Shown here in pieces: positions 1 to 56,394 of a DNA stretch of 56,394 nucleotides. The DNA is from Lawsonibacter sp. GTDB lineage: Bacteria > Bacillota > Clostridia > Oscillospirales > Oscillospiraceae. Location: positions 1 through 56,394 of the forward strand of contig JAAWIE010000007.1 in the NCBI GenBank assembly GCA_022796195.1, written 5' to 3'. Both the position numbers and the translations under genes were made by a program. The notes beneath the pieces are model-generated. The model searched no databases, was not told the origin of the DNA, and saw only the letters and a program-made list of their open reading frames with translations. How positions within the stretch are numbered: position 1 is the first letter of the stretch; each line of letters opens with the position of its first letter.

Positions 1-79
1 AAGTTATGAAACAGTCGGAAGTCTTGAACCCGTTGCGGCGCAATGATTTGAGAGCTTTTGAGAAGAAAGAGGTGGTTCT

Positions 80-3000
80 GTGTATCTGCGCGCACTGGAA
101 ATTCAGGGATTCAAGTCTTTTCCGGATAAGACGGTCCTCACCTTTGGCGAGGATATCACCGCTATTGTCGGCCCGAACGGCTCCGGCAAGTCCAACATTT
201 CCGATGCCATCCGCTGGGTCATGGGAGAACAGTCCACCCGGGCCTTGCGGGGAGGCAAAATGGAGGATGTGATTTTCGGCGGCACAGCCAAGCGGAAGCA
301 GACAGGCTATGCCGAGGTATCCCTGGTGCTGGACAACACCACCCGCCTCTTCGACATGGAGGAATCTGAGGTGATGGTCACCCGGCGATACTACCGCTCC
401 GGCGAGAGCGAATACTATATCAACCGCCGTTCTGTCCGGCTCAAAGACGTGAACGAGCTGTTTATGGACACCGGTCTGGGCCGTGAAGGCTACTCCATCA
501 TCGGTCAGGGCCGAATAGACGAAATTCTATCGGTAAAATCCGCCGACCGCCGTGAGGTCTTTGAAGAGGCCGCCGGGATCTCCCGCTACCGCCACCGCAA
601 GGAGGAGGCCGAACGCAAACTGGAACGCACCGACGAGAATTTGGTGCGCGTCAACGACAAAATTTCCGAACTGGAATATCAGGTGGAGCCGCTGCGCGAG
701 CAGAGCGAAAAGGCGAAAAAATTTCTGGTCCTCCGGGACGAGCTGCGCGGGCTGGAAATTTCCGTCTGGCTGGACACCCTGGAGCGGATTCGAGCCAGCA
801 ACATCAAGCTGGAGGCCGATTACCAAGAAGCCGTCCGCCGGAAGGAAGCGGTAAAAACCGCCCAAGAGAAGGCTTACGCTGCCGCCGAGAAGTATTCGGA
901 GGAAATGCGGAACAAAGACGTCGAGGCCGACCGCCTGCGCTTCGAAATGCAGGGGCGGCAGGCCAAGGCCAACGAGCTGGAATCGGCCATTGCTGTGTTG
1001 AAGAGCAACATCCAGCACAATCTGGAGTCCGCCCAGCGCATCCGGGCCGACCTGGAACAGCAGGAAGGCCGCGAGGGCTCTTTATCCGAACAGATTGCCC
1101 AGCGGAAAGCCCGTTTGGCAGAGATCGAACAGCAGCTGGAGGAGGGGCGGTCTGCTCTGGCCCGCAAAAGCCGGGAGGCGGAGGAGGCCGCACGTTCGGC
1201 GGGCACGCTGGCCCGGGAACTGGAGGCCCTGCGCAGTCAGGCCGACTTGGGCACCGCCGGAGCCGCAGAGGCCAAGGCTCTGCTGTCCGCCTTGGCCGCC
1301 GCCGCCCAGGAGATCATGGACCGGGACGGCGCGGTCCGCCGGGAGGCCCATGAGCTGGAGGACCGGCTGGAGGAGGCCCAGAAGGAGGCCCGGGCTGCCA
1401 AACGTCAGTTCGATAATGCTGTAGAGGAACGGGACGCGGTAAAAAATGTCATCCAGGGCTACCAGCTTCGGATGGACGCCCGAAAAAAGAAGTGGGAACA
1501 GTCCAAAGACGCCCTCATGAAACTGCGAATGGAGGAAAACGCCCTCATCTCCCGCATCAAACTGCTCACCGAGATGGAAAAAGACCACGAGGGTTACACC
1601 AGAGCCGTCAAATTGGTGATGGGTGAAGCTCAGCGGGGCGCCCTGCACAATATTTTCGGCCCAGTGGCTGATCTGTTAAAGGTTCCTGACCCATACACCG
1701 TAGCCATCGAAACAGCCTTGGGGATGGCTATGCAGAACATCGTGGTGGGGCAGGAAGCGGACGGCAAGGCGGTCATCCAGTACCTGAAACGCAGGGATGG
1801 GGGCCGTGCCACCATCCTGCCTCTCAGCTCCATCCGCCCTGGCTTTCTGCGGGAGGGACCGGAGCTGACTCAGGAACCCGGCTTTGTCGGCATCGGGGAT
1901 CAGCTGATCTCCTTCGACCCCAAGTTTAAACATGTTTTCTCCAATCTGCTGGGCCGGGTGGTCGTGATGGAACACCTGGACGCGGCCATTGCCGTTGCCC
2001 GGAAATACCGTTACTCCTTCCGCATTGTCACCTTAGATGGGCAGATCCTCAACCCCGGCGGCTCCATGACTGGCGGCTCTGCCAGCCGGAGCGCCGGAAT
2101 TTTGAGCCGTGCCAACGAGCTGGAGCGGCTGAATCAGCAGCTCACCGGTATTCAGAACCGGGTAGCCGAGGGGGTACGGGTTGTGGCCGAGTCGGAGCGG
2201 GAATCCACCGCCGCCGCCTACGAGCTGGAAACCACCCAAGCTCAGCTGCGCCAATGGGAGGACGCCATCCTGAAAGCGGAGGGCGAGCTGTCCCACCGCC
2301 GGAGCGTGGCCGCCGGTCTGGAACACCAGTACGAGGGGCAGCAGGAGGAATTGGAACAGCTAAACATCCGCGCCGCCCAGATCGAGACGGACACCCAGTC
2401 CGCCCGTGCCCGCATCCAGACCCTGGAGGGGGAGACCGCCGTCCTGAAAAGCGAGGCAGAGGGCAAAGCACGGGGCCAGACTGAGGTTCAGGAGCGGTCC
2501 GCCCGCATTACCCAGGAGGCGGCCCAACTCACCGCCGCCCAGGCCGCACTGGAGGCAGAGCGGGAAGCCACCCGCTCCGGCTTGACTGAACTGGAGAGCC
2601 TGAAGGCCAGCATGGCCGGAGACCGGGACCAGAACCGCGCCCTGATGGCCGGTTACGAGGAAAAAAACCGGGACTATACCCAGGAGATCGCCGAAAAAGA
2701 GGGAATATTAGCTTCCATTCAGGAGGATAACCGCAGTCAAAACGAGACCATTGCCCGCCTGAACCAGGAAAAAATAGAGCTGGAGGGCCAGCGGGTGAAG
2801 TCCAGCCGAGAGAGCCAGTCCCTAAATGAGGAGCTTCTGCGCACCGAGGGCGAGGTCTCCCGCCTGGACCAACGCCGAGTGTCCTCCTCCATGGAGGAAA
2901 AACAACTCCTTGACAAGCTGTGGGAGACTTATGAGCTGTCCCACGAGGCAGCCCGCCAGCAGCGGGTAGAGATTGAATCCGTCCCCAAGGCCAGCCGCCG

Positions 3001-3652
3001 TATTGCCGAGCTGAAGCGGTCCATCTCCGGACTGGGTAACGTGAATGTGGGGGCTATTGAGGAATTTCAACGGGTCAACGAGCGGTATACCTACCTCACC
3101 GACCAGCGGGACGACGTCGACAAGGCCAAAAAAGAGCTGGAAGAGATCATCGCCAGCATTACAAACGAAATGAAAACCATTTTTCAACGGGAATTCACCA
3201 CCATTAACGAGGCGTTCGGCCAGACCTTTCTGGAGCTGTTCGGCGGCGGCAAGGCCACCTTGGAGCTGGAGGACCCCAACGATATCCTCAACTGCGGCAT
3301 CGAAATCCGGGTGCAGCCGCCAGGCAAGGCGTTGAAAATCATCACCCTGCTGTCCGGCGGTGAAAAGGCTTTTGTAGCCATTGCCCTGTATTTCGCCATT
3401 CTCAAGGTCCGCCCCACCCCCTTCGTTGTGATGGACGAGATCGAAGCCGCCTTAGATGACAGCAACGTGCTGCGTTTTGCCCGCTATATGCGCAATATGT
3501 CTGCCAAAACTCAGTTTATCGTCATCACCCACCGTCGCGGAACCATGGAAGAGGCTGATGTGCTCTACGGTGTCACCATGCAGGAACAAGGCGTGTCCCG
3601 TATGCTTACCATTAACCTCAACGATGTGGAAAAAGAATTAAAGATTCAGTAA
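80..3652 (+). CDS. smc: Chromosome partition protein SMC
   Basis: Structural maintenance of chromosomes ATPase, which with ScpA and ScpB compacts and segregates the bacterial chromosome. The 1190-aa length is typical of the family. The N-terminus carries the Walker A motif GPNGSGKSN (about residues 32-40). Long coiled-coil arms rich in Glu, Arg and Ala flank a globular hinge with a glycine-rich LNPGGSMTGGS stretch near residue 660. The C-terminal head has the signature LLSGGEKA (about 1090) and Walker B FVVMDEIEAALDD (about 1113). The start is GTG at 80, preceded by an AGAAAGAGGTGG ribosome-binding region. The neighbour order smc then ftsY is conserved in many Bacillota and suggests one transcription unit, probably beginning upstream of the window. 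Confidence 0.97.
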   Translation: MYLRALEIQGFKSFPDKTVLTFGEDITAIVGPNGSGKSNISDAIRWVMGEQSTRALRGGKMEDVIFGGTAKRKQTGYAEVSLVLDNTTRLFDMEESEVMVTRRYYRSGESEYYINRRSVRLKDVNELFMDTGLGREGYSIIGQGRIDEILSVKSADRREVFEEAAGISRYRHRKEEAERKLERTDENLVRVNDKISELEYQVEPLREQSEKAKKFLVLRDELRGLEISVWLDTLERIRASNIKLEADYQEAVRRKEAVKTAQEKAYAAAEKYSEEMRNKDVEADRLRFEMQGRQAKANELESAIAVLKSNIQHNLESAQRIRADLEQQEGREGSLSEQIAQRKARLAEIEQQLEEGRSALARKSREAEEAARSAGTLARELEALRSQADLGTAGAAEAKALLSALAAAAQEIMDRDGAVRREAHELEDRLEEAQKEARAAKRQFDNAVEERDAVKNVIQGYQLRMDARKKKWEQSKDALMKLRMEENALISRIKLLTEMEKDHEGYTRAVKLVMGEAQRGALHNIFGPVADLLKVPDPYTVAIETALGMAMQNIVVGQEADGKAVIQYLKRRDGGRATILPLSSIRPGFLREGPELTQEPGFVGIGDQLISFDPKFKHVFSNLLGRVVVMEHLDAAIAVARKYRYSFRIVTLDGQILNPGGSMTGGSASRSAGILSRANELERLNQQLTGIQNRVAEGVRVVAESERESTAAAYELETTQAQLRQWEDAILKAEGELSHRRSVAAGLEHQYEGQQEELEQLNIRAAQIETDTQSARARIQTLEGETAVLKSEAEGKARGQTEVQERSARITQEAAQLTAAQAALEAEREATRSGLTELESLKASMAGDRDQNRALMAGYEEKNRDYTQEIAEKEGILASIQEDNRSQNETIARLNQEKIELEGQRVKSSRESQSLNEELLRTEGEVSRLDQRRVSSSMEEKQLLDKLWETYELSHEAARQQRVEIESVPKASRRIAELKRSISGLGNVNVGAIEEFQRVNERYTYLTDQRDDVDKAKKELEEIIASITNEMKTIFQREFTTINEAFGQTFLELFGGGKATLELEDPNDILNCGIEIRVQPPGKALKIITLLSGGEKAFVAIALYFAILKVRPTPFVVMDEIEAALDDSNVLRFARYMRNMSAKTQFIVITHRRGTMEEADVLYGVTMQEQGVSRMLTINLNDVEKELKIQ

Positions 3653-3765
3653 GCCCTTCCCGCCCCCCGAGTCCCCTTTTCCCGCTCACCGGCGGGAAGA
3701 GGCCCCAAAGGGGCGGGCGGAAGACGGCTTACTTTGGCGGGGATTCATAATATAGGAGGTCCACT

Positions 3766-4041
3766 GTGAACGAGACAAAACCTGGCGATTGGAAATGGAT
3801 TCTTGGCGGTATTGCTTTGATCATTGTGCTGTTTCTTGGCGTCAAGCTGTCATTCTGGGGGCTGGAACAGGCCATTCCTCAGGATCACTCCAGCAGCGTT
3901 CCAAACACATCCGCCGCTCAGAGCGCCCCAGAGGGGACAGAGGCTCCCAGCTTCTGCATCCACTGCGGCAAAGAACTTCCGGAGCTGTTTGAGTGGGGAC
4001 AGTTCTGCCCCTACTGCGGGGAACAGAATTTAAATCGTTAA
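3766..4041 (+). CDS. Small membrane-anchored zinc-ribbon protein
   Basis: A 91-aa protein of unknown function. Residues about 8-30 form one hydrophobic membrane segment. A low-complexity Ser/Ala/Pro linker follows, then a C-terminal zinc ribbon with two CxxC knuckles (CIHCGKE and CPYCGE) separated by 15 residues. The GTG start at 3766 is chosen because a near-perfect AGGAGGT lies five bases upstream. It sits between smc and ftsY, with 15 bases to ftsY, so it is probably cotranscribed with them. The zinc ribbon could bind nucleic acid or a protein partner at the membrane; no function is assigned. The 113 bases between it and smc are GC-rich and contain an imperfect hairpin but no other gene. 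Confidence 0.8.
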   Translation: MNETKPGDWKWILGGIALIIVLFLGVKLSFWGLEQAIPQDHSSSVPNTSAAQSAPEGTEAPSFCIHCGKELPELFEWGQFCPYCGEQNLNR

Positions 4042-4056
4042 GAGAGGAAGCAAACC

Positions 4057-4926
4057 ATGGGCTTTTTTGATAAGCTGAAAAAAATTAACATTTTCGCCGG
4101 TTTTGGCTCGGAACTGACGGATGATTTCTACGATGAGCTGGAAGAATCCCTGATTCTGGCAGACACTGGCATGGACGTCACCTTGGAACTGGTGGAAGAA
4201 CTGCGCCGCCGGGTCCGACACGAGGGGGTTAAAACCCTGGAGGGGGCCCGGGAAACGATGGTCCAAGTCATTGCCAGTGCGCTGAGTGCCGGGGAACTGT
4301 CTTTGGATCTGTCTACCAAGCCCTCAGTTGTGCTGTTTATTGGGGTAAACGGGGTGGGCAAGACCACCACCATCGGTAAAATTGGCCGTCAGCTGCGGGA
4401 TCAGCGGAAAAAGGTGATTTTCTGCGCCGCCGACACCTTCCGGGCCGCCGCCGCCGATCAGCTGACCATCTGGGCTGACCGGGCGCGAGTAGACATCATC
4501 AAGCAGCAGGAGGGGGCCGACCCCGCTGCTGTGGTGTTTGACGCCATGTCTGCCGCCAAGGCCCGCAATGCCGACGTGGTTTTGGTGGACACCGCCGGCC
4601 GGCTGCACAACAAGCAGAACCTGATGAACGAGCTGAACAAAATCTCTCGGGTCATCGACCGGGAGCTGCCCGGCTGTGCCCGGGAGACCCTTCTGGTGCT
4701 GGACGCCACCACCGGGCAGAACGGACTCATTCAGGCCAAGCAGTTCAAAGAGGCGGCGGGGATCACTGGGATTGTCCTCACCAAGCTGGACGGCACTGCA
4801 AAGGGCGGCATCGCCATTGCAATCGCCAAAGAGCTGGGTGTACCGGTCAAGTATGCCGGTGTGGGCGAGGGCATCGACGACTTGAAACCCTTCGACGCTC
4901 AGGAGTTCGCCCAGGCTCTGATTTGA
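4057..4926 (+). CDS. ftsY: Signal recognition particle receptor FtsY
   Basis: SRP receptor GTPase that docks ribosome-SRP complexes at the membrane for cotranslational insertion. The 289-aa protein has the N and G domains but almost no acidic A domain, as is common in Gram-positives. Visible motifs are the P-loop GVNGVGKTTT (about residue 96), FCAADTFRAAAADQL, the G3 motif DTAGRLHN (about 177) and the G4-region TKLDGTAKGG (about 246). The ATG start is preceded by AGAGGAAG. It follows the small zinc-ribbon gene and lies downstream of smc, the common smc-ftsY arrangement. Confidence 0.97.
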   Translation: MGFFDKLKKINIFAGFGSELTDDFYDELEESLILADTGMDVTLELVEELRRRVRHEGVKTLEGARETMVQVIASALSAGELSLDLSTKPSVVLFIGVNGVGKTTTIGKIGRQLRDQRKKVIFCAADTFRAAAADQLTIWADRARVDIIKQQEGADPAAVVFDAMSAAKARNADVVLVDTAGRLHNKQNLMNELNKISRVIDRELPGCARETLLVLDATTGQNGLIQAKQFKEAAGITGIVLTKLDGTAKGGIAIAIAKELGVPVKYAGVGEGIDDLKPFDAQEFAQALI

Positions 4927-5066
4927 GTGAAGTGAGCACGCCGGCAATCCCCGCCCAAAGGCCGGAGCGGACCGGCGAACACATCGAATTGTGCCTTTGT
5001 GCAAAAAATTAATGAAATATCAATAGACAGAAAGAGAAAGTATGGTAGAATAAGGGGGAAACTGGA

Positions 5067-5654
5067 ATGAAGCTGGTATTGGCGAGTAAAAATCAAAAAA
5101 AGCTGGTGGAAATGAACGACATTCTATCCCATCTAGGTATTGAGGTCTGCTCTGAGGCGGACGCGGGCGTCGATGTAGAGGTCGAAGAGACCGGGAGCAC
5201 GTTTGAAGAAAACTCCCTGCTGAAAGCGCGGGCCGTCATGGAGGCCAGTGGTCTGCCCGCCATCGCGGACGATTCCGGCCTGTGCGTAGACTGCCTCAGC
5301 GGTGCGCCGGGGGTGTACTCCGCCCGGTACGGCGGCGAGGGGCTGAGCGACGAGGACCGATACAAAATTCTTCTGGAGAATATGCGTGGCCAGCTCACCC
5401 GAACCGCCAAATTTGTCAGCGTCATCACCTGCTGTTTCCCAAATGGAGATGTGCTCTCCGCCCGCGGCGAGTGCCCTGGCACCATCGCCTATGCCCCCAT
5501 GGGCGATGGCGGTTTCGGCTACGACCCGGTATTCTTCGTCCCGGAATTGAAAAAGACCTTTTCCCAGCTTGCGCCCGAGGAAAAAAATGCCGTCTCCCAC
5601 CGAGGGAAAGCGTTGGAGTCATTTAAAGAAAAGCTGGAAGAATATTTAAAGTAA
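5067..5654 (+). CDS. rdgB: XTP/dITP diphosphatase (HAM1/RdgB family)
   Basis: House-cleaning nucleotide pyrophosphatase that hydrolyses dITP, XTP and ITP to monophosphates and so keeps deaminated purines out of DNA and RNA. The 195-aa protein has the family motifs in order: N-terminal LASKNQKKLVEM, EETGSTFEENSLLKAR, ADDSGLCVD with the metal-binding acidic residues, PGVYSARYGG, FGYDPVFF and C-terminal SHRGKAL. The ATG at 5067 follows AAGGGGGAAA. The gene is followed after 12 bases by yhbY, so both are probably translated from one message. The 140 bases between ftsY and this gene hold no further gene. Confidence 0.95.
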   Translation: MKLVLASKNQKKLVEMNDILSHLGIEVCSEADAGVDVEVEETGSTFEENSLLKARAVMEASGLPAIADDSGLCVDCLSGAPGVYSARYGGEGLSDEDRYKILLENMRGQLTRTAKFVSVITCCFPNGDVLSARGECPGTIAYAPMGDGGFGYDPVFFVPELKKTFSQLAPEEKNAVSHRGKALESFKEKLEEYLK

Positions 5655-5666
5655 TGAGGATTGAAT

Positions 5667-5987
5667 ATGGATTTGACAAGTAAACAGCGGGCTCAGCTTC
5701 GGGGTCTGGCCAACAGCATTGATACTATCCTGATCGTAGGCAAAGACGGCATCGGGGACAACCTGGTAAAGCAGGCCAATGACGCCCTGGAGGCCCGAGA
5801 ACTGATTAAGGGCAAAGTGCTGGAAAACTCTCTGCTCTCCCCCCGGGAGGCGGCAGAGGAACTGGCCCCCCTTACCCGGAGCGAAGTGGTCCAGGTAATT
5901 GGAACAAAATTCGTTTTATTTCGTCCAAGCCATAAGAAGGAAAAAAAAGATAAAATCGTACTGGTTCAGGATAAGAAACGCATGTAG
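5667..5987 (+). CDS. yhbY: YhbY-family RNA-binding (CRM domain) protein
   Basis: A 106-aa CRM-domain protein of the YhbY/YqeI family, which associates with pre-50S ribosomal particles. The N-terminal LTSKQRAQLRGLAN and the IVGKDGI and IKGKVL motifs match the family. The ATG at 5667 is preferred over an in-frame TTG at 5661 because the AGGA ribosome-binding site at 5657-5660 is six bases upstream of the ATG. In B. subtilis the homologue lies near nadD and yqeK; here the fused nadD-yqeK gene follows 99 bases later. This supports a conserved ribosome and NAD housekeeping cluster. Confidence 0.93.
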   Translation: MDLTSKQRAQLRGLANSIDTILIVGKDGIGDNLVKQANDALEARELIKGKVLENSLLSPREAAEELAPLTRSEVVQVIGTKFVLFRPSHKKEKKDKIVLVQDKKRM

Positions 5988-6086
5988 GGCGGAGTTTCTC
6001 CCTCCAGCCGGTGTTCCGGCAGAGCCAAAGCTCCTGCTTCGGTATCACAAGAGACGTCAAAAAATTGGAATAAGGCGGTGTTCGCT

Positions 6087-7298
6087 ATGAAAATCGGAAT
6101 TTTTGGCGGAACCTTCAACCCGCCCCATCTGGGGCATCTGGCTGCGGCCCAGACCGCCATAGACGTACTGGGCCTGGACAAACTGCTTATCATTCCTGCG
6201 GCAGTCCCGCCCCATAAGGAACTGCCGGAGAGCACCCCCGCGCCCCCGCACCGGCTGGCTATGGCGGAAAAGCTGGCCGACGCCCTGCTGCTGCCTGAGA
6301 CAGTAGAGGTGTCACCTCTGGAGCTGGACCGCTCCGGCAAGAGCTACACCTCCGACACTCTGGCACAGCTGAAGCAGCAGTACCCTGGCGCGGAACTGTG
6401 GCTGCTTATGGGCACAGATATGTTCCTCACCCTTCACCTGTGGCACGACCCGGAAGCTATTTTGAACCTAGCTGGAGTGTGCGCCTTTGGCCGCTCCGAG
6501 CAGGACGGCGAGGCGGTGTTCGCTCCCCAGCGGGAGCATTTGGCAAAAGCCTTTCCCGGCGCGAAGCTCACCACCATCACTTTGCCGGGGTTGGTGGACA
6601 TCTCCTCCACACGCCTGCGGGAGCTTCTGGCAAAGGGCACAGGGGCGGAATATCTCCTCCCCTCCGTCTACGGCTATATCCTGATGAACGGCCTCTATGG
6701 AACCCACGCCGACTTAAAACATCTGGACATCCCCGAACTGCGTGCCTGTTCCTACTCCATGGTTCTGGAAAAACGGGTCCGCCACATCCGGGGTACCGAG
6801 GAAGAGGCGGTCCGCCTGGCCGAACGTTGGGGGGCGGATCCAGAGTACGCACGCCGTGCCGGCATTTTACACGACTGCACCAAGTACTTGGGCCAGGAGG
6901 AGCAGCTTGCCCTGTGCAAAACATACGGCGTGGAACTGGATGAGCTGGAGCAGTCGGCCATCAAACTGCTTCACTCCAAAACGGGGGCGTGTATCGCCCG
7001 CCATGTTTTTGGGGAACCTGATGAAGTATTTCACGCCATCTATTGGCACACCACGGCGAAAGCGGACATGACCACATTAGAAAAAATCTTATACGTTGCC
7101 GACTATATGGAGCCCAACCGGAGCTTTGACGGGGTGGAGCGCCTGCGGGAGCTGGCCTATCAAAATCTGGACAGCGCCTTGCTCCTGGGGGTGGAGACCA
7201 CCATACAGGAGATGAAAGACCGCAGTCTCCCCGTCCACCAAAACACCCTCCGGGCCCAGAACTGGCTGCGGGAGCACGGAGTTACAACGGAAGGGTAA
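6087..7298 (+). CDS. nadD: Fused NadD-YqeK: nicotinate-nucleotide adenylyltransferase plus HD-domain hydrolase
   Basis: A single 403-aa reading frame joins two enzymes that are separate adjacent genes in most Bacillota. Residues 1-205 are NadD, which makes deamido-NAD from nicotinate mononucleotide: the nucleotidyltransferase motif GGTFNPPHLGHL is near the N-terminus and the ISSTRLRELL motif near residue 170. Residues about 210-400 are a YqeK-type HD domain (known homologues cleave Ap4A symmetrically) with an N-terminal His in RVRHIRGTEEEA, ILHDCTK and LLHSKTGA. No stop or frameshift separates the domains. ATG at 6087 is chosen because AAGGCGG lies eight bases upstream; an in-frame GTG at 6078 overlaps that site. 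Confidence 0.93.
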   Translation: MKIGIFGGTFNPPHLGHLAAAQTAIDVLGLDKLLIIPAAVPPHKELPESTPAPPHRLAMAEKLADALLLPETVEVSPLELDRSGKSYTSDTLAQLKQQYPGAELWLLMGTDMFLTLHLWHDPEAILNLAGVCAFGRSEQDGEAVFAPQREHLAKAFPGAKLTTITLPGLVDISSTRLRELLAKGTGAEYLLPSVYGYILMNGLYGTHADLKHLDIPELRACSYSMVLEKRVRHIRGTEEEAVRLAERWGADPEYARRAGILHDCTKYLGQEEQLALCKTYGVELDELEQSAIKLLHSKTGACIARHVFGEPDEVFHAIYWHTTAKADMTTLEKILYVADYMEPNRSFDGVERLRELAYQNLDSALLLGVETTIQEMKDRSLPVHQNTLRAQNWLREHGVTTEG

Positions 7299-7303
7299 AA
7301 AAT

Positions 7304-8872
7304 ATGAGCGAATACAATGAGAAACATGGGAAACGGGAGGCATCCGGCAGCGGATTCTCCCTAAAAAAATGGTGGAGCAATTACCGGACCTGGGTGGCCA
7401 GTCTGGACCGGGGGGCCAGGATTCGTTACCGGGTATATCAGGGACTGTCGGCTGCGGCGCTGCTGGTGATCGCGCTGGTTCTCTTTCTCCAGTCTTGGAT
7501 TAAACTGCCTGAGGTGCCTACTCCCCCCAGCCCTCCCGCCCCGGGCATAAACGGAGGCGCCTCCCAGAGCGGCGACCCATCCTCCGGGCTGGAATACGAG
7601 GGCGCCGAACTGCCCGAAGTGACCAAAAGCGGCCGGAAGCCGGGGTACTATACCTTTCTGGTGTGCGGCCGGGACGTGGTCAGCGGCGGCACAGACACGA
7701 TGATACTCATTACCTATGACACAAAGGCAAAGAGCATCAACGCCATCAGCCTTCTGCGGGATACTATGATCAACACCAGCGCCTCCAGCAAGCGGCTGAA
7801 TACGGTGTTTGCCCGGAACATGGGGGATCGGAGCCTGCCGGACAAGAAACGGGTGGACAACGGCATGTCCGCTCTGCGGATGGAGGTAAGCAAGCTCACC
7901 GGTATCTACCCGGATTTCTACGTTGTGGTGCAGTGGGAGGCCGTCGGAGAGCTGGTAGACGCCATCGGCGGCGTGGAGTTTGAGGTCCCCTTCCTGATGA
8001 ACTACAAGGACCCGTATCAGGACCTAGTAATCTACCAGGAACCGGGCCTGCGCCTCTTGAATGGCCGGGACGCCATGGAGGTCATTCGCTTCCGGAAAAA
8101 CAGTGATGGAAGCCACTCCCTGGGCGACGTGGGGCGCACCCAGATTCAGCGGGATTTCCTGACCGCTGTGCTGAAAAAGTGCCTGACACCGGAGATTCTA
8201 TTAAAACTGCCCACTCTGGTACAGATTTTTATGGACAACGTGGACACCGACCTTACGGTAGGCAACATCCTGGCCTTTGCCCAGCTGGCCGTTGGTATGG
8301 ATATCGAGAACAATTTAACCTTCTCCCCAATGCCCTGTTACGGTGTAAGCTACGGCACTGCGTCTATGGTGTGCGCCCAGCAGGACGAGCTGCTGGAACT
8401 GCTCAACGATGGAATCAACCCCTATTTGGACGAGATTCAGGCCAGTGATTTGCAGCTGATGTATCAAAAGAATGGCGGTGGTTTTGGGGTGACCAACGCC
8501 TCGCTGGCCGACCCGGCGGTAGGCCGGGTCTACACCCCCAAACCCAAGCCGGAACCGGAGCCTCCGGTGGAACCTGATGAGCCCGACAACCCGGATTCTT
8601 CCGGCGATCCCAGCAGTTCCAGTCAGCCCGGCGGCACCAGCGAAGACCCCAGCGGCAGTTCCAGCCAGCCCAATGAGCCTGACATCACGGATCCTGGCAC
8701 TGAGAATCCCAGCGGCTCTCAGACCCAACCGCCGGAAGAACCGGTGATTCCTGGCAATATCGGAGAGATTGACCCTGGCGTAGTCTTCCCAGATCCCTCC
8801 CCAGACATCCAGAACGGAAATGGTTCGATTGCTGCGGACGGGCTGAACATCCTGCCCCAGACCGCGGCCTGA
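7304..8872 (+). CDS. LytR-CpsA-Psr (LCP) family cell-wall ligase
   Basis: Membrane-anchored phosphotransferase of the LCP family, which attaches teichoic acids or other anionic polymers to peptidoglycan. The 522-aa protein has a cytoplasmic N-terminus, one membrane segment (about residues 46-66), a Pro-rich linker and the LCP domain starting near FLVCGRDVVSGGTDTMIL. Conserved arginines occur in SLLRDTMIN, VIRFRKN and GRTQIQRDF. The last 130 residues are a Pro/Ser/Asp/Glu-rich low-complexity tail of the kind that spans the wall. It begins five bases after nadD-yqeK and precedes rsfS, the usual Clostridia order. Confidence 0.93.
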   Translation: MSEYNEKHGKREASGSGFSLKKWWSNYRTWVASLDRGARIRYRVYQGLSAAALLVIALVLFLQSWIKLPEVPTPPSPPAPGINGGASQSGDPSSGLEYEGAELPEVTKSGRKPGYYTFLVCGRDVVSGGTDTMILITYDTKAKSINAISLLRDTMINTSASSKRLNTVFARNMGDRSLPDKKRVDNGMSALRMEVSKLTGIYPDFYVVVQWEAVGELVDAIGGVEFEVPFLMNYKDPYQDLVIYQEPGLRLLNGRDAMEVIRFRKNSDGSHSLGDVGRTQIQRDFLTAVLKKCLTPEILLKLPTLVQIFMDNVDTDLTVGNILAFAQLAVGMDIENNLTFSPMPCYGVSYGTASMVCAQQDELLELLNDGINPYLDEIQASDLQLMYQKNGGGFGVTNASLADPAVGRVYTPKPKPEPEPPVEPDEPDNPDSSGDPSSSSQPGGTSEDPSGSSSQPNEPDITDPGTENPSGSQTQPPEEPVIPGNIGEIDPGVVFPDPSPDIQNGNGSIAADGLNILPQTAA

Positions 8873-8904
8873 CAAAGGCATAACGAAAGGAGACAAAGAG
8901 ATCG

Positions 8905-9267
8905 ATGGAATCCTATAAACTGGCAGTTCTGCTGGCCAAGGCACTGGACGGCAAAAAGGGCGGCGATATCAAGGTACTGAAAACGGAGGGGCTAACCACT
9001 CTGGCCGACTACTTCGTTCTGTGTACCGCCACCTCTAACACTCAGGTTAAGGCCATGTCCGACGCTTGCGAGGAGGCAGCGGAGAAAAACGGGGAACGGG
9101 TCCACCATATTGAGGGCCACCGGGACGGCACATGGCTGTTGATGGACTTTTCCTCCGTTGTGGTCCATGTATTCACCGACGAAGCCCGAAAATTCTACGA
9201 CCTGGAACGGCTGTGGAGCGATGCGGAAGAGATGGAGCTTACTGCCCTTCTGCAAACGGCAGAATGA
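8905..9267 (+). CDS. rsfS: Ribosomal silencing factor RsfS
   Basis: A 120-aa RsfS/YbeB (Iojap) protein that binds ribosomal protein L14 and blocks 30S-50S joining during starvation. Diagnostic stretches are ADYFVLCTATSNTQV, HHIEGHRDGTWLLMDF and VVVHVFTDEARKFYDLERLW. The ATG start follows AAAGGAGACAAAGAG. It is the last gene of the nadD-yqeK/LCP/rsfS run and is closed by a strong hairpin eight bases after the stop codon. Confidence 0.96.
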   Translation: MESYKLAVLLAKALDGKKGGDIKVLKTEGLTTLADYFVLCTATSNTQVKAMSDACEEAAEKNGERVHHIEGHRDGTWLLMDFSSVVVHVFTDEARKFYDLERLWSDAEEMELTALLQTAE

Positions 9268-9274
9268 AAAACGA

Positions 9275-9302
9275 GCGCGGCCCTTCAAACGAAGGGCCGC
9301 GC
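9275..9302 (+). terminator. Terminator hairpin after rsfS
   Basis: A perfect 12-bp inverted repeat (GCGCGGCCCTTC and its complement) encloses an AAAC loop immediately after rsfS. The downstream sequence is only moderately T-rich, so termination efficiency is uncertain. Confidence 0.75.
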
Positions 9303-9448
9303 TTCCCTATGTTTCGCCTATCTGCGCTGCTCTGACCGCCATCCGCCCCCATGCGGCAAATATCGCCGTTGCATTTTTCTCTCATTTCCGTTACAATAGG
9401 GGGCATGCGTCCTATGGGACTCATAATTCAAAAGAGGTGAGGTATCTC

Positions 9449-10588
9449 ATGAACCAAAAAGAGGTCAGTGAGCTTCGCCGCCGCTGGCGGCTGGAGAAAA
9501 ACGCAGTCAGCCGAATCTACGGCTGTTTTGTCAACGCAAACCGTGAGATTGTAACAGACCTGGACGAATCTCTGGGCCGCATGTCCCAGGAGGAGGCAGA
9601 GCAATATCTGAACTTTCTCAAAAAGGCGCTGTCTGGCACACCGGGCAAAAACCTAATCGATATCGTATTTTCTACCCAGCAGGTCATGGACAGCGACGAA
9701 CACCGTCTGCTCTCCGCGCTGCGCTCCAGTGAACTGAAGGACGGCCAGGTTCGGCAGGAGTTCTATCAGAAGGTGATTGAGGGCCTGGACATGGGAGACA
9801 GCAGTTATCTGCTTCTGCTCGCCTGCGACACTTATGATGTGCCAAAACAGCGGAAAGATGGGGCGGCCGACGACTCCAGCGAGGTGTTTACCTACTTTTT
9901 ATGCTGTGTCTGCCCGCTGAAGCTGGGCAAACCGGAACTAAACTACTACCCTGGAGACAACGAATTTCACTGCGCCGTCAGCCAGACCGTGTCTCCACCA
10001 GAACTGGGTTTTCTGTTCCCCGCATTTGATGACAGGCAGGCCAACATCTACAACGCTCTGTTCTACTCCCGCAAACCGGACGCTCTGCATCAGGAATTTA
10101 TTGACACCATCTTTCACACAGAGCCCCCCATGTCCGCAGCAGAACAGCGGGAAACCTTTCAAAGCGCACTGGCTGAGGCTCTGGAGGACGAATTTAATCT
10201 GGAGGTTGCCCAGACCGTCCACGAGCGTCTGGCCGACCAAATCGCCCAGCACAAAGAACGCAAAGACCCGGAACCCCTGGCTCTGACCGCGCGGGATGTC
10301 AGCACCATCCTCCAGGATTGCGGGGTTGCCCTGGAACGAGTGGAAAATTTTCAGAAAAAATGCGATGAGCAGTTCGGCGCAGGCGCGGCCCTGAGCCCAG
10401 CCAACCTTATCGACTCCGGCCGCTTTCAGGTCAAGACCTCCCAGGCCACCTTGTCCCTTCAGCCGGAGAACAGTTATCTGGTAGAAACCCGGATTATCAA
10501 CGGAAAAAAGTACATCCTGATCCCCGCCGAAGAGGATGTGGAGGTCAATGGTCTGGCCGTCCGTTTCCCTGCCGGCCAGGATACTTAA
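9449..10588 (+). CDS. DUF4317 family protein
   Basis: A 379-aa predicted cytoplasmic protein that resembles the DUF4317 family found in gut Clostridia; its function is unknown. It starts MNQKEVSELRRRW and has no membrane segment or recognisable catalytic motif. The C-terminal part from about residue 300 contains a helical region and a short beta-rich tail ending in FPAGQDT. ATG 9449 is chosen because AAAGAGGTGAGGT precedes it; the longer upstream open frame covers rsfS and intergenic DNA and is not credible as coding. The stop overlaps convergent trmB by four bases. The 180 bases before it contain only the rsfS terminator and presumably its promoter. Confidence 0.85.
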   Translation: MNQKEVSELRRRWRLEKNAVSRIYGCFVNANREIVTDLDESLGRMSQEEAEQYLNFLKKALSGTPGKNLIDIVFSTQQVMDSDEHRLLSALRSSELKDGQVRQEFYQKVIEGLDMGDSSYLLLLACDTYDVPKQRKDGAADDSSEVFTYFLCCVCPLKLGKPELNYYPGDNEFHCAVSQTVSPPELGFLFPAFDDRQANIYNALFYSRKPDALHQEFIDTIFHTEPPMSAAEQRETFQSALAEALEDEFNLEVAQTVHERLADQIAQHKERKDPEPLALTARDVSTILQDCGVALERVENFQKKCDEQFGAGAALSPANLIDSGRFQVKTSQATLSLQPENSYLVETRIINGKKYILIPAEEDVEVNGLAVRFPAGQDT

Positions 10589-11298
10589 CTATCTGCCTCC
10601 TCAGACCGCTCCGGTTGGCTGACAGGGCCGGCAATGGGCCGGAACTCCGGTTCTGGTTCCATGGCCCGCTTTGTGCCGACGCATCGGTTGATGGGCGTAC
10701 CCATCCGATGAAATTTTTCCTCGTAATCGGTCATGACGCCTTGGACGCCCGCCCCATGGAGGTCGCGGGTTACTTCGGACAGATCAAACCCCGCCTTGGG
10801 AAACTGAAATAACGACCACTCAAAAAGGTCGTGATTGTCGCTCTTGAAGTGGAGCTGCCCTCCCTCGCTCAGAATGCCCCGGTAGAGAACCAAAAATTGC
10901 TCGTGGGTCAGCCGCCGCCGGGCATGCTTCACCCCAGGCCAGGGATCACAGAAGTTGATGTAGAGCAGTTCCACTTCGTCGGGCGCAAAATAGTCCCGCA
11001 GCCGTGCGGCATCTCCGTCTATAAAAAAGATGTTGCGCAGGCCCTTGCTCTGGCATCGCTCCATAGCTACGATCATAGCATCTGCTACCCGCTCCAAGGC
11101 TATATACAGCACATCCGGATTCTGTTCCGCCGTCTCAGCGGAAAACCGTCCCTTGCCGCAGCCGATTTCCAGCCGCACCTCCTTGGCCTGGGGGTAGAGT
11201 GTCCGCCACTTTCCCCGCATCGCAGCCGGGTCCTGAATTAACAGCTCCGCACACCGCTCCATCCGAATTGCTAAATTGGGCTTTTTCCTCATTCGCAT
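10585..11298 (-). CDS. trmB: tRNA (guanine-N7-)-methyltransferase TrmB
   Basis: S-adenosylmethionine-dependent methyltransferase that forms m7G46 in tRNA. The 237-aa protein has the SAM-binding motif LEIGCGKGRFSAETA, then YIALERVADAMIVAMER, INFCDPWPGVKHARRRLTH (the family hallmark) and FKSDNHDLFEWSL. The ATG at 11298 has GGAGAGGTG upstream. It is convergent with DUF4317, overlapping by four bases, and has no operon partner on its strand. The 273 bases upstream to the tRNA are AT-rich and hold no other gene I can support. Confidence 0.95.
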   Translation of the reverse strand: MRMRKKPNLAIRMERCAELLIQDPAAMRGKWRTLYPQAKEVRLEIGCGKGRFSAETAEQNPDVLYIALERVADAMIVAMERCQSKGLRNIFFIDGDAARLRDYFAPDEVELLYINFCDPWPGVKHARRRLTHEQFLVLYRGILSEGGQLHFKSDNHDLFEWSLFQFPKAGFDLSEVTRDLHGAGVQGVMTDYEEKFHRMGTPINRCVGTKRAMEPEPEFRPIAGPVSQPERSEEADS

Positions 11299-11548
11299 AC
11301 TTGTGTCACCTCTCCATTTGATTCAAAAAATATCTTACCATATGTACCGGAACACTTGCAATCCTTTTTAAAATATATTATACTATCAGCAAGGCAGATG
11401 AACGGCGGTGGACTGGGCTTTGCTGTTTGCGGCAGTGTAAGAATACTTTTGAGACGGCTGTTAAAGTACAACTTGCTTTTCAAAAAATCGGTGTGAATTC
11501 AGTCCGAATGCCAGACAGAAAACACTTTTCTTTTTCCGCCATCTGTGC

Positions 11549-11554
11549 TATAAT
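11549..11554 (+). promoter_or_regulatory. -10 box of the tRNA-Pro promoter
   Basis: A perfect TATAAT lies 17 bases before the mature tRNA 5' end. The matching -35 region is T-rich but weak, so only the -10 is listed. Confidence 0.6.
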
Positions 11555-11571
11555 GCAAAAAGATGATATTT

Positions 11572-11647
11572 CCGGGTATAGCGGAGTTGGTACCGCGCCA
11601 CATTTGGGATGTGGAGATCGTGCGTTCGAGTCGCACTACTCGGACCA
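11572..11647 (+). tRNA. tRNA-Pro (anticodon TGG)
   Basis: A complete 76-nt cloverleaf can be drawn by eye: acceptor stem CCGGGTA with TACTCGG (one G-T pair), D stem GCGG/CCGC, anticodon stem CCACA/TGTGG with loop TTTGGGA and anticodon TGG, T stem GTGCG/CGCAC with loop TTCGAGT, discriminator A and encoded CCA. C at position 1 is usual for bacterial tRNA-Pro. It stands alone with its own -10 box and a terminator directly after CCA, so it is a single-gene transcription unit. Confidence 0.97.
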
Positions 11648-11690
11648 ACAAGACAATCTGCTTTGGTAGCACAAGGTAGATTGTTTTGTT
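11647..11690 (+). terminator. Terminator of tRNA-Pro
   Basis: A 13-bp inverted repeat, AACAAGACAATCT with AGATTGTTTTGTT (one G-T pair), begins at the CCA end and runs into a T-rich tail, TTCTCT. Its first base overlaps the last base of the tRNA. Confidence 0.75.
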
Positions 11691-11800
11691 TTCTCTATGT
11701 ATGGGCTTATTCCAGTACGAGGGAACCTTGCAAATGGGATGAACCCCAGACCGCCAATATTCTAAGCAAGAAACGTGGCTTTTCACCCTTTGACCGTCTA

Positions 11801-11830
11801 AACTCCCTCCACCATCAGGTGGAGGGAGTT
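11801..11830. terminator. Bidirectional-type hairpin downstream of hydA
   Basis: A perfect 13-bp inverted repeat (AACTCCCTCCACC and its complement) with an ATCA loop lies five bases beyond the hydA stop codon. It probably ends the hydCBA message on the minus strand; a T-rich stretch on the plus strand means it could also act in that direction. Confidence 0.7.
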
Positions 11831-11834
11831 TTCG

Positions 11835-13535
11835 TTATTCTTTCACATAGTTTACATGGAGCAGTTCATGGCGGTGTTCCTCGGAATAGTCCTTGAGGAA
11901 AGCCCCCACCACCGGATTGCGTTCCGCCCGCTTAAAGGGGGCGGAGCGGTCCAGGGTGTACAGACCCTCAGCCCGGTCCTCCTTATCCTGTTTCATGCCG
12001 TGGGGCTGGCCTGCGCCGCCTACACAGCCGCCCTGGCAGGTCATGACCTCCACCAAATCGAAGTAGGCGTTCCCCTCTTCAATCTCCTTGAGCAGCTTTT
12101 GGGCGTTGGCCAGACCGTGAACCACGGCCAGATGGACGTCCCGATCCCCGACCTTGATGACGGCAACCCGAATGGCGCGGTTGCCCCGGAGGGGGGAGAA
12201 TTTCAGCTCCCGCAGGACGTTTTTGGATTTATCGGGCAGGCAGAAGCGGACCACGGCCTCAGCCACGCCGCCGGTGGTACCATAGATAGTGCCTGCGCCG
12301 GAGCCCAGTCCAAAGGGCAAGTCAGGGGACTCAAACTCCAGCTTGGTCAGCTGGATCCCCGACTCCTGAATCATCTTGACAACTTCCTGCGTGGTCAGGA
12401 CCAGATCCACAGCGGGGGAGCCGTCGGGCTGGCGGAACTCCGGACGTGCAGCCTCCATCTTCTTGGCGGTACAGGGCATAATAGCAATGTGATAGGTAGC
12501 CCGGCCGTCCTCCTGGTCCTTTTTCTGATATTTGTCCTTCAAAATAGAAGCGAACATCTGCATGGGGGATTTGCAGGTAGAGATATGTTTTAAATATTTC
12601 GGGTTCTCGTTCTCCAGATACTTCACCCAGGCGGGACAGCAGGAGGTAAACATGGGGAAGGGCCCGCCCTTTTCCAGCCGCTGGAGGAACTCGGTGCCCT
12701 CCTCGATGGTGGTAAAGTCCGCGCCGAAGGTGGTGTCGTAGACCTCGTCCACTCCCATCAGCTTCAGGGCGGTGACCAGCTGGTCCAGGGCATTCTGTCC
12801 GGGGGCCAGTCCAAAAGCCTCGCCCACCGCCACCCGGACAGCGGGGGCAATCTGGACGATGACCCGCTTCTTCGGGTTGTGGATGGCCCGCCAGGCGTCA
12901 CCGATCTCGTTTTTCACCGTAATCGCGCCGGTGGGACAGACCGCGGAACACTGTCCGCAGCTGATGCAGCGGGTCTGGTCCAAATTTCGGTCAAAGGCCG
13001 GGGAAACCCGCATATTATAGCCCCGATGTGCAAAGTCGATGATGTGCATTCCAATATTTTCGCTGCACACCCGGACACAGTCGCCGCAGAGGATACATTT
13101 GCTGGGATCCCGGATGATGGCGGGGCTGGACAAATCCAGTTCTTTTTCTTCCCGGCTGTCCCCAAAACGGACCCGGTGGATGCCGAATTGGACAGCCAGC
13201 GCCTGTAGATGACATGCGCCGCTCTTCTCGCAGGTGGTGCAGCTGCAATTGTGAGAGGCCAGCATCAATTCCAGAATCATCCGCCGGTGCTTCAGCAGGC
13301 GGGCGGTGTTGGTGCGGATGCTCAGGCCGTCCCGGGGCTGCATGGAACAGGAGGTCTCAATTTTCCCCCGCTCGTCCTCCACCACACACATCCGGCAGGC
13401 GCCGTAGACCGACAGGTCGGAGTAGTAGCAGAAGGTGGGCATCTCGATGCCGGCCTTCCGAATCACGGACAGGACATTGGGTTCCCCGTCGAAGGGCACC
13501 CGCTGGCCGTCGATGTACATAATTCCCTTTGCCAT
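11835..13535 (-). CDS. hydA: [FeFe]-hydrogenase catalytic subunit HydA of a bifurcating HydABC complex
   Basis: Catalytic subunit that interconverts H2 with protons, coupled to NAD and ferredoxin in trimeric HydABC enzymes. The 566-aa protein has an N-terminal [2Fe-2S] domain, a His-Cys3 cluster (HNCSCTTCEKSGAC), two [4Fe-4S] motifs (CILCGDCVRVC and CISCGQCSAVCP) and the H-cluster motifs FTSCCPAWVKY, MPCTAKKME and EVMTCQGGCVGGAGQP. The third motif departs from the usual ACPGGC..GGGQP. MAKGIMYIDGQ at 13535 is taken as the start because GGAGGAGTGAG precedes it; the longer upstream frame overlaps hydB. It lies five bases after the hydB stop, so translation is coupled. Confidence 0.94.
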   Translation of the reverse strand: MAKGIMYIDGQRVPFDGEPNVLSVIRKAGIEMPTFCYYSDLSVYGACRMCVVEDERGKIETSCSMQPRDGLSIRTNTARLLKHRRMILELMLASHNCSCTTCEKSGACHLQALAVQFGIHRVRFGDSREEKELDLSSPAIIRDPSKCILCGDCVRVCSENIGMHIIDFAHRGYNMRVSPAFDRNLDQTRCISCGQCSAVCPTGAITVKNEIGDAWRAIHNPKKRVIVQIAPAVRVAVGEAFGLAPGQNALDQLVTALKLMGVDEVYDTTFGADFTTIEEGTEFLQRLEKGGPFPMFTSCCPAWVKYLENENPKYLKHISTCKSPMQMFASILKDKYQKKDQEDGRATYHIAIMPCTAKKMEAARPEFRQPDGSPAVDLVLTTQEVVKMIQESGIQLTKLEFESPDLPFGLGSGAGTIYGTTGGVAEAVVRFCLPDKSKNVLRELKFSPLRGNRAIRVAVIKVGDRDVHLAVVHGLANAQKLLKEIEEGNAYFDLVEVMTCQGGCVGGAGQPHGMKQDKEDRAEGLYTLDRSAPFKRAERNPVVGAFLKDYSEEHRHELLHVNYVKE

Positions 13536-13540
13536 ACCGC

Positions 13541-15439
13541 TCACTCCTCCCGAATGGCGCCAAAGGGACAGCAGCCCCAGCACGCGCCGCATTTGATACA
13601 CTTTTCCGTGTCGATGACATGGGGCATCCGGATCTGTCCGGAGATGGCCTCCATGGGGCATTGTTTCATGCACTTGCCGCAGCCCTTACACAGCACCGGG
13701 TCAATTTGCAGCACCTTTTTGCGCCCGTTGCAGTGAGGACAGTGTTTGTCCACCACGTGGGCCAGGTACTCGTCCCGGAAGTATTTCAGGGTGCTCTGCA
13801 CCGGTTTGCAGGCGCTCTGGCCCAGTCCGCACAGGGCAGTTTCGCTAATGGTGGCAGACAGTTCTTCCAGCAGGTCCAAATCCTCCAGCGAGCCCTCGTT
13901 GTTGACGATGCGGGTGAGAATTTCCAGCATCCGGCGGGTACCCTCCCGGCAGGGAACGCACTTGCCGCAGGACTCGTTCTGGGTAAAGTTCATGAAGAAC
14001 CGGGCGACCTCCACCATACAGGTGTCCTCATCCATGACCACCAGCCCGCCGGAACCGATCATGGCGCCCAGCTTTTTCAGGGAGTCGAAGTCCAAGGGCA
14101 TGTCCAGGTGCTCTTCGGTGAGACAGCCGCCGGAGGGCCCGCCAATCTGAACGGCCTTGAACTTTTTGCCGTCCTTGATGCCGCCGCCGATGTCGAAGAT
14201 AATTTCCCGCAGGGTGGTGCCCATGGGCACTTCAATGAGGCCGGTGTTAACCACGTTGCCGGTGAGGGCGAAAGCCTTGGTTCCTGGAGAGTTCTTTGTA
14301 CCGATGGACTTGAACCAGACCGCCCCTTTCCGGATAATCAGGGGGACGGCGGAGAAGGTCTCCACATTGTTCAGCACAGTTGGCTGAGCCCACAGGCCGT
14401 GTTCCACCGTGCGGGGCGGTTTCACCCGGGGCATACCCCGGTTGCCCTCGATGGAGGCGGTCAGGGCGGAACCTTCGCCGCAGACGAACGCGCCCGCGCC
14501 CCGGTTGACGTGGAGATGGAACGAGAAATCGCTACCCAGAATGTGATCCCCCAGAAGACTCATTTCTCTGGCTTTGGCAATGGCAGTTTTCAGCCGGGAC
14601 ACGGCAAGGGGATACTCGGCGCGGACGTAGATGTAACCCTCGTCGCTGCCTGCCGCCAGCGCAGCAATGAGCATCCCCTCAATGATGGAGTGGGGGTTGC
14701 CCTCCATGATGGAGCGGTCCATAAACGCGCCGGGGTCGCCCTCGTCGCCGTTGCAGACCACATATTTTTTGCCTTTGGGCTGTTTGCGCACACTGTCCCA
14801 CTTGCGTCCGGCGGGAAACCCGCCGCCGCCCCGGCCCCTCAGGCCGGAGTCCAGGATTTCTTTACAGATGGCCTCATCGGTCCATTCAAACAGAGCCTGT
14901 TCAAAGGCCAGGTAGCCGTCCTTGGCCAGATACTCGTCGATGTCCTCGGCGTCCGTGGTGCCGCAGTTCTCCAGCACAACCCGGTGCTGGCGGTGGTAGA
15001 AGGGGATGTCGCTGTGTTTGGGGTATTTTACGCCCTCCAGTTCATAGAGCAGCCGTTCCACAACCTCGCCCTTCAAAATGGTTTTTTCGATAATTTCGTC
15101 ACAGTCCTCCAACTGGACGTGGATATACAAAATACCTTCCGGCTCAATCTGAACCAGCGGGCCCATTTCGCAGAAGCCGTGGCAGCCGCTTTTTTTCAGA
15201 TAGACGCCGTCCCCCTTGGGCCGGGCTGAGGACTCGGTTTCGTTTTCCTGGGTAAGCCCGACATAGACATCCAGTCCCCGGCGGGCACACTCCTCTTTCA
15301 GGTAGTCGTAAAGCTTCAGAGAGCCGCCGGCGATGCAGCCGGTTCCGGCGCAGAGCAGCACCTGTCTTTTCTGGTAGGACAGAGCCCGTTTGGCCTTGAG
15401 GCGGCGGACCTCCAGCTGTTCACGGTTCATTTCAGACAT
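13541..15439 (-). CDS. hydB: HydB: NuoF-like FMN/NADH subunit of bifurcating hydrogenase
   Basis: Subunit that binds NADH and FMN and is the proposed site of electron bifurcation in HydABC. The 632-aa protein begins with a thioredoxin-like [2Fe-2S] region (CAGTGCIAGG with CHGFC). It continues with the NuoF core: FMN motif GLRGRGGGGFPAGRKW and nucleotide motif NRGAGAFVCGEGSAL. Next is the N3-type [4Fe-4S] motif ESCGKCVPCREGT, then a C-terminal extension with CPHC, CKGCGKCMKQCP and CIKCGACWGCCP for further Fe-S clusters. That extension separates HydB from plain NuoF. It overlaps hydC by eight bases and lies five bases before hydA. Confidence 0.94.
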   Translation of the reverse strand: MSEMNREQLEVRRLKAKRALSYQKRQVLLCAGTGCIAGGSLKLYDYLKEECARRGLDVYVGLTQENETESSARPKGDGVYLKKSGCHGFCEMGPLVQIEPEGILYIHVQLEDCDEIIEKTILKGEVVERLLYELEGVKYPKHSDIPFYHRQHRVVLENCGTTDAEDIDEYLAKDGYLAFEQALFEWTDEAICKEILDSGLRGRGGGGFPAGRKWDSVRKQPKGKKYVVCNGDEGDPGAFMDRSIMEGNPHSIIEGMLIAALAAGSDEGYIYVRAEYPLAVSRLKTAIAKAREMSLLGDHILGSDFSFHLHVNRGAGAFVCGEGSALTASIEGNRGMPRVKPPRTVEHGLWAQPTVLNNVETFSAVPLIIRKGAVWFKSIGTKNSPGTKAFALTGNVVNTGLIEVPMGTTLREIIFDIGGGIKDGKKFKAVQIGGPSGGCLTEEHLDMPLDFDSLKKLGAMIGSGGLVVMDEDTCMVEVARFFMNFTQNESCGKCVPCREGTRRMLEILTRIVNNEGSLEDLDLLEELSATISETALCGLGQSACKPVQSTLKYFRDEYLAHVVDKHCPHCNGRKKVLQIDPVLCKGCGKCMKQCPMEAISGQIRMPHVIDTEKCIKCGACWGCCPFGAIREE

Positions 15440-15920
15440 TGGCGGCGTCCTCCTTTCTCAGGCTCTCCAACAGGTCGATGGCCAGTTCCGGAGTCATTTT
15501 GGAATGAACCTGGTCGTTGACTGTAACCACTGGAGCCAGACCGCAGGCGCCCAGGCAGGCCACCGTCTCCAAGGTAAACAGGCCGTCAGAAGAGGTCTTC
15601 TGTTTCCCCTCCAGCTCCAGATACTCTTTGATGGCGTTGAAGATGGGCTGAGATTTACGCACATGGCAGGCAGTGCCATCGCACACCTTGATGATGTACT
15701 TGCCCTTGGCCTCCAGGGAAAAGTTCTCGTAGAAGGTGGCCACGCTGTACACCTTTGCCACCCCGACATCCAGCTTCTGGGCAATTCGCTCCAACACCGC
15801 CGGGCTGAGGTACTTATACTCCGCCTGAATGTCCTGCATAATGGCGATAAGGTGGTGGAGCTGACTGCCGTAGCCGTCGATAATCTCGTCCACCCGTTCC
15901 ATGGAATTTCCATTGGACAT
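15432..15920 (-). CDS. hydC: HydC: NuoE-like [2Fe-2S] subunit of bifurcating hydrogenase
   Basis: A 162-aa thioredoxin-fold ferredoxin homologous to NuoE, the electron-transfer subunit of the HydABC complex. A helical N-terminal part contains LSPAVLERIAQKL and KVYSVATFYENF. The four cluster-binding cysteines are in CDGTACHV and CLGACGL. The ATG at 15920 follows a GAGAGGAGAAAAC ribosome-binding site. It is the first gene of hydCBA, directly downstream of a strong promoter, and overlaps hydB by eight bases. Confidence 0.94.
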   Translation of the reverse strand: MSNGNSMERVDEIIDGYGSQLHHLIAIMQDIQAEYKYLSPAVLERIAQKLDVGVAKVYSVATFYENFSLEAKGKYIIKVCDGTACHVRKSQPIFNAIKEYLELEGKQKTSSDGLFTLETVACLGACGLAPVVTVNDQVHSKMTPELAIDLLESLRKEDAANV

Positions 15921-15952
15921 GGCTGTTTTCTCCTCTCTCTTTTGTCGCTTTT

Positions 15953-16003
15953 GGACAAAATTTTGTTCTATGAGATTCTAACACAGCCGCAGGCTTTTTA
16001 CAA
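15953..16003 (-). promoter_or_regulatory. hydCBA promoter with palindromic operator at the start site
   Basis: On the minus strand TTGTAA (15998-16003) and TAGAAT (15975-15980) are separated by 17 bases, a good sigma-A promoter. The predicted start is close to 15968. The near-palindrome GGACAAAATTTTGTTC occupies 15953-15968, exactly at that start. A second inverted repeat (TTTTGTC and GACAAAA, seven bases apart) extends it to 15940. The arrangement fits a repressor operator. Clostridial Rex sites use TTGTTAA half-sites, so Rex is possible but not shown. Confidence 0.65.
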
Positions 16004-16039
16004 GGAGAATTTGCAGGAAATATTTCATCGTTCGACAAA

Positions 16040-16069
16040 GAGGCGGTACGGGGCAAACCGTACCGCCTC
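16040..16069 (-). terminator. Terminator after the 16075-16587 gene
   Basis: A perfect 12-bp inverted repeat (GAGGCGGTACGG and its complement) with a six-base loop lies just past the stop codon of the minus-strand gene and before the hydCBA promoter. On the minus strand it is followed by TTTGTCG. Confidence 0.75.
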
Positions 16070-16074
16070 TGGGG

Positions 16075-16587
16075 TCACCGCTTCACTTTTCTCGGGCTAG
16101 GCCAGGCATCCGGCCCGTCCGTCTTTGCCACTTCTTTAAAATCTTCTGTCTCCCGGGCAAAGTCATACATAGCCTGTGCAATGGCATACATCTGCGGATA
16201 ATACACCGCACAGCCTGATTTGGATTCCGTCCGCTCAAAGGCGTAGCTCCAATCGGTTCCCGCCATCTTCCGCGCGTGGAGATAGCGGGCCACCGACGCA
16301 GAAAAACAATCGGTTCCCGCTTTTTTCTCCGCCCGTCCCGCATACTCAATGTAGGACAGCAGGGCGTATTCCGCCTTGGACAGACATTCGTTCAGCCGTC
16401 CCGCCAGATAGAAAACAATTTCCTCGCCCACATAGCTGAGCATTCCATCCGCCCGGAGGTACAGCCGGGTAAATTCCGCCCCATGGCGCTGGGCAAATTC
16501 CGCAGGATCAAAGTTTAACGCCCGGTAGACCTCCAGCGTCAGTTCTGCACTCAGCCTGGTTTCCCGGGTGTCTCTTTCCTCCGGCAT
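16075..16587 (-). CDS. Hypothetical protein
   Basis: A 170-aa protein that I do not recognise. It begins MPEERDTRETRLSAEL and is predicted soluble and mostly helical. It contains YRALNFDPAEF, FYLAGRLNECLSKAEY and a Tyr-rich segment AVYYPQMYAIAQAMYD, and it ends in a basic tail. ATG 16587 is chosen over an upstream TTG because AAGGAG lies eight bases before it. It has its own promoter and terminator, so it is monocistronic and not part of the hydrogenase operon. Confidence 0.75.
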   Translation of the reverse strand: MPEERDTRETRLSAELTLEVYRALNFDPAEFAQRHGAEFTRLYLRADGMLSYVGEEIVFYLAGRLNECLSKAEYALLSYIEYAGRAEKKAGTDCFSASVARYLHARKMAGTDWSYAFERTESKSGCAVYYPQMYAIAQAMYDFARETEDFKEVAKTDGPDAWPSPRKVKR

Positions 16588-16625
16588 ACACTCATCTCCT
16601 TGCAAAATTCAACAGATTCCCTTCT

Positions 16626-16654
16626 ATCATAACACAGCGGGAAGCAGTCTGCAA
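16626..16654 (-). promoter_or_regulatory. Promoter of the 16075-16587 gene
   Basis: On the minus strand TTGCAG (16649-16654) and TATGAT (16626-16631) are 17 bases apart, about 40 bases before the start codon. Confidence 0.6.
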
Positions 16655-16683
16655 GGTGTGTCTGCCTATTCCGCAGAAAATTG

Positions 16684-16921
16684 AGGAACCCCGCCCCCAA
16701 TGGGGCGGGGCCCTTACAGAAGAAAAATGGACAGATTCAAGAACCGCGAAGCGGTAACGATAGGCAGATGTGAAAACCCGGCAAAAATAAGCAGCAATCA
16801 GTGGAAGGAACGACCACATTGCCGTTTATTTTTGCCGGGTTTTAGTCACGGTAATGAATGCGATTACACCGCATCAAGTGATTGATAGGTAAAAGTCCAT
16901 TTTCCAGGTGTCTGTACACCT
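16684..16921 (-). ncRNA. Probable structured small RNA, 6S-like architecture
   Basis: No protein-coding frame with a ribosome-binding site fits this interval, but it has an RNA-gene layout on the minus strand. It starts at a strong promoter with a 5' hairpin (AGGTGT/ACACCT). A long-range closing stem follows (16895-16905 with 16722-16732), then a large internal loop with a small hairpin on each side (16858-16874 and 16743-16755). The terminal hairpin is an 18-bp perfect stem (16773-16790 with 16826-16843). A GC-rich terminator-like hairpin (16689-16710) ends it. Length about 240 nt, an open central loop and a long terminal arm resemble 6S RNA. The family assignment is inference; conserved 6S bases were not verified. 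Confidence 0.45.
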
Positions 16922-16927
16922 ATTTAT

Positions 16928-16956
16928 AATATACAGAGACCCTGGGGATTTGTCAA
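16928..16956 (-). promoter_or_regulatory. Promoter of the candidate structured RNA
   Basis: On the minus strand TTGACA (16951-16956) and TATATT (16928-16933) are 17 bases apart. The predicted start near 16921 is just before the first hairpin of the RNA. No start codon with a ribosome-binding site follows. Confidence 0.65.
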
Positions 16957-17040
16957 GGGAAAAGTGTAAATTTCGCGCTTTTTGTGCAAGATTGCCAGTT
17001 TCTCGACACAACTCTACCGTGCAGCAACGCCGGCTTTCGC

Positions 17041-18198
17041 TCATTTCTTCTTTTTCTTTTTCTCAAAGAAGCCCTTCAAGCCGCCCTCAGGGACCTTTTC
17101 GCCCATAGCCGCACCAAAGGCATTCAGTGCCTCCCGCTGTTCCGCATTGAGGGAGGTAGGCACCTGTACCTTGACCGTAACATACTGGTCACCCCGCCGC
17201 TGGCCCCGGCTATTCAAGTCCGGGATGCCCTTTCCCCGAAGCCGGAAGGTGGTGCCCGTCTGGGTGCCGGCGGGAAGATTGTACTTCACCTTGCCGTCAA
17301 TGGTGGGAATCTCTAGTTCCGCGCCCATCGCAGCCTGATAAAAGCTGACCGGCTGTTCGTAGAGAACTGTAATGCCGTCCCGCTGGAACTGGGCGTGGGG
17401 TTTCACTTGGACACGGACCAGCAGATCCCCGGCAGGACCACCGTTTGACCCGGCATTGCCCTGCCCCCGGAGGGAAACAGCCTGCCCATTGTCGATACCC
17501 GCCGGAATAGTGACCGTGAGCCGCTGTTTCTTTCGCACACTGCCCGCCCCGCCGCACTCTTTGCAGGGAGTATGGATGAGCTTACCAGTGCCCCGGCACT
17601 TGGAACAGGTGGTGGTGGTGGAGAAGGCGAAGCCCCCCGCGCCCCGCTGGATGCGCACCTGCCCGCTTCCCCGGCAGTCGGGGCAGGTCTCGGCGGTGGT
17701 GCCCGCCGCACAGCCGGATCCCTTGCACTCACCGCAGGTTTCGGTACGGCTGAGCTCGATCTCCTTGGAACAGCCAAACGCCGCCTCTTCAAAGGTAAGG
17801 CTCAGGTTAACCCGCAGGCTCTCCCCTTTCTGCGGGCCGCCCCGCCGCCCGCCGCTGCCGCCGAAGCCGCCAAAACCGCCGCCAAAGAAGGAGCCGAAGA
17901 TGTCGCCTAGGTCAATATCCCCCATGTCGAAGCCAAATCCGCCGCCGCCGCCCCCGCCGTAGCTGGGGTCCACACCGGCAAAGCCGAACTGGTCATACCG
18001 GGCCTTCTTCTCCGGGTCGGATAGAATGCCATAAGCCTCGTTGATCTCCTTGAATTTGGACTCCGCATTCTTGTCGCCGGGGTTCACGTCCGGGTGGTAC
18101 TGTTTGGCCAGCTTGCGGTAGGCTTTTTTAAGTTCGTCCTCCGAGGCTCCCTTGGACAGGCCTAGGACCTCGTAATAATCTCGTTTTTGTTCCGCCAT
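17041..18198 (-). CDS. dnaJ: Chaperone protein DnaJ
   Basis: Hsp40 co-chaperone that delivers substrates to DnaK and stimulates its ATPase. The 385-aa protein has an N-terminal J domain with YHPDVNPGD (the HPD motif), then a Gly/Phe-rich linker with [11 protein letters not shown]. Four CxxCxGxG zinc-binding repeats follow ([32 protein letters not shown]), then the C-terminal substrate-binding domain, ending in a Lys-rich tail. It is the last gene of the CIRCE-controlled operon, 113 bases after dnaK. That gap holds an inverted-repeat element. Confidence 0.97.
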
Positions 18199-18227
18199 AT
18201 GGATTCACCTAATTTCAAAAGGATGCG

Positions 18228-18270
18228 GGCGGCCAAAGGCCGCCCCTACGGGCTGATCCTGTAGGGGCGG
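18228..18270. repeat. Overlapping inverted repeats between dnaK and dnaJ
   Basis: Two hairpins share bases: GGCGGCC/GGCCGCC with an AAA loop (18228-18244) and CCGCCCCTAC/GTAGGGGCGG with an 11-base loop (18240-18270). They cannot form together. The GTAGGGGCGG core resembles dispersed palindromes I associate with Oscillospiraceae genomes. Its place inside the operon could tune dnaJ expression; that is inference. Confidence 0.6.
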
Positions 18271-18311
18271 ACCTGTGATCACCCGTAAAAATAACGGACA
18301 ATCCAATCCAT

Positions 18312-20168
18312 TTACTTCTGACTGTCGTCAATGACCTCGTAGTCCGCGTCCACTACGCCGTCACCGGTGGGGCCGGACTGTGCGCCGGACTGAGGCTCCC
18401 CGGTAAATCCGGTGCCGCCCATTTCGGGGCCGGGGCCGGCCTGACCGTAGATCTTGGAGCCCACCTCGGCAAACTCCTTGTTGACGGCCTCAGTGGCGTC
18501 TTTGATGGCGTTAATGTCAGCGCCCTTCAGGGTCTCTTTCAGGTGATCCAGAGCGGCCTGCACCTTTGCCTTATCTTCCGCAGGCAGTTTATCGCCCACC
18601 TCACCCAAAGTTTTCTCCACCTGATAGGCAGTTTGGTCGCCAGCGTTGCGGATCTCAGCGGCCTCACGGGCCTTCTTATCCTCGGCAGCAAACTGTTCCG
18701 CCTCCCGCATGGCCTTGTCAATCTCCTCCTTGCTCATGTTGGTGGAGGAGGTGATGGTAATATGCTGCTCCCGTCCGGTGCCCTGGTCCTTAGCCGACAC
18801 GTTGACGATACCGTTGGCATCAATGTCGAAGGTGACCTCAATCTTGGGCTCGCCCCGGCGGGCGGGCAGGATGCCGTCCAGCATAAACACGCCCAGCTGC
18901 TTGTTGTACTGGGCCATCTCCCGCTCGCCCTGGAGGACCTTGATCTCCACAGAGGGCTGGTTGTCAGAGTAGGTGGTAAACACCTGACTGCCGTGGGCAG
19001 GGATGGTGGTGTTGCGGTCGATGATCTTGGTCATAACTCCGCCGGCGGTCTCAATGCCCAGGGACAGAGGGGTGACGTCCAGCAGAAGCAGATCTTTCAC
19101 ATCACCGGTAAACACGCCGCCCTGGAGGGCCGCGCCCATGGCCACGCACTCATCGGGGTTAATCCCCTTAAAGCCGTCCCGGCCGGTGATGTTCTTCACC
19201 GCCTCCTGCACAGCGGGGATACGGCTGGAACCGCCCACCAGCAGGACTTTGTGCAGGTCTCCGGCGGAGAGTTTTGCGTCGCCCATAGCCTGACGTACAG
19301 GCCCCATGGTGGCGTCCACAAGATGGTGGGTCAGTTCATTGAACTTGGCCCGGGACAGGGTTAGGTCCAGATGCTTGGGGCCGGTGGCATCGGCGGTGAT
19401 ATAGGGCAGATTGATGGCGGTGGTGGTCACGCCGGACAGCTCAATCTTGGCCTTCTCCGCAGCCTCTTTCAGCCGCTGCATGGCGACTTTATCGCTGGAC
19501 AAGTCCACGCCCTCGGCGCTCTTAAACTCGGCCACCATCCAATCCATGACACACTTGTCAAAATCGTCGCCGCCCAGCCGGTTGTTGCCGGCGGTGGCCA
19601 GAACCTCGATTACGCCGTCGTCAATGTCCAGAATAGACACATCGAAGGTGCCGCCGCCCAAGTCGTAGACCATGATTTTCTGGGCCTCTTCCTTGTCCAC
19701 CCCATAGGCCAGGGCTGCGGCGGTCGGTTCGTTGATGATACGCTTAACCTCCAGACCGGCAATTTTGCCTGCGTCTTTGGTGGCCTGACGCTGGGCATCG
19801 GTAAAGTAAGCGGGGACCGTGATCACCGCCTCGGTAATGGTCTGACCCAAGTAGCTCTCGGCGTCCGCCTTCAGCTTCTGGAGAATCATGGCCGAAATTT
19901 CCTGGGGGGTGTATTTTTTACCGTCTACCTCCACCCGGTAGTCGGAGCCCATCTCACGCTTGATGGAACTGATGGTCCGGTCGGGGTTGGTAATTGCCTG
20001 CCGCTTTGCCACCTGACCCACCATGCGCTCGCCGTCCTTGGAGAAGGCTACGACAGAAGGGGTAGTGCGGTTACCCTCTGCGTTGGCAATGACCACAGCG
20101 TCGCCGCCCTCCATCACCGCTACGCAGCTGTTTGTTGTACCTAAGTCGATACCAATAATTTTTCCCAT
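18312..20168 (-). CDS. dnaK: Chaperone protein DnaK
   Basis: Hsp70 chaperone ATPase, 618 aa. The N-terminal nucleotide-binding domain has [14 protein letters not shown], the [13 protein letters not shown] signature and [15 protein letters not shown]. The substrate-binding domain includes [14 protein letters not shown], followed by the helical lid and a Gly/Pro-rich C-terminus ending [12 protein letters not shown]. The ATG is preceded by TAGGAGGAAAATATC. It follows grpE and a 32-codon gene in the hrcA operon and precedes dnaJ. Confidence 0.98.
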
Positions 20169-20249
20169 GATATTTTCCTCCTAAATATATGAAAGATTGT
20201 GTTACAAATTGGTTGCAGAGACGCACATGCTCCGTCCGTCCCGGCAAAT

Positions 20250-20348
20250 TTATTGCAGAAGCGCCGCTCCCAGCGAAAGCAAAGCGGACAGCCAGACCAG
20301 CAGGCCGGCGCTGAGCATCAAGGTAAATTTGACATTGGTGTTACACAT
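20250..20348 (-). CDS. 32-aa hydrophobic peptide in the heat-shock operon
   Basis: A short gene between grpE and dnaK. It begins MCNTNVKFTLML and continues into one hydrophobic stretch rich in Leu, Ala, Gly and Trp that is long enough for a single membrane helix. The support is a full AAGGAGGTC ribosome-binding site (AGGAGG at 20357-20362) eight bases before the ATG, a position within the operon and an uninterrupted frame. The start is 25 bases after the grpE stop. The function is unknown; it could be a membrane-stress microprotein or a translated spacer. Confidence 0.55.
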   Translation of the reverse strand: MCNTNVKFTLMLSAGLLVWLSALLSLGAALLQ

Positions 20349-20373
20349 TGGTCTGACCTCCTTGTATCGGTCC

Positions 20374-20928
20374 TCAGTTGGCAACCTGAACCATAGCGAA
20401 GCGGATCACCTTATCCCCCAGCTTGAAACCGGATTGGAAGACTTGAGCTATGGTGTTCTCCCCCAGGTTTTCATCTTCAATGTGCATAACTGCGTTATGG
20501 AGGTTGGGGTCAAAGGTCTCACCCAGGGCAGCGATTTCGGTAACACCCAGCTTGGCAAAGACCTCTTTCAGCTGGTTCATGGTCATTTCTACCCCTTTTT
20601 TGTATGCCTCATCGGTGGTTTCCTGGTTCATCGCCCGTTCCAAATTGTCGTAGACAGGGAGAAACGCCTGAATGGTGTCCGCCTTAGCGTCGGTCCACAA
20701 AGATTCCTTCTCCCGGGCCGTGCGCTTGCGGTAATTGTCATACTCGGCAGCCAGACGCAGGAATTGGTCTTTGGGAACGACCAGCTCTTGCGTCGAGGCA
20801 TTTTCCTCCTCTTCGGGGGTCTCCAGTTCCGCGCTGGGCGCCTGGACCTCTTCCACTGTTTCCACCGCCTCAGTTTGTTCCTCCAGCACCTCGGGGGCCG
20901 TTCCTTTCTTTTCTTTCTTCTTGCTCAC
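20374..20928 (-). CDS. grpE: Nucleotide exchange factor GrpE
   Basis: A 184-aa DnaK nucleotide-exchange factor. An acidic, charged N-terminus (EVLEEQTEAVETVEEV) precedes the long helical region with LRLAAEYDNYRKRTAREKE. The C-terminal beta domain contains GETFDPNLHNAVMH and VFQSGFKLGDKVIRFAMVQV, the family signature. It lies 91 bases after hrcA and is followed by the 32-codon gene and dnaK. Confidence 0.97.
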   Translation of the reverse strand: MSKKKEKKGTAPEVLEEQTEAVETVEEVQAPSAELETPEEEENASTQELVVPKDQFLRLAAEYDNYRKRTAREKESLWTDAKADTIQAFLPVYDNLERAMNQETTDEAYKKGVEMTMNQLKEVFAKLGVTEIAALGETFDPNLHNAVMHIEDENLGENTIAQVFQSGFKLGDKVIRFAMVQVAN

Positions 20929-21019
20929 AATTCATGCTCCTTACACAGCTTATAATGATCTTCTTGAACTTCCGGACATATCGCGGTGCGCTCCTGCCGG
21001 TGCAGGAACACGGCGTCCG

Positions 21020-22087
21020 TTACCCGTCCTCGTCCTCCGCCCCGGTGGGCAATTCCTTGCCGAACATTCGGGTAAGGCTGTCGGCAAAGTAAGACAGCCG
21101 GGCGGTCACTTTGGCATAATCCATTCGGGTGGGGCCCACCACTCCGATCACCCCCCGCATGTTGTCTCCAATGTCGTAGCTGGCCATAACTACACTGGTA
21201 TCCTTCAGCGCATCGTTCACATTCTCCGGTCCGATCAAAATATTCATATTCTTGCCGGTATCCAGTGTAGCGGGCAGGCGGGGGGCTTCACCCTCCTCGC
21301 TGAGATAGGTCATCAGGGGCTTCGCCTTGTCTAGACTGCGGTACTCTGGGTGCTCCAGAAGATGGGTGATACCGGCGGTGCGGAATTTCTGTTGTCCCTG
21401 GTCGGCCAGCACCTCCATGGCAAAAGACACAACCATAGAGATCAGCTCAAAGGCTCCCGGCGCGGTATGCGTCTCCATTTTATCCAGGGTCTGCTCCATT
21501 TCCTCCCGAGACAGGCCCACAAAGGAGCTGTTCAATACAGCGGACAGCATTTGAAGCTGGGGGTCCGTCAGCCCGCCGGGCATATGGATTAATTTGTTTT
21601 TGACAATGCTGCTATCGGTCATTACCACGGCGATAAACGCGTTTTCCTCTACCATCAGCAGGTCGAACCGCTTGACGGTGACCCGCTCCTTGGCTGCGGC
21701 CATGGTAAACACAGGGTAGTCGCTGAGCTGGGAAAGCACCTTGCCCGCCCGGTCAATCACCCGGTCCAGCTCCTCCATTTTCAGGTTCAGCGCGTCGTTG
21801 ATACGCTGGGTCTCCTGTAAGGTGAGCTGCTGGCGGTCCATCAGCTCATTGACGTAGAGCCGGTAGCCAGAGGCGGAGGGCACCCGCCCTGCGGAGGTAT
21901 GGGGCTGTTCCAGATAGCCCAGCTCCGTAAGGTCGGCCATCTCGTTTCGGATGGTGGCGGTAGATACATCCAGCCCGGCCAGCTGGGCCACAGCCTTGGA
22001 CCCCACCGGCTCTGCGGTGGCGATGTAGGTCTCTACAACGGCGCGGAGAATACGTTTTTTTCGTTCTGACAGTGCCAAGGCGCTCAC
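21020..22087 (-). CDS. hrcA: Heat-inducible transcription repressor HrcA
   Basis: Repressor that binds CIRCE and depends on GroEL for activity, so misfolded protein relieves repression. The 355-aa protein has an N-terminal winged helix (LSERKKRILRAVVETYI, GSKAVAQL, VSTATIRNEMADL), the LEQPHTSAGRVPSASGYRLYV motif and a C-terminal GAF-like domain with GVIGVVGPTRMDYAKV. The GTG at 22087 is only two bases from AGGAGG. A TTG three codons further in (22078), giving MALSERKKR, has 11-base spacing and may be the real start. CIRCE lies directly upstream, so the gene represses itself and the operon. Confidence 0.95.
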   Translation of the reverse strand: MSALALSERKKRILRAVVETYIATAEPVGSKAVAQLAGLDVSTATIRNEMADLTELGYLEQPHTSAGRVPSASGYRLYVNELMDRQQLTLQETQRINDALNLKMEELDRVIDRAGKVLSQLSDYPVFTMAAAKERVTVKRFDLLMVEENAFIAVVMTDSSIVKNKLIHMPGGLTDPQLQMLSAVLNSSFVGLSREEMEQTLDKMETHTAPGAFELISMVVSFAMEVLADQGQQKFRTAGITHLLEHPEYRSLDKAKPLMTYLSEEGEAPRLPATLDTGKNMNILIGPENVNDALKDTSVVMASYDIGDNMRGVIGVVGPTRMDYAKVTARLSYFADSLTRMFGKELPTGAEDEDG

Positions 22088-22105
22088 CGCCTCCTAATCT
22101 CTGGT

Positions 22106-22132
22106 TTAGCACTCATATTCCTCGAGTGCTAA
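22106..22132 (-). promoter_or_regulatory. CIRCE operator of the hrcA-grpE-dnaK-dnaJ operon
   Basis: A perfect CIRCE element: TTAGCACTC, nine bases, GAGTGCTAA. It lies between the promoter and the hrcA start, overlapping the predicted transcription start, which is the standard position for HrcA repression. Confidence 0.97.
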
Positions 22133-22136
22133 AGAT

Positions 22137-22165
22137 AATGTACCACCACCCCCCGGAATTGTCAA
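22137..22165 (-). promoter_or_regulatory. Promoter of the heat-shock operon
   Basis: On the minus strand TTGACA (22160-22165) and TACATT (22137-22142) are separated by 17 bases, directly upstream of CIRCE. Confidence 0.8.
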
Positions 22166-22199
22166 TAGGGACTTTATGAATTTATTATAAACAAAATCA

Positions 22200-22229
22200 C
22201 CCCGGCCATTCTTTGCAGAACAGCCGGGG
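22200..22229 (-). terminator. Terminator after the sigma factor/partner pair
   Basis: CCCCGGC and GCCGGGG form a 7-bp stem with a 16-base loop. On the minus strand it is followed by TGATTTTGTTT, just past the stop codon at 22242. Confidence 0.6.
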
Positions 22230-22241
22230 CTGTGCTAAATT

Positions 22242-22862
22242 TTACGTCTCGCCGGAGCCTTCTGCCCCCGGCCTCTCCCAATGCGGAAGGGTATCAAACA
22301 AAATCCACTCCTGGTCGATCCGTACCACCAGGCCCTCGCTGATCTTTGCATACTGTGCTCTCAAATCAGGAGAGAAATTGGTCTGACCGTCTGTCTCGGG
22401 CAGTCCGTTTGTATAGGAGGCCACCGGTTGAATCACGCTCTCATCCACCTCCACGGCCACCGCTTCGCCGGTGGACCAGTACAGCACGCCATCCACCATG
22501 ATCGCACGGCAATCCTCCATCGCTTCCGGTGCGCCGCCGGGCCACTCTTCCCCCTCGTCGGGGACAAGGCTTTCCGCAGTCCCGTTGTAATCCGCCACGC
22601 CGGCCATTGAATTACTGGCTTGACTCTCATCCCCCGCAGTTCCGGATTGGGCGCCGCTGGTGTTCTCCATCTGCGTCATACCTCCGCCCATCCCCAAATG
22701 GGTCAAACCGTAGCCCAACACCAGTACCACAGCGAAACTGGCGGCCAATCCCAGCCAGCGCCCAAAGCGGTCTCCTGCTTTGGGACGGCAGTATTCCTCC
22801 GCCTCCTGAATCAAGGCATCGTCCAGCTGGCCGATTGCGTCTAAAATATGTTCTGTGGTCAT
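22242..22862 (-). CDS. Membrane-anchored partner of the adjacent ECF sigma factor (possible anti-sigma factor)
   Basis: A 206-aa protein with a short cytoplasmic N-terminus (MTTEHILDAIGQLDDALI), one membrane segment (about residues 36-56, AASFAVVLVLGYG) and an external domain. The external domain opens with a Ser/Gly-rich linker and has acidic and aromatic residues (MVDGVLYWSTGEAVAVEV). It overlaps the sigma gene by four bases (ATGA), so translation is coupled. Topology and coupling suggest a sensor or anti-sigma factor that holds the sigma factor at the membrane. No canonical anti-sigma zinc motif is visible, so this role is inference. Confidence 0.75.
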   Translation of the reverse strand: MTTEHILDAIGQLDDALIQEAEEYCRPKAGDRFGRWLGLAASFAVVLVLGYGLTHLGMGGGMTQMENTSGAQSGTAGDESQASNSMAGVADYNGTAESLVPDEGEEWPGGAPEAMEDCRAIMVDGVLYWSTGEAVAVEVDESVIQPVASYTNGLPETDGQTNFSPDLRAQYAKISEGLVVRIDQEWILFDTLPHWERPGAEGSGET

Positions 22863-23419
22863 ACTGCCACCCCCTCCCGCTCCAATTCCCGCTTCAATCT
22901 GCCCCGCATCCGGTGGAGCTTGGACTTCACCTGGCCAGTGGTCAGCCCGAACCGGCCGGCCAAATCCTTCAGCGGCTCCAAATGGAAGTACCGCCGGACA
23001 AACAACACCCGATCCAGCTCAGGCTGACGGCGGAGAAAGGCGGAGATCAACGCCGCTGTCTCTCCAGCCTCCAATTCCTCGTCGGGGCGGCGGTGGTCCG
23101 GCAGACAGCCCTCCAGTTCATGAAGGGCCACCTCCACCTGACTGCCGCCGCGCCGCGCCGCACGGATACGCCGCCACCGGTCCAGAGACAGATTCCGGGT
23201 GAGTTTGCCAAAAAAGGCGGAAAGACTATTGGGCCGCTGGGGCGGCATAGCGTTCCAGGCCCGAAGCCATGTATCATTGACACACTCCTCTGCGTCCTCT
23301 TCCCGGTCCAAAATCCGCCGGGCGATGGTCTGGCAGTAAGGGCCGTATTTCTCCTCACTCTCCACAATGGCCTGTTGGGTACGTGCCCAGTACAGGTCAA
23401 TGATTTGGCTGTCATCCAT
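22859..23419 (-). CDS. ECF-type RNA polymerase sigma factor
   Basis: A 186-aa sigma-70 family protein with region 2 (ILDREEDAEECVNDTWLRAWN, then FFGKLTRNLSLDRWRR) and a region 4 helix-turn-helix (LKDLAGRFGLTTGQVKSKLHRMRGRL). It lacks regions 1 and 3, as in the ECF group. The ATG at 23419 is used because AAAGGAGG lies eight bases upstream; the in-frame upstream extension has no such signal. The membrane partner gene starts inside its last codons. The regulon is unknown. Confidence 0.9.
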   Translation of the reverse strand: MDDSQIIDLYWARTQQAIVESEEKYGPYCQTIARRILDREEDAEECVNDTWLRAWNAMPPQRPNSLSAFFGKLTRNLSLDRWRRIRAARRGGSQVEVALHELEGCLPDHRRPDEELEAGETAALISAFLRRQPELDRVLFVRRYFHLEPLKDLAGRFGLTTGQVKSKLHRMRGRLKRELEREGVAV

Positions 23420-23510
23420 GGCGGAAACCTCCTTTTTTCTCGGCGCCGCTGGGGCGTTTTGCCTTGTTTCAAACAAGTCCTAAACCGTCTCTCTATTAAG
23501 ACGCAAAACC

Positions 23511-23535
23511 GCGCCGAAGGTTTTTTCTCCGGCGC
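23511..23535 (-). terminator. Terminator after the rubredoxin gene
   Basis: GCGCCG and CGGCGC flank a 13-base loop. Read on the minus strand the stem is followed by GGTTTTGCG, just after the stop of the flavin reductase-rubredoxin gene. Confidence 0.5.
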
Positions 23536-23547
23536 AGTTTTTCAGAT

Positions 23548-24168
23548 TCAAGCCAGTGGTTCAAAGTCAGAGGCAGGGTGCTTGCACAGCGGGCAGATAT
23601 AGTCGGCGGGTAATTCGTCCCCCTCGTAGACATAGCCGCAGACGGTGCATACCCAACGCTTTTTCTCACTGGGTGCGGGGGCAGCGGCGGGTCTGGGCTT
23701 AATGCGGGCCTGATAGTAGGCATAGGTGGCGCTGGGGGCGCTGGAAAGAACGCCGCCGTCCAACACGTCAGCCAGGAACAGGGTGTGGGTGCCCAAGTCG
23801 GTGGCAGACACCACTTTACAGCTCAGCCATGCGTTGACGCCCTGAGTAACATAGCGAATCCCATCGGCATCTTTACCAGTGTGTTCATCAAACCCGGCGA
23901 ACTTATCCACATCCCGGCCCGACTGGAACCCGAACCGCTGGAACAGATCAAACTTAGCCTCCTCAGACAGAATGGAGACGGTGAAACGTCCAGTCTCCTT
24001 CACCATGTCATGGGTATAGTTGCCCTTGTTCACTGCGATGACTATGCGGTTGGGGTCGGTGGTCACCTGAATTGCGGTATTCGTGATACAGCCGTTGTCC
24101 TTGTCCCCCTGGCGGGCGGACAGCACAAACAGGCCATAGCTCAGGGAATACATTACCTTATTGTCCAT
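23548..24168 (-). CDS. hrb: High-molecular-weight rubredoxin (flavin reductase domain fused to rubredoxin)
   Basis: A 206-aa two-domain redox protein. Residues 1-150 are a flavin-reductase-like FMN-binding domain ([42 protein letters not shown]). After an Ala/Pro linker the C-terminus is a complete rubredoxin with [11 protein letters not shown] and CPLCKHP. Related anaerobe proteins pass electrons to flavodiiron oxygen or NO reductases. The start ATG has an AAGGAGGC site. It is a single gene with its own terminator; no flavodiiron gene is next to it in the window. Confidence 0.92.
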
Positions 24169-24260
24169 AAAAACTGCCTCCTTAATTTGGATTGATCGCC
24201 TTTTAAGTTAGTCTACCATAGTTTGGCCCGGAAGTCCAGAAACAAACCGAAAAAAATTGG

Positions 24261-24311
24261 TTGACACCGTAGACCATCGGTGCTATGATAGGTTTACAAA
24301 GTAGACCTATC
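24261..24311 (+). promoter_or_regulatory. Promoter and palindromic operator of the blaI/blaR1-type operon
   Basis: TTGACA (24261-24266) and TATGAT (24284-24289) are 17 bases apart. A 25-bp near-palindrome (arms GATAGGTTTAC and GTAGACCTATC, one mismatch, AAA centre) covers 24287-24311 over the end of the -10 box and the start site. A second GTAGAC half-site lies in the spacer at 24269. This is the expected layout for autorepression by the BlaI-type protein encoded next. Confidence 0.75.
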
Positions 24312-24358
24312 AGACAGGGAGCATACCCTGCAAAACACAGACGGGAGGAGATACTGTA

Positions 24359-24739
24359 ATGGAGAACATCAATCTGACCAACAGCGAATGGTATGTACTG
24401 GACTGCCTGTGGGAGCGGTCACCCCAGACAGTGATGGAACTGGTGTCCGCGCTGAACGGACGGCTGGGTTGGGCCAAGAGCACTACCATCACTACCCTGC
24501 GGCGGATGGAGGACAAAGGACTGGTCCTGTGCCAGACCCAGGGCCGTACCAAGCACTACTCCTCGGCCGTTCCACGGGACCGCGCCGTCCGCGGGGAGAC
24601 CCGCTCCTTTCTGAACAAGGTCTACCGGGGCAGTGTGGGGCTGATGATGTCCGCCTTGACCCAGGACCGGGCGTTGTCCAAAGAGGAGATCGACGAGCTG
24701 TACGAAATTTTACGGAAAGCAGAGGAGGAAACAAAATGA
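24359..24739 (+). CDS. blaI: BlaI/MecI-family transcriptional repressor
   Basis: A 126-aa winged-helix repressor of the BlaI/MecI family, released by proteolysis when its BlaR1-type partner senses a wall signal. The DNA-binding N-terminus reads LTNSEWYVLDCLWER, then VMELVSALNGRLGWAKSTTITTLRRMEDKG, the family hallmark. The C-terminal helices serve for dimerisation. The ATG has GGGAGGAG upstream. Its last codon overlaps the start of the M56 peptidase gene (ATGA). No beta-lactamase gene is nearby, so the target is probably this operon and unlinked genes. Confidence 0.93.
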   Translation: MENINLTNSEWYVLDCLWERSPQTVMELVSALNGRLGWAKSTTITTLRRMEDKGLVLCQTQGRTKHYSSAVPRDRAVRGETRSFLNKVYRGSVGLMMSALTQDRALSKEEIDELYEILRKAEEETK

Positions 24740-26667
24740 AACTTCTGACTCAATGGATGGTTACCTCCAGTGCCCTCCTTATAATCGTGCTGGTGGTGCG
24801 GTTCTTTGTTCGGGACAAGTTGTCCGCCCGAATGCGGTACGCTCTGTGGGGGATAATACTCCTGCGCCTGCTTTTCCCGTTTCAGTTTTACGGGGACCAT
24901 GATGTACTTCCTGTGGTGGCCTCCAACCTGGCAAGCCCCCTGGAAGAACGTCTGGACCAGGAGAACAAACGGCTGAGTATGCGCTATATTGCCATGATCC
25001 CCTCGGAGCTGGTTACCTGGGAAGCGATACAGGAGGGGAGCTATCTCATGGTTCCCCTCCCCTACGACCACGCCCCTCTGCCCGACCATATTTCGGTAAA
25101 CGAGGATGAGGTTATCTATCAGACGATCCGCGCGGGCGGCCACAACATGGATAACAAGCTGTTGGCGCTGTGGCGGACTGGAGTGGCGGCGGCAGGCGCA
25201 ATCATTTTCCTGTCCAATCTTCTCTTTGCCCATCGGCTGAAAAGGCGGCGGAACGGGCTGGAGGGGACCGGCGCACCCATCCCCGTCTACCTGGCGGAGG
25301 GCCTGGCCTCTCCCTGCCTGTTTGGGGTATTCCAGCCCGCCGTCTATGTGACCCCGGAGGCAGTGAAAAACCCGGACATCCTGCGCCATGTGCTGGCCCA
25401 TGAGCTGACCCACTACGCCCACAAAGACCACATCTGGTCCCTTCTGCGGATTTTGGCCCTGGCTCTCCACTGGTATAACCCCCTGGTGTGGCTGGCGGTT
25501 GTCCTCTCCAAACGGGACGGCGAGCTGGCCTGCGACGAGGGGGCGGTTGCCCGGCTGGGGGAGGGGGAGCGTATCCCCTATGGCCGCACCCTGGTGGACA
25601 TGGTGGCCTGCCAGTCCCTGCGGCCATCGGACCTGCTGTCCTGCTCCACCGCTATGTCCGGCGGGAAAAAGTCCATTCAGCAGCGGATTTCCCGTTTGGC
25701 CCGCAAACCGGAGACGGTGAAAGCCGCCGTGTTTCTGGCCGCGGCGGCGCTGGTGCTGGCGGCAGTCTTCGCCTTTGCGGGACGGTCCCAGCCGCTGACT
25801 GCCCAAGAGCAGTTTTTCCAGGATGTGGAACAGGCGGTATCCATTCGCTTTTCCCCGGCCCTCTATTCCAGTCAGTTTTACCCCTCTCCCATCCAGGATC
25901 CGGACCTTCTTGATGCCGCAAAAAAGCTGCTGCGCTCCGCCGTCCCCCTGGGTCCCGACGACCCGGAGCCGGAGCGGGATACGCTGATGCACTCCAGTAC
26001 AATTACCCTCAGCCGGAGCAGCGGGGAGGAGTCCTTCTACACCCTTCTGTGGGAGGACGGCTGCACCTATGTGTTCGCAGGAGCGGTCCGGTGGTGGGAG
26101 GAGGAACCGGACGGGGACCCGTGGCACAGCCAGGTATTCCGGACGGAACAGAACCTGGTTTCCGCTCTGGAAAGCATGGCTCGGGGGCAGTGGTACCGAG
26201 AGCGGGAAGACTTGACTCCGGCCACCTATGGCTATAATATGTTTTGGAATCAATTAGATGCCGCGCAGGGAATTTGGCTGGCCGCTCCCATGCTCCACGA
26301 CGGACGGGTCCTCACCAACCCGGAGCCGCTGGAACAGGTCAAGCAGCTGCTGGTCTTGACCCCCATCCCACGGAACGGGCCGTTAGAACGGGACGAAGAT
26401 TGGACCGACCGCGTTGTGGACACCATCGCGTTTTCCTTAACCCAGCCGGGTCCGGAGTGGACAGGGGCAGATGCTGCTGGGTGTTATTCTATCGTGTACT
26501 TGGACGAGGACTGCTTCTATGTATGCTCTGGAGACAACCAAGAGGGATATTACATCGGCACCATTTCCAGCGAAAATTGGGAGAACGCAAGACAGATCCT
26601 CCAAAACGCCCCCACAGTGGATGACCGGCAGCGCACAGCGGCCAGCGAGGAGGATTTACGCGATTAG
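24736..26667 (+). CDS. BlaR1-like M56-family membrane metallopeptidase
   Basis: A 643-aa integral-membrane zinc protease that pairs with BlaI-type repressors. Two membrane segments lie in the first 60 residues and one more near residue 150. The M56 catalytic motif is HVLAHELTHYAHKDH (about residue 220), followed by LHWYNPLVWLAV and the distal zinc ligand region GELACDEGAVARL. A membrane helix near residue 335 leads to a long external C-terminus. That domain does not show the penicillin-binding sensor of true BlaR1, so the ligand is unknown. ATG 24736 gives the four-base overlap with blaI. Confidence 0.9.
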   Translation: MKLLTQWMVTSSALLIIVLVVRFFVRDKLSARMRYALWGIILLRLLFPFQFYGDHDVLPVVASNLASPLEERLDQENKRLSMRYIAMIPSELVTWEAIQEGSYLMVPLPYDHAPLPDHISVNEDEVIYQTIRAGGHNMDNKLLALWRTGVAAAGAIIFLSNLLFAHRLKRRRNGLEGTGAPIPVYLAEGLASPCLFGVFQPAVYVTPEAVKNPDILRHVLAHELTHYAHKDHIWSLLRILALALHWYNPLVWLAVVLSKRDGELACDEGAVARLGEGERIPYGRTLVDMVACQSLRPSDLLSCSTAMSGGKKSIQQRISRLARKPETVKAAVFLAAAALVLAAVFAFAGRSQPLTAQEQFFQDVEQAVSIRFSPALYSSQFYPSPIQDPDLLDAAKKLLRSAVPLGPDDPEPERDTLMHSSTITLSRSSGEESFYTLLWEDGCTYVFAGAVRWWEEEPDGDPWHSQVFRTEQNLVSALESMARGQWYREREDLTPATYGYNMFWNQLDAAQGIWLAAPMLHDGRVLTNPEPLEQVKQLLVLTPIPRNGPLERDEDWTDRVVDTIAFSLTQPGPEWTGADAAGCYSIVYLDEDCFYVCSGDNQEGYYIGTISSENWENARQILQNAPTVDDRQRTAASEEDLRD

Positions 26668-26731
26668 CTCAAGGGGAAACGCTCCATCCATGCCAAGGGA
26701 ATCCCAACATTTTCCGCGGAACAAACCAAAA

Positions 26732-26758
26732 AAGCGCCGCCCAGATTGGGCGGCGCTT
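26732..26758. terminator. Terminator between blaR1-like gene and abgT
   Basis: A perfect 12-bp stem (AAGCGCCGCCCA and complement) with a three-base loop. On the minus strand it is followed by TTTTTTT, a strong intrinsic terminator for abgT; it may also stop transcription from the plus-strand gene. Confidence 0.85.
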
Positions 26759-26793
26759 AATGAATCCGTTTGACAGGTGCCTCAATTGCGGAA

Positions 26794-28365
26794 TCAGGAC
26801 ATACCGGGGATACCGGCAGGAAGCGCAGTGCCAACGCCGGGGCCGATGGGGAGGCCGGTAAGCATGTAGAGGCCCAGGAAGACAATCCAGGCCACCTGGA
26901 GCACCATAGCGATGGGGAACAGGCCGGCAGCCAGGGTGCCGATCTTGGCGTCCTTGTCGTACTTGGCCTGCGCCACACCCAGAGTAACCCAGATGTAGGG
27001 GGACATGGGGCTGAATGCGTTCGTGGGGGAGTCGCCCAGGCGGTACAGCAGCTGGATAAAACCGGGGTGATAGCCCAGCATCATCAGCATGGGGACAAAC
27101 ACGGGGGCGAGGATGGCCCACTTGGCGGAGCCAGAGGTCATGATCAGGTTGATCATACCGGTGAGCAGAATCACGCAGACCAGCATGGGGAAGCCAGTAA
27201 AGCCGGCGCTGTTCAGGAAGTTGGCGCCAGCGATGGCGAACACGGTGCCCAATTTGGTCCAGTTGAACAGGGCATTGAACTGGCCGCAGAAGAAGCAGAA
27301 GGAAACATAGCTGCCCATCAGCTCCATCTGGTGGGTCATGGCCTTATTGACGTCGCGGGAACTCTTGAACTTCTTGGTGGAGAAGCCGTAAATCAGGCCG
27401 GGGATGGCAAAGAAGAAGAACAGAATGGGGATCAGGTTGGAAATCAGGGGGGAGCCAACCAGCATCCGCTTACCAGTTTCCTCATCGATCTTGGCCAGAG
27501 GGCCCATGAAGAAGCCAACCAGGACCAGAACCAGGTAAACCAGCAGGCCCAGCCCGGCCAGACCCAGAGCCTTCCGCTCTGCGGGGCTGATCTCCTCCAG
27601 CTTGACCTCCATGGAGGAATCGGCGGGCACATACTTGCCGAAACGCTTGTCAATCAGCAGGTTGCACACAAAACCGATCACCAGAGAGCACATAAAGGTG
27701 GACGCGATCATGAAGTACCAGTTACAGGTTACTTCCACGTTGAAGACGCCCTCGCCCAGGAAGCCGTCCAGCACGGTGTTGGTGATGCCCTGAAGCAGGC
27801 CGTCCGTGCCGGCGATCATCAGGTTGGCGGAGAAACCGGCCTGTGCGCCGGCGTAGCCGCAGATCATACCGGCCAGGGGGTGTTTGCCGGCGCCGATGTA
27901 CAAAACGGCAGCCACGGGGGGGATGACGACCATGGCGGTGTCGGAAGCCAGGTTGCCCACAGTGCCGACAAAGGCCACCACAAAGGGAAGGATAACGGGG
28001 GGAATGTTGCGCAGCTTATCCTGGAGCAGGGCCATGATCAGGCCGGACTCCTCGCACATACCGATGGCCAGCGTCATGGTGATAACCAGACCCAGAGGTG
28101 CGAAGCCGGTGAAGTTCTTGACCATGTTGGTCAGGAACCACATCAGGCCGTCAGAGGAGATCGGGTTCTCAACCTTAACGATCTCGTTGGTAGCGGGGTT
28201 CAGGGCGGAGACGCCCATCAGACTGAGCACGGCGCTGAGCACCGAGACGATCACAAACAGATACACGAACATGATCGCCGGAGGCGGCAGCTTGTTGCAG
28301 ACGCGTTCCAGACCATCCAGGAACTTGTCCAGCCATGATTTTTTGGTCAAGGTAGTGTCAGGCAT
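26794..28365 (-). CDS. abgT: AbgT-family transporter (p-aminobenzoyl-glutamate or related)
   Basis: A 523-aa multi-spanning membrane transporter of the AbgT family. E. coli AbgT imports p-aminobenzoyl-glutamate, and some relatives export sulfonamides. Recognisable stretches are FVYLFVIVSVLSAVLS, FTGFAPLGLVITMTLAIG, NLASDTAMVVIPPVAA, LIMTSGSAKWAILAPVFVPM and GDSPTNAFSPMSPYIW. The ATG follows AGGAGG by six bases. It is transcribed away from a plus-strand set of M20 peptidases that includes an AbgA homologue, which supports import of an aminoacyl conjugate. Confidence 0.92.
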   Translation of the reverse strand: MPDTTLTKKSWLDKFLDGLERVCNKLPPPAIMFVYLFVIVSVLSAVLSLMGVSALNPATNEIVKVENPISSDGLMWFLTNMVKNFTGFAPLGLVITMTLAIGMCEESGLIMALLQDKLRNIPPVILPFVVAFVGTVGNLASDTAMVVIPPVAAVLYIGAGKHPLAGMICGYAGAQAGFSANLMIAGTDGLLQGITNTVLDGFLGEGVFNVEVTCNWYFMIASTFMCSLVIGFVCNLLIDKRFGKYVPADSSMEVKLEEISPAERKALGLAGLGLLVYLVLVLVGFFMGPLAKIDEETGKRMLVGSPLISNLIPILFFFFAIPGLIYGFSTKKFKSSRDVNKAMTHQMELMGSYVSFCFFCGQFNALFNWTKLGTVFAIAGANFLNSAGFTGFPMLVCVILLTGMINLIMTSGSAKWAILAPVFVPMLMMLGYHPGFIQLLYRLGDSPTNAFSPMSPYIWVTLGVAQAKYDKDAKIGTLAAGLFPIAMVLQVAWIVFLGLYMLTGLPIGPGVGTALPAGIPGMS

Positions 28366-28461
28366 GGTATTCCTCCTTCTATGAAGAAAAAATTTCGTAT
28401 ATCCTCGTGTCTCCCCTCTCCCCCAAGAAAAGATTCGGCGAAGTATATACGTGCGAGAGTT

Positions 28462-28490
28462 ATATTAGCATGCTTTTTGTGCAAAATCAA
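28462..28490 (-). promoter_or_regulatory. Promoter of abgT
   Basis: On the minus strand TTGATT (28485-28490) and TAATAT (28462-28467) are 17 bases apart, giving an untranslated leader of about 90 bases. The rest of the 295-base AT-rich gap between abgT and the divergent gene contains no supported gene. Confidence 0.65.
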
Positions 28491-28660
28491 GAGGCGTTCA
28501 CAAAAAAACAATATTTGGGTAAATGATTGTTCATATTAGACAAATCCATATGGTCGAAAATCTCTCAATTGTACAAAGTAAGTTTGCCGTCTTTTCTTTT
28601 TTCCCAACCTGTGATATCCTATGAAACAGGCGGTATGCACCCGCCGCAAGGGAGGAATTT

Positions 28661-29323
28661 ATGAAAGAATTTTTCAGCGATTGGTTTTCTCTGGACGGCT
28701 TCAATATCTGGAAGCTGCACACCCCCATGGACTATGTGTATTTCGGCCTGATTCTGGTGGGCGGCTTTGTTCTGCTCTGGCTGGTGATCCGCTTTCTTGC
28801 CTCACGACGCACCCCGGAGGGCACCGCCGCCCGGGTAGAAAAGCAGCTGCGCAAGCTGGGCGGCAAGGAGTCTGCGGTCTACCGGGATGTGACCATCCGT
28901 TCCCAGCGGGACCACTGCTCCTGCGCTATGCTCTATGCCAACTGGGAGGGCGTGTATGTGGTTCAGGTCTACCATTTCGGCCTGGAGGTCTCGGGCAGCG
29001 CCTCCTCGAAATACTGGACGCTGTCTTATAACAAAGACATACGCCAGGTAGACAATCCTCTCGACGAGATGGAAGAGCAGATTGTAGTTCTCAACCGGCT
29101 GCTTGGCCGGGCAGGAATCCGTGGGGTGCCGGTGGAGAAGCTCGTCATTTTCGCCGATATCTATGGACGGCCCAGCCTGTCCCTCCGGGGCGTGGACTGC
29201 GCTGTGGTCCGGCAGGACCTGCCTAAGTGGCGCAAGGAGAAGCGGAAGGGGAGTACCATCGACTTAAAGGGTGTAAAGCAAGCCCTGGAGGCATCCTTCC
29301 AGACGGCTCCGAATCAGGGCTGA
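28661..29323 (+). CDS. Membrane protein with NERD-like domain
   Basis: A 220-aa protein with an N-terminal membrane segment (about residues 27-48, YFGLILVGGFVLLWLVIRF) and a cytoplasmic domain that resembles the NERD (nuclease-related) fold. The domain contains VYRDVTIRSQRDHCSCAML, EGVYVVQVYHFGLEVSG and VEKLVIFADIYGRPSL. The expected acidic catalytic residues are not clearly conserved, so nuclease activity is not claimed. The ATG has AAGGGAGG upstream. It lies between the divergent abgT gene and the peptidase genes, 79 bases before the next start. Confidence 0.65.
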   Translation: MKEFFSDWFSLDGFNIWKLHTPMDYVYFGLILVGGFVLLWLVIRFLASRRTPEGTAARVEKQLRKLGGKESAVYRDVTIRSQRDHCSCAMLYANWEGVYVVQVYHFGLEVSGSASSKYWTLSYNKDIRQVDNPLDEMEEQIVVLNRLLGRAGIRGVPVEKLVIFADIYGRPSLSLRGVDCAVVRQDLPKWRKEKRKGSTIDLKGVKQALEASFQTAPNQG

Positions 29324-29402
29324 ACCGGTACAAGATCCATTTACGAACCAGCGCGGCGGGGGCCGCGGTCAAAATCATATGCTTGAAAGGAGAAATCCCC
29401 CA

Positions 29403-30509
29403 ATGAGCAACATCAATGAAGAGAGACTGCTGAAGGAATTTCTGGAGTTCGTGCAGATCGACAGCGAGAGCTGCAATGAGCGGGCCATGGGCGAGCGCCT
29501 GTGCGAAGTGCTGAAGGAACTGGGTCTGGAGCCCATCACCGACGAAGCCGGCAAAACCTATAACTCCAACGGCTTCAATGTCTTCGCCCGCCTTCCCGGC
29601 GAGGGTGAGCCGGTGGGCCTCAGCGCCCACATGGATACCGTGGTCCCCGGCATCGGCATCAAGCCCCAGATTAAAGACGGCGTCATCTACTCGGACGGCA
29701 CCACCATCCTGGGCGGCGACGACAAGAGCGGCATCTGCGCCATTCTGGAGGCCGTGCGGGTAATTCTGGAAAACAACCTGCCCCACCGTCCGGCGGAGAT
29801 CATCTTCTCCATCGGCGAGGAGGGCGGCATGCGGGGCGCCAAGGCGTTCGACTGCTCCCAGCTTCAGTGCAAGCGGGCCTATGTATTTGACTCCAGCGGC
29901 GACGTGGGCAAAATCGTCATTGGCGGCCCCGGCCAGACCAAGATCTTTGCCGATGTGGTGGGCCGCCGGTCCCATGCGGGCCTCGCCCCCGAGGACGGCA
30001 TCAGCGCCATTCAGGTCATGTCCAAGGCCATTGCCAAGATGAACCTGCTGCGCATTGATGAGGAGACCACCTGCAACATCGGTTCCATCAAGGCCGAGTA
30101 CCCCACCAATATCGTCCCAGACCGCTGCTCTATCATCGCCGAGGTCCGCAGCCGCAACGCCGATAAGCTCAACGCCCACGAGGCGCACATCCACAAGTGC
30201 CTCCAGGACGCCTGCGACGAGGCCGGCGCCACCCTGGAGTACAACCCCATGACCAACTACGTGGCCTATAATGTCTCTGAGGACAGCGAAACCGTGAAGC
30301 TGATTGCCCAGGCCATTGAAAAGGCGGGCCACACCCCCCACACCGCCCTGGGCGGCGGCGGCAGCGACGCCAACGTCTACAACCTGAAGGGTATAGAAAC
30401 CGTGGTACTGGGCACCGGCATGACCAAGGTACATACCACCGACGAGTGCCTGAAAATCCAGGACCTGAACGACACCGCCCGGGTGATTCTGGCCCTGCTG
30501 ACCCTGTGA
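29403..30509 (+). CDS. M20 metallopeptidase, PepT-like (tripeptidase/aminopeptidase)
   Basis: A 368-aa zinc aminopeptidase of the M20B (PepT2-like) branch, predicted cytoplasmic. Metal and catalytic motifs are visible: LSAHMDTVVPG, TTILGGDDKSGICAIL, IIFSIGEEGGMRGA with the catalytic Glu, and a C-terminal VVLGTGMTKVHTTDE. A dimerisation lid domain sits between about residues 185 and 300. ATG 29403 (MSNINEERLLKEF) is chosen because AAAGGAG precedes it; an ATG at 29379 lies before that site. It is first of three M20 genes in a row and the abgA-like gene starts ten bases later. Confidence 0.92.
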   Translation: MSNINEERLLKEFLEFVQIDSESCNERAMGERLCEVLKELGLEPITDEAGKTYNSNGFNVFARLPGEGEPVGLSAHMDTVVPGIGIKPQIKDGVIYSDGTTILGGDDKSGICAILEAVRVILENNLPHRPAEIIFSIGEEGGMRGAKAFDCSQLQCKRAYVFDSSGDVGKIVIGGPGQTKIFADVVGRRSHAGLAPEDGISAIQVMSKAIAKMNLLRIDEETTCNIGSIKAEYPTNIVPDRCSIIAEVRSRNADKLNAHEAHIHKCLQDACDEAGATLEYNPMTNYVAYNVSEDSETVKLIAQAIEKAGHTPHTALGGGGSDANVYNLKGIETVVLGTGMTKVHTTDECLKIQDLNDTARVILALLTL

Positions 30510-30519
30510 GGCGGCGGAC

Positions 30520-31827
30520 ATGACATTGGATAAGGTAGACTTTGACGCTCTGAGTCAGGAGCTGATTGCCCTCCGCCGGGACTTCCACAAGCACCCCGAA
30601 CCGGCCTGGACCGAGTTCCGCACCACCGCCCGTATCATCGACGAGCTGGAAAAACTGGGCCTGACCGTCCAGTACGGCCCCTCCATCCACGTGCCGGAGA
30701 AGATGTTCGGCCTGCCTAAGGACGAGGTGATGGAGGAACGCTGGCAGCGGGCCTTGAAGGAATCTGCCCGCCCCGACCTGGTGGAGGCCATGAAGGGCGG
30801 CTACACCGGCTGTCTCGCGATGATTGAGGGGGCGCTCCCCGGTCCCACCGTGGGAATCCGGGTGGACATCGACTGCAACGACGCCCAGGAGGCCGACGAC
30901 CCCAAACATCCCCCCTGCGCCCAGGGCTTCCGGTCCGTTTATGAAAACTGTATGCACGCCTGCGGTCACGACGCCCACGCGGCCATCGGCATTGGCGTGG
31001 CCAAGGTGCTGTGCGCCTGCAAGGACCAGCTGCGGGGCAAAGTTCTGCTGGTCTTCCAGCCCGGAGAGGAGGGCCTGCGGGGGGCGGCAAGCCTCACCGC
31101 CGCAGGGCACTTCTCCCAGTGCGACTACTTTTTCGGCGGACATGTGGGCCTGCTGGACGGCCTGGAAGTGGGCGACGTCGCCGCTGGAGGCCACGGCTTT
31201 CTGGCCAGCACCAAGTTTGACGTCACCTTCCACGGCCTCGCCTCCCACGCCGCCGCCCCGGAACGGGGCCGCAACGCCATTGCCGCTGCCGCAATGGCTA
31301 CCCTGGGGATGCTGTCCATCCCCCGCCACGGCGACGGAGCCAGCCGCATCAACGTGGGTACCTTCCACGGCGGCACAGGCCGCAACGTTATCCCAGCCCA
31401 AGCGGAACTGTGCGTAGAGACTCGGGGCGGGACCACCGAAATCAACGCCTTTATGGAGGCCGAGGCCCGGCGCATCTGCCAGGGCGCGGCGGATATGTAC
31501 GGCTGTACGGTAGAAACCCGGTTCATGGGCTCCGCCGGGTGCATCACCTGCGACGAACCGCTGGTCGAACACACCATTGAGGTGTTGTCCCAGATGGAAG
31601 ACATCCACAAGATCCTCCGTGACATCAACTTCAACGGCGGTGAGGACGTAACCACCATGATGCGGGATGTGCAGGAGCACGGCGGGCAGGTCATCGAACT
31701 TGTCTTTGGTATGCCTCTGGCCGCCCCCCACCACAATGACTACTTCGACGTGGACGAGCGGGTTATCCCGCTGGCCGCCCGTATCTTCTCCACCTTGGCG
31801 CTGACCGCCGGAGACTGGAACAAGTAA
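30520..31827 (+). CDS. abgA: AbgA-like M20 hydrolase (p-aminobenzoyl-glutamate hydrolase subunit A family)
   Basis: A 435-aa amidohydrolase that matches the E. coli AbgA layout and length (436 aa), including an insertion after the first 50 residues. Motifs are RRDFHKHPEPAWTEFR, VGIRVDIDCND, MHACGHDAHAAIGIG, LVFQPGEEGLRGA, GFLASTKFDVTFHG, ASRINVGTFHGGTGRNVIPA and PLAAPHHNDYFD. AbgA/AbgB cleave p-aminobenzoyl-glutamate into p-aminobenzoate and glutamate. A full AbgB is not present; the following shorter M20D gene may take its place or act independently. Start codon and frame follow directly from the peptidase gene. Confidence 0.9.
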   Translation: MTLDKVDFDALSQELIALRRDFHKHPEPAWTEFRTTARIIDELEKLGLTVQYGPSIHVPEKMFGLPKDEVMEERWQRALKESARPDLVEAMKGGYTGCLAMIEGALPGPTVGIRVDIDCNDAQEADDPKHPPCAQGFRSVYENCMHACGHDAHAAIGIGVAKVLCACKDQLRGKVLLVFQPGEEGLRGAASLTAAGHFSQCDYFFGGHVGLLDGLEVGDVAAGGHGFLASTKFDVTFHGLASHAAAPERGRNAIAAAAMATLGMLSIPRHGDGASRINVGTFHGGTGRNVIPAQAELCVETRGGTTEINAFMEAEARRICQGAADMYGCTVETRFMGSAGCITCDEPLVEHTIEVLSQMEDIHKILRDINFNGGEDVTTMMRDVQEHGGQVIELVFGMPLAAPHHNDYFDVDERVIPLAARIFSTLALTAGDWNK

Positions 31828-31873
31828 TTTTTTTCGGGGAGAGACCCCGCAATCTGATTAAGGAGGCATATTT

Positions 31874-33058
31874 ATGTCGGAACTGCGCAGTATCATTGAC
31901 AAATACTGGGAAAAGGTTAAGGAGCACCGCCGCTGGCTCCACCAGCATCCGGAACCCAGCGGGCAGGAGAAGGAGACCTCCGCCTATGTGGCCCAGGTCC
32001 TTCGGGACATGGGGCTGGAACCCACAGAGCATGTGGGCGGCTACGGCGTTACCGCCCTGATTCAAGGAGCGGGACCAGGCAAGTGCGTGGGCCTGCGGGC
32101 CGACATGGACGCCCTCCAGCTTACCGAATGCACCGGCCTGCCCTTCTCCTCTCTCAACCCCGGCATGGCCCATTCCTGCGGTCACGATACCCACACCGCC
32201 ATGCTGCTGGGCGCGGCTTACGTGCTCAAGGAGCTGAAGGACACCTTTCACGGCACCGTCAAGCTGATTTTCCAGCCCTCCGAGGAAAACGCCGCAGACA
32301 GCGGCGCAAAGAAGATGATTGAAGACGGTGTTCTGCAAAATCCCAAGGTAGACGCAGTGCTGGGCCAGCACGTGTGGCCCCCCTTCCAGCTAGGTAAAGT
32401 AGGGGCCCGAAGCGGCCCCATGATGGCCGCTTCCGACCGGCTGTTCATCACCATCCGGGGCAAGAGCAGCCACGGCGGCAGCGCCCCCGACGAGGGCATC
32501 GACGCCATTATGATCGCCTCCTATGTGGTGGCAGCCCTGCAATCCATTGTGGCCCGGAATGTCCCGCCGCTGAAAAGCACCGTCATCTCTATCGGCAAAA
32601 TTCAGGGTGGCAGCCGCTACAACGTCATTGCCGACGAGGTGAAGCTAGAGGGCACCTGCCGCAACTTGGATCTTGCCGTGCGGGATACCATGCCCGCCCG
32701 TATTGAAAACATCATCAAGGGAGTCACCGAGGGCATGGGCGGCACTTACGAGTTCCAGTATGTCCCAGGCTACTCCCCTACAGTCAATGACCCGGAGATG
32801 TTTGAACTTGTCCGCGAGGCCATTGTAGAGACCGTAGGGGAAGAAGGCCTTATCGTCCCCGAGTACTCCTCCTTAGGCGGCGAAGACTTCTCCTTCTACT
32901 GCAAAGAAGTGCCCTCCGCCTTCTTCTGGCTGGGCTGTCAGGACCCGGAAAAGCCCGCCCACCCCATCCACCACGGGGCTTTCTACCCCGCCGAGGAATC
33001 TTTGCCTATCGGAATGGAGATTATGGTTTCCTCCGCATTGAAATTCCTTGCAAAATAA
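31874..33058 (+). CDS. M20D amidohydrolase (N-acyl amino acid/hippurate hydrolase type)
   Basis: A 394-aa zinc amidohydrolase of the M20D family, whose members release amino acids from N-acyl or N-aryl conjugates. Motifs are HRRWLHQHPEPSGQE, GLRADMDALQL, HSCGHDTHTAML, LIFQPSEENAADSGAK with the catalytic Glu, GKSSHGGSAPDEGIDA and LGGEDFSFYCKEVPSAFFWLG. The ATG follows AAGGAGGC. It ends the three-gene M20 run and is followed by a strong hairpin. Together with abgT and abgA it suggests a scavenging module for amino acid conjugates; the substrate is unproven. Confidence 0.92.
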   Translation: MSELRSIIDKYWEKVKEHRRWLHQHPEPSGQEKETSAYVAQVLRDMGLEPTEHVGGYGVTALIQGAGPGKCVGLRADMDALQLTECTGLPFSSLNPGMAHSCGHDTHTAMLLGAAYVLKELKDTFHGTVKLIFQPSEENAADSGAKKMIEDGVLQNPKVDAVLGQHVWPPFQLGKVGARSGPMMAASDRLFITIRGKSSHGGSAPDEGIDAIMIASYVVAALQSIVARNVPPLKSTVISIGKIQGGSRYNVIADEVKLEGTCRNLDLAVRDTMPARIENIIKGVTEGMGGTYEFQYVPGYSPTVNDPEMFELVREAIVETVGEEGLIVPEYSSLGGEDFSFYCKEVPSAFFWLGCQDPEKPAHPIHHGAFYPAEESLPIGMEIMVSSALKFLAK

Positions 33059-33070
33059 CCCTTTTCGAAC

Positions 33071-33107
33071 AGCAGCGGCGTCAACCATTTTTGTTGACGC
33101 CGCTGCT
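33071..33107 (+). terminator. Terminator after the M20 peptidase operon
   Basis: A perfect 15-bp inverted repeat (AGCAGCGGCGTCAAC and complement) with a seven-base CATTTTT loop follows the stop codon at 33058. Confidence 0.8.
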
Positions 33108-33204
33108 GCCGTTTTCCCTGTGTATAATCGGAGCAAAATTCCGCCACAATGAGGGTATCGCGGTCTGCACTCAGACCGACTTGCTCAAAAGGAGTGGATC
33201 ATTT

Positions 33205-34167
33205 ATGGCAATCAATCCCAGAAAGGCGGCCATTATTGGCTGCGGCTTTGTGGGGGCTTCCATCGCCTTTCGGTTTCTACAGCAAGGGCTGTTTTCTCAC
33301 TTGGTCCTGCTGGACGCCAACCAGGAAAAGGCAGAGGGCGAGGCTATGGACCTGAGCGACGGCCTGCCCTACGGCACAGCGATGGACATTTCCGCCGGAA
33401 CCTACGACGATATCGCCGACTGCGCCCTGGTGGTCATCACGGCGGGAGTCAACCAGAAGCCTGGCGAGACCCGGCTCCAGCTCATCGAGCGAAACACCGT
33501 GATCCTTCAGAGCATTATTCGAGAGATCACTGCCCGTCCCTTCCAAGGTATTCTGCTCATCGTCTCCAATCCTGTGGACGTGCTGACCTATGCAGCCCAG
33601 CGGTTGTCCGGCTATCCCCGAGAGCGGGTCATCGGATCGGGCACCGTGCTGGACACCGCCCGGCTGAAACAGCTTCTGGGGGACGAGCTAAAGGTGGACA
33701 GCCGCAATGTCCACACCTTCATCGTAGGTGAACATGGAGATAGTGAGCTGGCGGTTTGGAGTGGGGCAAACGTGTCAGGACTGGACCTGGACGACTTCTG
33801 CCGCCTGCGGGGGAAGGAGCTTCTTCCTCCCGAGCGGGAGCGGCTCTACCGGCAAATTCGGGACAGCGCCTATGAAATTATCAAGCGCAAAGGGGCCACT
33901 TACTATGGTATCGCCATGGCAGTGGGCCGCATTGCGGAATGTATCGTGAAGGACGAACACGCGATTCTGCCTATCTCAGTGGTACTGAACCAGGAATACG
34001 GTCTAGATGGGTTGGCCCTGAGCATCCCCTCCATTGTGGGGAAAAACGGGCTGGAGAAGGTGTTGGAAATTCCTCTGGGGCAGGCGGAACAGTTTGCCCT
34101 GCAAGACTCCGCCCGTCAGCTCAAGGATGTGATTGCCGGTCTGGCTCTGCCCGCCCAGGGCCATTAG
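33205..34167 (+). CDS. ldh: L-lactate dehydrogenase (LDH/MDH superfamily)
   Basis: A 320-aa NAD-dependent 2-hydroxyacid dehydrogenase. The Rossmann motif is IIGCGFVGASIAF, followed by the NAD-binding acidic LLDANQEKA, VVITAGVNQKPGETRLQL with the substrate-loop Gln and Arg, VSNPVDVLTY and the active-site VGEHGDSELAVW. Gln in QKPGETR is typical of lactate rather than malate dehydrogenases. ATG 33205 has AAGGAG upstream; the in-frame upstream extension lacks such a site and overlaps a terminator. A TATAAT at 33123-33128 may be its promoter. It is convergent with the DUF4397 gene, overlapping by four bases. Confidence 0.92.
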   Translation: MAINPRKAAIIGCGFVGASIAFRFLQQGLFSHLVLLDANQEKAEGEAMDLSDGLPYGTAMDISAGTYDDIADCALVVITAGVNQKPGETRLQLIERNTVILQSIIREITARPFQGILLIVSNPVDVLTYAAQRLSGYPRERVIGSGTVLDTARLKQLLGDELKVDSRNVHTFIVGEHGDSELAVWSGANVSGLDLDDFCRLRGKELLPPERERLYRQIRDSAYEIIKRKGATYYGIAMAVGRIAECIVKDEHAILPISVVLNQEYGLDGLALSIPSIVGKNGLEKVLEIPLGQAEQFALQDSARQLKDVIAGLALPAQGH

Positions 34168-35144
34168 TCAATCAGAATCATATTCTGAATGTTGTTCCGG
34201 CCGGTCCCATTTTGCAGCAGATATACGGTGATAACCTCGCCTCCAGAGACGCTCAGCGTCAGGGAACCGAAGGTCTCTTGGGGCGGATAGACGCCCAGCC
34301 AGGCCGGGTCCAGAGGCTCGATCTCCAATCCCGACGGCATGGGAGTAAGGCTGGTATTGGCGTAGAAGAACTGATACGTTCCAGGCAGGATGCGCCGGAA
34401 CGCAGAGACCTCTTTGTAGCGCAGGTCACCGTAGATGACCCTTCCGTCGCTCATAATCACATCCATCGGGCTGCTGTTATAGGCCAAATTGCCCACCCGG
34501 AAGCTGGAGCTCCCATTAGACGGCGGACAGCACCGGTCCGCAATTTGCAGCAGGTCCAGCCCGCCGGAAGTCTTGATGACGGCAATGGTGGAAAGCCCGT
34601 CGGCCTGGAAGGGCATAGATTTTTGGATATAAATGCGTCCGCTAGGATTGCTCACCGTTACAGTCTGGTAACCGGCTCGGACCCGGCCATAGTTGGTTAC
34701 CGCGGCGTAGCCCAGCCGGTTTACAAAGCGGGAATTGGACACAGAAATCCGTAAAGGCGGGTAATTAAATGCCGCATTCAAGAACCGCACCCTGGCCGAA
34801 CCAGGACGGTTGCAGCCTCCGCCTGGGCAGTTGTTATTTCCGGGGTAGACGGGACCGCCTTCCCCAGGATAAGGCAGAGGAATCACAGGAATGTTATCCT
34901 CCCCCGGATAGACAGGACCGCCCTCCCCGGGATAGGGCAGAGGGATCACAGGTTCCACAATTATGTCGTCTCCAGGATAGACTGGGCCGCCTTCCCCAGG
35001 ATAGGGCAGAGGGATCACAGGCTCTACGATCATGTCGTCCCCAGGGTAGACGGGACCGCCCTCCCCGGGGTAGGGCAAGGGAATCACCGCCTCCCCGCCG
35101 CTGGAGAACCGGCCTGCGGGGGAAAGAAAATAACGAAAGCTCAT
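34164..35144 (-). CDS. DUF4397-domain protein with N-terminal Pro/Gly repeats
   Basis: A protein of about 326 aa. Residues about 20-102 are four near-identical copies of VIPLPYPGEGGPVYPG with short variable links. A Cys/Gly/Asn-rich bridge follows, then a C-terminal beta-rich DUF4397-type region (ARVRFLNAAFNYPPLRISV, SNPSGRIYIQKSMPFQADGLSTIAVI). No signal peptide is visible, so how it could reach the surface is unclear. MSFRYFL at 35144 is the preferred start, but no clear ribosome-binding site is at the right distance and in-frame codons continue to 35207. A surface or coat-like role is inference. Confidence 0.7.
   Translation of the reverse strand: MSFRYFLSPAGRFSSGGEAVIPLPYPGEGGPVYPGDDMIVEPVIPLPYPGEGGPVYPGDDIIVEPVIPLPYPGEGGPVYPGEDNIPVIPLPYPGEGGPVYPGNNNCPGGGCNRPGSARVRFLNAAFNYPPLRISVSNSRFVNRLGYAAVTNYGRVRAGYQTVTVSNPSGRIYIQKSMPFQADGLSTIAVIKTSGGLDLLQIADRCCPPSNGSSSFRVGNLAYNSSPMDVIMSDGRVIYGDLRYKEVSAFRRILPGTYQFFYANTSLTPMPSGLEIEPLDPAWLGVYPPQETFGSLTLSVSGGEVITVYLLQNGTGRNNIQNMILID
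34839..35087 (-). repeat. Four tandem coding repeats in the DUF4397 gene
   Basis: Four consecutive copies of about 63-69 bases encode 23, 23, 21 and at least 16 residues with the core PLPYPGEGGPVYPG. The copies differ at silent and linker positions, so they are not freshly duplicated, but copy number may still vary by slippage. Confidence 0.85.
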
Positions 35145-35270
35145 ATGCACGCACCAGAGTTGAACTCCGGACACTCCTTTCACTTGGCGCTGTCCCATGT
35201 TATGCACAACGCACCGAAGAAGTGCAGAGCGGGTGAATCAGGCAAATCCCGTTTTCAATGGTACAAACAA

Positions 35271-35290
35271 AGACCGCCCAAAGGCGGTCT
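35271..35290. terminator. Terminator after the FIST/MCP operon
   Basis: An 8-bp stem (AGACCGCC/GGCGGTCT) with a CAAA loop. It has TTTTC on the plus side and TTGTTTG on the minus side, and lies 13 bases after the minus-strand transducer gene. Confidence 0.75.
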
Positions 35291-35303
35291 TTTCTGCATT
35301 TCA

Positions 35304-36242
35304 TTATTTGGACTCCAGGTCCCTGACCAGAGGCGGGAGCTGTGAAATCATATTGTCCATATCCTCAAACATGGCGCTCTTAGTCGTACCCAGCCGGCTG
35401 GCGGAGTCGATATGATGGACCACCTTCTGGTAATGGGTCTTGATCTGGTCAAAAAACTGGCGTAAAACCCGCAATTCCTGCTGAGAGCTTTCAAGCACTT
35501 GGGCAATTCCGGTTTGCACCGATACGGTGCCCCCCGCCGCCGATGTAATCTTTTCAAAGCTCCCCTCGGTCTGGCCTACAATCGCAGTTCCCTCCCCCAA
35601 GGTATGCTGGGAGGAGGCGATACTCTGGCTGAGCTCGTTGGCGCGGCACTCCACCTCGCTCACATCGGTATCTACCTCTCCGGCCAGCTCCTTAATCTCT
35701 CCGGCCAGCTGCTTCACCTGGGCCGCGACCACAGAAAAACTCCGCCCCTCAGCGCCGGCCCGGGCCGCCTCAATGGATGCGTTGATGGCCAGAATATTGG
35801 TCTGTTCCGCGATGGAGACAATTTTGCCCAAGGACTGCTGAATCCCTCGGATCGCGGCTTCCAGCTGGGAAAAGGTCTCCGCCATGGAGGTGTAGGACTC
35901 CTGAATCTCTGCGGCGGTCTGGGCCAAGGCTACCATCTGGCCCCGGGCCTCGGAAACGGCCTGCCCAATCTCTCCCCGCACTAAGCCGAACTGCTCCACC
36001 GTCTCACTGATGTTCGAGAAGGAAGCCTCCAGATTCAGGAGCTTGGCCTGGAACTGGTCGCCATCGCTGAGCACATCGCCAAAGGAGTCGCCCACCTGGC
36101 TCAGTTCCCAGAGGGAGGCAACCTCTTTTTTGACCAGCTCCTGTTGATACTCCTTCAGGCTGTTCGCCACATGCAGGACGGGGTAAAGGCTTTTTTCCTC
36201 CGGAAGCTGGCCGGCCGCCTGGCCCTTTCTTTTAAACAACAT
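35304..36242 (-). CDS. Soluble methyl-accepting chemotaxis-type transducer
   Basis: A 312-aa protein with no membrane segment. It is nearly all helical and carries the conserved MCP signalling hairpin IVSIAEQTNILAINASIEAARAGAEG, then SFSVVAAQVKQLAGE, at about residues 140-185; this tip normally contacts CheA and CheW. There is no ligand-binding domain of its own. It starts 15 bases after the FIST-domain gene and shares its promoter, so the FIST protein probably provides the sensory input. No chemotaxis kinase or flagellar gene is in the window. Confidence 0.87.
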   Translation of the reverse strand: MLFKRKGQAAGQLPEEKSLYPVLHVANSLKEYQQELVKKEVASLWELSQVGDSFGDVLSDGDQFQAKLLNLEASFSNISETVEQFGLVRGEIGQAVSEARGQMVALAQTAAEIQESYTSMAETFSQLEAAIRGIQQSLGKIVSIAEQTNILAINASIEAARAGAEGRSFSVVAAQVKQLAGEIKELAGEVDTDVSEVECRANELSQSIASSQHTLGEGTAIVGQTEGSFEKITSAAGGTVSVQTGIAQVLESSQQELRVLRQFFDQIKTHYQKVVHHIDSASRLGTTKSAMFEDMDNMISQLPPLVRDLESK

Positions 36243-36257
36243 GGACGCACCCTCCCC

Positions 36258-37313
36258 TTACTCAAAGACCACGCAGGTCATAGACTGGTTGACAAACCGG
36301 TTATTGTAATGCTCGCCATATCCCACAAAACCGGCGTGATTTCCCAGCGCTGCCATATCCCGCAGATATTGCTGCATATAGCCGTGTTCGGAAAACAGCT
36401 TGTAACGGAACAGACAGTTAACTGAAAATACAGCGGAGCGTTGGGGGAAGTCGCGGCAGATCTCCTGAATGGTGTTCCGCACCACGGCCTGATAGTCGCC
36501 CAGCTCCAGAAGGATCAGCACGTCGGAGTCGTTCACCTGGCGGAAACAGGCCAGCGCGCCGCCGTTGACTTCCTTGATGGAGATGATGCAGGTGTCGTCC
36601 CCATTCAGCTTGCCAAAGGGGTTTTGGAAGGTACGGGTCAAAATTTCCTCATCCGTTACATGGAGGATATCTTTATACACCTGTTTGGCGCTCTTTCCGT
36701 TCAAAGCGCCCAGCATATAATTGGCCCGGTCTGTGTTGGAAGCCACAAAGCGGTAATCCCCCAACTGGTGGTAGATGTTCTCCTTATAGGTCTTGACCCG
36801 GCCATTCTGGTTGCGGATCAGTCCATAGGCCACAGCGTCCTGGTAGACCCGGCCGTTTGCAGACACCCGGCCCTGGTCTCCCGTACCGCCCATCAGGGAT
36901 ATACCCCGTTTATGGAGCGCGGTGTATATGGTGGTGAGGACACAGGCGTCGTTGCCGGAGCAGAAGTCGATACAAACCGTATCCCGGCTGGAGCCATTTA
37001 CCGTCTGAATATCTTGTTCCAGACGCTTTATGTACTTGACTGGCATGGTAGACGCCTGTTCCAGTACGTTGGCGGCGGCAGTTACTCCCTCTGAGAAAGC
37101 CGCCACCGCCACCCCGTTTTCCACAATACCGGATTGGTACCCCATCCCAATACATCCAATGCTGGGCACTCCGGGAAAACGCTTTTCCAGCGCCGCCACA
37201 TGCTCTTCAAACCGGTCGTTCGTAGAAAAAAGCATAATAAACTGGGGATGGTAGACGCCTTGGAGCGCCTCGTCCAGGCTTCCCCGCTGGCTCATGCCAA
37301 AAAACTGCTTCAT
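36258..37313 (-). CDS. FIST-domain sensory protein
   Basis: A 351-aa protein with FIST N and FIST C domains, a sensory fold thought to bind small ligands such as amino acids. Visible features are VYHPQFIMLFSTNDRF and VPSIGCIGMGYQSGIVENGVAVAAF in the N part. The C part has SLMGGTGDQGRVSANGRVYQ, NPFGKLNGDDTCIISI, FSVNCLFRYKLF and GFVGYGEHYNNRFVNQSM. It is cytoplasmic, with no membrane segment or output domain. The ATG has AGGAGG eight bases upstream and lies behind a consensus promoter. It is cotranscribed with the soluble MCP. Confidence 0.87.
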   Translation of the reverse strand: MKQFFGMSQRGSLDEALQGVYHPQFIMLFSTNDRFEEHVAALEKRFPGVPSIGCIGMGYQSGIVENGVAVAAFSEGVTAAANVLEQASTMPVKYIKRLEQDIQTVNGSSRDTVCIDFCSGNDACVLTTIYTALHKRGISLMGGTGDQGRVSANGRVYQDAVAYGLIRNQNGRVKTYKENIYHQLGDYRFVASNTDRANYMLGALNGKSAKQVYKDILHVTDEEILTRTFQNPFGKLNGDDTCIISIKEVNGGALACFRQVNDSDVLILLELGDYQAVVRNTIQEICRDFPQRSAVFSVNCLFRYKLFSEHGYMQQYLRDMAALGNHAGFVGYGEHYNNRFVNQSMTCVVFE

Positions 37314-37350
37314 ACCGCCGTCCTCCTATTCTACATTTCGCAAGCAATTC

Positions 37351-37379
37351 ATTATACGGTAGAATCGGCAGTATGTCAA
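37351..37379 (-). promoter_or_regulatory. Consensus promoter of the FIST/MCP operon
   Basis: On the minus strand TTGACA (37374-37379) and TATAAT (37351-37356), both perfect, are separated by 17 bases. This predicts strong constitutive expression unless a repressor binds here. Confidence 0.85.
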
Positions 37380-37425
37380 CAAAAAACAGCATTCGGCCCA
37401 TCCTGAAAATACCAAAAACCGCTCC

Positions 37426-38904
37426 CTACAGCTCCACCAATTCTGTCGCAATTTTTTCCCGAAATATTCGGTCGTGCTCCACAAAGATTAAAGTAGGCTG
37501 ATATTGTAGAAGAAGCTCCTCAATCTGTATCCGGGAAAACAGGTCGATATAGTTCAGCGGTTCATCCCAGATATAGAGATGGGCGCTCTGGCACAAGCTG
37601 GCCCCCAACAGAACTTTTTTTTGCTGGCCCGCACTGTAATCTTGCATGTCCCGTTCAAAAAGCGCCCTAGAGAAATCCAGCTTGCGCAGAACCGTGAGAA
37701 ATTGGGTTCGATTGACCCCCTGCCCCTCTGCCCAATCCATCAGGCTTCCCCGCAGATGGTCCGCCCGCTGGGAGACATAGGAGACGGCCAGCCCCGAGGC
37801 CCGGAACAGCGTTCCCTCATAGGGGACGTCCTCCCCCATCAAAAGGCGGAGCAGGCTGGTTTTGCCAGAACCGTTTCCGCCCTCCAGACACAGCCGTTCC
37901 CCCCGCCGCAGGGTAAAGGTCACTGGCCGGCCGCTGGCCCCCGGATAGGCGGCAGTCAAGGTGCGGGCCTCTAACATACGCTCGCTGTGGTACATCAGCG
38001 GGGCTAATTTCAGGCTGTCCGCCCGCTCCACATCCTGGAGCAGTCCTGCCTTCTCTTGAATGGCGTTTTGCTGGCGGCTTTCTATGTTTTTAGCCCGCTG
38101 CATCATCTTGGCCGACTTGTGCCCAATAAATCCCCGGTCGGGGCGCAGGCCGGAGTTTTTAGATCCATACTTGGTCCGCTCCACCTTGTCCGACCAGTCG
38201 GAGGTCCGGCGGGCGGCCTGTTCCAGGCGGCGGATTTCCCCTTTCAGCTTTTCGTTCCGAGCCAACTCGCCCCGGTCCCGATCCTCCTTGTCCCGGAACC
38301 AGCTGGAGAACGTTCCCCGCACCAGTTCCGGGCCGGTCTGGTTCAGGGCCAGGATGTGGTCCGTACAACCGTCCAGAAAGGCCCGGTCGTGGGACACCAG
38401 CAAAAAGCCCCGATCCAGCTCCCGCAGATAGCGAGACACCAGCTCTCGGCCTGGACCATCCAGATGGTTGGTCGGCTCATCAATCATAGGGTAGGCTTCC
38501 TCGTTCAGAAAGAGGGCCGCCAGCAGGGCCCGGGTCTGCTCCCCGCCGCTTAGCGTGGCAAAGGGCCGCTCCAATACCTCACTGTCCAGCCCCAGCCTGG
38601 ACAGCTCCCAGGAGAGCCGCCACTCCTCCTCCGGAGGCACTCCCTCCAAAAGCAGATCCAGCGTTCTCCGGGAGGGGTCCTCCACCGGCCGGGGCCAGCG
38701 CAGGCAGGTCTGCCCCTGGGCGATCGCTCCCCGGCCCTCCAGCTCCCCCGCCAGCAGGCGCAGCAGGGTGGTCTTCCCCCTGCCGTTCCGGCCCACCAAT
38801 CCCAGCTTCCAGCTGCTGTCCAATTGCAGAGTCAGGTTCTCGAAAACCGGGGTATGGTCCCCGTCGTAGGTGAAAAAAAGATTTTGAATGGTTATCAGAG
38901 ACAT
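37426..38904 (-). CDS. Lsa-type ABC-F ribosomal protection ATPase
   Basis: A 492-aa ABC-F protein without membrane segments. It has two nucleotide-binding domains: Walker A GRNGRGKTT with signature LSGGEQTRALLAAL and Walker B MIDEPTNHLD; then Walker A GGNGSGKTS with YSAGQQKKVLLG and YIWDEPLNYID. A long charged linker between them is the antibiotic-resistance domain that reaches the peptidyl transferase centre. Length and the IWDEPLNYID motif place it with Lsa/Vga-like proteins, which protect against lincosamides, streptogramin A and pleuromutilins. AGGAGG is nine bases before the ATG. The 230-base leader carries an attenuation device. Confidence 0.9.
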   Translation of the reverse strand: MSLITIQNLFFTYDGDHTPVFENLTLQLDSSWKLGLVGRNGRGKTTLLRLLAGELEGRGAIAQGQTCLRWPRPVEDPSRRTLDLLLEGVPPEEEWRLSWELSRLGLDSEVLERPFATLSGGEQTRALLAALFLNEEAYPMIDEPTNHLDGPGRELVSRYLRELDRGFLLVSHDRAFLDGCTDHILALNQTGPELVRGTFSSWFRDKEDRDRGELARNEKLKGEIRRLEQAARRTSDWSDKVERTKYGSKNSGLRPDRGFIGHKSAKMMQRAKNIESRQQNAIQEKAGLLQDVERADSLKLAPLMYHSERMLEARTLTAAYPGASGRPVTFTLRRGERLCLEGGNGSGKTSLLRLLMGEDVPYEGTLFRASGLAVSYVSQRADHLRGSLMDWAEGQGVNRTQFLTVLRKLDFSRALFERDMQDYSAGQQKKVLLGASLCQSAHLYIWDEPLNYIDLFSRIQIEELLLQYQPTLIFVEHDRIFREKIATELVEL

Positions 38905-38930
38905 CTTGTCCCGCCTCCTGTTATGCGAAA

Positions 38931-39031
38931 CGCCGCAAGAGGATACTTCTCCTCTCGCGGCGGCAGGGGCGGGGCACAGGCCCGCGTCTTACATAGAGCC
39001 GACGGGGGAAAAGGCGCATTTCCTCTTGCGG
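38931..39031 (-). promoter_or_regulatory. Alternative RNA structures (attenuator) in the ABC-F leader
   Basis: A hairpin of 13 bp with one mismatch (38931-38943 with 38950-38962) lies 12 bases before the ribosome-binding site. The 11 bases CCGCAAGAGGA on the mRNA, encoded at 39021-39031, are perfectly complementary to the 3' arm of that hairpin (38933-38943). The two pairings exclude each other, as in attenuators. The T-run after the hairpin is weak, so termination or translation control are both possible. Confidence 0.65.
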
Positions 39032-39087
39032 ACCCACAACAGAACCGAGCCGTTTCTACGGCCCTCGCAGTCTATTCTGTCATGGAA

Positions 39088-39108
39088 TCAACAAGTGGTA
39101 TTGCGCAT
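39088..39108 (-). CDS. Six-residue leader peptide of the ABC-F gene
   Basis: ATG CGC AAT ACC ACT TGT TGA encodes MRNTTC. GGAGG is seven bases upstream of the ATG, a strong initiation site. It lies about 27 bases after the predicted transcription start and about 57 bases before the alternative-pairing sequence. Short leader peptides on which antibiotic-bound ribosomes stall are established for ABC-F genes such as vmlR, vga(A) and msr(D); the role here is inference from layout. Confidence 0.6.
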   Translation of the reverse strand: MRNTTC

Positions 39109-39141
39109 CTTCCCGCCTCCGATCTTTCTTTTGTGTCACAC

Positions 39142-39171
39142 AGCATACCACACAGTACGCAGTTTTGTCAA
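39142..39171 (-). promoter_or_regulatory. Promoter of the ABC-F leader transcript
   Basis: On the minus strand TTGACA (39166-39171) and TATGCT (39142-39147) are 18 bases apart. The -35 box overlaps the TGA stop of the upstream antiporter gene. Predicted start is near 39135, leaving a leader of about 230 bases. Confidence 0.7.
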
Positions 39172-40349
39172 GCCAGTTCCGGACCTTTGGAAATCGCCAT
39201 TTTCAGCAGCACCGGGGTCAGCAGGGCCGAACAGATCACCGCTAGAACAATGGCCGGCAGGATAGATGGGTCGATCATCCCAGCGTTCACGCCCCGTTGC
39301 GCCACCATCAAGGCCACTTCGCTCCGGGCCACCATACCGATGCCCACCACCAGCGATTGGTGCCGGCTCATGCGGCAGACCAGACCGCCCAATCCGCAGC
39401 CAACAATTTTAGACAGTACGGCGGCGGCCACCAGCAGCAGGGCAAACACCAGAATACTGGAATTCATATCCCGCAGGTTGGTTTTCATGCCTACACTGGC
39501 AAAAAACACCGGTGTAAACACCATGTAGGAGGTGACGGTAAATTTCTTCGCCACAAACTGTCTGGCCTTGGTCACATTACACAAAATCAGTCCGGCGAAG
39601 TAGGCGCCAGTGATATCCGCCACGCCGAACCACTCCTCGGCACAGTAGGCCATCAGCAGGCAGAAAGCCAGCGACCACACCGCAACCCGGCGGCTATGCC
39701 AATGCTCCTCGGCAACGTAGATAAAAATCCGGCGGACCACCAGTCCCACCACGAAGACGAAGACAAAAAACAGCAGGATCCGCACCATTACCAGCACCGG
39801 GTCGGAGTCACCGGAACTGAATGCACTGAGGATGGACAGTACCACAATACCAATAATATCGTCGATCAAGGCGGCGCTGAGCAGAGTGGTGCCCGTTTTG
39901 GTTTTCAGCTTCCCCATCTCGTTCAGGGTCTCCACCGTGATGGATACTGAGGTAGCAGAAAATACCGAGCCCATGAAGGCGGATTTCAACAGATTATAGG
40001 CGGTAAATTCTCCGCCGCAGAAAAAGAAAAAGTACAGCCCGCCGCACAGAAACAGGGGGATAAATACTCCCAGCACGGCAATCAGGCTGGCCTGAACGCC
40101 GGTTTCCTTCAGCTCGTTCATATCGGTATCAATCCCGGCGGTAAACATCAGCATGATAACGCCGATTTCCGCCGCTTTGACCAAAAAGTCGGTGCTTTCC
40201 AACACCCCAAAGCCGCTGGGCCCCATAATAATGCCCGCCAGCAGCGCCCCCACCACCTGGGGTAGATGGACATGCTCAGTCAATATGCCGAACACCTTGG
40301 TGGACAGCAGAATGACAGCGAGCAGTAACAGATAAGTATACGATTCCAT
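39168..40349 (-). CDS. Kef-type cation:proton antiporter (CPA2 family)
   Basis: A 393-aa integral-membrane protein with about 12 predicted helices and no C-terminal nucleotide-binding domain. Family features are HLPQVVGALLAGIIMGPSG, the FTAGIDTDMNEL stretch, SATSVSITVETLNEMGKL and LSAALIDDIIGIVVLS with the paired Asp ion site, and GMVARSEVALMVAQRGV. It probably exchanges Na+ or K+ for protons in pH or ion homeostasis. The ATG has GAGGAGGAAA upstream. It has its own promoter and a leader with a strong hairpin. Confidence 0.92.
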   Translation of the reverse strand: MESYTYLLLLAVILLSTKVFGILTEHVHLPQVVGALLAGIIMGPSGFGVLESTDFLVKAAEIGVIMLMFTAGIDTDMNELKETGVQASLIAVLGVFIPLFLCGGLYFFFFCGGEFTAYNLLKSAFMGSVFSATSVSITVETLNEMGKLKTKTGTTLLSAALIDDIIGIVVLSILSAFSSGDSDPVLVMVRILLFFVFVFVVGLVVRRIFIYVAEEHWHSRRVAVWSLAFCLLMAYCAEEWFGVADITGAYFAGLILCNVTKARQFVAKKFTVTSYMVFTPVFFASVGMKTNLRDMNSSILVFALLLVAAAVLSKIVGCGLGGLVCRMSRHQSLVVGIGMVARSEVALMVAQRGVNAGMIDPSILPAIVLAVICSALLTPVLLKMAISKGPELA

Positions 40350-40381
40350 GACATTTCCTCCTCGCGCTTGGGAAAATCTTA

Positions 40382-40406
40382 TGTCCCCGCCCGTTGGGCG
40401 GGGACA
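40382..40406 (-). promoter_or_regulatory. Strong hairpin in the antiporter leader
   Basis: An 11-bp perfect stem (TGTCCCCGCCC and complement) with a three-base loop lies between the antiporter promoter and its start codon, 32 bases before the ATG. Only a weak T-run follows (TAAGATTTTCC), so it may be an attenuator, a stability element or an inefficient terminator. Confidence 0.55.
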
Positions 40407-40435
40407 CAGTTGCTTGCTTTGTTAAGCGTCCCTGT

Positions 40436-40464
40436 ATTATAAGCATCCGGATTTGGGAAGTCAA
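40436..40464 (-). promoter_or_regulatory. Promoter of the antiporter gene
   Basis: On the minus strand TTGACT (40459-40464) and TATAAT (40436-40441) are 17 bases apart, just after the end of the SGNH gene. Confidence 0.75.
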
Positions 40465-40544
40465 TGGGCAAAACAGCGGGAAACATGCTGGACTTTTCAC
40501 TGTTTTTTGGATGAATCGTGGGGCGGCGTCAACCGAAGCTCAAA

Positions 40545-41582
40545 TCATGAGGCAAATTCCGCCATTGCGTTTTTGTAAGTCTCCAGGTCCGCCGCCCATT
40601 CCGGATCGGCCCAATCCGTTTTCAGCTGGGGCCGGGCGGTCTGGAGAATCTGGGCAAAGTAGCGGCTGAATCGCTCCGCCCCCAGTGCGTCCAGATGGTG
40701 GGCATCGTAGAACAGGCTCTCATTCAAGCCAATATCGGCGTAGTCCAAATTAAAGTCGTGGAAGGGCACACCGTATTTGGCGGCAGTGGCCTCCACTGTA
40801 TTCAGCATCGCCTTCTCCTCCAGCTCCAGGTTCGAGGGACTCTTTACCAGCCACAGTTCCACCCCCTCATCCTGACACAGTTTGATGATCTCTTCCAGCC
40901 AGAATTGATTTTTGTCCAGCAGGGGCGTTTTACCGGTAATCCCGCCTGCATCGGGCTTGGGGAAGGAGTCCTCTTTGGGGGGCAGCATGACAAACCCCTT
41001 ATAGGGGTCCCGGGCCCGGGCGCGGTCAAAGGTAAAGTCCGATTTTTTCAGGTCGTTCCAGCGGCTGTGGTACTTCATAAAGTTGAACAGGCAGGAAAGC
41101 CGGCCCTCCAGGTCGGGGGCGGACTGCGACGACAGTCTGACCTTGTTCCAGGACAGAGGGATATCGTCCATATAGGAGTAGGTGACCCCGTCGTCCTTCT
41201 CCCCAACGTAATATTCCTTGTCGCCGAAGGCCATCCGGCATTCCACCACGACAAGAGCGGGGGACTGGGTCTTAAACGCCTCTTTGATATAGGTGTAGGT
41301 GGCCCAGAGGGGCTGCTGCTGGGTGGCAAAGACGTAGCTTTTAATTCCGGTCTCCGCCCAGATCTCCAGCGGACTAAACGCGGCATAGGCGTGACTGGGT
41401 CCGAAGAACATCACCTCAAACTGATTCTCCTTCTCGTTGTAAAATCCGCTGACCTTGTTGGTCATATCCCAGGGCGGGGCCAGGGATTTTCGCTCCAGCA
41501 CCCGGTTCAGGGGAAGCAGGCACAGCCCCAGCAGAACCAGAAATATCAGGGTCTTGCCCAAAAATTTCAATTTATCATTCAT
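40545..41582 (-). CDS. SGNH/DltD-like membrane-anchored acyl transfer partner
   Basis: A 345-aa protein with one N-terminal membrane anchor (about residues 6-26, KTLIFLVLLGLCLLPLN) and an external SGNH-hydrolase-like domain. The likely nucleophile is in FFGPSHAYAAFSPLEIW, and the Asp-His pair is in YDAHHLDALGAERF. Start MNDKLKFLG at 41582 is eight bases after the MBOAT stop. Such proteins receive acyl groups from the MBOAT partner and pass them to a cell-wall or exported polysaccharide. The acceptor polymer here is not indicated by any neighbouring glycosyltransferase. Confidence 0.82.
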   Translation of the reverse strand: MNDKLKFLGKTLIFLVLLGLCLLPLNRVLERKSLAPPWDMTNKVSGFYNEKENQFEVMFFGPSHAYAAFSPLEIWAETGIKSYVFATQQQPLWATYTYIKEAFKTQSPALVVVECRMAFGDKEYYVGEKDDGVTYSYMDDIPLSWNKVRLSSQSAPDLEGRLSCLFNFMKYHSRWNDLKKSDFTFDRARARDPYKGFVMLPPKEDSFPKPDAGGITGKTPLLDKNQFWLEEIIKLCQDEGVELWLVKSPSNLELEEKAMLNTVEATAAKYGVPFHDFNLDYADIGLNESLFYDAHHLDALGAERFSRYFAQILQTARPQLKTDWADPEWAADLETYKNAMAEFAS

Positions 41583-41590
41583 GGTATACC

Positions 41591-43033
41591 TCAAAATGCA
41601 AAGTAGATGAACGCCGCTTCGGAGTAGCCTGGCCCGTAGACTCCGAAGACCAGAATAACCAGCGTCAGCCCCAGATAGAGGCACCACCGTACCGGCCAGA
41701 CCAGCCCGGAGACCAGAGCAATCCCGTCCCCCTTCTCGTCGGCCAGATCAAAGAGAAACAGCACAAGCAGGGCACCTGCCAGAAAAACCGCCTCAACAAC
41801 CCCGGGATTCAAAGCGGCTAAAGCAGTCCGGCAATACTGGAGCGGCTCCCCAATTCCCCAGAGCGAATGGCGGAGGATATATGCCGCCTCTTCTATACTT
41901 CCGGCCCGGAAAAACACCCATAGGGCGCTGACCACCAGAAAGGTCATTCCACATTGCAGAACCCGGACGGGCAGACCCCACGTCCTGCCGGAGCGGCGGA
42001 AGAGAAATTCCACGTTCATCACCAGCGCATGGAGCAGGCCCCACACCACAAAGGACCAGTCCGCCCCATGCCACAGACCGCTGAGGGTGAAGGTGAGCAG
42101 CACAAACAGACACTTCCTGGCCGCTCCCCGCCGGTTGCCCCCCAGAGGGATGTATACATACTCCCGAAACCAGCTGGTCAGGGAGATGTGCCACCGCTTC
42201 CAAAACTCGGTGACCGAGCAGGCAAAATAGGGCCGCTTGAAGTTGGCCATCAGCTCTATGCCCATCATTCTAGCACAGCCCCGGGCAATGTCGGAGTAAC
42301 CGCCGAAATCGCAGTAAATTTGAATGGCAAAGGCACAAGTAGCCAGCACCAGCGCACCGCCCTCGTAGCTGCCCGGATTTTTGTACACCGGGTCTACAAT
42401 CAGCAGAGCCAGCTGATCCGCAACCACCATTTTCTTGAAGAAACCCCAGGCCATCCGTTTGGCCCCGAGCGAGGCGTTTTGATATGTGAACCGGTGTTCC
42501 TCCTTCAGCTGGGGCAGAAGGCTGGAGGCTTTTTCAATGGGACCGGCCACCAACTGGGGAAAGAAGGAGACAAACAGGGCAAAGGTGACAAAATCCCGCT
42601 CCGGCTTCAGCCTGCCTTTGTAGATGTCCAGGGTGTAGCTGAGAGTCTGGAAGGTATAAAAGGAGATGCCCACCGGCAGGATGATGTCCAGCGCCGGGGC
42701 AGAGAAGGGGATGGAGAGCGCACGGCACAGGGCGGTAAGACTTTCGCCGAAAAAATTCAGGTATTTGAAGAAAAACAGCAGCCCTAAATTCATGGTCAGA
42801 CTTACCGCCAGCAGCCACCCCTTCCGTTGGGGCCATCGCACCATCCCCAACCCGCAGAAGTAATCCACCAGGGTGGAAAACAGGATGAGGACGATGAATT
42901 CCGGCTTCCAGCACATGTAAAAATAGCAGCTGGCGGCAAGCAGCAGATATTTTCGGAATCGGAAGGGCAGGGCATAGTAGAGGAGAAAAACACAGGGGAA
43001 GAAAATCAGGAAGGGCAGGGAGTTAAACAGCAT
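41591..43033 (-). CDS. MBOAT-family O-acyltransferase (AlgI/DltB-like)
   Basis: A 480-aa polytopic membrane acyltransferase. Diagnostic motifs are ILPVGISFYTFQTLSYTLDI, FGGYSDIARGCARMMG, FWKRWHISLTSWFREYVYIPLGGN and SGLWHGADWSFVVWG with the catalytic His. It moves acetyl or other acyl groups across the membrane. MLFNSLPFLIF at 43033 is the start because GGAGG lies seven bases upstream; the upstream in-frame stretch reads as intergenic. It is directly followed by the SGNH gene, the usual two-gene acylation module. Confidence 0.92.
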   Translation of the reverse strand: MLFNSLPFLIFFPCVFLLYYALPFRFRKYLLLAASCYFYMCWKPEFIVLILFSTLVDYFCGLGMVRWPQRKGWLLAVSLTMNLGLLFFFKYLNFFGESLTALCRALSIPFSAPALDIILPVGISFYTFQTLSYTLDIYKGRLKPERDFVTFALFVSFFPQLVAGPIEKASSLLPQLKEEHRFTYQNASLGAKRMAWGFFKKMVVADQLALLIVDPVYKNPGSYEGGALVLATCAFAIQIYCDFGGYSDIARGCARMMGIELMANFKRPYFACSVTEFWKRWHISLTSWFREYVYIPLGGNRRGAARKCLFVLLTFTLSGLWHGADWSFVVWGLLHALVMNVEFLFRRSGRTWGLPVRVLQCGMTFLVVSALWVFFRAGSIEEAAYILRHSLWGIGEPLQYCRTALAALNPGVVEAVFLAGALLVLFLFDLADEKGDGIALVSGLVWPVRWCLYLGLTLVILVFGVYGPGYSEAAFIYFAF

Positions 43034-43136
43034 AAGCGCCTCCAAGTTGCACAGTAGGATTGGGAACCAGTATATCACAAGGCCGAACGGAAGAAAAGAC
43101 AAGTTTTTGTCAATCTTTGCTTCGCCGCTGTTTTTC

Positions 43137-43165
43137 TTGCCCAACGGTGTAAAAGCTGGTATACT
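43137..43165 (+). promoter_or_regulatory. Promoter of polA
   Basis: TTGCCC (43137-43142) and TATACT (43160-43165) are 17 bases apart, about 30 bases before the ribosome-binding site of polA. Confidence 0.6.
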
Positions 43166-43203
43166 ATAGCATTGATATTTTATAACTGAGGGAGACTTCC
43201 GCC

Positions 43204-45900
43204 ATGAAAAAACTGATGGTGATCGACGGTAATTCCATTGTCAACCGCGCCTTCTACGGGGTCAGCCAGAATCTGACGACTCGGGAGGGCCAGCCCACCA
43301 ACGCGATTTTCGGATTTTTGAACATTATGAACAAGCTGCTGGATGAGGTCTCCCCCGAGGCGCTGTGCGTCACCTTCGACCGCTCCGCCCCCACCTTCCG
43401 CCACTTGGCCTTTGCGGAATACAAGGCCAACCGCAAGGGGATGCCCGAAGAGCTGGCCAGTCAGATGCCTTTGCTGAAAGATGTGCTGTCCGCTTTGAAT
43501 ATCCCCATGTACGAGCTGGACGGCTGGGAGGCAGACGATCTGCTGGGCACCATCGCCCGGCTGGACGAGCAGGCCGGGTGGGAGACGGTGGTGGTGACCG
43601 GGGATAAAGACTCCCTCCAGCTGGTAACGGATGCAACCACCGTCAAGCTGGTTTCCACCCGTATGGGCCGCACCACCACACGGGACATGACTCCGGAGGC
43701 ATTTTACGAGGAGTACGGCTTTGCCCCCAAACACATCGTCGACCTGAAGGCCCTTATGGGAGACTCCTCTGACAACTATCCCGGCGTTAAGGGGGTGGGA
43801 GAGAAAACCGCCATGGCCCTAATCCAGCTTTACCATACGGTGGAACACCTGTACAGCCACATGCCCGATCTCTGTTCCGCCCCGGACATCCCCGCGAAAC
43901 CCGGTCTGATCAAAAAACTGGAGGAGGGCCGGGAGAGCGCCAGACAGTCCTATGAGCTGGCGGTAATCCGCACCGACGCCCCCATCGACTTCAAGCCGGA
44001 GGACAACCTGCGCAAAGAACCGGACAACAACCGGCTCTATCAGCTTTTCCTCAGTCTGGAGTTTTCCAAACTCATCGACAAATACCACCTCACCGCCCCC
44101 CAGGGGGAGGTAACAGCCGGTTCGGACACCCCTAGGGCCTTGGAGGGCGGCTGCTACCTGGAGACGGAGATCACCCCAGAGCACGCCCGGGGTCTGCTGG
44201 AGCTGTGGAGGACCAAGGAGGTGGTGCATATTGTCACCCTCCCATCCCTTGACGCGGTCTGCGTGGAGTGTCACCTGAACGACGATTCCTGGAACGCCAG
44301 CCTGCTTCGGGCGGACAGGCTGGAAAATTATAACGAAATCGTCCAGACGCTCTTCTCCGACCCCGCCATCAAAAAGGCGGCCCACGGGATCAAAAATCTG
44401 TGCCGGACCCTGCTGGCCGAGGGGATTACACCCGCTGGCTTCGTGTTCGACACCGAGGTGGCCGCTTACCTTCTGGCCCCCGCCGACGGCAGCTACGAGC
44501 TTGAAAAGCTGGGCCTGACCTACTACAGCCAGCAATTCCCCAAGGCTGACCTTTACCTGGAGGAGGGGGCCTTCGGCCCTCTGTCCGACCCGGAGCCCCC
44601 CGCCCAGGCCATGATGCGCCACAGCCTCCTGATTGACGATCTGCGTGAGACCCTCACCGTCCGGCTCAAGGAGCTGGGGATGTGGGAGCTCTATGAAACG
44701 GTGGATCTGCCCCTGTGCCCCGTGCTGGCAGAGATGGAGACAGAAGGGTTCCTCATCGACCGGGGTGCTCTGGCCGAGTTCGGCAACATGCTGTCCGGGC
44801 GGATCAACGAGGTCCAAAAGAGCATTTACGCTTTGGCGGAAGAAGACACCTTTAACATCAACTCAACCCAGCAGCTGGGCCGCATCCTCTTTGAAAAGCT
44901 GGGCCTGCCTCCGGTGAAGAAAACCAAAACGGGCTACTCCACCAACGCCGACGTGCTGGAAAAGCTCCGAGGCGAGCACCCCATTATCGACCGTATTCTG
45001 GAGTACCGCCAGCTGACCAAGCTGAAATCCACCTATGTGGACGGACTTGGCAAGGTGATCGGACCCGACGGGCGCATCCACACCTCCTTTCAGAACACTG
45101 TCACCGCCACGGGGCGGCTCAGCTCCACCGAGCCCAATCTGCAAAATATCCCCATCCGCACCGAACTGGGGGCGGAACTGCGGAAGATGTTTGCCGCCCC
45201 AGCGGGCAAGGTGCTGGTGGACGCCGACTACTCCCAAATCGAACTGCGCCTGCTGGCCCACATGGCCGGGGACCCAGCCATGATCGACGGCTTCAACTCC
45301 GGCGAGGACATCCACACCATCACCGCCTCTCAGGTCTTCGGCGTCCCGGTGGAGGAAGTCACGCCCCAGATGCGCCGGTCCGCCAAGGCGGTAAACTTCG
45401 GCATTGTATACGGAATCTCCCCCTTCTCCCTGTCTCAGGACATTGGGATCACCGTTCAGGAGGCCAAGGAGTATATGGACAAATACTTTGCCCACTACTC
45501 CGGCGTCCGGGCCTATATGGACGGGGTGGTAGAACAGGCCAAACAGTCTGGAGCAGTCGCCACCCTTTGGGGCCGGAGGCGCTGGATCCCCGAAATCAAG
45601 TCCTCCAATTTTAACACACGGTCCTTTGGGGAACGGGTGGCTCTCAACGCTCCCATCCAGGGCACCGCTGCCGACATGATCAAGCTGGCTATGATTCAGG
45701 TCCGGGACCGTCTCCAGGCAGAGGGTCTCGCGGGAAAACTGGTTCTCCAAGTCCACGACGAGCTGATTGTAGAATGTCCCGAACAGGAAGCTGAGGCCGT
45801 CTGCAAGCTGGTGGCGGAGACAATGGAGGGTGCAGCCGCGTTGAGCGTCCCCCTTCTGGCCGAGACCCACGCAGGGAAAACCTGGGCGGAGGCGCACTAA
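43204..45900 (+). CDS. polA: DNA polymerase I
   Basis: An 898-aa repair and replication polymerase. The N-terminal 5' nuclease domain has IDGNSIVNRAFYG, GWEADDLLGTIA, VTGDKDSLQLV and GDSSDNYPGVKGVGEKTA. The middle 3'-5' exonuclease-like domain lacks the catalytic DxE motif, so proofreading is probably absent, as in Bacillus Pol I. Polymerase motifs A (DADYSQIELRLLAHM), B (RRSAKAVNFGIVYG) and C (QVHDELIVE) are intact. The ATG has GAGGGAG upstream. It is followed by rimI and tsaD on the same strand. Confidence 0.97.
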   Translation: MKKLMVIDGNSIVNRAFYGVSQNLTTREGQPTNAIFGFLNIMNKLLDEVSPEALCVTFDRSAPTFRHLAFAEYKANRKGMPEELASQMPLLKDVLSALNIPMYELDGWEADDLLGTIARLDEQAGWETVVVTGDKDSLQLVTDATTVKLVSTRMGRTTTRDMTPEAFYEEYGFAPKHIVDLKALMGDSSDNYPGVKGVGEKTAMALIQLYHTVEHLYSHMPDLCSAPDIPAKPGLIKKLEEGRESARQSYELAVIRTDAPIDFKPEDNLRKEPDNNRLYQLFLSLEFSKLIDKYHLTAPQGEVTAGSDTPRALEGGCYLETEITPEHARGLLELWRTKEVVHIVTLPSLDAVCVECHLNDDSWNASLLRADRLENYNEIVQTLFSDPAIKKAAHGIKNLCRTLLAEGITPAGFVFDTEVAAYLLAPADGSYELEKLGLTYYSQQFPKADLYLEEGAFGPLSDPEPPAQAMMRHSLLIDDLRETLTVRLKELGMWELYETVDLPLCPVLAEMETEGFLIDRGALAEFGNMLSGRINEVQKSIYALAEEDTFNINSTQQLGRILFEKLGLPPVKKTKTGYSTNADVLEKLRGEHPIIDRILEYRQLTKLKSTYVDGLGKVIGPDGRIHTSFQNTVTATGRLSSTEPNLQNIPIRTELGAELRKMFAAPAGKVLVDADYSQIELRLLAHMAGDPAMIDGFNSGEDIHTITASQVFGVPVEEVTPQMRRSAKAVNFGIVYGISPFSLSQDIGITVQEAKEYMDKYFAHYSGVRAYMDGVVEQAKQSGAVATLWGRRRWIPEIKSSNFNTRSFGERVALNAPIQGTAADMIKLAMIQVRDRLQAEGLAGKLVLQVHDELIVECPEQEAEAVCKLVAETMEGAAALSVPLLAETHAGKTWAEAH

Positions 45901-45965
45901 ACCTGGTTCGCAAGCCGGCGGCGCCTTTTCAAGGGAAATCCAGCCATCAAGAAAGGAGTCTTTCT

Positions 45966-46427
45966 ATGTATTACGAAATTGTTCCCATGGACCGCAGCCA
46001 CATCCCCCAGATCGCCGCCCTGGAAAAGGAGTGCTTCTCCGACCCCTGGAGCGAAACGCTGCTGGAGGACGCACTTTTCGACCCCCAAGCCAGCTTCATC
46101 GTGGCCGAGGACGGGGAGGAAGGAAATATTTTGGGCTATGCCGGCCTCCATGCGGTGCTGGACGAGGGCTACATTGATAATATCGCTGTGGCCCCCGACG
46201 CCCGGCGGCACGGGGTTGCCTCCGCCCTGCTGGACGTGTTCTGCCGCTTTGGCGCGGTCAACTTGGCCTTTCTCACCCTGGAAGTGCGGAAATCTAACAC
46301 CGCCGCCATTGGGCTGTATGAAAAATTCGGTTTTCAGTGGGCGGGTCTGCGCCCTGGCTATTACCAGCGCCCCCGAGAGGATGCGGTTATCATGACCCGA
46401 GCGTTTCCAAAGGAGGAAAGCCTATGA
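45966..46427 (+). CDS. rimI: GNAT acetyltransferase RimI (ribosomal protein N-acetyltransferase)
   Basis: A 153-aa GNAT-fold acetyltransferase of the RimI family, which acetylates N-terminal residues of proteins such as S18. Motifs include MDRSHIPQIAALEKECF, YIDNIAVAPDARRHGVASALLD (the acetyl-CoA loop) and LEVRKSNTAAIGLYEKFGF. The ATG follows AAGAAAGGAG. Its stop overlaps the tsaD start (ATGA), a common rimI-tsaD arrangement. The usual neighbours tsaB and tsaE are absent here and must be elsewhere. Confidence 0.94.
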   Translation: MYYEIVPMDRSHIPQIAALEKECFSDPWSETLLEDALFDPQASFIVAEDGEEGNILGYAGLHAVLDEGYIDNIAVAPDARRHGVASALLDVFCRFGAVNLAFLTLEVRKSNTAAIGLYEKFGFQWAGLRPGYYQRPREDAVIMTRAFPKEESL

Positions 46428-47434
46428 ACATCCTTGCAATTGAGTCCTCTTGCGACGACACCGCCGCCGCTGTTGTCCGCAACGGGCGGACGGTGCTGTC
46501 CAACTGCGTATCCTCCCAAATCGAAATGCACACCATTTACGGCGGTGTTGTGCCCGAAATCGCCTCCCGGAAACATGTAGAGGTGATCTCTGCTCTGACC
46601 GAACAGGCGGTTGCCGATGCGGGGCTGACCAAAATGGAGCTGGATGCCATCGCCGTCACCTACGCTCCCGGCCTCATCGGGGCGGTGCTGGTGGGGGTGA
46701 ACTTTGCCAAAGGGGCGGCTCTGGCCCTGGACCGCCCCCTCATCCCGGTCCACCACGTCCGGGGGCACATCGCCGCTAACTACATCACCCACCCCGATCT
46801 GGAGCCGCCTTTTGTCTGCCTGTGTGTCTCCGGGGGGACCACCGCCATTGTGGATGTGCAGTCCTACACGGAGATGTCCATTTTGGGCAGCACGCGGGAC
46901 GATGCCGCTGGAGAGTGTTTTGACAAAGTGGCCCGGGTACTGGGCATCGGCTACCCTGGGGGAGGCCCTATGGACAAATTGGCCCAGGGCGGAGATGACC
47001 AAAAATATGTTCTGCCGGTGGCCCATGTGTCCGGGGCCGAACTGGATCTGTCCTTCTCCGGGCTGAAAACTGCCAGCCTCAACCTCATTCACAACGCCCA
47101 GCAGAAGGGGGAGCCGCTAAATCTGCCTGACTTTGCGGCCAGTTTTGGACGGGCGGTAAGCGATTGCCTCATTCCCCGGGTGATGTCCGCCGCCCAGCGG
47201 GCGGGCTATGGAAAAATCGCTGTGGCCGGAGGGGTTGCCGCAAACAGCCGCATTCGCGCTGATTTACAGTCCGCCTGCGGCAGGAGCGGTGATCAGCTCT
47301 TTCTCCCGGAACTGAAGTATTGCGGGGACAACGCCGCTATGATCGGCTGTCAAGGTTTTTATGAGTTTCAGGCCGGCCGCACCGCCGGCTGGGACCTAAA
47401 CGCCTACGCAACCCGGGATATTTCTCTTGGATAA
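46424..47434 (+). CDS. tsaD: tRNA N6-threonylcarbamoyladenosine synthase TsaD
   Basis: A 336-aa ASKHA-fold protein that transfers the threonylcarbamoyl group to A37 of ANN-decoding tRNAs together with TsaB and TsaE. Motifs are ILAIESSCDDTAAAVV, the metal-binding HHVRGHIAANY (HxxxH), CVSGGTTAIVDV, GYPGGGPMDKLA, GGVAANSRIR and CGDNAAMIGCQG. ATG 46424 overlaps the rimI stop by four bases; upstream in-frame codons belong to the rimI region. It is the last gene before a 515-base non-coding stretch. Confidence 0.96.
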   Translation: MNILAIESSCDDTAAAVVRNGRTVLSNCVSSQIEMHTIYGGVVPEIASRKHVEVISALTEQAVADAGLTKMELDAIAVTYAPGLIGAVLVGVNFAKGAALALDRPLIPVHHVRGHIAANYITHPDLEPPFVCLCVSGGTTAIVDVQSYTEMSILGSTRDDAAGECFDKVARVLGIGYPGGGPMDKLAQGGDDQKYVLPVAHVSGAELDLSFSGLKTASLNLIHNAQQKGEPLNLPDFAASFGRAVSDCLIPRVMSAAQRAGYGKIAVAGGVAANSRIRADLQSACGRSGDQLFLPELKYCGDNAAMIGCQGFYEFQAGRTAGWDLNAYATRDISLG

Positions 47435-47605
47435 CGATACCGTAAACGGACTACAGGCCGCTTCTGCCGGTTCATCCACCTGTTTTCTGTATGGCACTGC
47501 CACCGGGCGCCGGTATGCTGATTGTCTGTTAAAAATGCGTTATGTTACCTAGTTTTATTCTGTCCAGGATGGAAGAGACCCTATTTTTGTGGAGGGGCTC
47601 CCCGC

Positions 47606-47661
47606 CTTTCCACACGCCTCAGCGGTTTTTCCACAGGGGGTGTTGAAAAACCTGTGGAAAA
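47606..47661. promoter_or_regulatory. Cluster of DnaA-box-like sites between tsaD and infC
   Basis: CTTTCCACA (47606-47614), TTTTCCACA (47627-47635) and, inverted, TGTGGAAAA (47653-47661) lie in 56 bases. They differ from the DnaA consensus TTATNCACA at one or two positions. The last two form an inverted pair. No gene is visible between 47435 and 47756. No AT-rich unwinding region or dnaA gene is here, so an origin is not claimed. Confidence 0.35.
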
Positions 47662-47756
47662 TGTTTAAAACTTTTCCCAGGCGCTTTTATAGACTGACGT
47701 TATGTAAATATCAACCTTGTTTCGGAAAATCATTTCTCCAAACGTGGTTTTTCCTC

Positions 47757-47785
47757 TTGACACTGCCCGTGTACCATGTTATAAT
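47757..47785 (+). promoter_or_regulatory. Consensus promoter of infC-rpmI-rplT
   Basis: Perfect TTGACA (47757-47762) and TATAAT (47780-47785) with a 17-base spacer. It predicts a leader of about 155 bases before infC. Confidence 0.9.
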
Positions 47786-47895
47786 TCGAAATGCACAAAA
47801 AAGCAGGTACGGTTCCCCGTCCTCACCCCCGGCACGTTAAGCCAAAGGGTTAACATGGAAGTACACCGCCGAAGATTCGGCGCTGTTTTGCTGTG

Positions 47896-47931
47896 ATGTG
47901 GGGGCCTTACCGGCAGCCCACATTTTATTTT
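47896..47931 (+). terminator. Leader terminator (attenuator) upstream of infC
   Basis: ATGTGGG (47896-47902) pairs with CCCACAT (47917-47923) and is followed by TTTATTTT. It is an intrinsic terminator inside the untranslated leader. In B. subtilis this operon is controlled by L20-dependent leader attenuation; the same logic is likely here, though an L20-binding site was not identified. Confidence 0.7.
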
Positions 47932-47949
47932 GTCTGGAGGTGCTTTCCC

Positions 47950-48480
47950 ATCGCTAACACAGGTCATCAAACCAATGAAGAGATCCGCGACAAAGAGGTC
48001 CGGCTGATCTCAGAGTCCGGCGAACAGCTGGGTATTATGTCCTCTCAAGAGGCTCTGCGTCTGGCTGAGGAGCGCAGCTTGGATCTGGTCAAGATCTCAC
48101 CCAGTGCCGTCCCCCCCGTGTGCAAGCTCATGGACTACGGCAAGTACCGGTTCGAGCAGACCAAGCGCGAGAAGGAAGCCCGCAAGAACCAGCGGGTGGT
48201 GGAAATTAAGGAGATTCGCATGTCTCCCAGCATCGACGTGAACGACTTCAATGTGAAGCTGCGCAACGCTTTGAAGTTCCTGTCGGAGGGCAACCGGTGC
48301 AAGGTCACCGTCCGCTTCCGCGGCCGTGAGATGGCCCACACCAATATCGGCCAGGAATTGCTGCTCAAATTTGCGGAAGAGTGCGGCGAGAGCGCCGTCA
48401 TGGACAAGTCTCCCAAATTGGAGGGACGGCATATGTCCATCTTCCTGTCTCCCAAGCCCGCCAAGGACGCGAAAAAGTAA
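47950..48480 (+). CDS. infC: Translation initiation factor IF-3
   Basis: A 176-aa IF-3, which binds the 30S subunit and rejects non-initiator tRNA and non-canonical start codons. N-domain VRLISESGEQLGIMSSQEAL and C-domain VEIKEIRMSPSIDVNDFNVK and VTVRFRGREMAHTN are typical. The start is taken as ATC at 47950, nine bases after GGAGG, giving (M)ANTGHQTNEEIRDKEVRL. The only upstream ATG or GTG in frame lies inside the leader terminator and is not credible. A rare start codon is the known basis of IF-3 autoregulation. rpmI follows after 20 bases. Confidence 0.93.
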   Translation: MANTGHQTNEEIRDKEVRLISESGEQLGIMSSQEALRLAEERSLDLVKISPSAVPPVCKLMDYGKYRFEQTKREKEARKNQRVVEIKEIRMSPSIDVNDFNVKLRNALKFLSEGNRCKVTVRFRGREMAHTNIGQELLLKFAEECGESAVMDKSPKLEGRHMSIFLSPKPAKDAKK

Positions 48481-48500
48481 GAAAAGGAGTTTAAACTGTT

Positions 48501-48713
48501 ATGGCGAACAAAATCAAGATCAAGACTCACAGCGGCGCCAAAAAGCGTTTCTCCCTCACCAAGACCGGCAAGGTCAAGCGCGCCATGACCAAAAAGCGCC
48601 ATCTGCTCAACGGTCACGGCAAGACCACCAAGCTGAAGCGGGCTCTTCGCGGCACCACCTATGCCGACAAGACCAACGAAGCGGCCATCAAGCGCATGAT
48701 CCTTTACAAGTAA
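48501..48713 (+). CDS. rpmI: 50S ribosomal protein L35
   Basis: A 70-aa very basic ribosomal protein. KIKTHSGAKKRFSLTKTGKVKR and the KKRHLLNGHG-type centre are the L35 signature. The ATG has AAAAGGAG upstream. It is the middle gene of infC-rpmI-rplT. Confidence 0.97.
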   Translation: MANKIKIKTHSGAKKRFSLTKTGKVKRAMTKKRHLLNGHGKTTKLKRALRGTTYADKTNEAAIKRMILYK

Positions 48714-48734
48714 GACAGAGGGAGGGAACGAATA

Positions 48735-49091
48735 ATGGCAAGAGTGAAAGGCGCGATGATGACGCGCAAGAGAAGAAATAAAATTCTGAAAATGGCCAAG
48801 GGCTATTGGGGCTCCAAGTCCAAGCACTTTAAGATGGCCAACCAGGCCGTGATGAAGTCGGGTGTATACGCCTATACCGGCCGCAAGCTGAAAAAGCGCG
48901 ATTTCCGCCAGCTGTGGATTACTCGAATCAACGCCGCCTGCAAAATGAACGGCATGAACTATTCCACTTTCATGAACGGACTGAAGAAGTCTGGCATTGT
49001 CATCAATCGCAAGATGCTGGCTGAGCTGGCTGTAAACGATAAAGCCGCCTTTACCCAGCTTACTCAGACCGCCAAAGCGGCTCTGGCTTAA
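48735..49091 (+). CDS. rplT: 50S ribosomal protein L20
   Basis: A 118-aa ribosomal protein needed early in 50S assembly, and the translational or transcriptional repressor of its own operon in studied bacteria. Motifs are the N-terminal [40 protein letters not shown] and [18 protein letters not shown]. The ATG follows AGGGAGGG. An intrinsic terminator follows the stop after six bases. Confidence 0.97.
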
Positions 49092-49097
49092 TTATGG

Positions 49098-49125
49098 GCG
49101 TCTCCCAGTGGGAGACGCTTTTTTT
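49098..49125 (+). terminator. Terminator of infC-rpmI-rplT
   Basis: A 9-bp stem (GCGTCTCCC/GGGAGACGC) with an AGT loop, followed by seven T residues. A textbook intrinsic terminator. Confidence 0.93.
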
Positions 49126-49210
49126 ATTTGCCATGCCGCCGCCGCTCTGCCAGGGTCTGTTTGTTCAGGGACTCTGCCGGAAGAAATTTTAAAAATTTAC
49201 CAAAAATATA

Positions 49211-49239
49211 TTCCAAACCACACTGCTCTATGGTATAAT
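49211..49239 (+). promoter_or_regulatory. Promoter of the C69 dipeptidase gene
   Basis: TTCCAA (49211-49216) and a perfect TATAAT (49234-49239) are 17 bases apart, about 30 bases before the ribosome-binding site. Confidence 0.65.
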
Positions 49240-49286
49240 ACTTCCAATCTGCCAACGGCAGATAAAAAGGAAAGGAGATACATGCA

Positions 49287-51383
49287 ATGAGAAAATCTCG
49301 CAAAAAACTGTTCTCCGCTATCGCCGCCGCCACAGTGCTGTCCCTGATGTCCACCATGGGCAGTATGGCCTGCACCACACTCTTCGTCGGCAGCGCCCTG
49401 ACCGAGGACGGCAACCCTATTGTAGCCCGCAGTGAGGACTACACCAACAGCCGCGCGAAAATGTTCTACATCAGCCAGGCCGGAACCTACCAGGCTGGGG
49501 AAACGTACATCGGCTGCGAAGGCTATGGCGCCTTCGAGTGGACTTGGACCCACGACAGCTACCGTTTCATCGCCTTCAAGGCCGACAACGAATTTGACCC
49601 CGACGGGAAATGCCCCGAATGCGGTGTAGCCGGCCACCCCTCCTATACAGAGTCCGGCACCAATGAGAAGGGCGTCACCGTAAGCGCCACCGAAACCCTG
49701 TACGGCAATGAAAATGTTACCAAGGAGGGCGTGGACCCCCTGCGCCAAACCAAGGTAGACGGCAAGGTAGGTATTGAAGAGAGCGATATCCCCACCGTTC
49801 TGCTGGCTGAGGCCGCTACTGCCCGTGAGGGGGTAGAACTCCTGCTGGATATTTATGATAACTATGGCTGCTACTACGCCTCCGGTCTGTTTATCGCCGA
49901 CCAGAATGAAATCTGGTACATTGAAAATTGCTCCGGCACCCAGTATGTGGCTCTGAAACTGCCCGCCGACATTATGTTTCTGGAACCCAACATCTCGGTC
50001 ATCGGCCTGATTGACCTGGACGACACGGATAATGTCATCGCCTCTCAGCGGCTCATTGAGGTAGCCAAACAGGCCGGAACCTATGTGGGTGACGAGGCAG
50101 AAAACACCATCGACTTCCGTGCCTCCTATGCTCGTCTGGCTGCCAGCAGCAAGAACCGGCTCTCCAATGGCCTGAATTTTGTCAACGGAGCGTACAACTA
50201 CGATGAGGAAGCCCTTCTGGCGGACAGCACCAAATTCACCATCTCCAATGTGAAGGATGGCAAGATCGTCCCTCTGTACACCAACATCAAGGCTGACCGG
50301 AAGTTCACCCCTGACGATGTGGCAAATTACTTTAAAGTGGACGGCATCGCCAACACTGGCAACACAGACACCGCTTTCTTCCAAATCGATTCCTCAAAGT
50401 CCCTGGAACTGGGCACGGTGGAGTGGACCTCCATGAGCCACGGCGCTTACAACGTATTTATCCCCAACTACCCCATGCTCATGGACCAGACGTATGCCGG
50501 TTACCGCGCCGCTGTGGGCGAAGCCCAGAAAAACGTCGCTGAGAAGCCAGAAAGCGGCCTGTACTACCGCGCTCCCGACCGTGACGGCAACCTCACCGGC
50601 TACACCGTTCTCCCCAAAAACTGGGAAACATCGTTCTACTGGTGCTTCGACGGTCTGTCCAACTACATTCTCTTCTCCGGCAATGATGACGGGGCCGTCA
50701 GTCAAGAGGCCATCGAGTATGTAGAAGCCAAATTTGCCGTTCTCCAGCAGGAAATTTACAGCGAGTTCGATAAGCTGAACACCTCCCTGGCGGGGATGAC
50801 CGTCCCCTCTGACAGCGCCCGAGCTGCGGTTACTGATTACAACGAGAGAATGTCTGAAAAAGCCCACAAGCTGGCCCTGGAGCTGATTGCTTATGTGCAG
50901 GCCGACGTAGCCGCCTCCAAGGCCCCCGAAACTCCTGTGGAGCCGGAGACTCCCGTGGAACCGGAGCCCCCTGTGGAACCGGAGCCCCCTGTGGAACCGG
51001 AGACCCCCGTCACTCCCCCCAGTTCCACCGGAAGCTATACGGTCCAGAAGGGCGACTCCTGGAGCCGGATCTGCATCAACTTTTACGGCAGCAACGCCCA
51101 GTGTTACGCCCTCCAGAATGCCAACCAAGGGGTGGCTCTGAAAGAAGGCGCGGTCATCGCACTGCCCGAGAAACTGGGCAGCGCCGCCCGAATCCCTGCT
51201 CCTGTCGCTGCCGCCGGTGAGAAGCTGTACACGGTTCAAGCTGGCGACACCTTGGGCAAAATCGCCGCCGCCGAGTATGGCAAGGCCAGCGCATACAGCG
51301 CCATTTTCCAGCGCAATAGCGACCGTCTGGCCAACGCCAATACCATTTTTGAGGGTCAGATTATCGTTCTGCCCGCCAAATAA
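49287..51383 (+). CDS. Secreted C69-family dipeptidase with two C-terminal LysM repeats
   Basis: A 698-aa exported cysteine peptidase related to PepD dipeptidases. A signal peptide (MRKSRKK, then a hydrophobic core) ends just before MACTTLFVG, so Cys29 would become the N-terminal nucleophile after processing. The catalytic core runs to about residue 540 (NPIVARSEDY, GVTVSATETLYGN, NEIWYIENCSGTQYVALKLP). A Pro-Glu repeat linker (PETPVEPE type) follows, then two LysM modules (YTVQKGDSWSRICINFYG and YTVQAGDTLGKIAAAEYG) that bind peptidoglycan. It probably digests dipeptides or wall peptides at the surface. The ATG follows AAAGGAG. Confidence 0.92.
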   Translation: MRKSRKKLFSAIAAATVLSLMSTMGSMACTTLFVGSALTEDGNPIVARSEDYTNSRAKMFYISQAGTYQAGETYIGCEGYGAFEWTWTHDSYRFIAFKADNEFDPDGKCPECGVAGHPSYTESGTNEKGVTVSATETLYGNENVTKEGVDPLRQTKVDGKVGIEESDIPTVLLAEAATAREGVELLLDIYDNYGCYYASGLFIADQNEIWYIENCSGTQYVALKLPADIMFLEPNISVIGLIDLDDTDNVIASQRLIEVAKQAGTYVGDEAENTIDFRASYARLAASSKNRLSNGLNFVNGAYNYDEEALLADSTKFTISNVKDGKIVPLYTNIKADRKFTPDDVANYFKVDGIANTGNTDTAFFQIDSSKSLELGTVEWTSMSHGAYNVFIPNYPMLMDQTYAGYRAAVGEAQKNVAEKPESGLYYRAPDRDGNLTGYTVLPKNWETSFYWCFDGLSNYILFSGNDDGAVSQEAIEYVEAKFAVLQQEIYSEFDKLNTSLAGMTVPSDSARAAVTDYNERMSEKAHKLALELIAYVQADVAASKAPETPVEPETPVEPEPPVEPEPPVEPETPVTPPSSTGSYTVQKGDSWSRICINFYGSNAQCYALQNANQGVALKEGAVIALPEKLGSAARIPAPVAAAGEKLYTVQAGDTLGKIAAAEYGKASAYSAIFQRNSDRLANANTIFEGQIIVLPAK

Positions 51384-51399
51384 CCGCCATAATTGTAAA

Positions 51400-51434
51400 G
51401 GACGAGCCTTCAGCATTCAGCTGGAGGCTCGTCC
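51400..51434 (+). terminator. Terminator hairpin after the C69 dipeptidase
   Basis: GGACGAGCCT and AGGCTCGTCC form a 10-bp stem around a 15-base region that can itself pair partly. No strong T-run follows. Confidence 0.6.
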
Positions 51435-51448
51435 GCCTGTACCGGCTG

Positions 51449-51490
51449 TGTGATTTTATCACAGTACCCGCGGACAGATTCTGGTATCAT
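51449..51490 (+). promoter_or_regulatory. Crp/Fnr-type operator and -10 box upstream of the ferredoxin/CoADR operon
   Basis: The perfect 15-bp palindrome TGTGATTTTATCACA (51449-51463) precedes a -10 box TATCAT (51485-51490) that has no -35 partner. The predicted start is near 51497, so the palindrome centre is about 41 bases upstream, the class II activator position of Crp/Fnr proteins. A Crp/Fnr-family gene lies at the far end of the same operon. Spacing differs by one base from the E. coli CRP site. Confidence 0.65.
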
Positions 51491-51518
51491 AATACTATCA
51501 ACTTTGGGAGGTCACAGT

Positions 51519-51725
51519 ATGGGAATCAGGAAAAAGCGGCGGGCTGTCGTAAACGGAGACCTCTGCGTCGCCTGTGGGTGCTGCATGAAGGTATGTCCCC
51601 TGTCCGCCATTCAGGTTTGGCACGGGGTCAGAGCGGAGGTAAACCCAGGCAAATGTGTAGGCTGCGGCAAATGTGCGAAGGAGTGCCCTGCGTCCGTGAT
51701 TGAGCTTCAGGAGGTACAGGAATGA
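51519..51725 (+). CDS. 2[4Fe-4S] ferredoxin
   Basis: A 68-aa ferredoxin with two complete cluster motifs, CVACGCCMKVCP and CVGCGKCAKECP, and a basic N-terminus MGIRKKRRAV. ATG 51519 is chosen because GGGAGGTC lies just upstream; the longer in-frame extension crosses the promoter region. Its stop overlaps the start of the membrane Fe-S gene (ATGA). It probably carries electrons for that protein. Confidence 0.88.
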   Translation: MGIRKKRRAVVNGDLCVACGCCMKVCPLSAIQVWHGVRAEVNPGKCVGCGKCAKECPASVIELQEVQE

Positions 51726-52333
51726 AAAAACACTGGTATGATTATCTGTGGATCGCGGAGCTGACTTACATGGCCCTTGGATTCTTCAATATTCTGTTCG
51801 CCTGGCTGGGCATGCTGTTCTTCTGCATCCCGCTGATTATCTCCTTGATCTGGGGTACAAAGGGCTACTGCAACCACTGCTGCGGCCGTGGACAGTTGTT
51901 TGGTCTATTGGGCGGACGCTTCGGACTGTCCCGAAAAAAGGATATTCCCAAGTGGATGAAATGCAGGTGGTTCCGCTATGGATTTCTGCTATTCTTCTTT
52001 GTCACGTTCTTCCAAATGCTGTGGAATACCTATCTGGTCTTTGCCGGCGTGCAGGAGCTCAGGCAAGTGGTTACCCTGCTGTGGACCTTCAAGCTGCCTT
52101 GGCACTGGGCATATCATGGAACCCTTTTTTCTCCCGGAGCCGCCCAGTTTGCGTTCGGGTTCTACAGCGTCATGCTGACCTCTACCATTCTGGGACTCAT
52201 CACCATGATCCTGTTCAAGCCCCGCAGCTGGTGCGTCTATTGTCCCATGGGAACCATGACCCAGCTGATTTGCAAAGCCAAAGGCGGAAGGGACGGTATA
52301 ATTACCGAACAAAATAAGGAGGCTTTGAAATGA
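51722..52333 (+). CDS. NapH/YccM-like membrane Fe-S protein
   Basis: A 203-aa membrane protein with about four hydrophobic segments and two Cys clusters facing the same side: CNHCCGRGQLF (about residue 50) and CVYCPMGTMTQ (about residue 178). The pattern resembles the NapH/NosR/RdxA-type electron-transfer family, truncated relative to NapH because one ferredoxin domain is missing and encoded separately upstream. It overlaps both neighbours by four bases, so the three proteins are translated in a fixed ratio. The electron acceptor is not known. Confidence 0.75.
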   Translation: MKKHWYDYLWIAELTYMALGFFNILFAWLGMLFFCIPLIISLIWGTKGYCNHCCGRGQLFGLLGGRFGLSRKKDIPKWMKCRWFRYGFLLFFFVTFFQMLWNTYLVFAGVQELRQVVTLLWTFKLPWHWAYHGTLFSPGAAQFAFGFYSVMLTSTILGLITMILFKPRSWCVYCPMGTMTQLICKAKGGRDGIITEQNKEALK

Positions 52334-54021
52334 AAGTAATTATAATCGGCGGCGTAGCAGGAGGGGCCACGGCGGCGGCCCGGCTGCGGAGGCTGGACGA
52401 GACGGCGGAGATTGTGGTTTTTGAGCGGTCGGGATATGTCTCCTACGCCAACTGCGGCCTGCCCTACTACATCGGCGGGGTGATTGAAGACCCTGCGGCT
52501 CTGACCCTCCAGACACCGGAGAGCTTCTTTGCCCGCTTCCGGGTTGACATGCGGGTGCGCCACGAGGTAACCGCGATCCATCCGAACCAAAAAACGGTCT
52601 CCGGCAAAAACCTGGAGACCGGGGAGGACTTTGAAGAACCCTACGACAAGCTGATCCTTTCCCCCGGCGCAAAACCCGCTCAGCCCCAGCTTCCCGGGGT
52701 GGGACTGGAGAAACTGTTCACTTTGCGCACGGTGGAGGATACCTTTCTCATCAAGGACTACATCCACACCCGCCGCCCCAGATCCGCTGTGCTGGCAGGA
52801 GGAGGCTTCATCGGCCTGGAACTGGCGGAAAACCTGCGGGAGTTGGGGATGGAGGTCACCATTGTCCAGCGGCCCCGGCAATTGATGAATCCCTTTGACT
52901 CGGACATGGCTTCCTTTATCCACAGCGAGGTCCGGCGGCACGGCATCCGGCTGGCCCTTGGCCGCACCGTAGAGGGCTTTGTGGAAAAGGACGGCGGGGT
53001 GGATGTGTTGTTGAAGGACGCAGCTCCCCTCCACGCAGACATGGTGGTGCTGGCCATCGGCGTTACCCCAGACACCGCTCTGGCGAAGGAAGCAGGACTG
53101 GAGCTGGGACTCAAGGGCAGCATCGTGGTCAACGAGCGGATGGAGACCTCTGTCCCAGACATCTACGCTGTGGGGGATGCCGTCCAAGTGAAGCACTTTG
53201 TCACAGGAGAAAATGCGGTCATCTCCCTGGCCGGCCCCGCCAACAAACAGGGCCGCATTGCGGCAGACAACATCTGCGGCGGAGACAGCCAGTATTTTGG
53301 CAGTCAGGGAAGCTCCATTATCAAAATTTTTGACCTGACGGCGGCCGCCACCGGCATCAATGAAATGAACGCGATAAAAGCTGGTCTGGATGTGGATACG
53401 GTAATCCTCTCCCCCATGAACCATGCGGGTTACTACCCTGGCGGAAAGCTGATGACCATAAAAGTGGTCTTTGAACGGCAGACCTTCCGTCTCCTGGGCG
53501 CTCAGATTGTAGGCTATGCGGGTGTGGACAAACGGATCGATGTGCTGGCAACTGCGATCCATGCCGGGCTGACGGCCATCCAATTAAAGGAGCTGGACCT
53601 GGCCTACGCGCCGCCCTACTCTTCCGCTAAGGACCCCGTGAATATGGCGGGCTTTATGGCAGAAAACCTGTCTAAGGGAGTTGTGAAGCAGTTCCACATT
53701 GCGGATATAAGCGGTCTGCCCTGCGACGGCAGCGTGACCCTTCTGGACGCCCGGACCGCGGCAGAATACGCCGGGGGCCATATCGAGGGATTCCGAAACA
53801 TCCCCGTGGACGAACTGCGGGATCGTCTGGATGAAGTGGAGCAGGGCAAGCCGGTCTATGTAATCTGTCAGAGCGGCCTGCGCAGCTATATTGCCTGCCG
53901 TATTCTGGCCGGGTATGGTTACGAGACGTATAACTTTGCTGGAGGGTTCCGATTCTATGATGCGGTGACCAGGGAACGCCGTCTCATCGAATCGGCTACA
54001 GCCTGCGGCATGGACCAATGA
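52330..54021 (+). CDS. CoA-disulfide reductase/rhodanese fusion (CoADR-RHD)
   Basis: A 563-aa FAD-dependent oxidoreductase. The N-terminal FAD motif IIIGGVAGGATAAARLRRL leads to the single-cysteine active site SYANCGLPYY (about residue 43). Then come the NAD(P)H site AVLAGGGFIGLELAENL and the second FAD motif DIYAVGDAV. The C-terminal 100 residues are a rhodanese domain with the active-site loop ICQSGLRSY. Fusions of this type in other bacteria act as NADH-dependent persulfide reductases in sulfur metabolism. It is coupled by four-base overlap to the membrane Fe-S gene. A terminator separates it from the convergent Crp/Fnr gene. Confidence 0.9.
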   Translation: MKVIIIGGVAGGATAAARLRRLDETAEIVVFERSGYVSYANCGLPYYIGGVIEDPAALTLQTPESFFARFRVDMRVRHEVTAIHPNQKTVSGKNLETGEDFEEPYDKLILSPGAKPAQPQLPGVGLEKLFTLRTVEDTFLIKDYIHTRRPRSAVLAGGGFIGLELAENLRELGMEVTIVQRPRQLMNPFDSDMASFIHSEVRRHGIRLALGRTVEGFVEKDGGVDVLLKDAAPLHADMVVLAIGVTPDTALAKEAGLELGLKGSIVVNERMETSVPDIYAVGDAVQVKHFVTGENAVISLAGPANKQGRIAADNICGGDSQYFGSQGSSIIKIFDLTAAATGINEMNAIKAGLDVDTVILSPMNHAGYYPGGKLMTIKVVFERQTFRLLGAQIVGYAGVDKRIDVLATAIHAGLTAIQLKELDLAYAPPYSSAKDPVNMAGFMAENLSKGVVKQFHIADISGLPCDGSVTLLDARTAAEYAGGHIEGFRNIPVDELRDRLDEVEQGKPVYVICQSGLRSYIACRILAGYGYETYNFAGGFRFYDAVTRERRLIESATACGMDQ

Positions 54022-54029
54022 ACCAAGAG

Positions 54030-54067
54030 AGCCCCTCCTCATGCTCCAGCGGAGTTGAGGAGGGGCT
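54030..54067. terminator. Terminator between CoADR and the Crp/Fnr gene
   Basis: AGCCCCTCCTCA and TGAGGAGGGGCT form a 12-bp stem with a 14-base loop and are followed by TTTTT on the plus strand. It can serve both convergent genes. Confidence 0.85.
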
Positions 54068-54070
54068 TTT

Positions 54071-54736
54071 TCACGAATCCCGCAGGTCTGTGAGCCTTCT
54101 TTTATCCAGAAGTTCCACAGTACCCCGGGACAATTGAACCATCCCCTCGCCCTGTAAATAGCGGAGCATCCGGGTCACCACTTCCCGGTGGGTCCCCAAG
54201 TGGCTGGCGATGGTCTCATGGGTGATGGACAGCCGCGTGGTATTCTCAATGGATGCCTCATTCAGGAGAAAAGCGGCTACCCGCTTGTCCATACTCTTCC
54301 ACATGATTTGTTCCATCAGCCACATGACCTCGGAAAATCGGGCGGCCATGATCTCGTTGGTGTAGTTGGCGGCGGCGGCAGACGCTTCCATGATATCCCG
54401 GTATACCTCTGCGGGGATCACCCATAGGCTGGTATCCTTCTCCGCCTCAATGGTAATGTTAAATTGTGCGCTTCGCAGCAGGCAGGAGGCGGAAAACAGA
54501 CAGATATCCCGATCAAACAGGCGATAAATCGTGATCTCACGCCCCTCGTCTGAAAGGATGCAGGCCCGGAGCTGGCCAGATTTCACCAGCAGCAACCCAA
54601 TGCAGTCCCTGCCGCCGCTGTGGAGGACGGCCCCTTTCTTTACACTGCGGCTGACCAGGCTGCTGGAAAGCGTTTCCCGCTATCCGGGCGTCAGCTGGTC
54701 CCAGATAGGAAAATACTCTGAAAACTCCATCCCCAT
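54071..54736 (-). pseudogene. Crp/Fnr-family regulator interrupted by an in-frame TAG
   Basis: The full frame from ATG 54736 (AGGAGG five bases upstream, good promoter further up) encodes 221 codons with one stop, TAG at 54680-54682, codon 19. The sequence reads MGMEFSEYFPIWDQLTPG, stop, RETLSSSLVSR, where relatives usually have Gln; CAG to TAG is a one-base change. The rest is intact: cyclic-nucleotide-binding-like fold (GQLRACILSDEGREITIYRLF) and a helix-turn-helix (HETIASHLGTHREVVTRMLRYL). A restart from TTG 54595 would lose 47 residues. It could be a recent pseudogene, a sequencing error or suppressed. Confidence 0.85.
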
Positions 54737-54770
54737 TCTCTCCTCCTATTGTACTTTGCTCCGTATCATC

Positions 54771-54799
54771 AGTATAAAGGGTACGGCGGTGTCTGTCAA
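54771..54799 (-). promoter_or_regulatory. Promoter of the Crp/Fnr gene
   Basis: On the minus strand TTGACA (54794-54799) and TATACT (54771-54776) are 17 bases apart, 35 bases before the start codon. Promoter and ribosome-binding site are intact despite the nonsense codon. Confidence 0.75.
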
Positions 54800-55099
54800 A
54801 GGCCAATGGAGTAAAACAAAGGGAAGTTTTGTCGGATGCCGCTTGCTGTAACGGACAAGCGCAAGACGAGACGCGATGACAATCGAAATGCCGCCTCAAA
54901 GTTTGGGAACTTGTGGAAACTTTTTCCTGCGACCTGCGTCTATAGCAGCAAGAGGTTAAGCTCTTAAGATTTATAACAAGAAAGATTAACTATTAAAAGT
55001 CAACCCCCAAAATGAAGGGAGGTGGAAAAAGTTAGACGGTTCAAAAAAGGCATAGCAAAGCAGAGGTCCAGGAGGACCCCGGAAAGCTATCGAAGGAAC
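54800..55099. other. Non-coding stretch between the Crp/Fnr gene and the transposase
   Basis: No supported gene. The sequence shifts from GC-rich to AT-rich near 54955 and back near 55020. The part next to the transposase stop is probably the right end of the insertion sequence, but no terminal repeat or target duplication could be recognised, so the boundary is not placed. Confidence 0.5.
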
Positions 55100-56275
55100 T
55101 CAAACTGCCGGGCAGTAGGGTTGCCTGGACTTCTCCAGAGCGAAGATGAGCCGCACGAGCTTCTTGGCGGCATGGGATAAGGCAACATTGTAGTGTTTGC
55201 CCTCAGCTCGTTTCTTGGCGAGGTATACGGCAAAGGCGGGGTCCCAGAGGCAGACGTATTTGGTGGCGTTATAGAGGGCGTAACGAAGATAACGGGAGCC
55301 TCGCTTCTCCATGTGGGGATAGCAGTTTTTGAGCTGCCCGGATTGGTAAGTAGATGGGGACATCCCAGCGTAAGCCAGCAGCTTGTCGGGGGAATCAAAC
55401 CGGGAGAAGTCGCCAACCTCGGCCAGGATCATGGCCCCCATGCGGTATCCAATCCCCGGAATAGTAGTAATTGGAGAATGCAGTTCCTCCATGATGGCCT
55501 GGATTGCAGCCTCGATTTCCTCAATCTCGGCGTCCAGCTCTCGGATAAGCCGAATGGTGTGTTGCAATTCCAAGGACTTGGCGGGCATCCTGGAGCCAAT
55601 AGAGCATCTGGCAGCGTCCCGGATATCCACTGCCGTATCCCGTCCGTAGCGGCCCTTGGAGGCATCGGCCAGCAGGGCTTTCAGCCTGGTCAGGTGTACG
55701 TCAGCGATTTGCTGGGCCCCTGGGAACTCAGACAACAGCGCATAAACAGACGCCATGTGAAGTGTCGGAACCAGCTGTTCCAGTTCGGGGAAGAGGATGC
55801 ACACCAGCCTGGAAACAGACTGCTTCAACTGGGCCCGTTCTTTTACCTTGTCAAAACGATATCTGGTGAGTGACTTTAGCTCCTCGTTGTGGTATGCTGT
55901 ATCTGTGTAGGGCTTGAGGCCCGTATCGGACAGAAGCATAGCCGCAATCGTTCGCGCGTCCACCCGATCCGTCTTGGTCTTTCTGAGACTGAGGCTTTTC
56001 CGGTAAAGGTTGGTGCGCAGAGGGTTCAAGACATAGGTGGACAGACCGTTGTCAAGGAGAAACCCAAGGATGTTGTAGCTGTAATGCCCGGTCGCCTCAA
56101 GCCCTACTTTTATGCTGTCCTGGGGTGTAGAGCAGGCCCGGAGCTTGTCCAGCAGAGTGTTGAAGCCCTCTAGGTTATTGGCGATGGTGAATACATCCAC
56201 CAGGACGGCGCCTTCTGAGTTGAGGATGAAGCAGTCGTGCTTGTCCTTGGCCACATCAATTCCTACGCAAATCAT
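55100..56275 (-). CDS. IS110-family DEDD transposase
   Basis: A 391-aa transposase of the IS110 family. The N-terminal RuvC-like domain shows the acidic residues in VGIDVAKDKHD (Asp7), VGLEATGHY (Glu60) and TDRVDARTIA (Asp103 and Asp106). The C-terminal domain has ITTIPGIGYRMGAMILAEVGDF and AGMSPSTYQSGQ with the candidate serine nucleophile near residue 306. ATG 56275 is used because GGAGG lies upstream; the earlier in-frame start has no such site. Length and domains are complete, so the element may be active. Family members use a bridge RNA encoded next to the transposase gene. Confidence 0.94.
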   Translation of the reverse strand: MICVGIDVAKDKHDCFILNSEGAVLVDVFTIANNLEGFNTLLDKLRACSTPQDSIKVGLEATGHYSYNILGFLLDNGLSTYVLNPLRTNLYRKSLSLRKTKTDRVDARTIAAMLLSDTGLKPYTDTAYHNEELKSLTRYRFDKVKERAQLKQSVSRLVCILFPELEQLVPTLHMASVYALLSEFPGAQQIADVHLTRLKALLADASKGRYGRDTAVDIRDAARCSIGSRMPAKSLELQHTIRLIRELDAEIEEIEAAIQAIMEELHSPITTIPGIGYRMGAMILAEVGDFSRFDSPDKLLAYAGMSPSTYQSGQLKNCYPHMEKRGSRYLRYALYNATKYVCLWDPAFAVYLAKKRAEGKHYNVALSHAAKKLVRLIFALEKSRQPYCPAV

Positions 56276-56394
56276 AAAAACCTCCAGCGATAAGATTGTG
56301 ATGCTGCATCCACAGAACACTTTGCTTTTGTAGCCTTGTTCCACATAAACCGTCTGGCGGTATTTAACTGATTAACAAAACTGCAAAGGGCTGT
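55100..56394 (-). mobile_element. IS110-family insertion sequence (partial, left limit of element not resolved)
   Basis: The interval holds the transposase and 119 bases upstream of it to the window edge. IS110 elements lack terminal inverted repeats, so ends cannot be read directly. Upstream sequence runs out at 56394; the downstream end lies somewhere before 54960-55099. Confidence 0.75.

Follow-up and report, generated by a model that had tools for sequence, protein, structure and literature searches.

A putative drug-switched attenuator in the leaders of Lsa-like ABC-F genes of Clostridia

Is the ABC-F gene on a contig of Lawsonibacter sp. (JAAWIE010000007.1) switched by its own leader, and if so, what does the leader sense? 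The window, i.e., the whole stretch of 56,394 nucleotides analyzed here, carries this gene on its minus strand (38904-37426, 492 amino acids), and an earlier note, made from the sequence alone, had proposed that a leader peptide and alternative hairpins control it. With 421.3 bits, the protein passes the curated cut-off of 380 for NCBIfam NF000355 (ribosomal-protection-like ABC-F), and it scores 626.3 bits over its full length on NF000167 (Lsa), which is below the curated cut-off of 750. The designation "Lsa-type" therefore has to be softened to "Lsa-like," and judging from these profile scores the protein is no named Lsa. On the CplR model it reaches only 129 bits versus 626 on the Lsa model, and its best relative with a solved structure is LsaA of Enterococcus faecalis (7nhk, 411 bits). 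The following sections indicate that the leader is very probably an attenuator that is operated by ribosomes and switched by a drug, and that the element held constant in evolution may be an RNA arm rather than a peptide.

Layout of the leader and its three pairings

All elements of the leader are minus-strand features. The first is a promoter-like site, TTGACA-18-TATGCT with an extended -10 TG (39171-39142), which matches the consensus at 10 of 12 positions, where shuffled sequences lead one to expect 0.1 such sites, and it is followed by the Shine-Dalgarno (SD) region GGAGGCGGGAAG (39109-39120) and the six-codon open reading frame (ORF) MRNTTC with its stop (39108-39088), i.e., exactly the short gene with a strong ribosome-binding site that had been described. 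Further downstream, a 13-bp hairpin with one G-U pair and a stability of -25.7 kcal/mol is formed by arm 3 (38962-38950) and arm 4 (38943-38931), and a short U-tract, TTT (38928-38930), comes after it. This hairpin is present as claimed and stands directly before the gene, but it ends 26 nt from the ABC-F start codon and leaves the SD region CAGGAGGCGGG (38920-38910) uncovered; the predicted partner of that region in the fold is an anti-SD segment at 38973-38964. The alternative to the hairpin uses the upstream copy of the same arm, arm 2 (39031-39021), which can pair with arm 4 over a perfect 11 bp (39031-39021 with 38943-38933; the antiterminator). This pairing is the sole inverted repeat listed by a repeat finder between 38800 and 39250, the 13-bp hairpin with its one G-U pair being absent from that list.

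A third pairing had been overlooked. The final codons of the leader ORF (arm 1, 39098-39091) pair in the predicted fold with 39029-39022 within arm 2, a helix that conservation likewise supports and that would act as anti-antiterminator, so that the three-pairing switch is complete: the pairings 1:2, 3:4, and 2:4 are all possible in the leader, as in the attenuators of VmlR and CplR. The full leader folds with -117.6 kcal/mol (z -6.75), a value equalled by none of 200 shuffles, and a scan with Rfam at the gathering score returned no match, either for the window leader or for those of 7 relatives that were scanned as well.

From this layout we infer the following course of events. Without a drug, ribosomes would finish the short ORF and leave, arm 1 would pair with arm 2, and the 3:4 hairpin would form downstream and end transcription, while in any RNA that is read through, the SD region of the ABC-F gene would stay in structure. 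A drug that blocks the first peptide bonds, for which a lincosamide, a pleuromutilin, or a streptogramin A is a candidate by analogy with VmlR and CplR, would hold a ribosome at or near the AUG and cover arm 1; arm 2 would then be free to pair with arm 4, the hairpin would not form, and the ABC-F gene would be made. Experiments described for the attenuators of VmlR and CplR show them to work by this switch (PMC9226507, PMC10201436). For VmlR, a 30S toeprint at +16 and the stalling of initiating ribosomes by lincomycin and retapamulin are described (PMC9226507), on account of which a ribosome held at or near the AUG would be expected to cover arm 1 here as well.

The mechanism class is already known, and the Lsa-like leaders are a large branch of it. 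Like the vmlR leader of Bacillus subtilis, which according to its description responds to drugs that stall initiating ribosomes, the leader is predicted to combine an ORF-containing anti-antiterminator, an antiterminator, and a candidate intrinsic terminator with a further structure that sequesters the SD (PMC9226507); the vmlR ORF has three codons and is reported to lie in a bulge, whereas the ORF here usually has six or seven codons and its end is arm 1. With cplR of Clostridioides difficile it shares a clostridial ABC-F gene, a short ORF before it, and a hairpin that, as described for cplR, would act at both transcription and translation. CplR, however, is one of the ARE1 proteins and thus of a different subfamily, and the cplR terminator hairpin itself holds the SD (PMC10201436). 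Upstream ORFs are given there as MIN for VmlR and MR[I/M] for CplR, and as computed by uORF4u they are MK[L/Q] for VmlR2 and MAGN for LsaA (PMC10201436). The lsaA gene of E. faecalis thus also has a short ORF upstream, and its MAGN differs from the M-x-x-x-[ST]-C found here, a comparison that concerns the ORF consensus alone.

Conservation and covariation among related leaders

The leader was compared with 149 distinct leaders of at least 250 nt (from 152 distinct ones), which were taken from 63 loci on contigs and from matches in 64 genomes of the genus and 300 of the family. Omitted were five of the 63 loci with a too short upstream region or a partial match (L032, L042, L066, L069, and L071), one genus match with a truncated gene (G038), and three family matches (G344, G232, and G286). 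A strict ORF pattern, M-x(2-4)-[STA]-C-[KR]? plus an SD, is found in 87 of the 149 leaders, as against a mean of 0.2 and a maximum of 2 in 20 rounds of dinucleotide shuffling; another 21 leaders have the ORF MK, MR, MRK, or MRN, 24 have another short ORF, and in 17 none was found. In order of decreasing identity to the window protein, the strict pattern occurs in 23/25 leaders at 74% or more, 5/12 at 60 to 73%, 54/101 at 50 to 59%, and 5/11 below 50%. The 25 closest leaders, the window counted, encode MRKTTC, MRNTTC, MRKTAC, MRKFSC, or MRKFPC, and all 25 have a promoter-like site with at least 10/12 matches 30 to 35 nt before the ORF; if 9/12 matches suffice, 96 of 128 leaders from the full collection have such a site. 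A U-tailed hairpin was detected in 115 of the 132 leaders with any ORF, the other 17 having none that passes the thresholds.

The pairings are conserved together with the ORF. RNAalifold recovered the ORF-containing stem-loop and the 3:4 hairpin unaided from the 25 close leaders, in which 93.1% of the cells of the named structure are paired versus 36 to 53% with slid partners, and 97.7% in the helix of arms 1 and 2. Only 3 of 500 shuffles reached the covariation score of this structure, but 195 of 500 had as many pairs with a change on either side, so that this part of the control is weak. For the 2:4 pairing alone, 91.5% of the cells are paired versus 46 to 60% with slid partners, and the covariation score was equalled by 83 of 500 shuffles. 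The perfect 11-bp match of the window copy is shortened in relatives, the innermost pair being absent in 16 of the 25 leaders and an outer pair in 3. The anti-SD helix is partly kept (79.5% of cells paired), two of its pairs in only 4 of the 25.

Between lineages, each leader's own partner was compared with those of other leaders in a swap test of 115 of the 149 leaders, from which the 17 without an ORF and the 17 without a hairpin above the thresholds had been dropped. For 1:2, in which 30 nt from codon 2 onward span the whole stem-loop and thus more than arm 1 alone, the own downstream region gave -23.9 and a foreign one -18.1 kcal/mol, and the own region beat the foreign mean in 105/115 leaders (101 in the reverse direction). 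The corresponding values for 2:4 are -15.6 and -13.7 kcal/mol, with the own partner better in 92/115 (reverse, 83) and among the best 5% of foreign pairings in only 15/115 (reverse, 7). One and the same arm-2 site serves both 1:2 and 2:4 in 98 of the 115 leaders, as compared with a mean of 65.2 and a maximum of 73 in 20 rounds in which the region was shuffled, and the own pairing beats all 20 region shuffles in 68 leaders for 1:2, in 52 for 2:4, and in 39 for both.

Single bases follow the same logic. In the 87 strict-pattern leaders, the penultimate codon specifies Ser, Thr, or Ala; a C as its third base faces a G in arm 2 in 27 of 27 cases, and a T faces A 39 times and G 21 times. Where there were several candidates for arm 2, the one with the best match was used; the pattern is unchanged, with no C opposite A, in those 42 of 60 leaders that have a single candidate. 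The terminator arm and arm 2 combine as C:G in 28, C:A in 5, T:A in 29, and T:G in 12 of 74 leaders, 13 of the 87 without the terminator-arm pattern being left out. On a protein tree of 60, all 13 arm-2 changes from G to A fall where the codon base is T, for which the chance is estimated at about 0.013 if 72% of the tips carry T, and only 2 of 8 changes of the codon base share a branch with a change in arm 2. As far as these alignments indicate, relatedness reduces the covariation signal but does not remove it, the pairing signal appears stronger between lineages than within the 25 close leaders, and the signal per leader appears weaker for 2:4 than for 1:2.

These data bear directly on a further alternative, namely, that the GC-rich 5' leader is constitutive and has no regulatory role, its repeated arms having been left behind by a duplication. 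Such a leader would agree with the window fold, which does not switch at equilibrium (see below), but a retained ORF and SD, with the strict pattern still present in more than half of the leaders at 50 to 59% identity, and the conservation of the promoter-like site, of arm complementarity, and of covariation make it scarcely credible. The earlier note had made its proposal dependent on induction by the drugs and, at the level of sequence, on conservation of the peptide and of the complementary 11-mer in orthologous leaders; the ORF is conserved, and the arm is conserved and covaries, which lends the proposal support short of proof.

Matches to the ABC-F gene at an E value of 1e-100 or better occur in 40 of the 64 genus genomes and in 79 of the 300 sampled family genomes, and a model of the stem-loop, R1, matches in 39 of the 64 genus genomes (E 0.001). 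According to a comparison of coordinates by eye, 36 of these 39 matches immediately precede a full ABC-F match, two precede a gene that is truncated where the contig stops (G038 and G040), and one stands at a contig end (G025, whose contig ends 84 bases past the match); conversely, three of the 40 genomes with the gene lack an R1 match (G008, G021, and G024). The idea that the leader marks a wider regulon was rejected: in the genome of the window, R1 has no match at an E value of up to 1 other than the present leader and the echo of it on the reverse strand, and the genus matches sit upstream of the ABC-F gene, reverse-strand echoes and G025 aside.

Several neighbors of the gene were recorded as well. 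Downstream of it, a FIST-domain protein (36258-37313) adjoins an MCP-signalling protein (35304-36242), and in Flintibacter muris a 6A RNA (Rfam RF02925) is located downstream of the ABC-F gene (L022:4162-4212). On the other side of the leader, the ORF of an MBOAT acyltransferase (41591-43144) overlaps a 380-residue ORF (40545-41687) for which no Pfam match was found; the arrangement (40545-43144) resembles that of cell-surface acylation operons.

Candidate terminator, predicted SD hiding, and folding around a stalled ribosome

At which level does the leader act? If control were exerted on translation alone, the SD of the gene would be hidden by the hairpin together with the anti-SD helix, and in the organism of the window the hairpin would not serve as a terminator. 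In favor of this explanation, the U-tract of the window copy consists of TTT only, and the ABC-F SD region is 0.82 paired in the fold of the full leader. Moreover, a poly-U mutant of CplR is described as still being drug regulated (PMC10201436). However, 20 of the 25 close leaders retain at least 5 T after the hairpin, and stalling scarcely lowers the pairing of the SD (from 0.82 to 0.82 or 0.78). A trade-off between the length of the U-run and the strength of SD pairing was considered for the sub-clade of the window and rejected, since the two are uncorrelated in the 25 leaders (rho 0.11, P = 0.59). Translational control without termination seems rather unlikely, and an attenuator whose hairpin would end transcription is the preferred reading.

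Folding around a stalled ribosome gave a mixed answer. The footprint was imposed on the transcript up to the U-tract, and folding was computed at equilibrium. In the window leader, the hairpin has a probability of 0.93 to 1.00 and the antiterminator of 0.00 to 0.07 at every stall site, whereas among the 25 leaders, antiterminator values above 0.5 were obtained for 4 when the ribosome was placed at the AUG, for 10 when it was placed at codon 3, and for 1 when it was placed at codon 6. The shift that had been anticipated upon folding with and without a ribosome is thus seen in some of the 25 leaders and never in the window copy, and as a proof of the switch, equilibrium folding fails for the window copy and most of the 25 leaders. 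For the window copy, either cotranscriptional folding matters, or it acts mainly at translation, or its switch is weakened.

A separate element is visible by eye in 17 of the 25 close leaders, namely, a CTTCCCC segment after arm 2 (alignment columns 128 to 142). It could pair with the SD of the leader ORF or with that of the gene and might represent a second switch; the exact segment is absent from the window (about 39019-39000).

Peptide or RNA arm

Antibiotic-induced stalling, the logic that had been attributed to the leader, is supported by the sequence comparisons, but the emphasis on the peptide has to be refined, because the comparison points to the distance from the AUG to the arm as the property that is held. 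For ErmCL, and for MsrD with macrolides, the drug stalls the ribosome at a peptide-specific codon. The same attenuator might correspondingly have the nascent peptide as its sensor, with M-x-x-x-S-C as an arrest sequence and a stall at a particular codon. The peptide pattern is indeed widespread, in many leaders codon 2 encodes R or K and codon 3 encodes N or K, and the antiterminator is released more often when the ribosome stalls at codon 3 than when it stalls at the AUG (10 versus 4 of 25 leaders). That the ORF sequence can matter is also indicated by the MRK variant of VmlR, which is reported to be induced less than MIN (PMC9226507).

Against an arrest peptide, the final residues change along with the terminator arm. 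In leaders with CCCGC or CTCGC in this arm, in place of CCTGC or CTTGC, a number of ORFs terminate with Ser-Arg (e.g., MRNNSRR and MYNTSRK), Leu-Ala (MTSYLA and MISFLA), or Pro-Ala rather than with Ser-Cys, which is kept in some leaders with such an arm (e.g., MINTSC and MRMISC). The arm-1 core is located at +13 in 80 of the 87 strict-pattern leaders, a distance that the pattern itself partly dictates. A freer test is provided by the 21 ORFs of two or three codons (MK, MR, MRK, and MRN), for in 18 of these 21 leaders, with 1.0 expected, the core now lies behind the stop but still begins at its usual distance of 12 to 15 nt, counted from the A of the AUG. Among the 24 other ORFs, it is found at +12 or +13 in 11 and is absent in 13. 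Altogether, the stop of the ORF ranges from +6 to +21.

The comparison of leaders suggests that the last residues of the ORF are set by RNA pairing and that the distance between AUG and arm is the property that is held; the arm thus appears to be more important than the peptide, and the Ser-Cys ending would be the terminator arm read as protein. A sensor that recognizes the nascent peptide is therefore distinctly unlikely, and the sensor is likely a ribosome stalled near the start codon. Some effect of the peptide is nevertheless possible, since the arm does not account for the bias toward R/K in the second and N/K in the third place and the MRK variant of VmlR was induced less.

The same design precedes a mobile gene. 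In the leader of the plasmid-borne lsa(E) of E. faecalis pE15 (L183; NZ_KT448821.1, 138-345), an ORF MYNFSC with an SD is followed by arm 2, GCAAGAAAGTTA, and by a U-tailed hairpin ending with TTCTTGCGGCTTTT. The encoded protein is 49% identical to that of the window, and the distance from hairpin to gene is about 155 nt, unlike the 26 nt in the window. A search with the 499 bases upstream of lsa(E) gave matches in 111 plasmid records, of which 106 are from Enterococcus; in 102 of the 111, the match spans 80% or more of the query. In the leader of lsa(B) (L184), such an ORF was looked for and not found, and that of a Paenibacillus lsa-like gene (L185) has the arms and an ambiguous candidate ORF. 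A description of the lsa(E) leader, whose name is unsearchable as written, was not found in the open-licence literature, nor was one of the peptides MRKTTC, MRNTTC, and MKSASC; both results are weak evidence for novelty.

Quite possibly, although we advance this only tentatively, the Lsa-like leaders of Clostridia, including that of the mobile lsa(E), form a large undescribed class that senses the place of the ribosome and not the peptide, with an ORF free to vary between 2 and 7 codons. A ribosome held at the AUG or beside it would, with its front edge, cover the RNA arm about 12 to 18 nt downstream. Our confidence in this reading is lowered because no more than 4 of the 25 close leaders release the antiterminator when the ribosome stalls at the AUG.

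The leaders add a broad family to the few ABC-F attenuators that have been studied, and leaders of this design are found in many gut bacteria as well as before a plasmid resistance gene. A rule of fixed AUG-to-arm distance and free ORF length could explain why peptides of upstream ORFs look conserved without having an arrest function. It is predicted, furthermore, that the transferable lsa(E) is drug inducible, in which case tests performed without induction could under-report this resistance gene.
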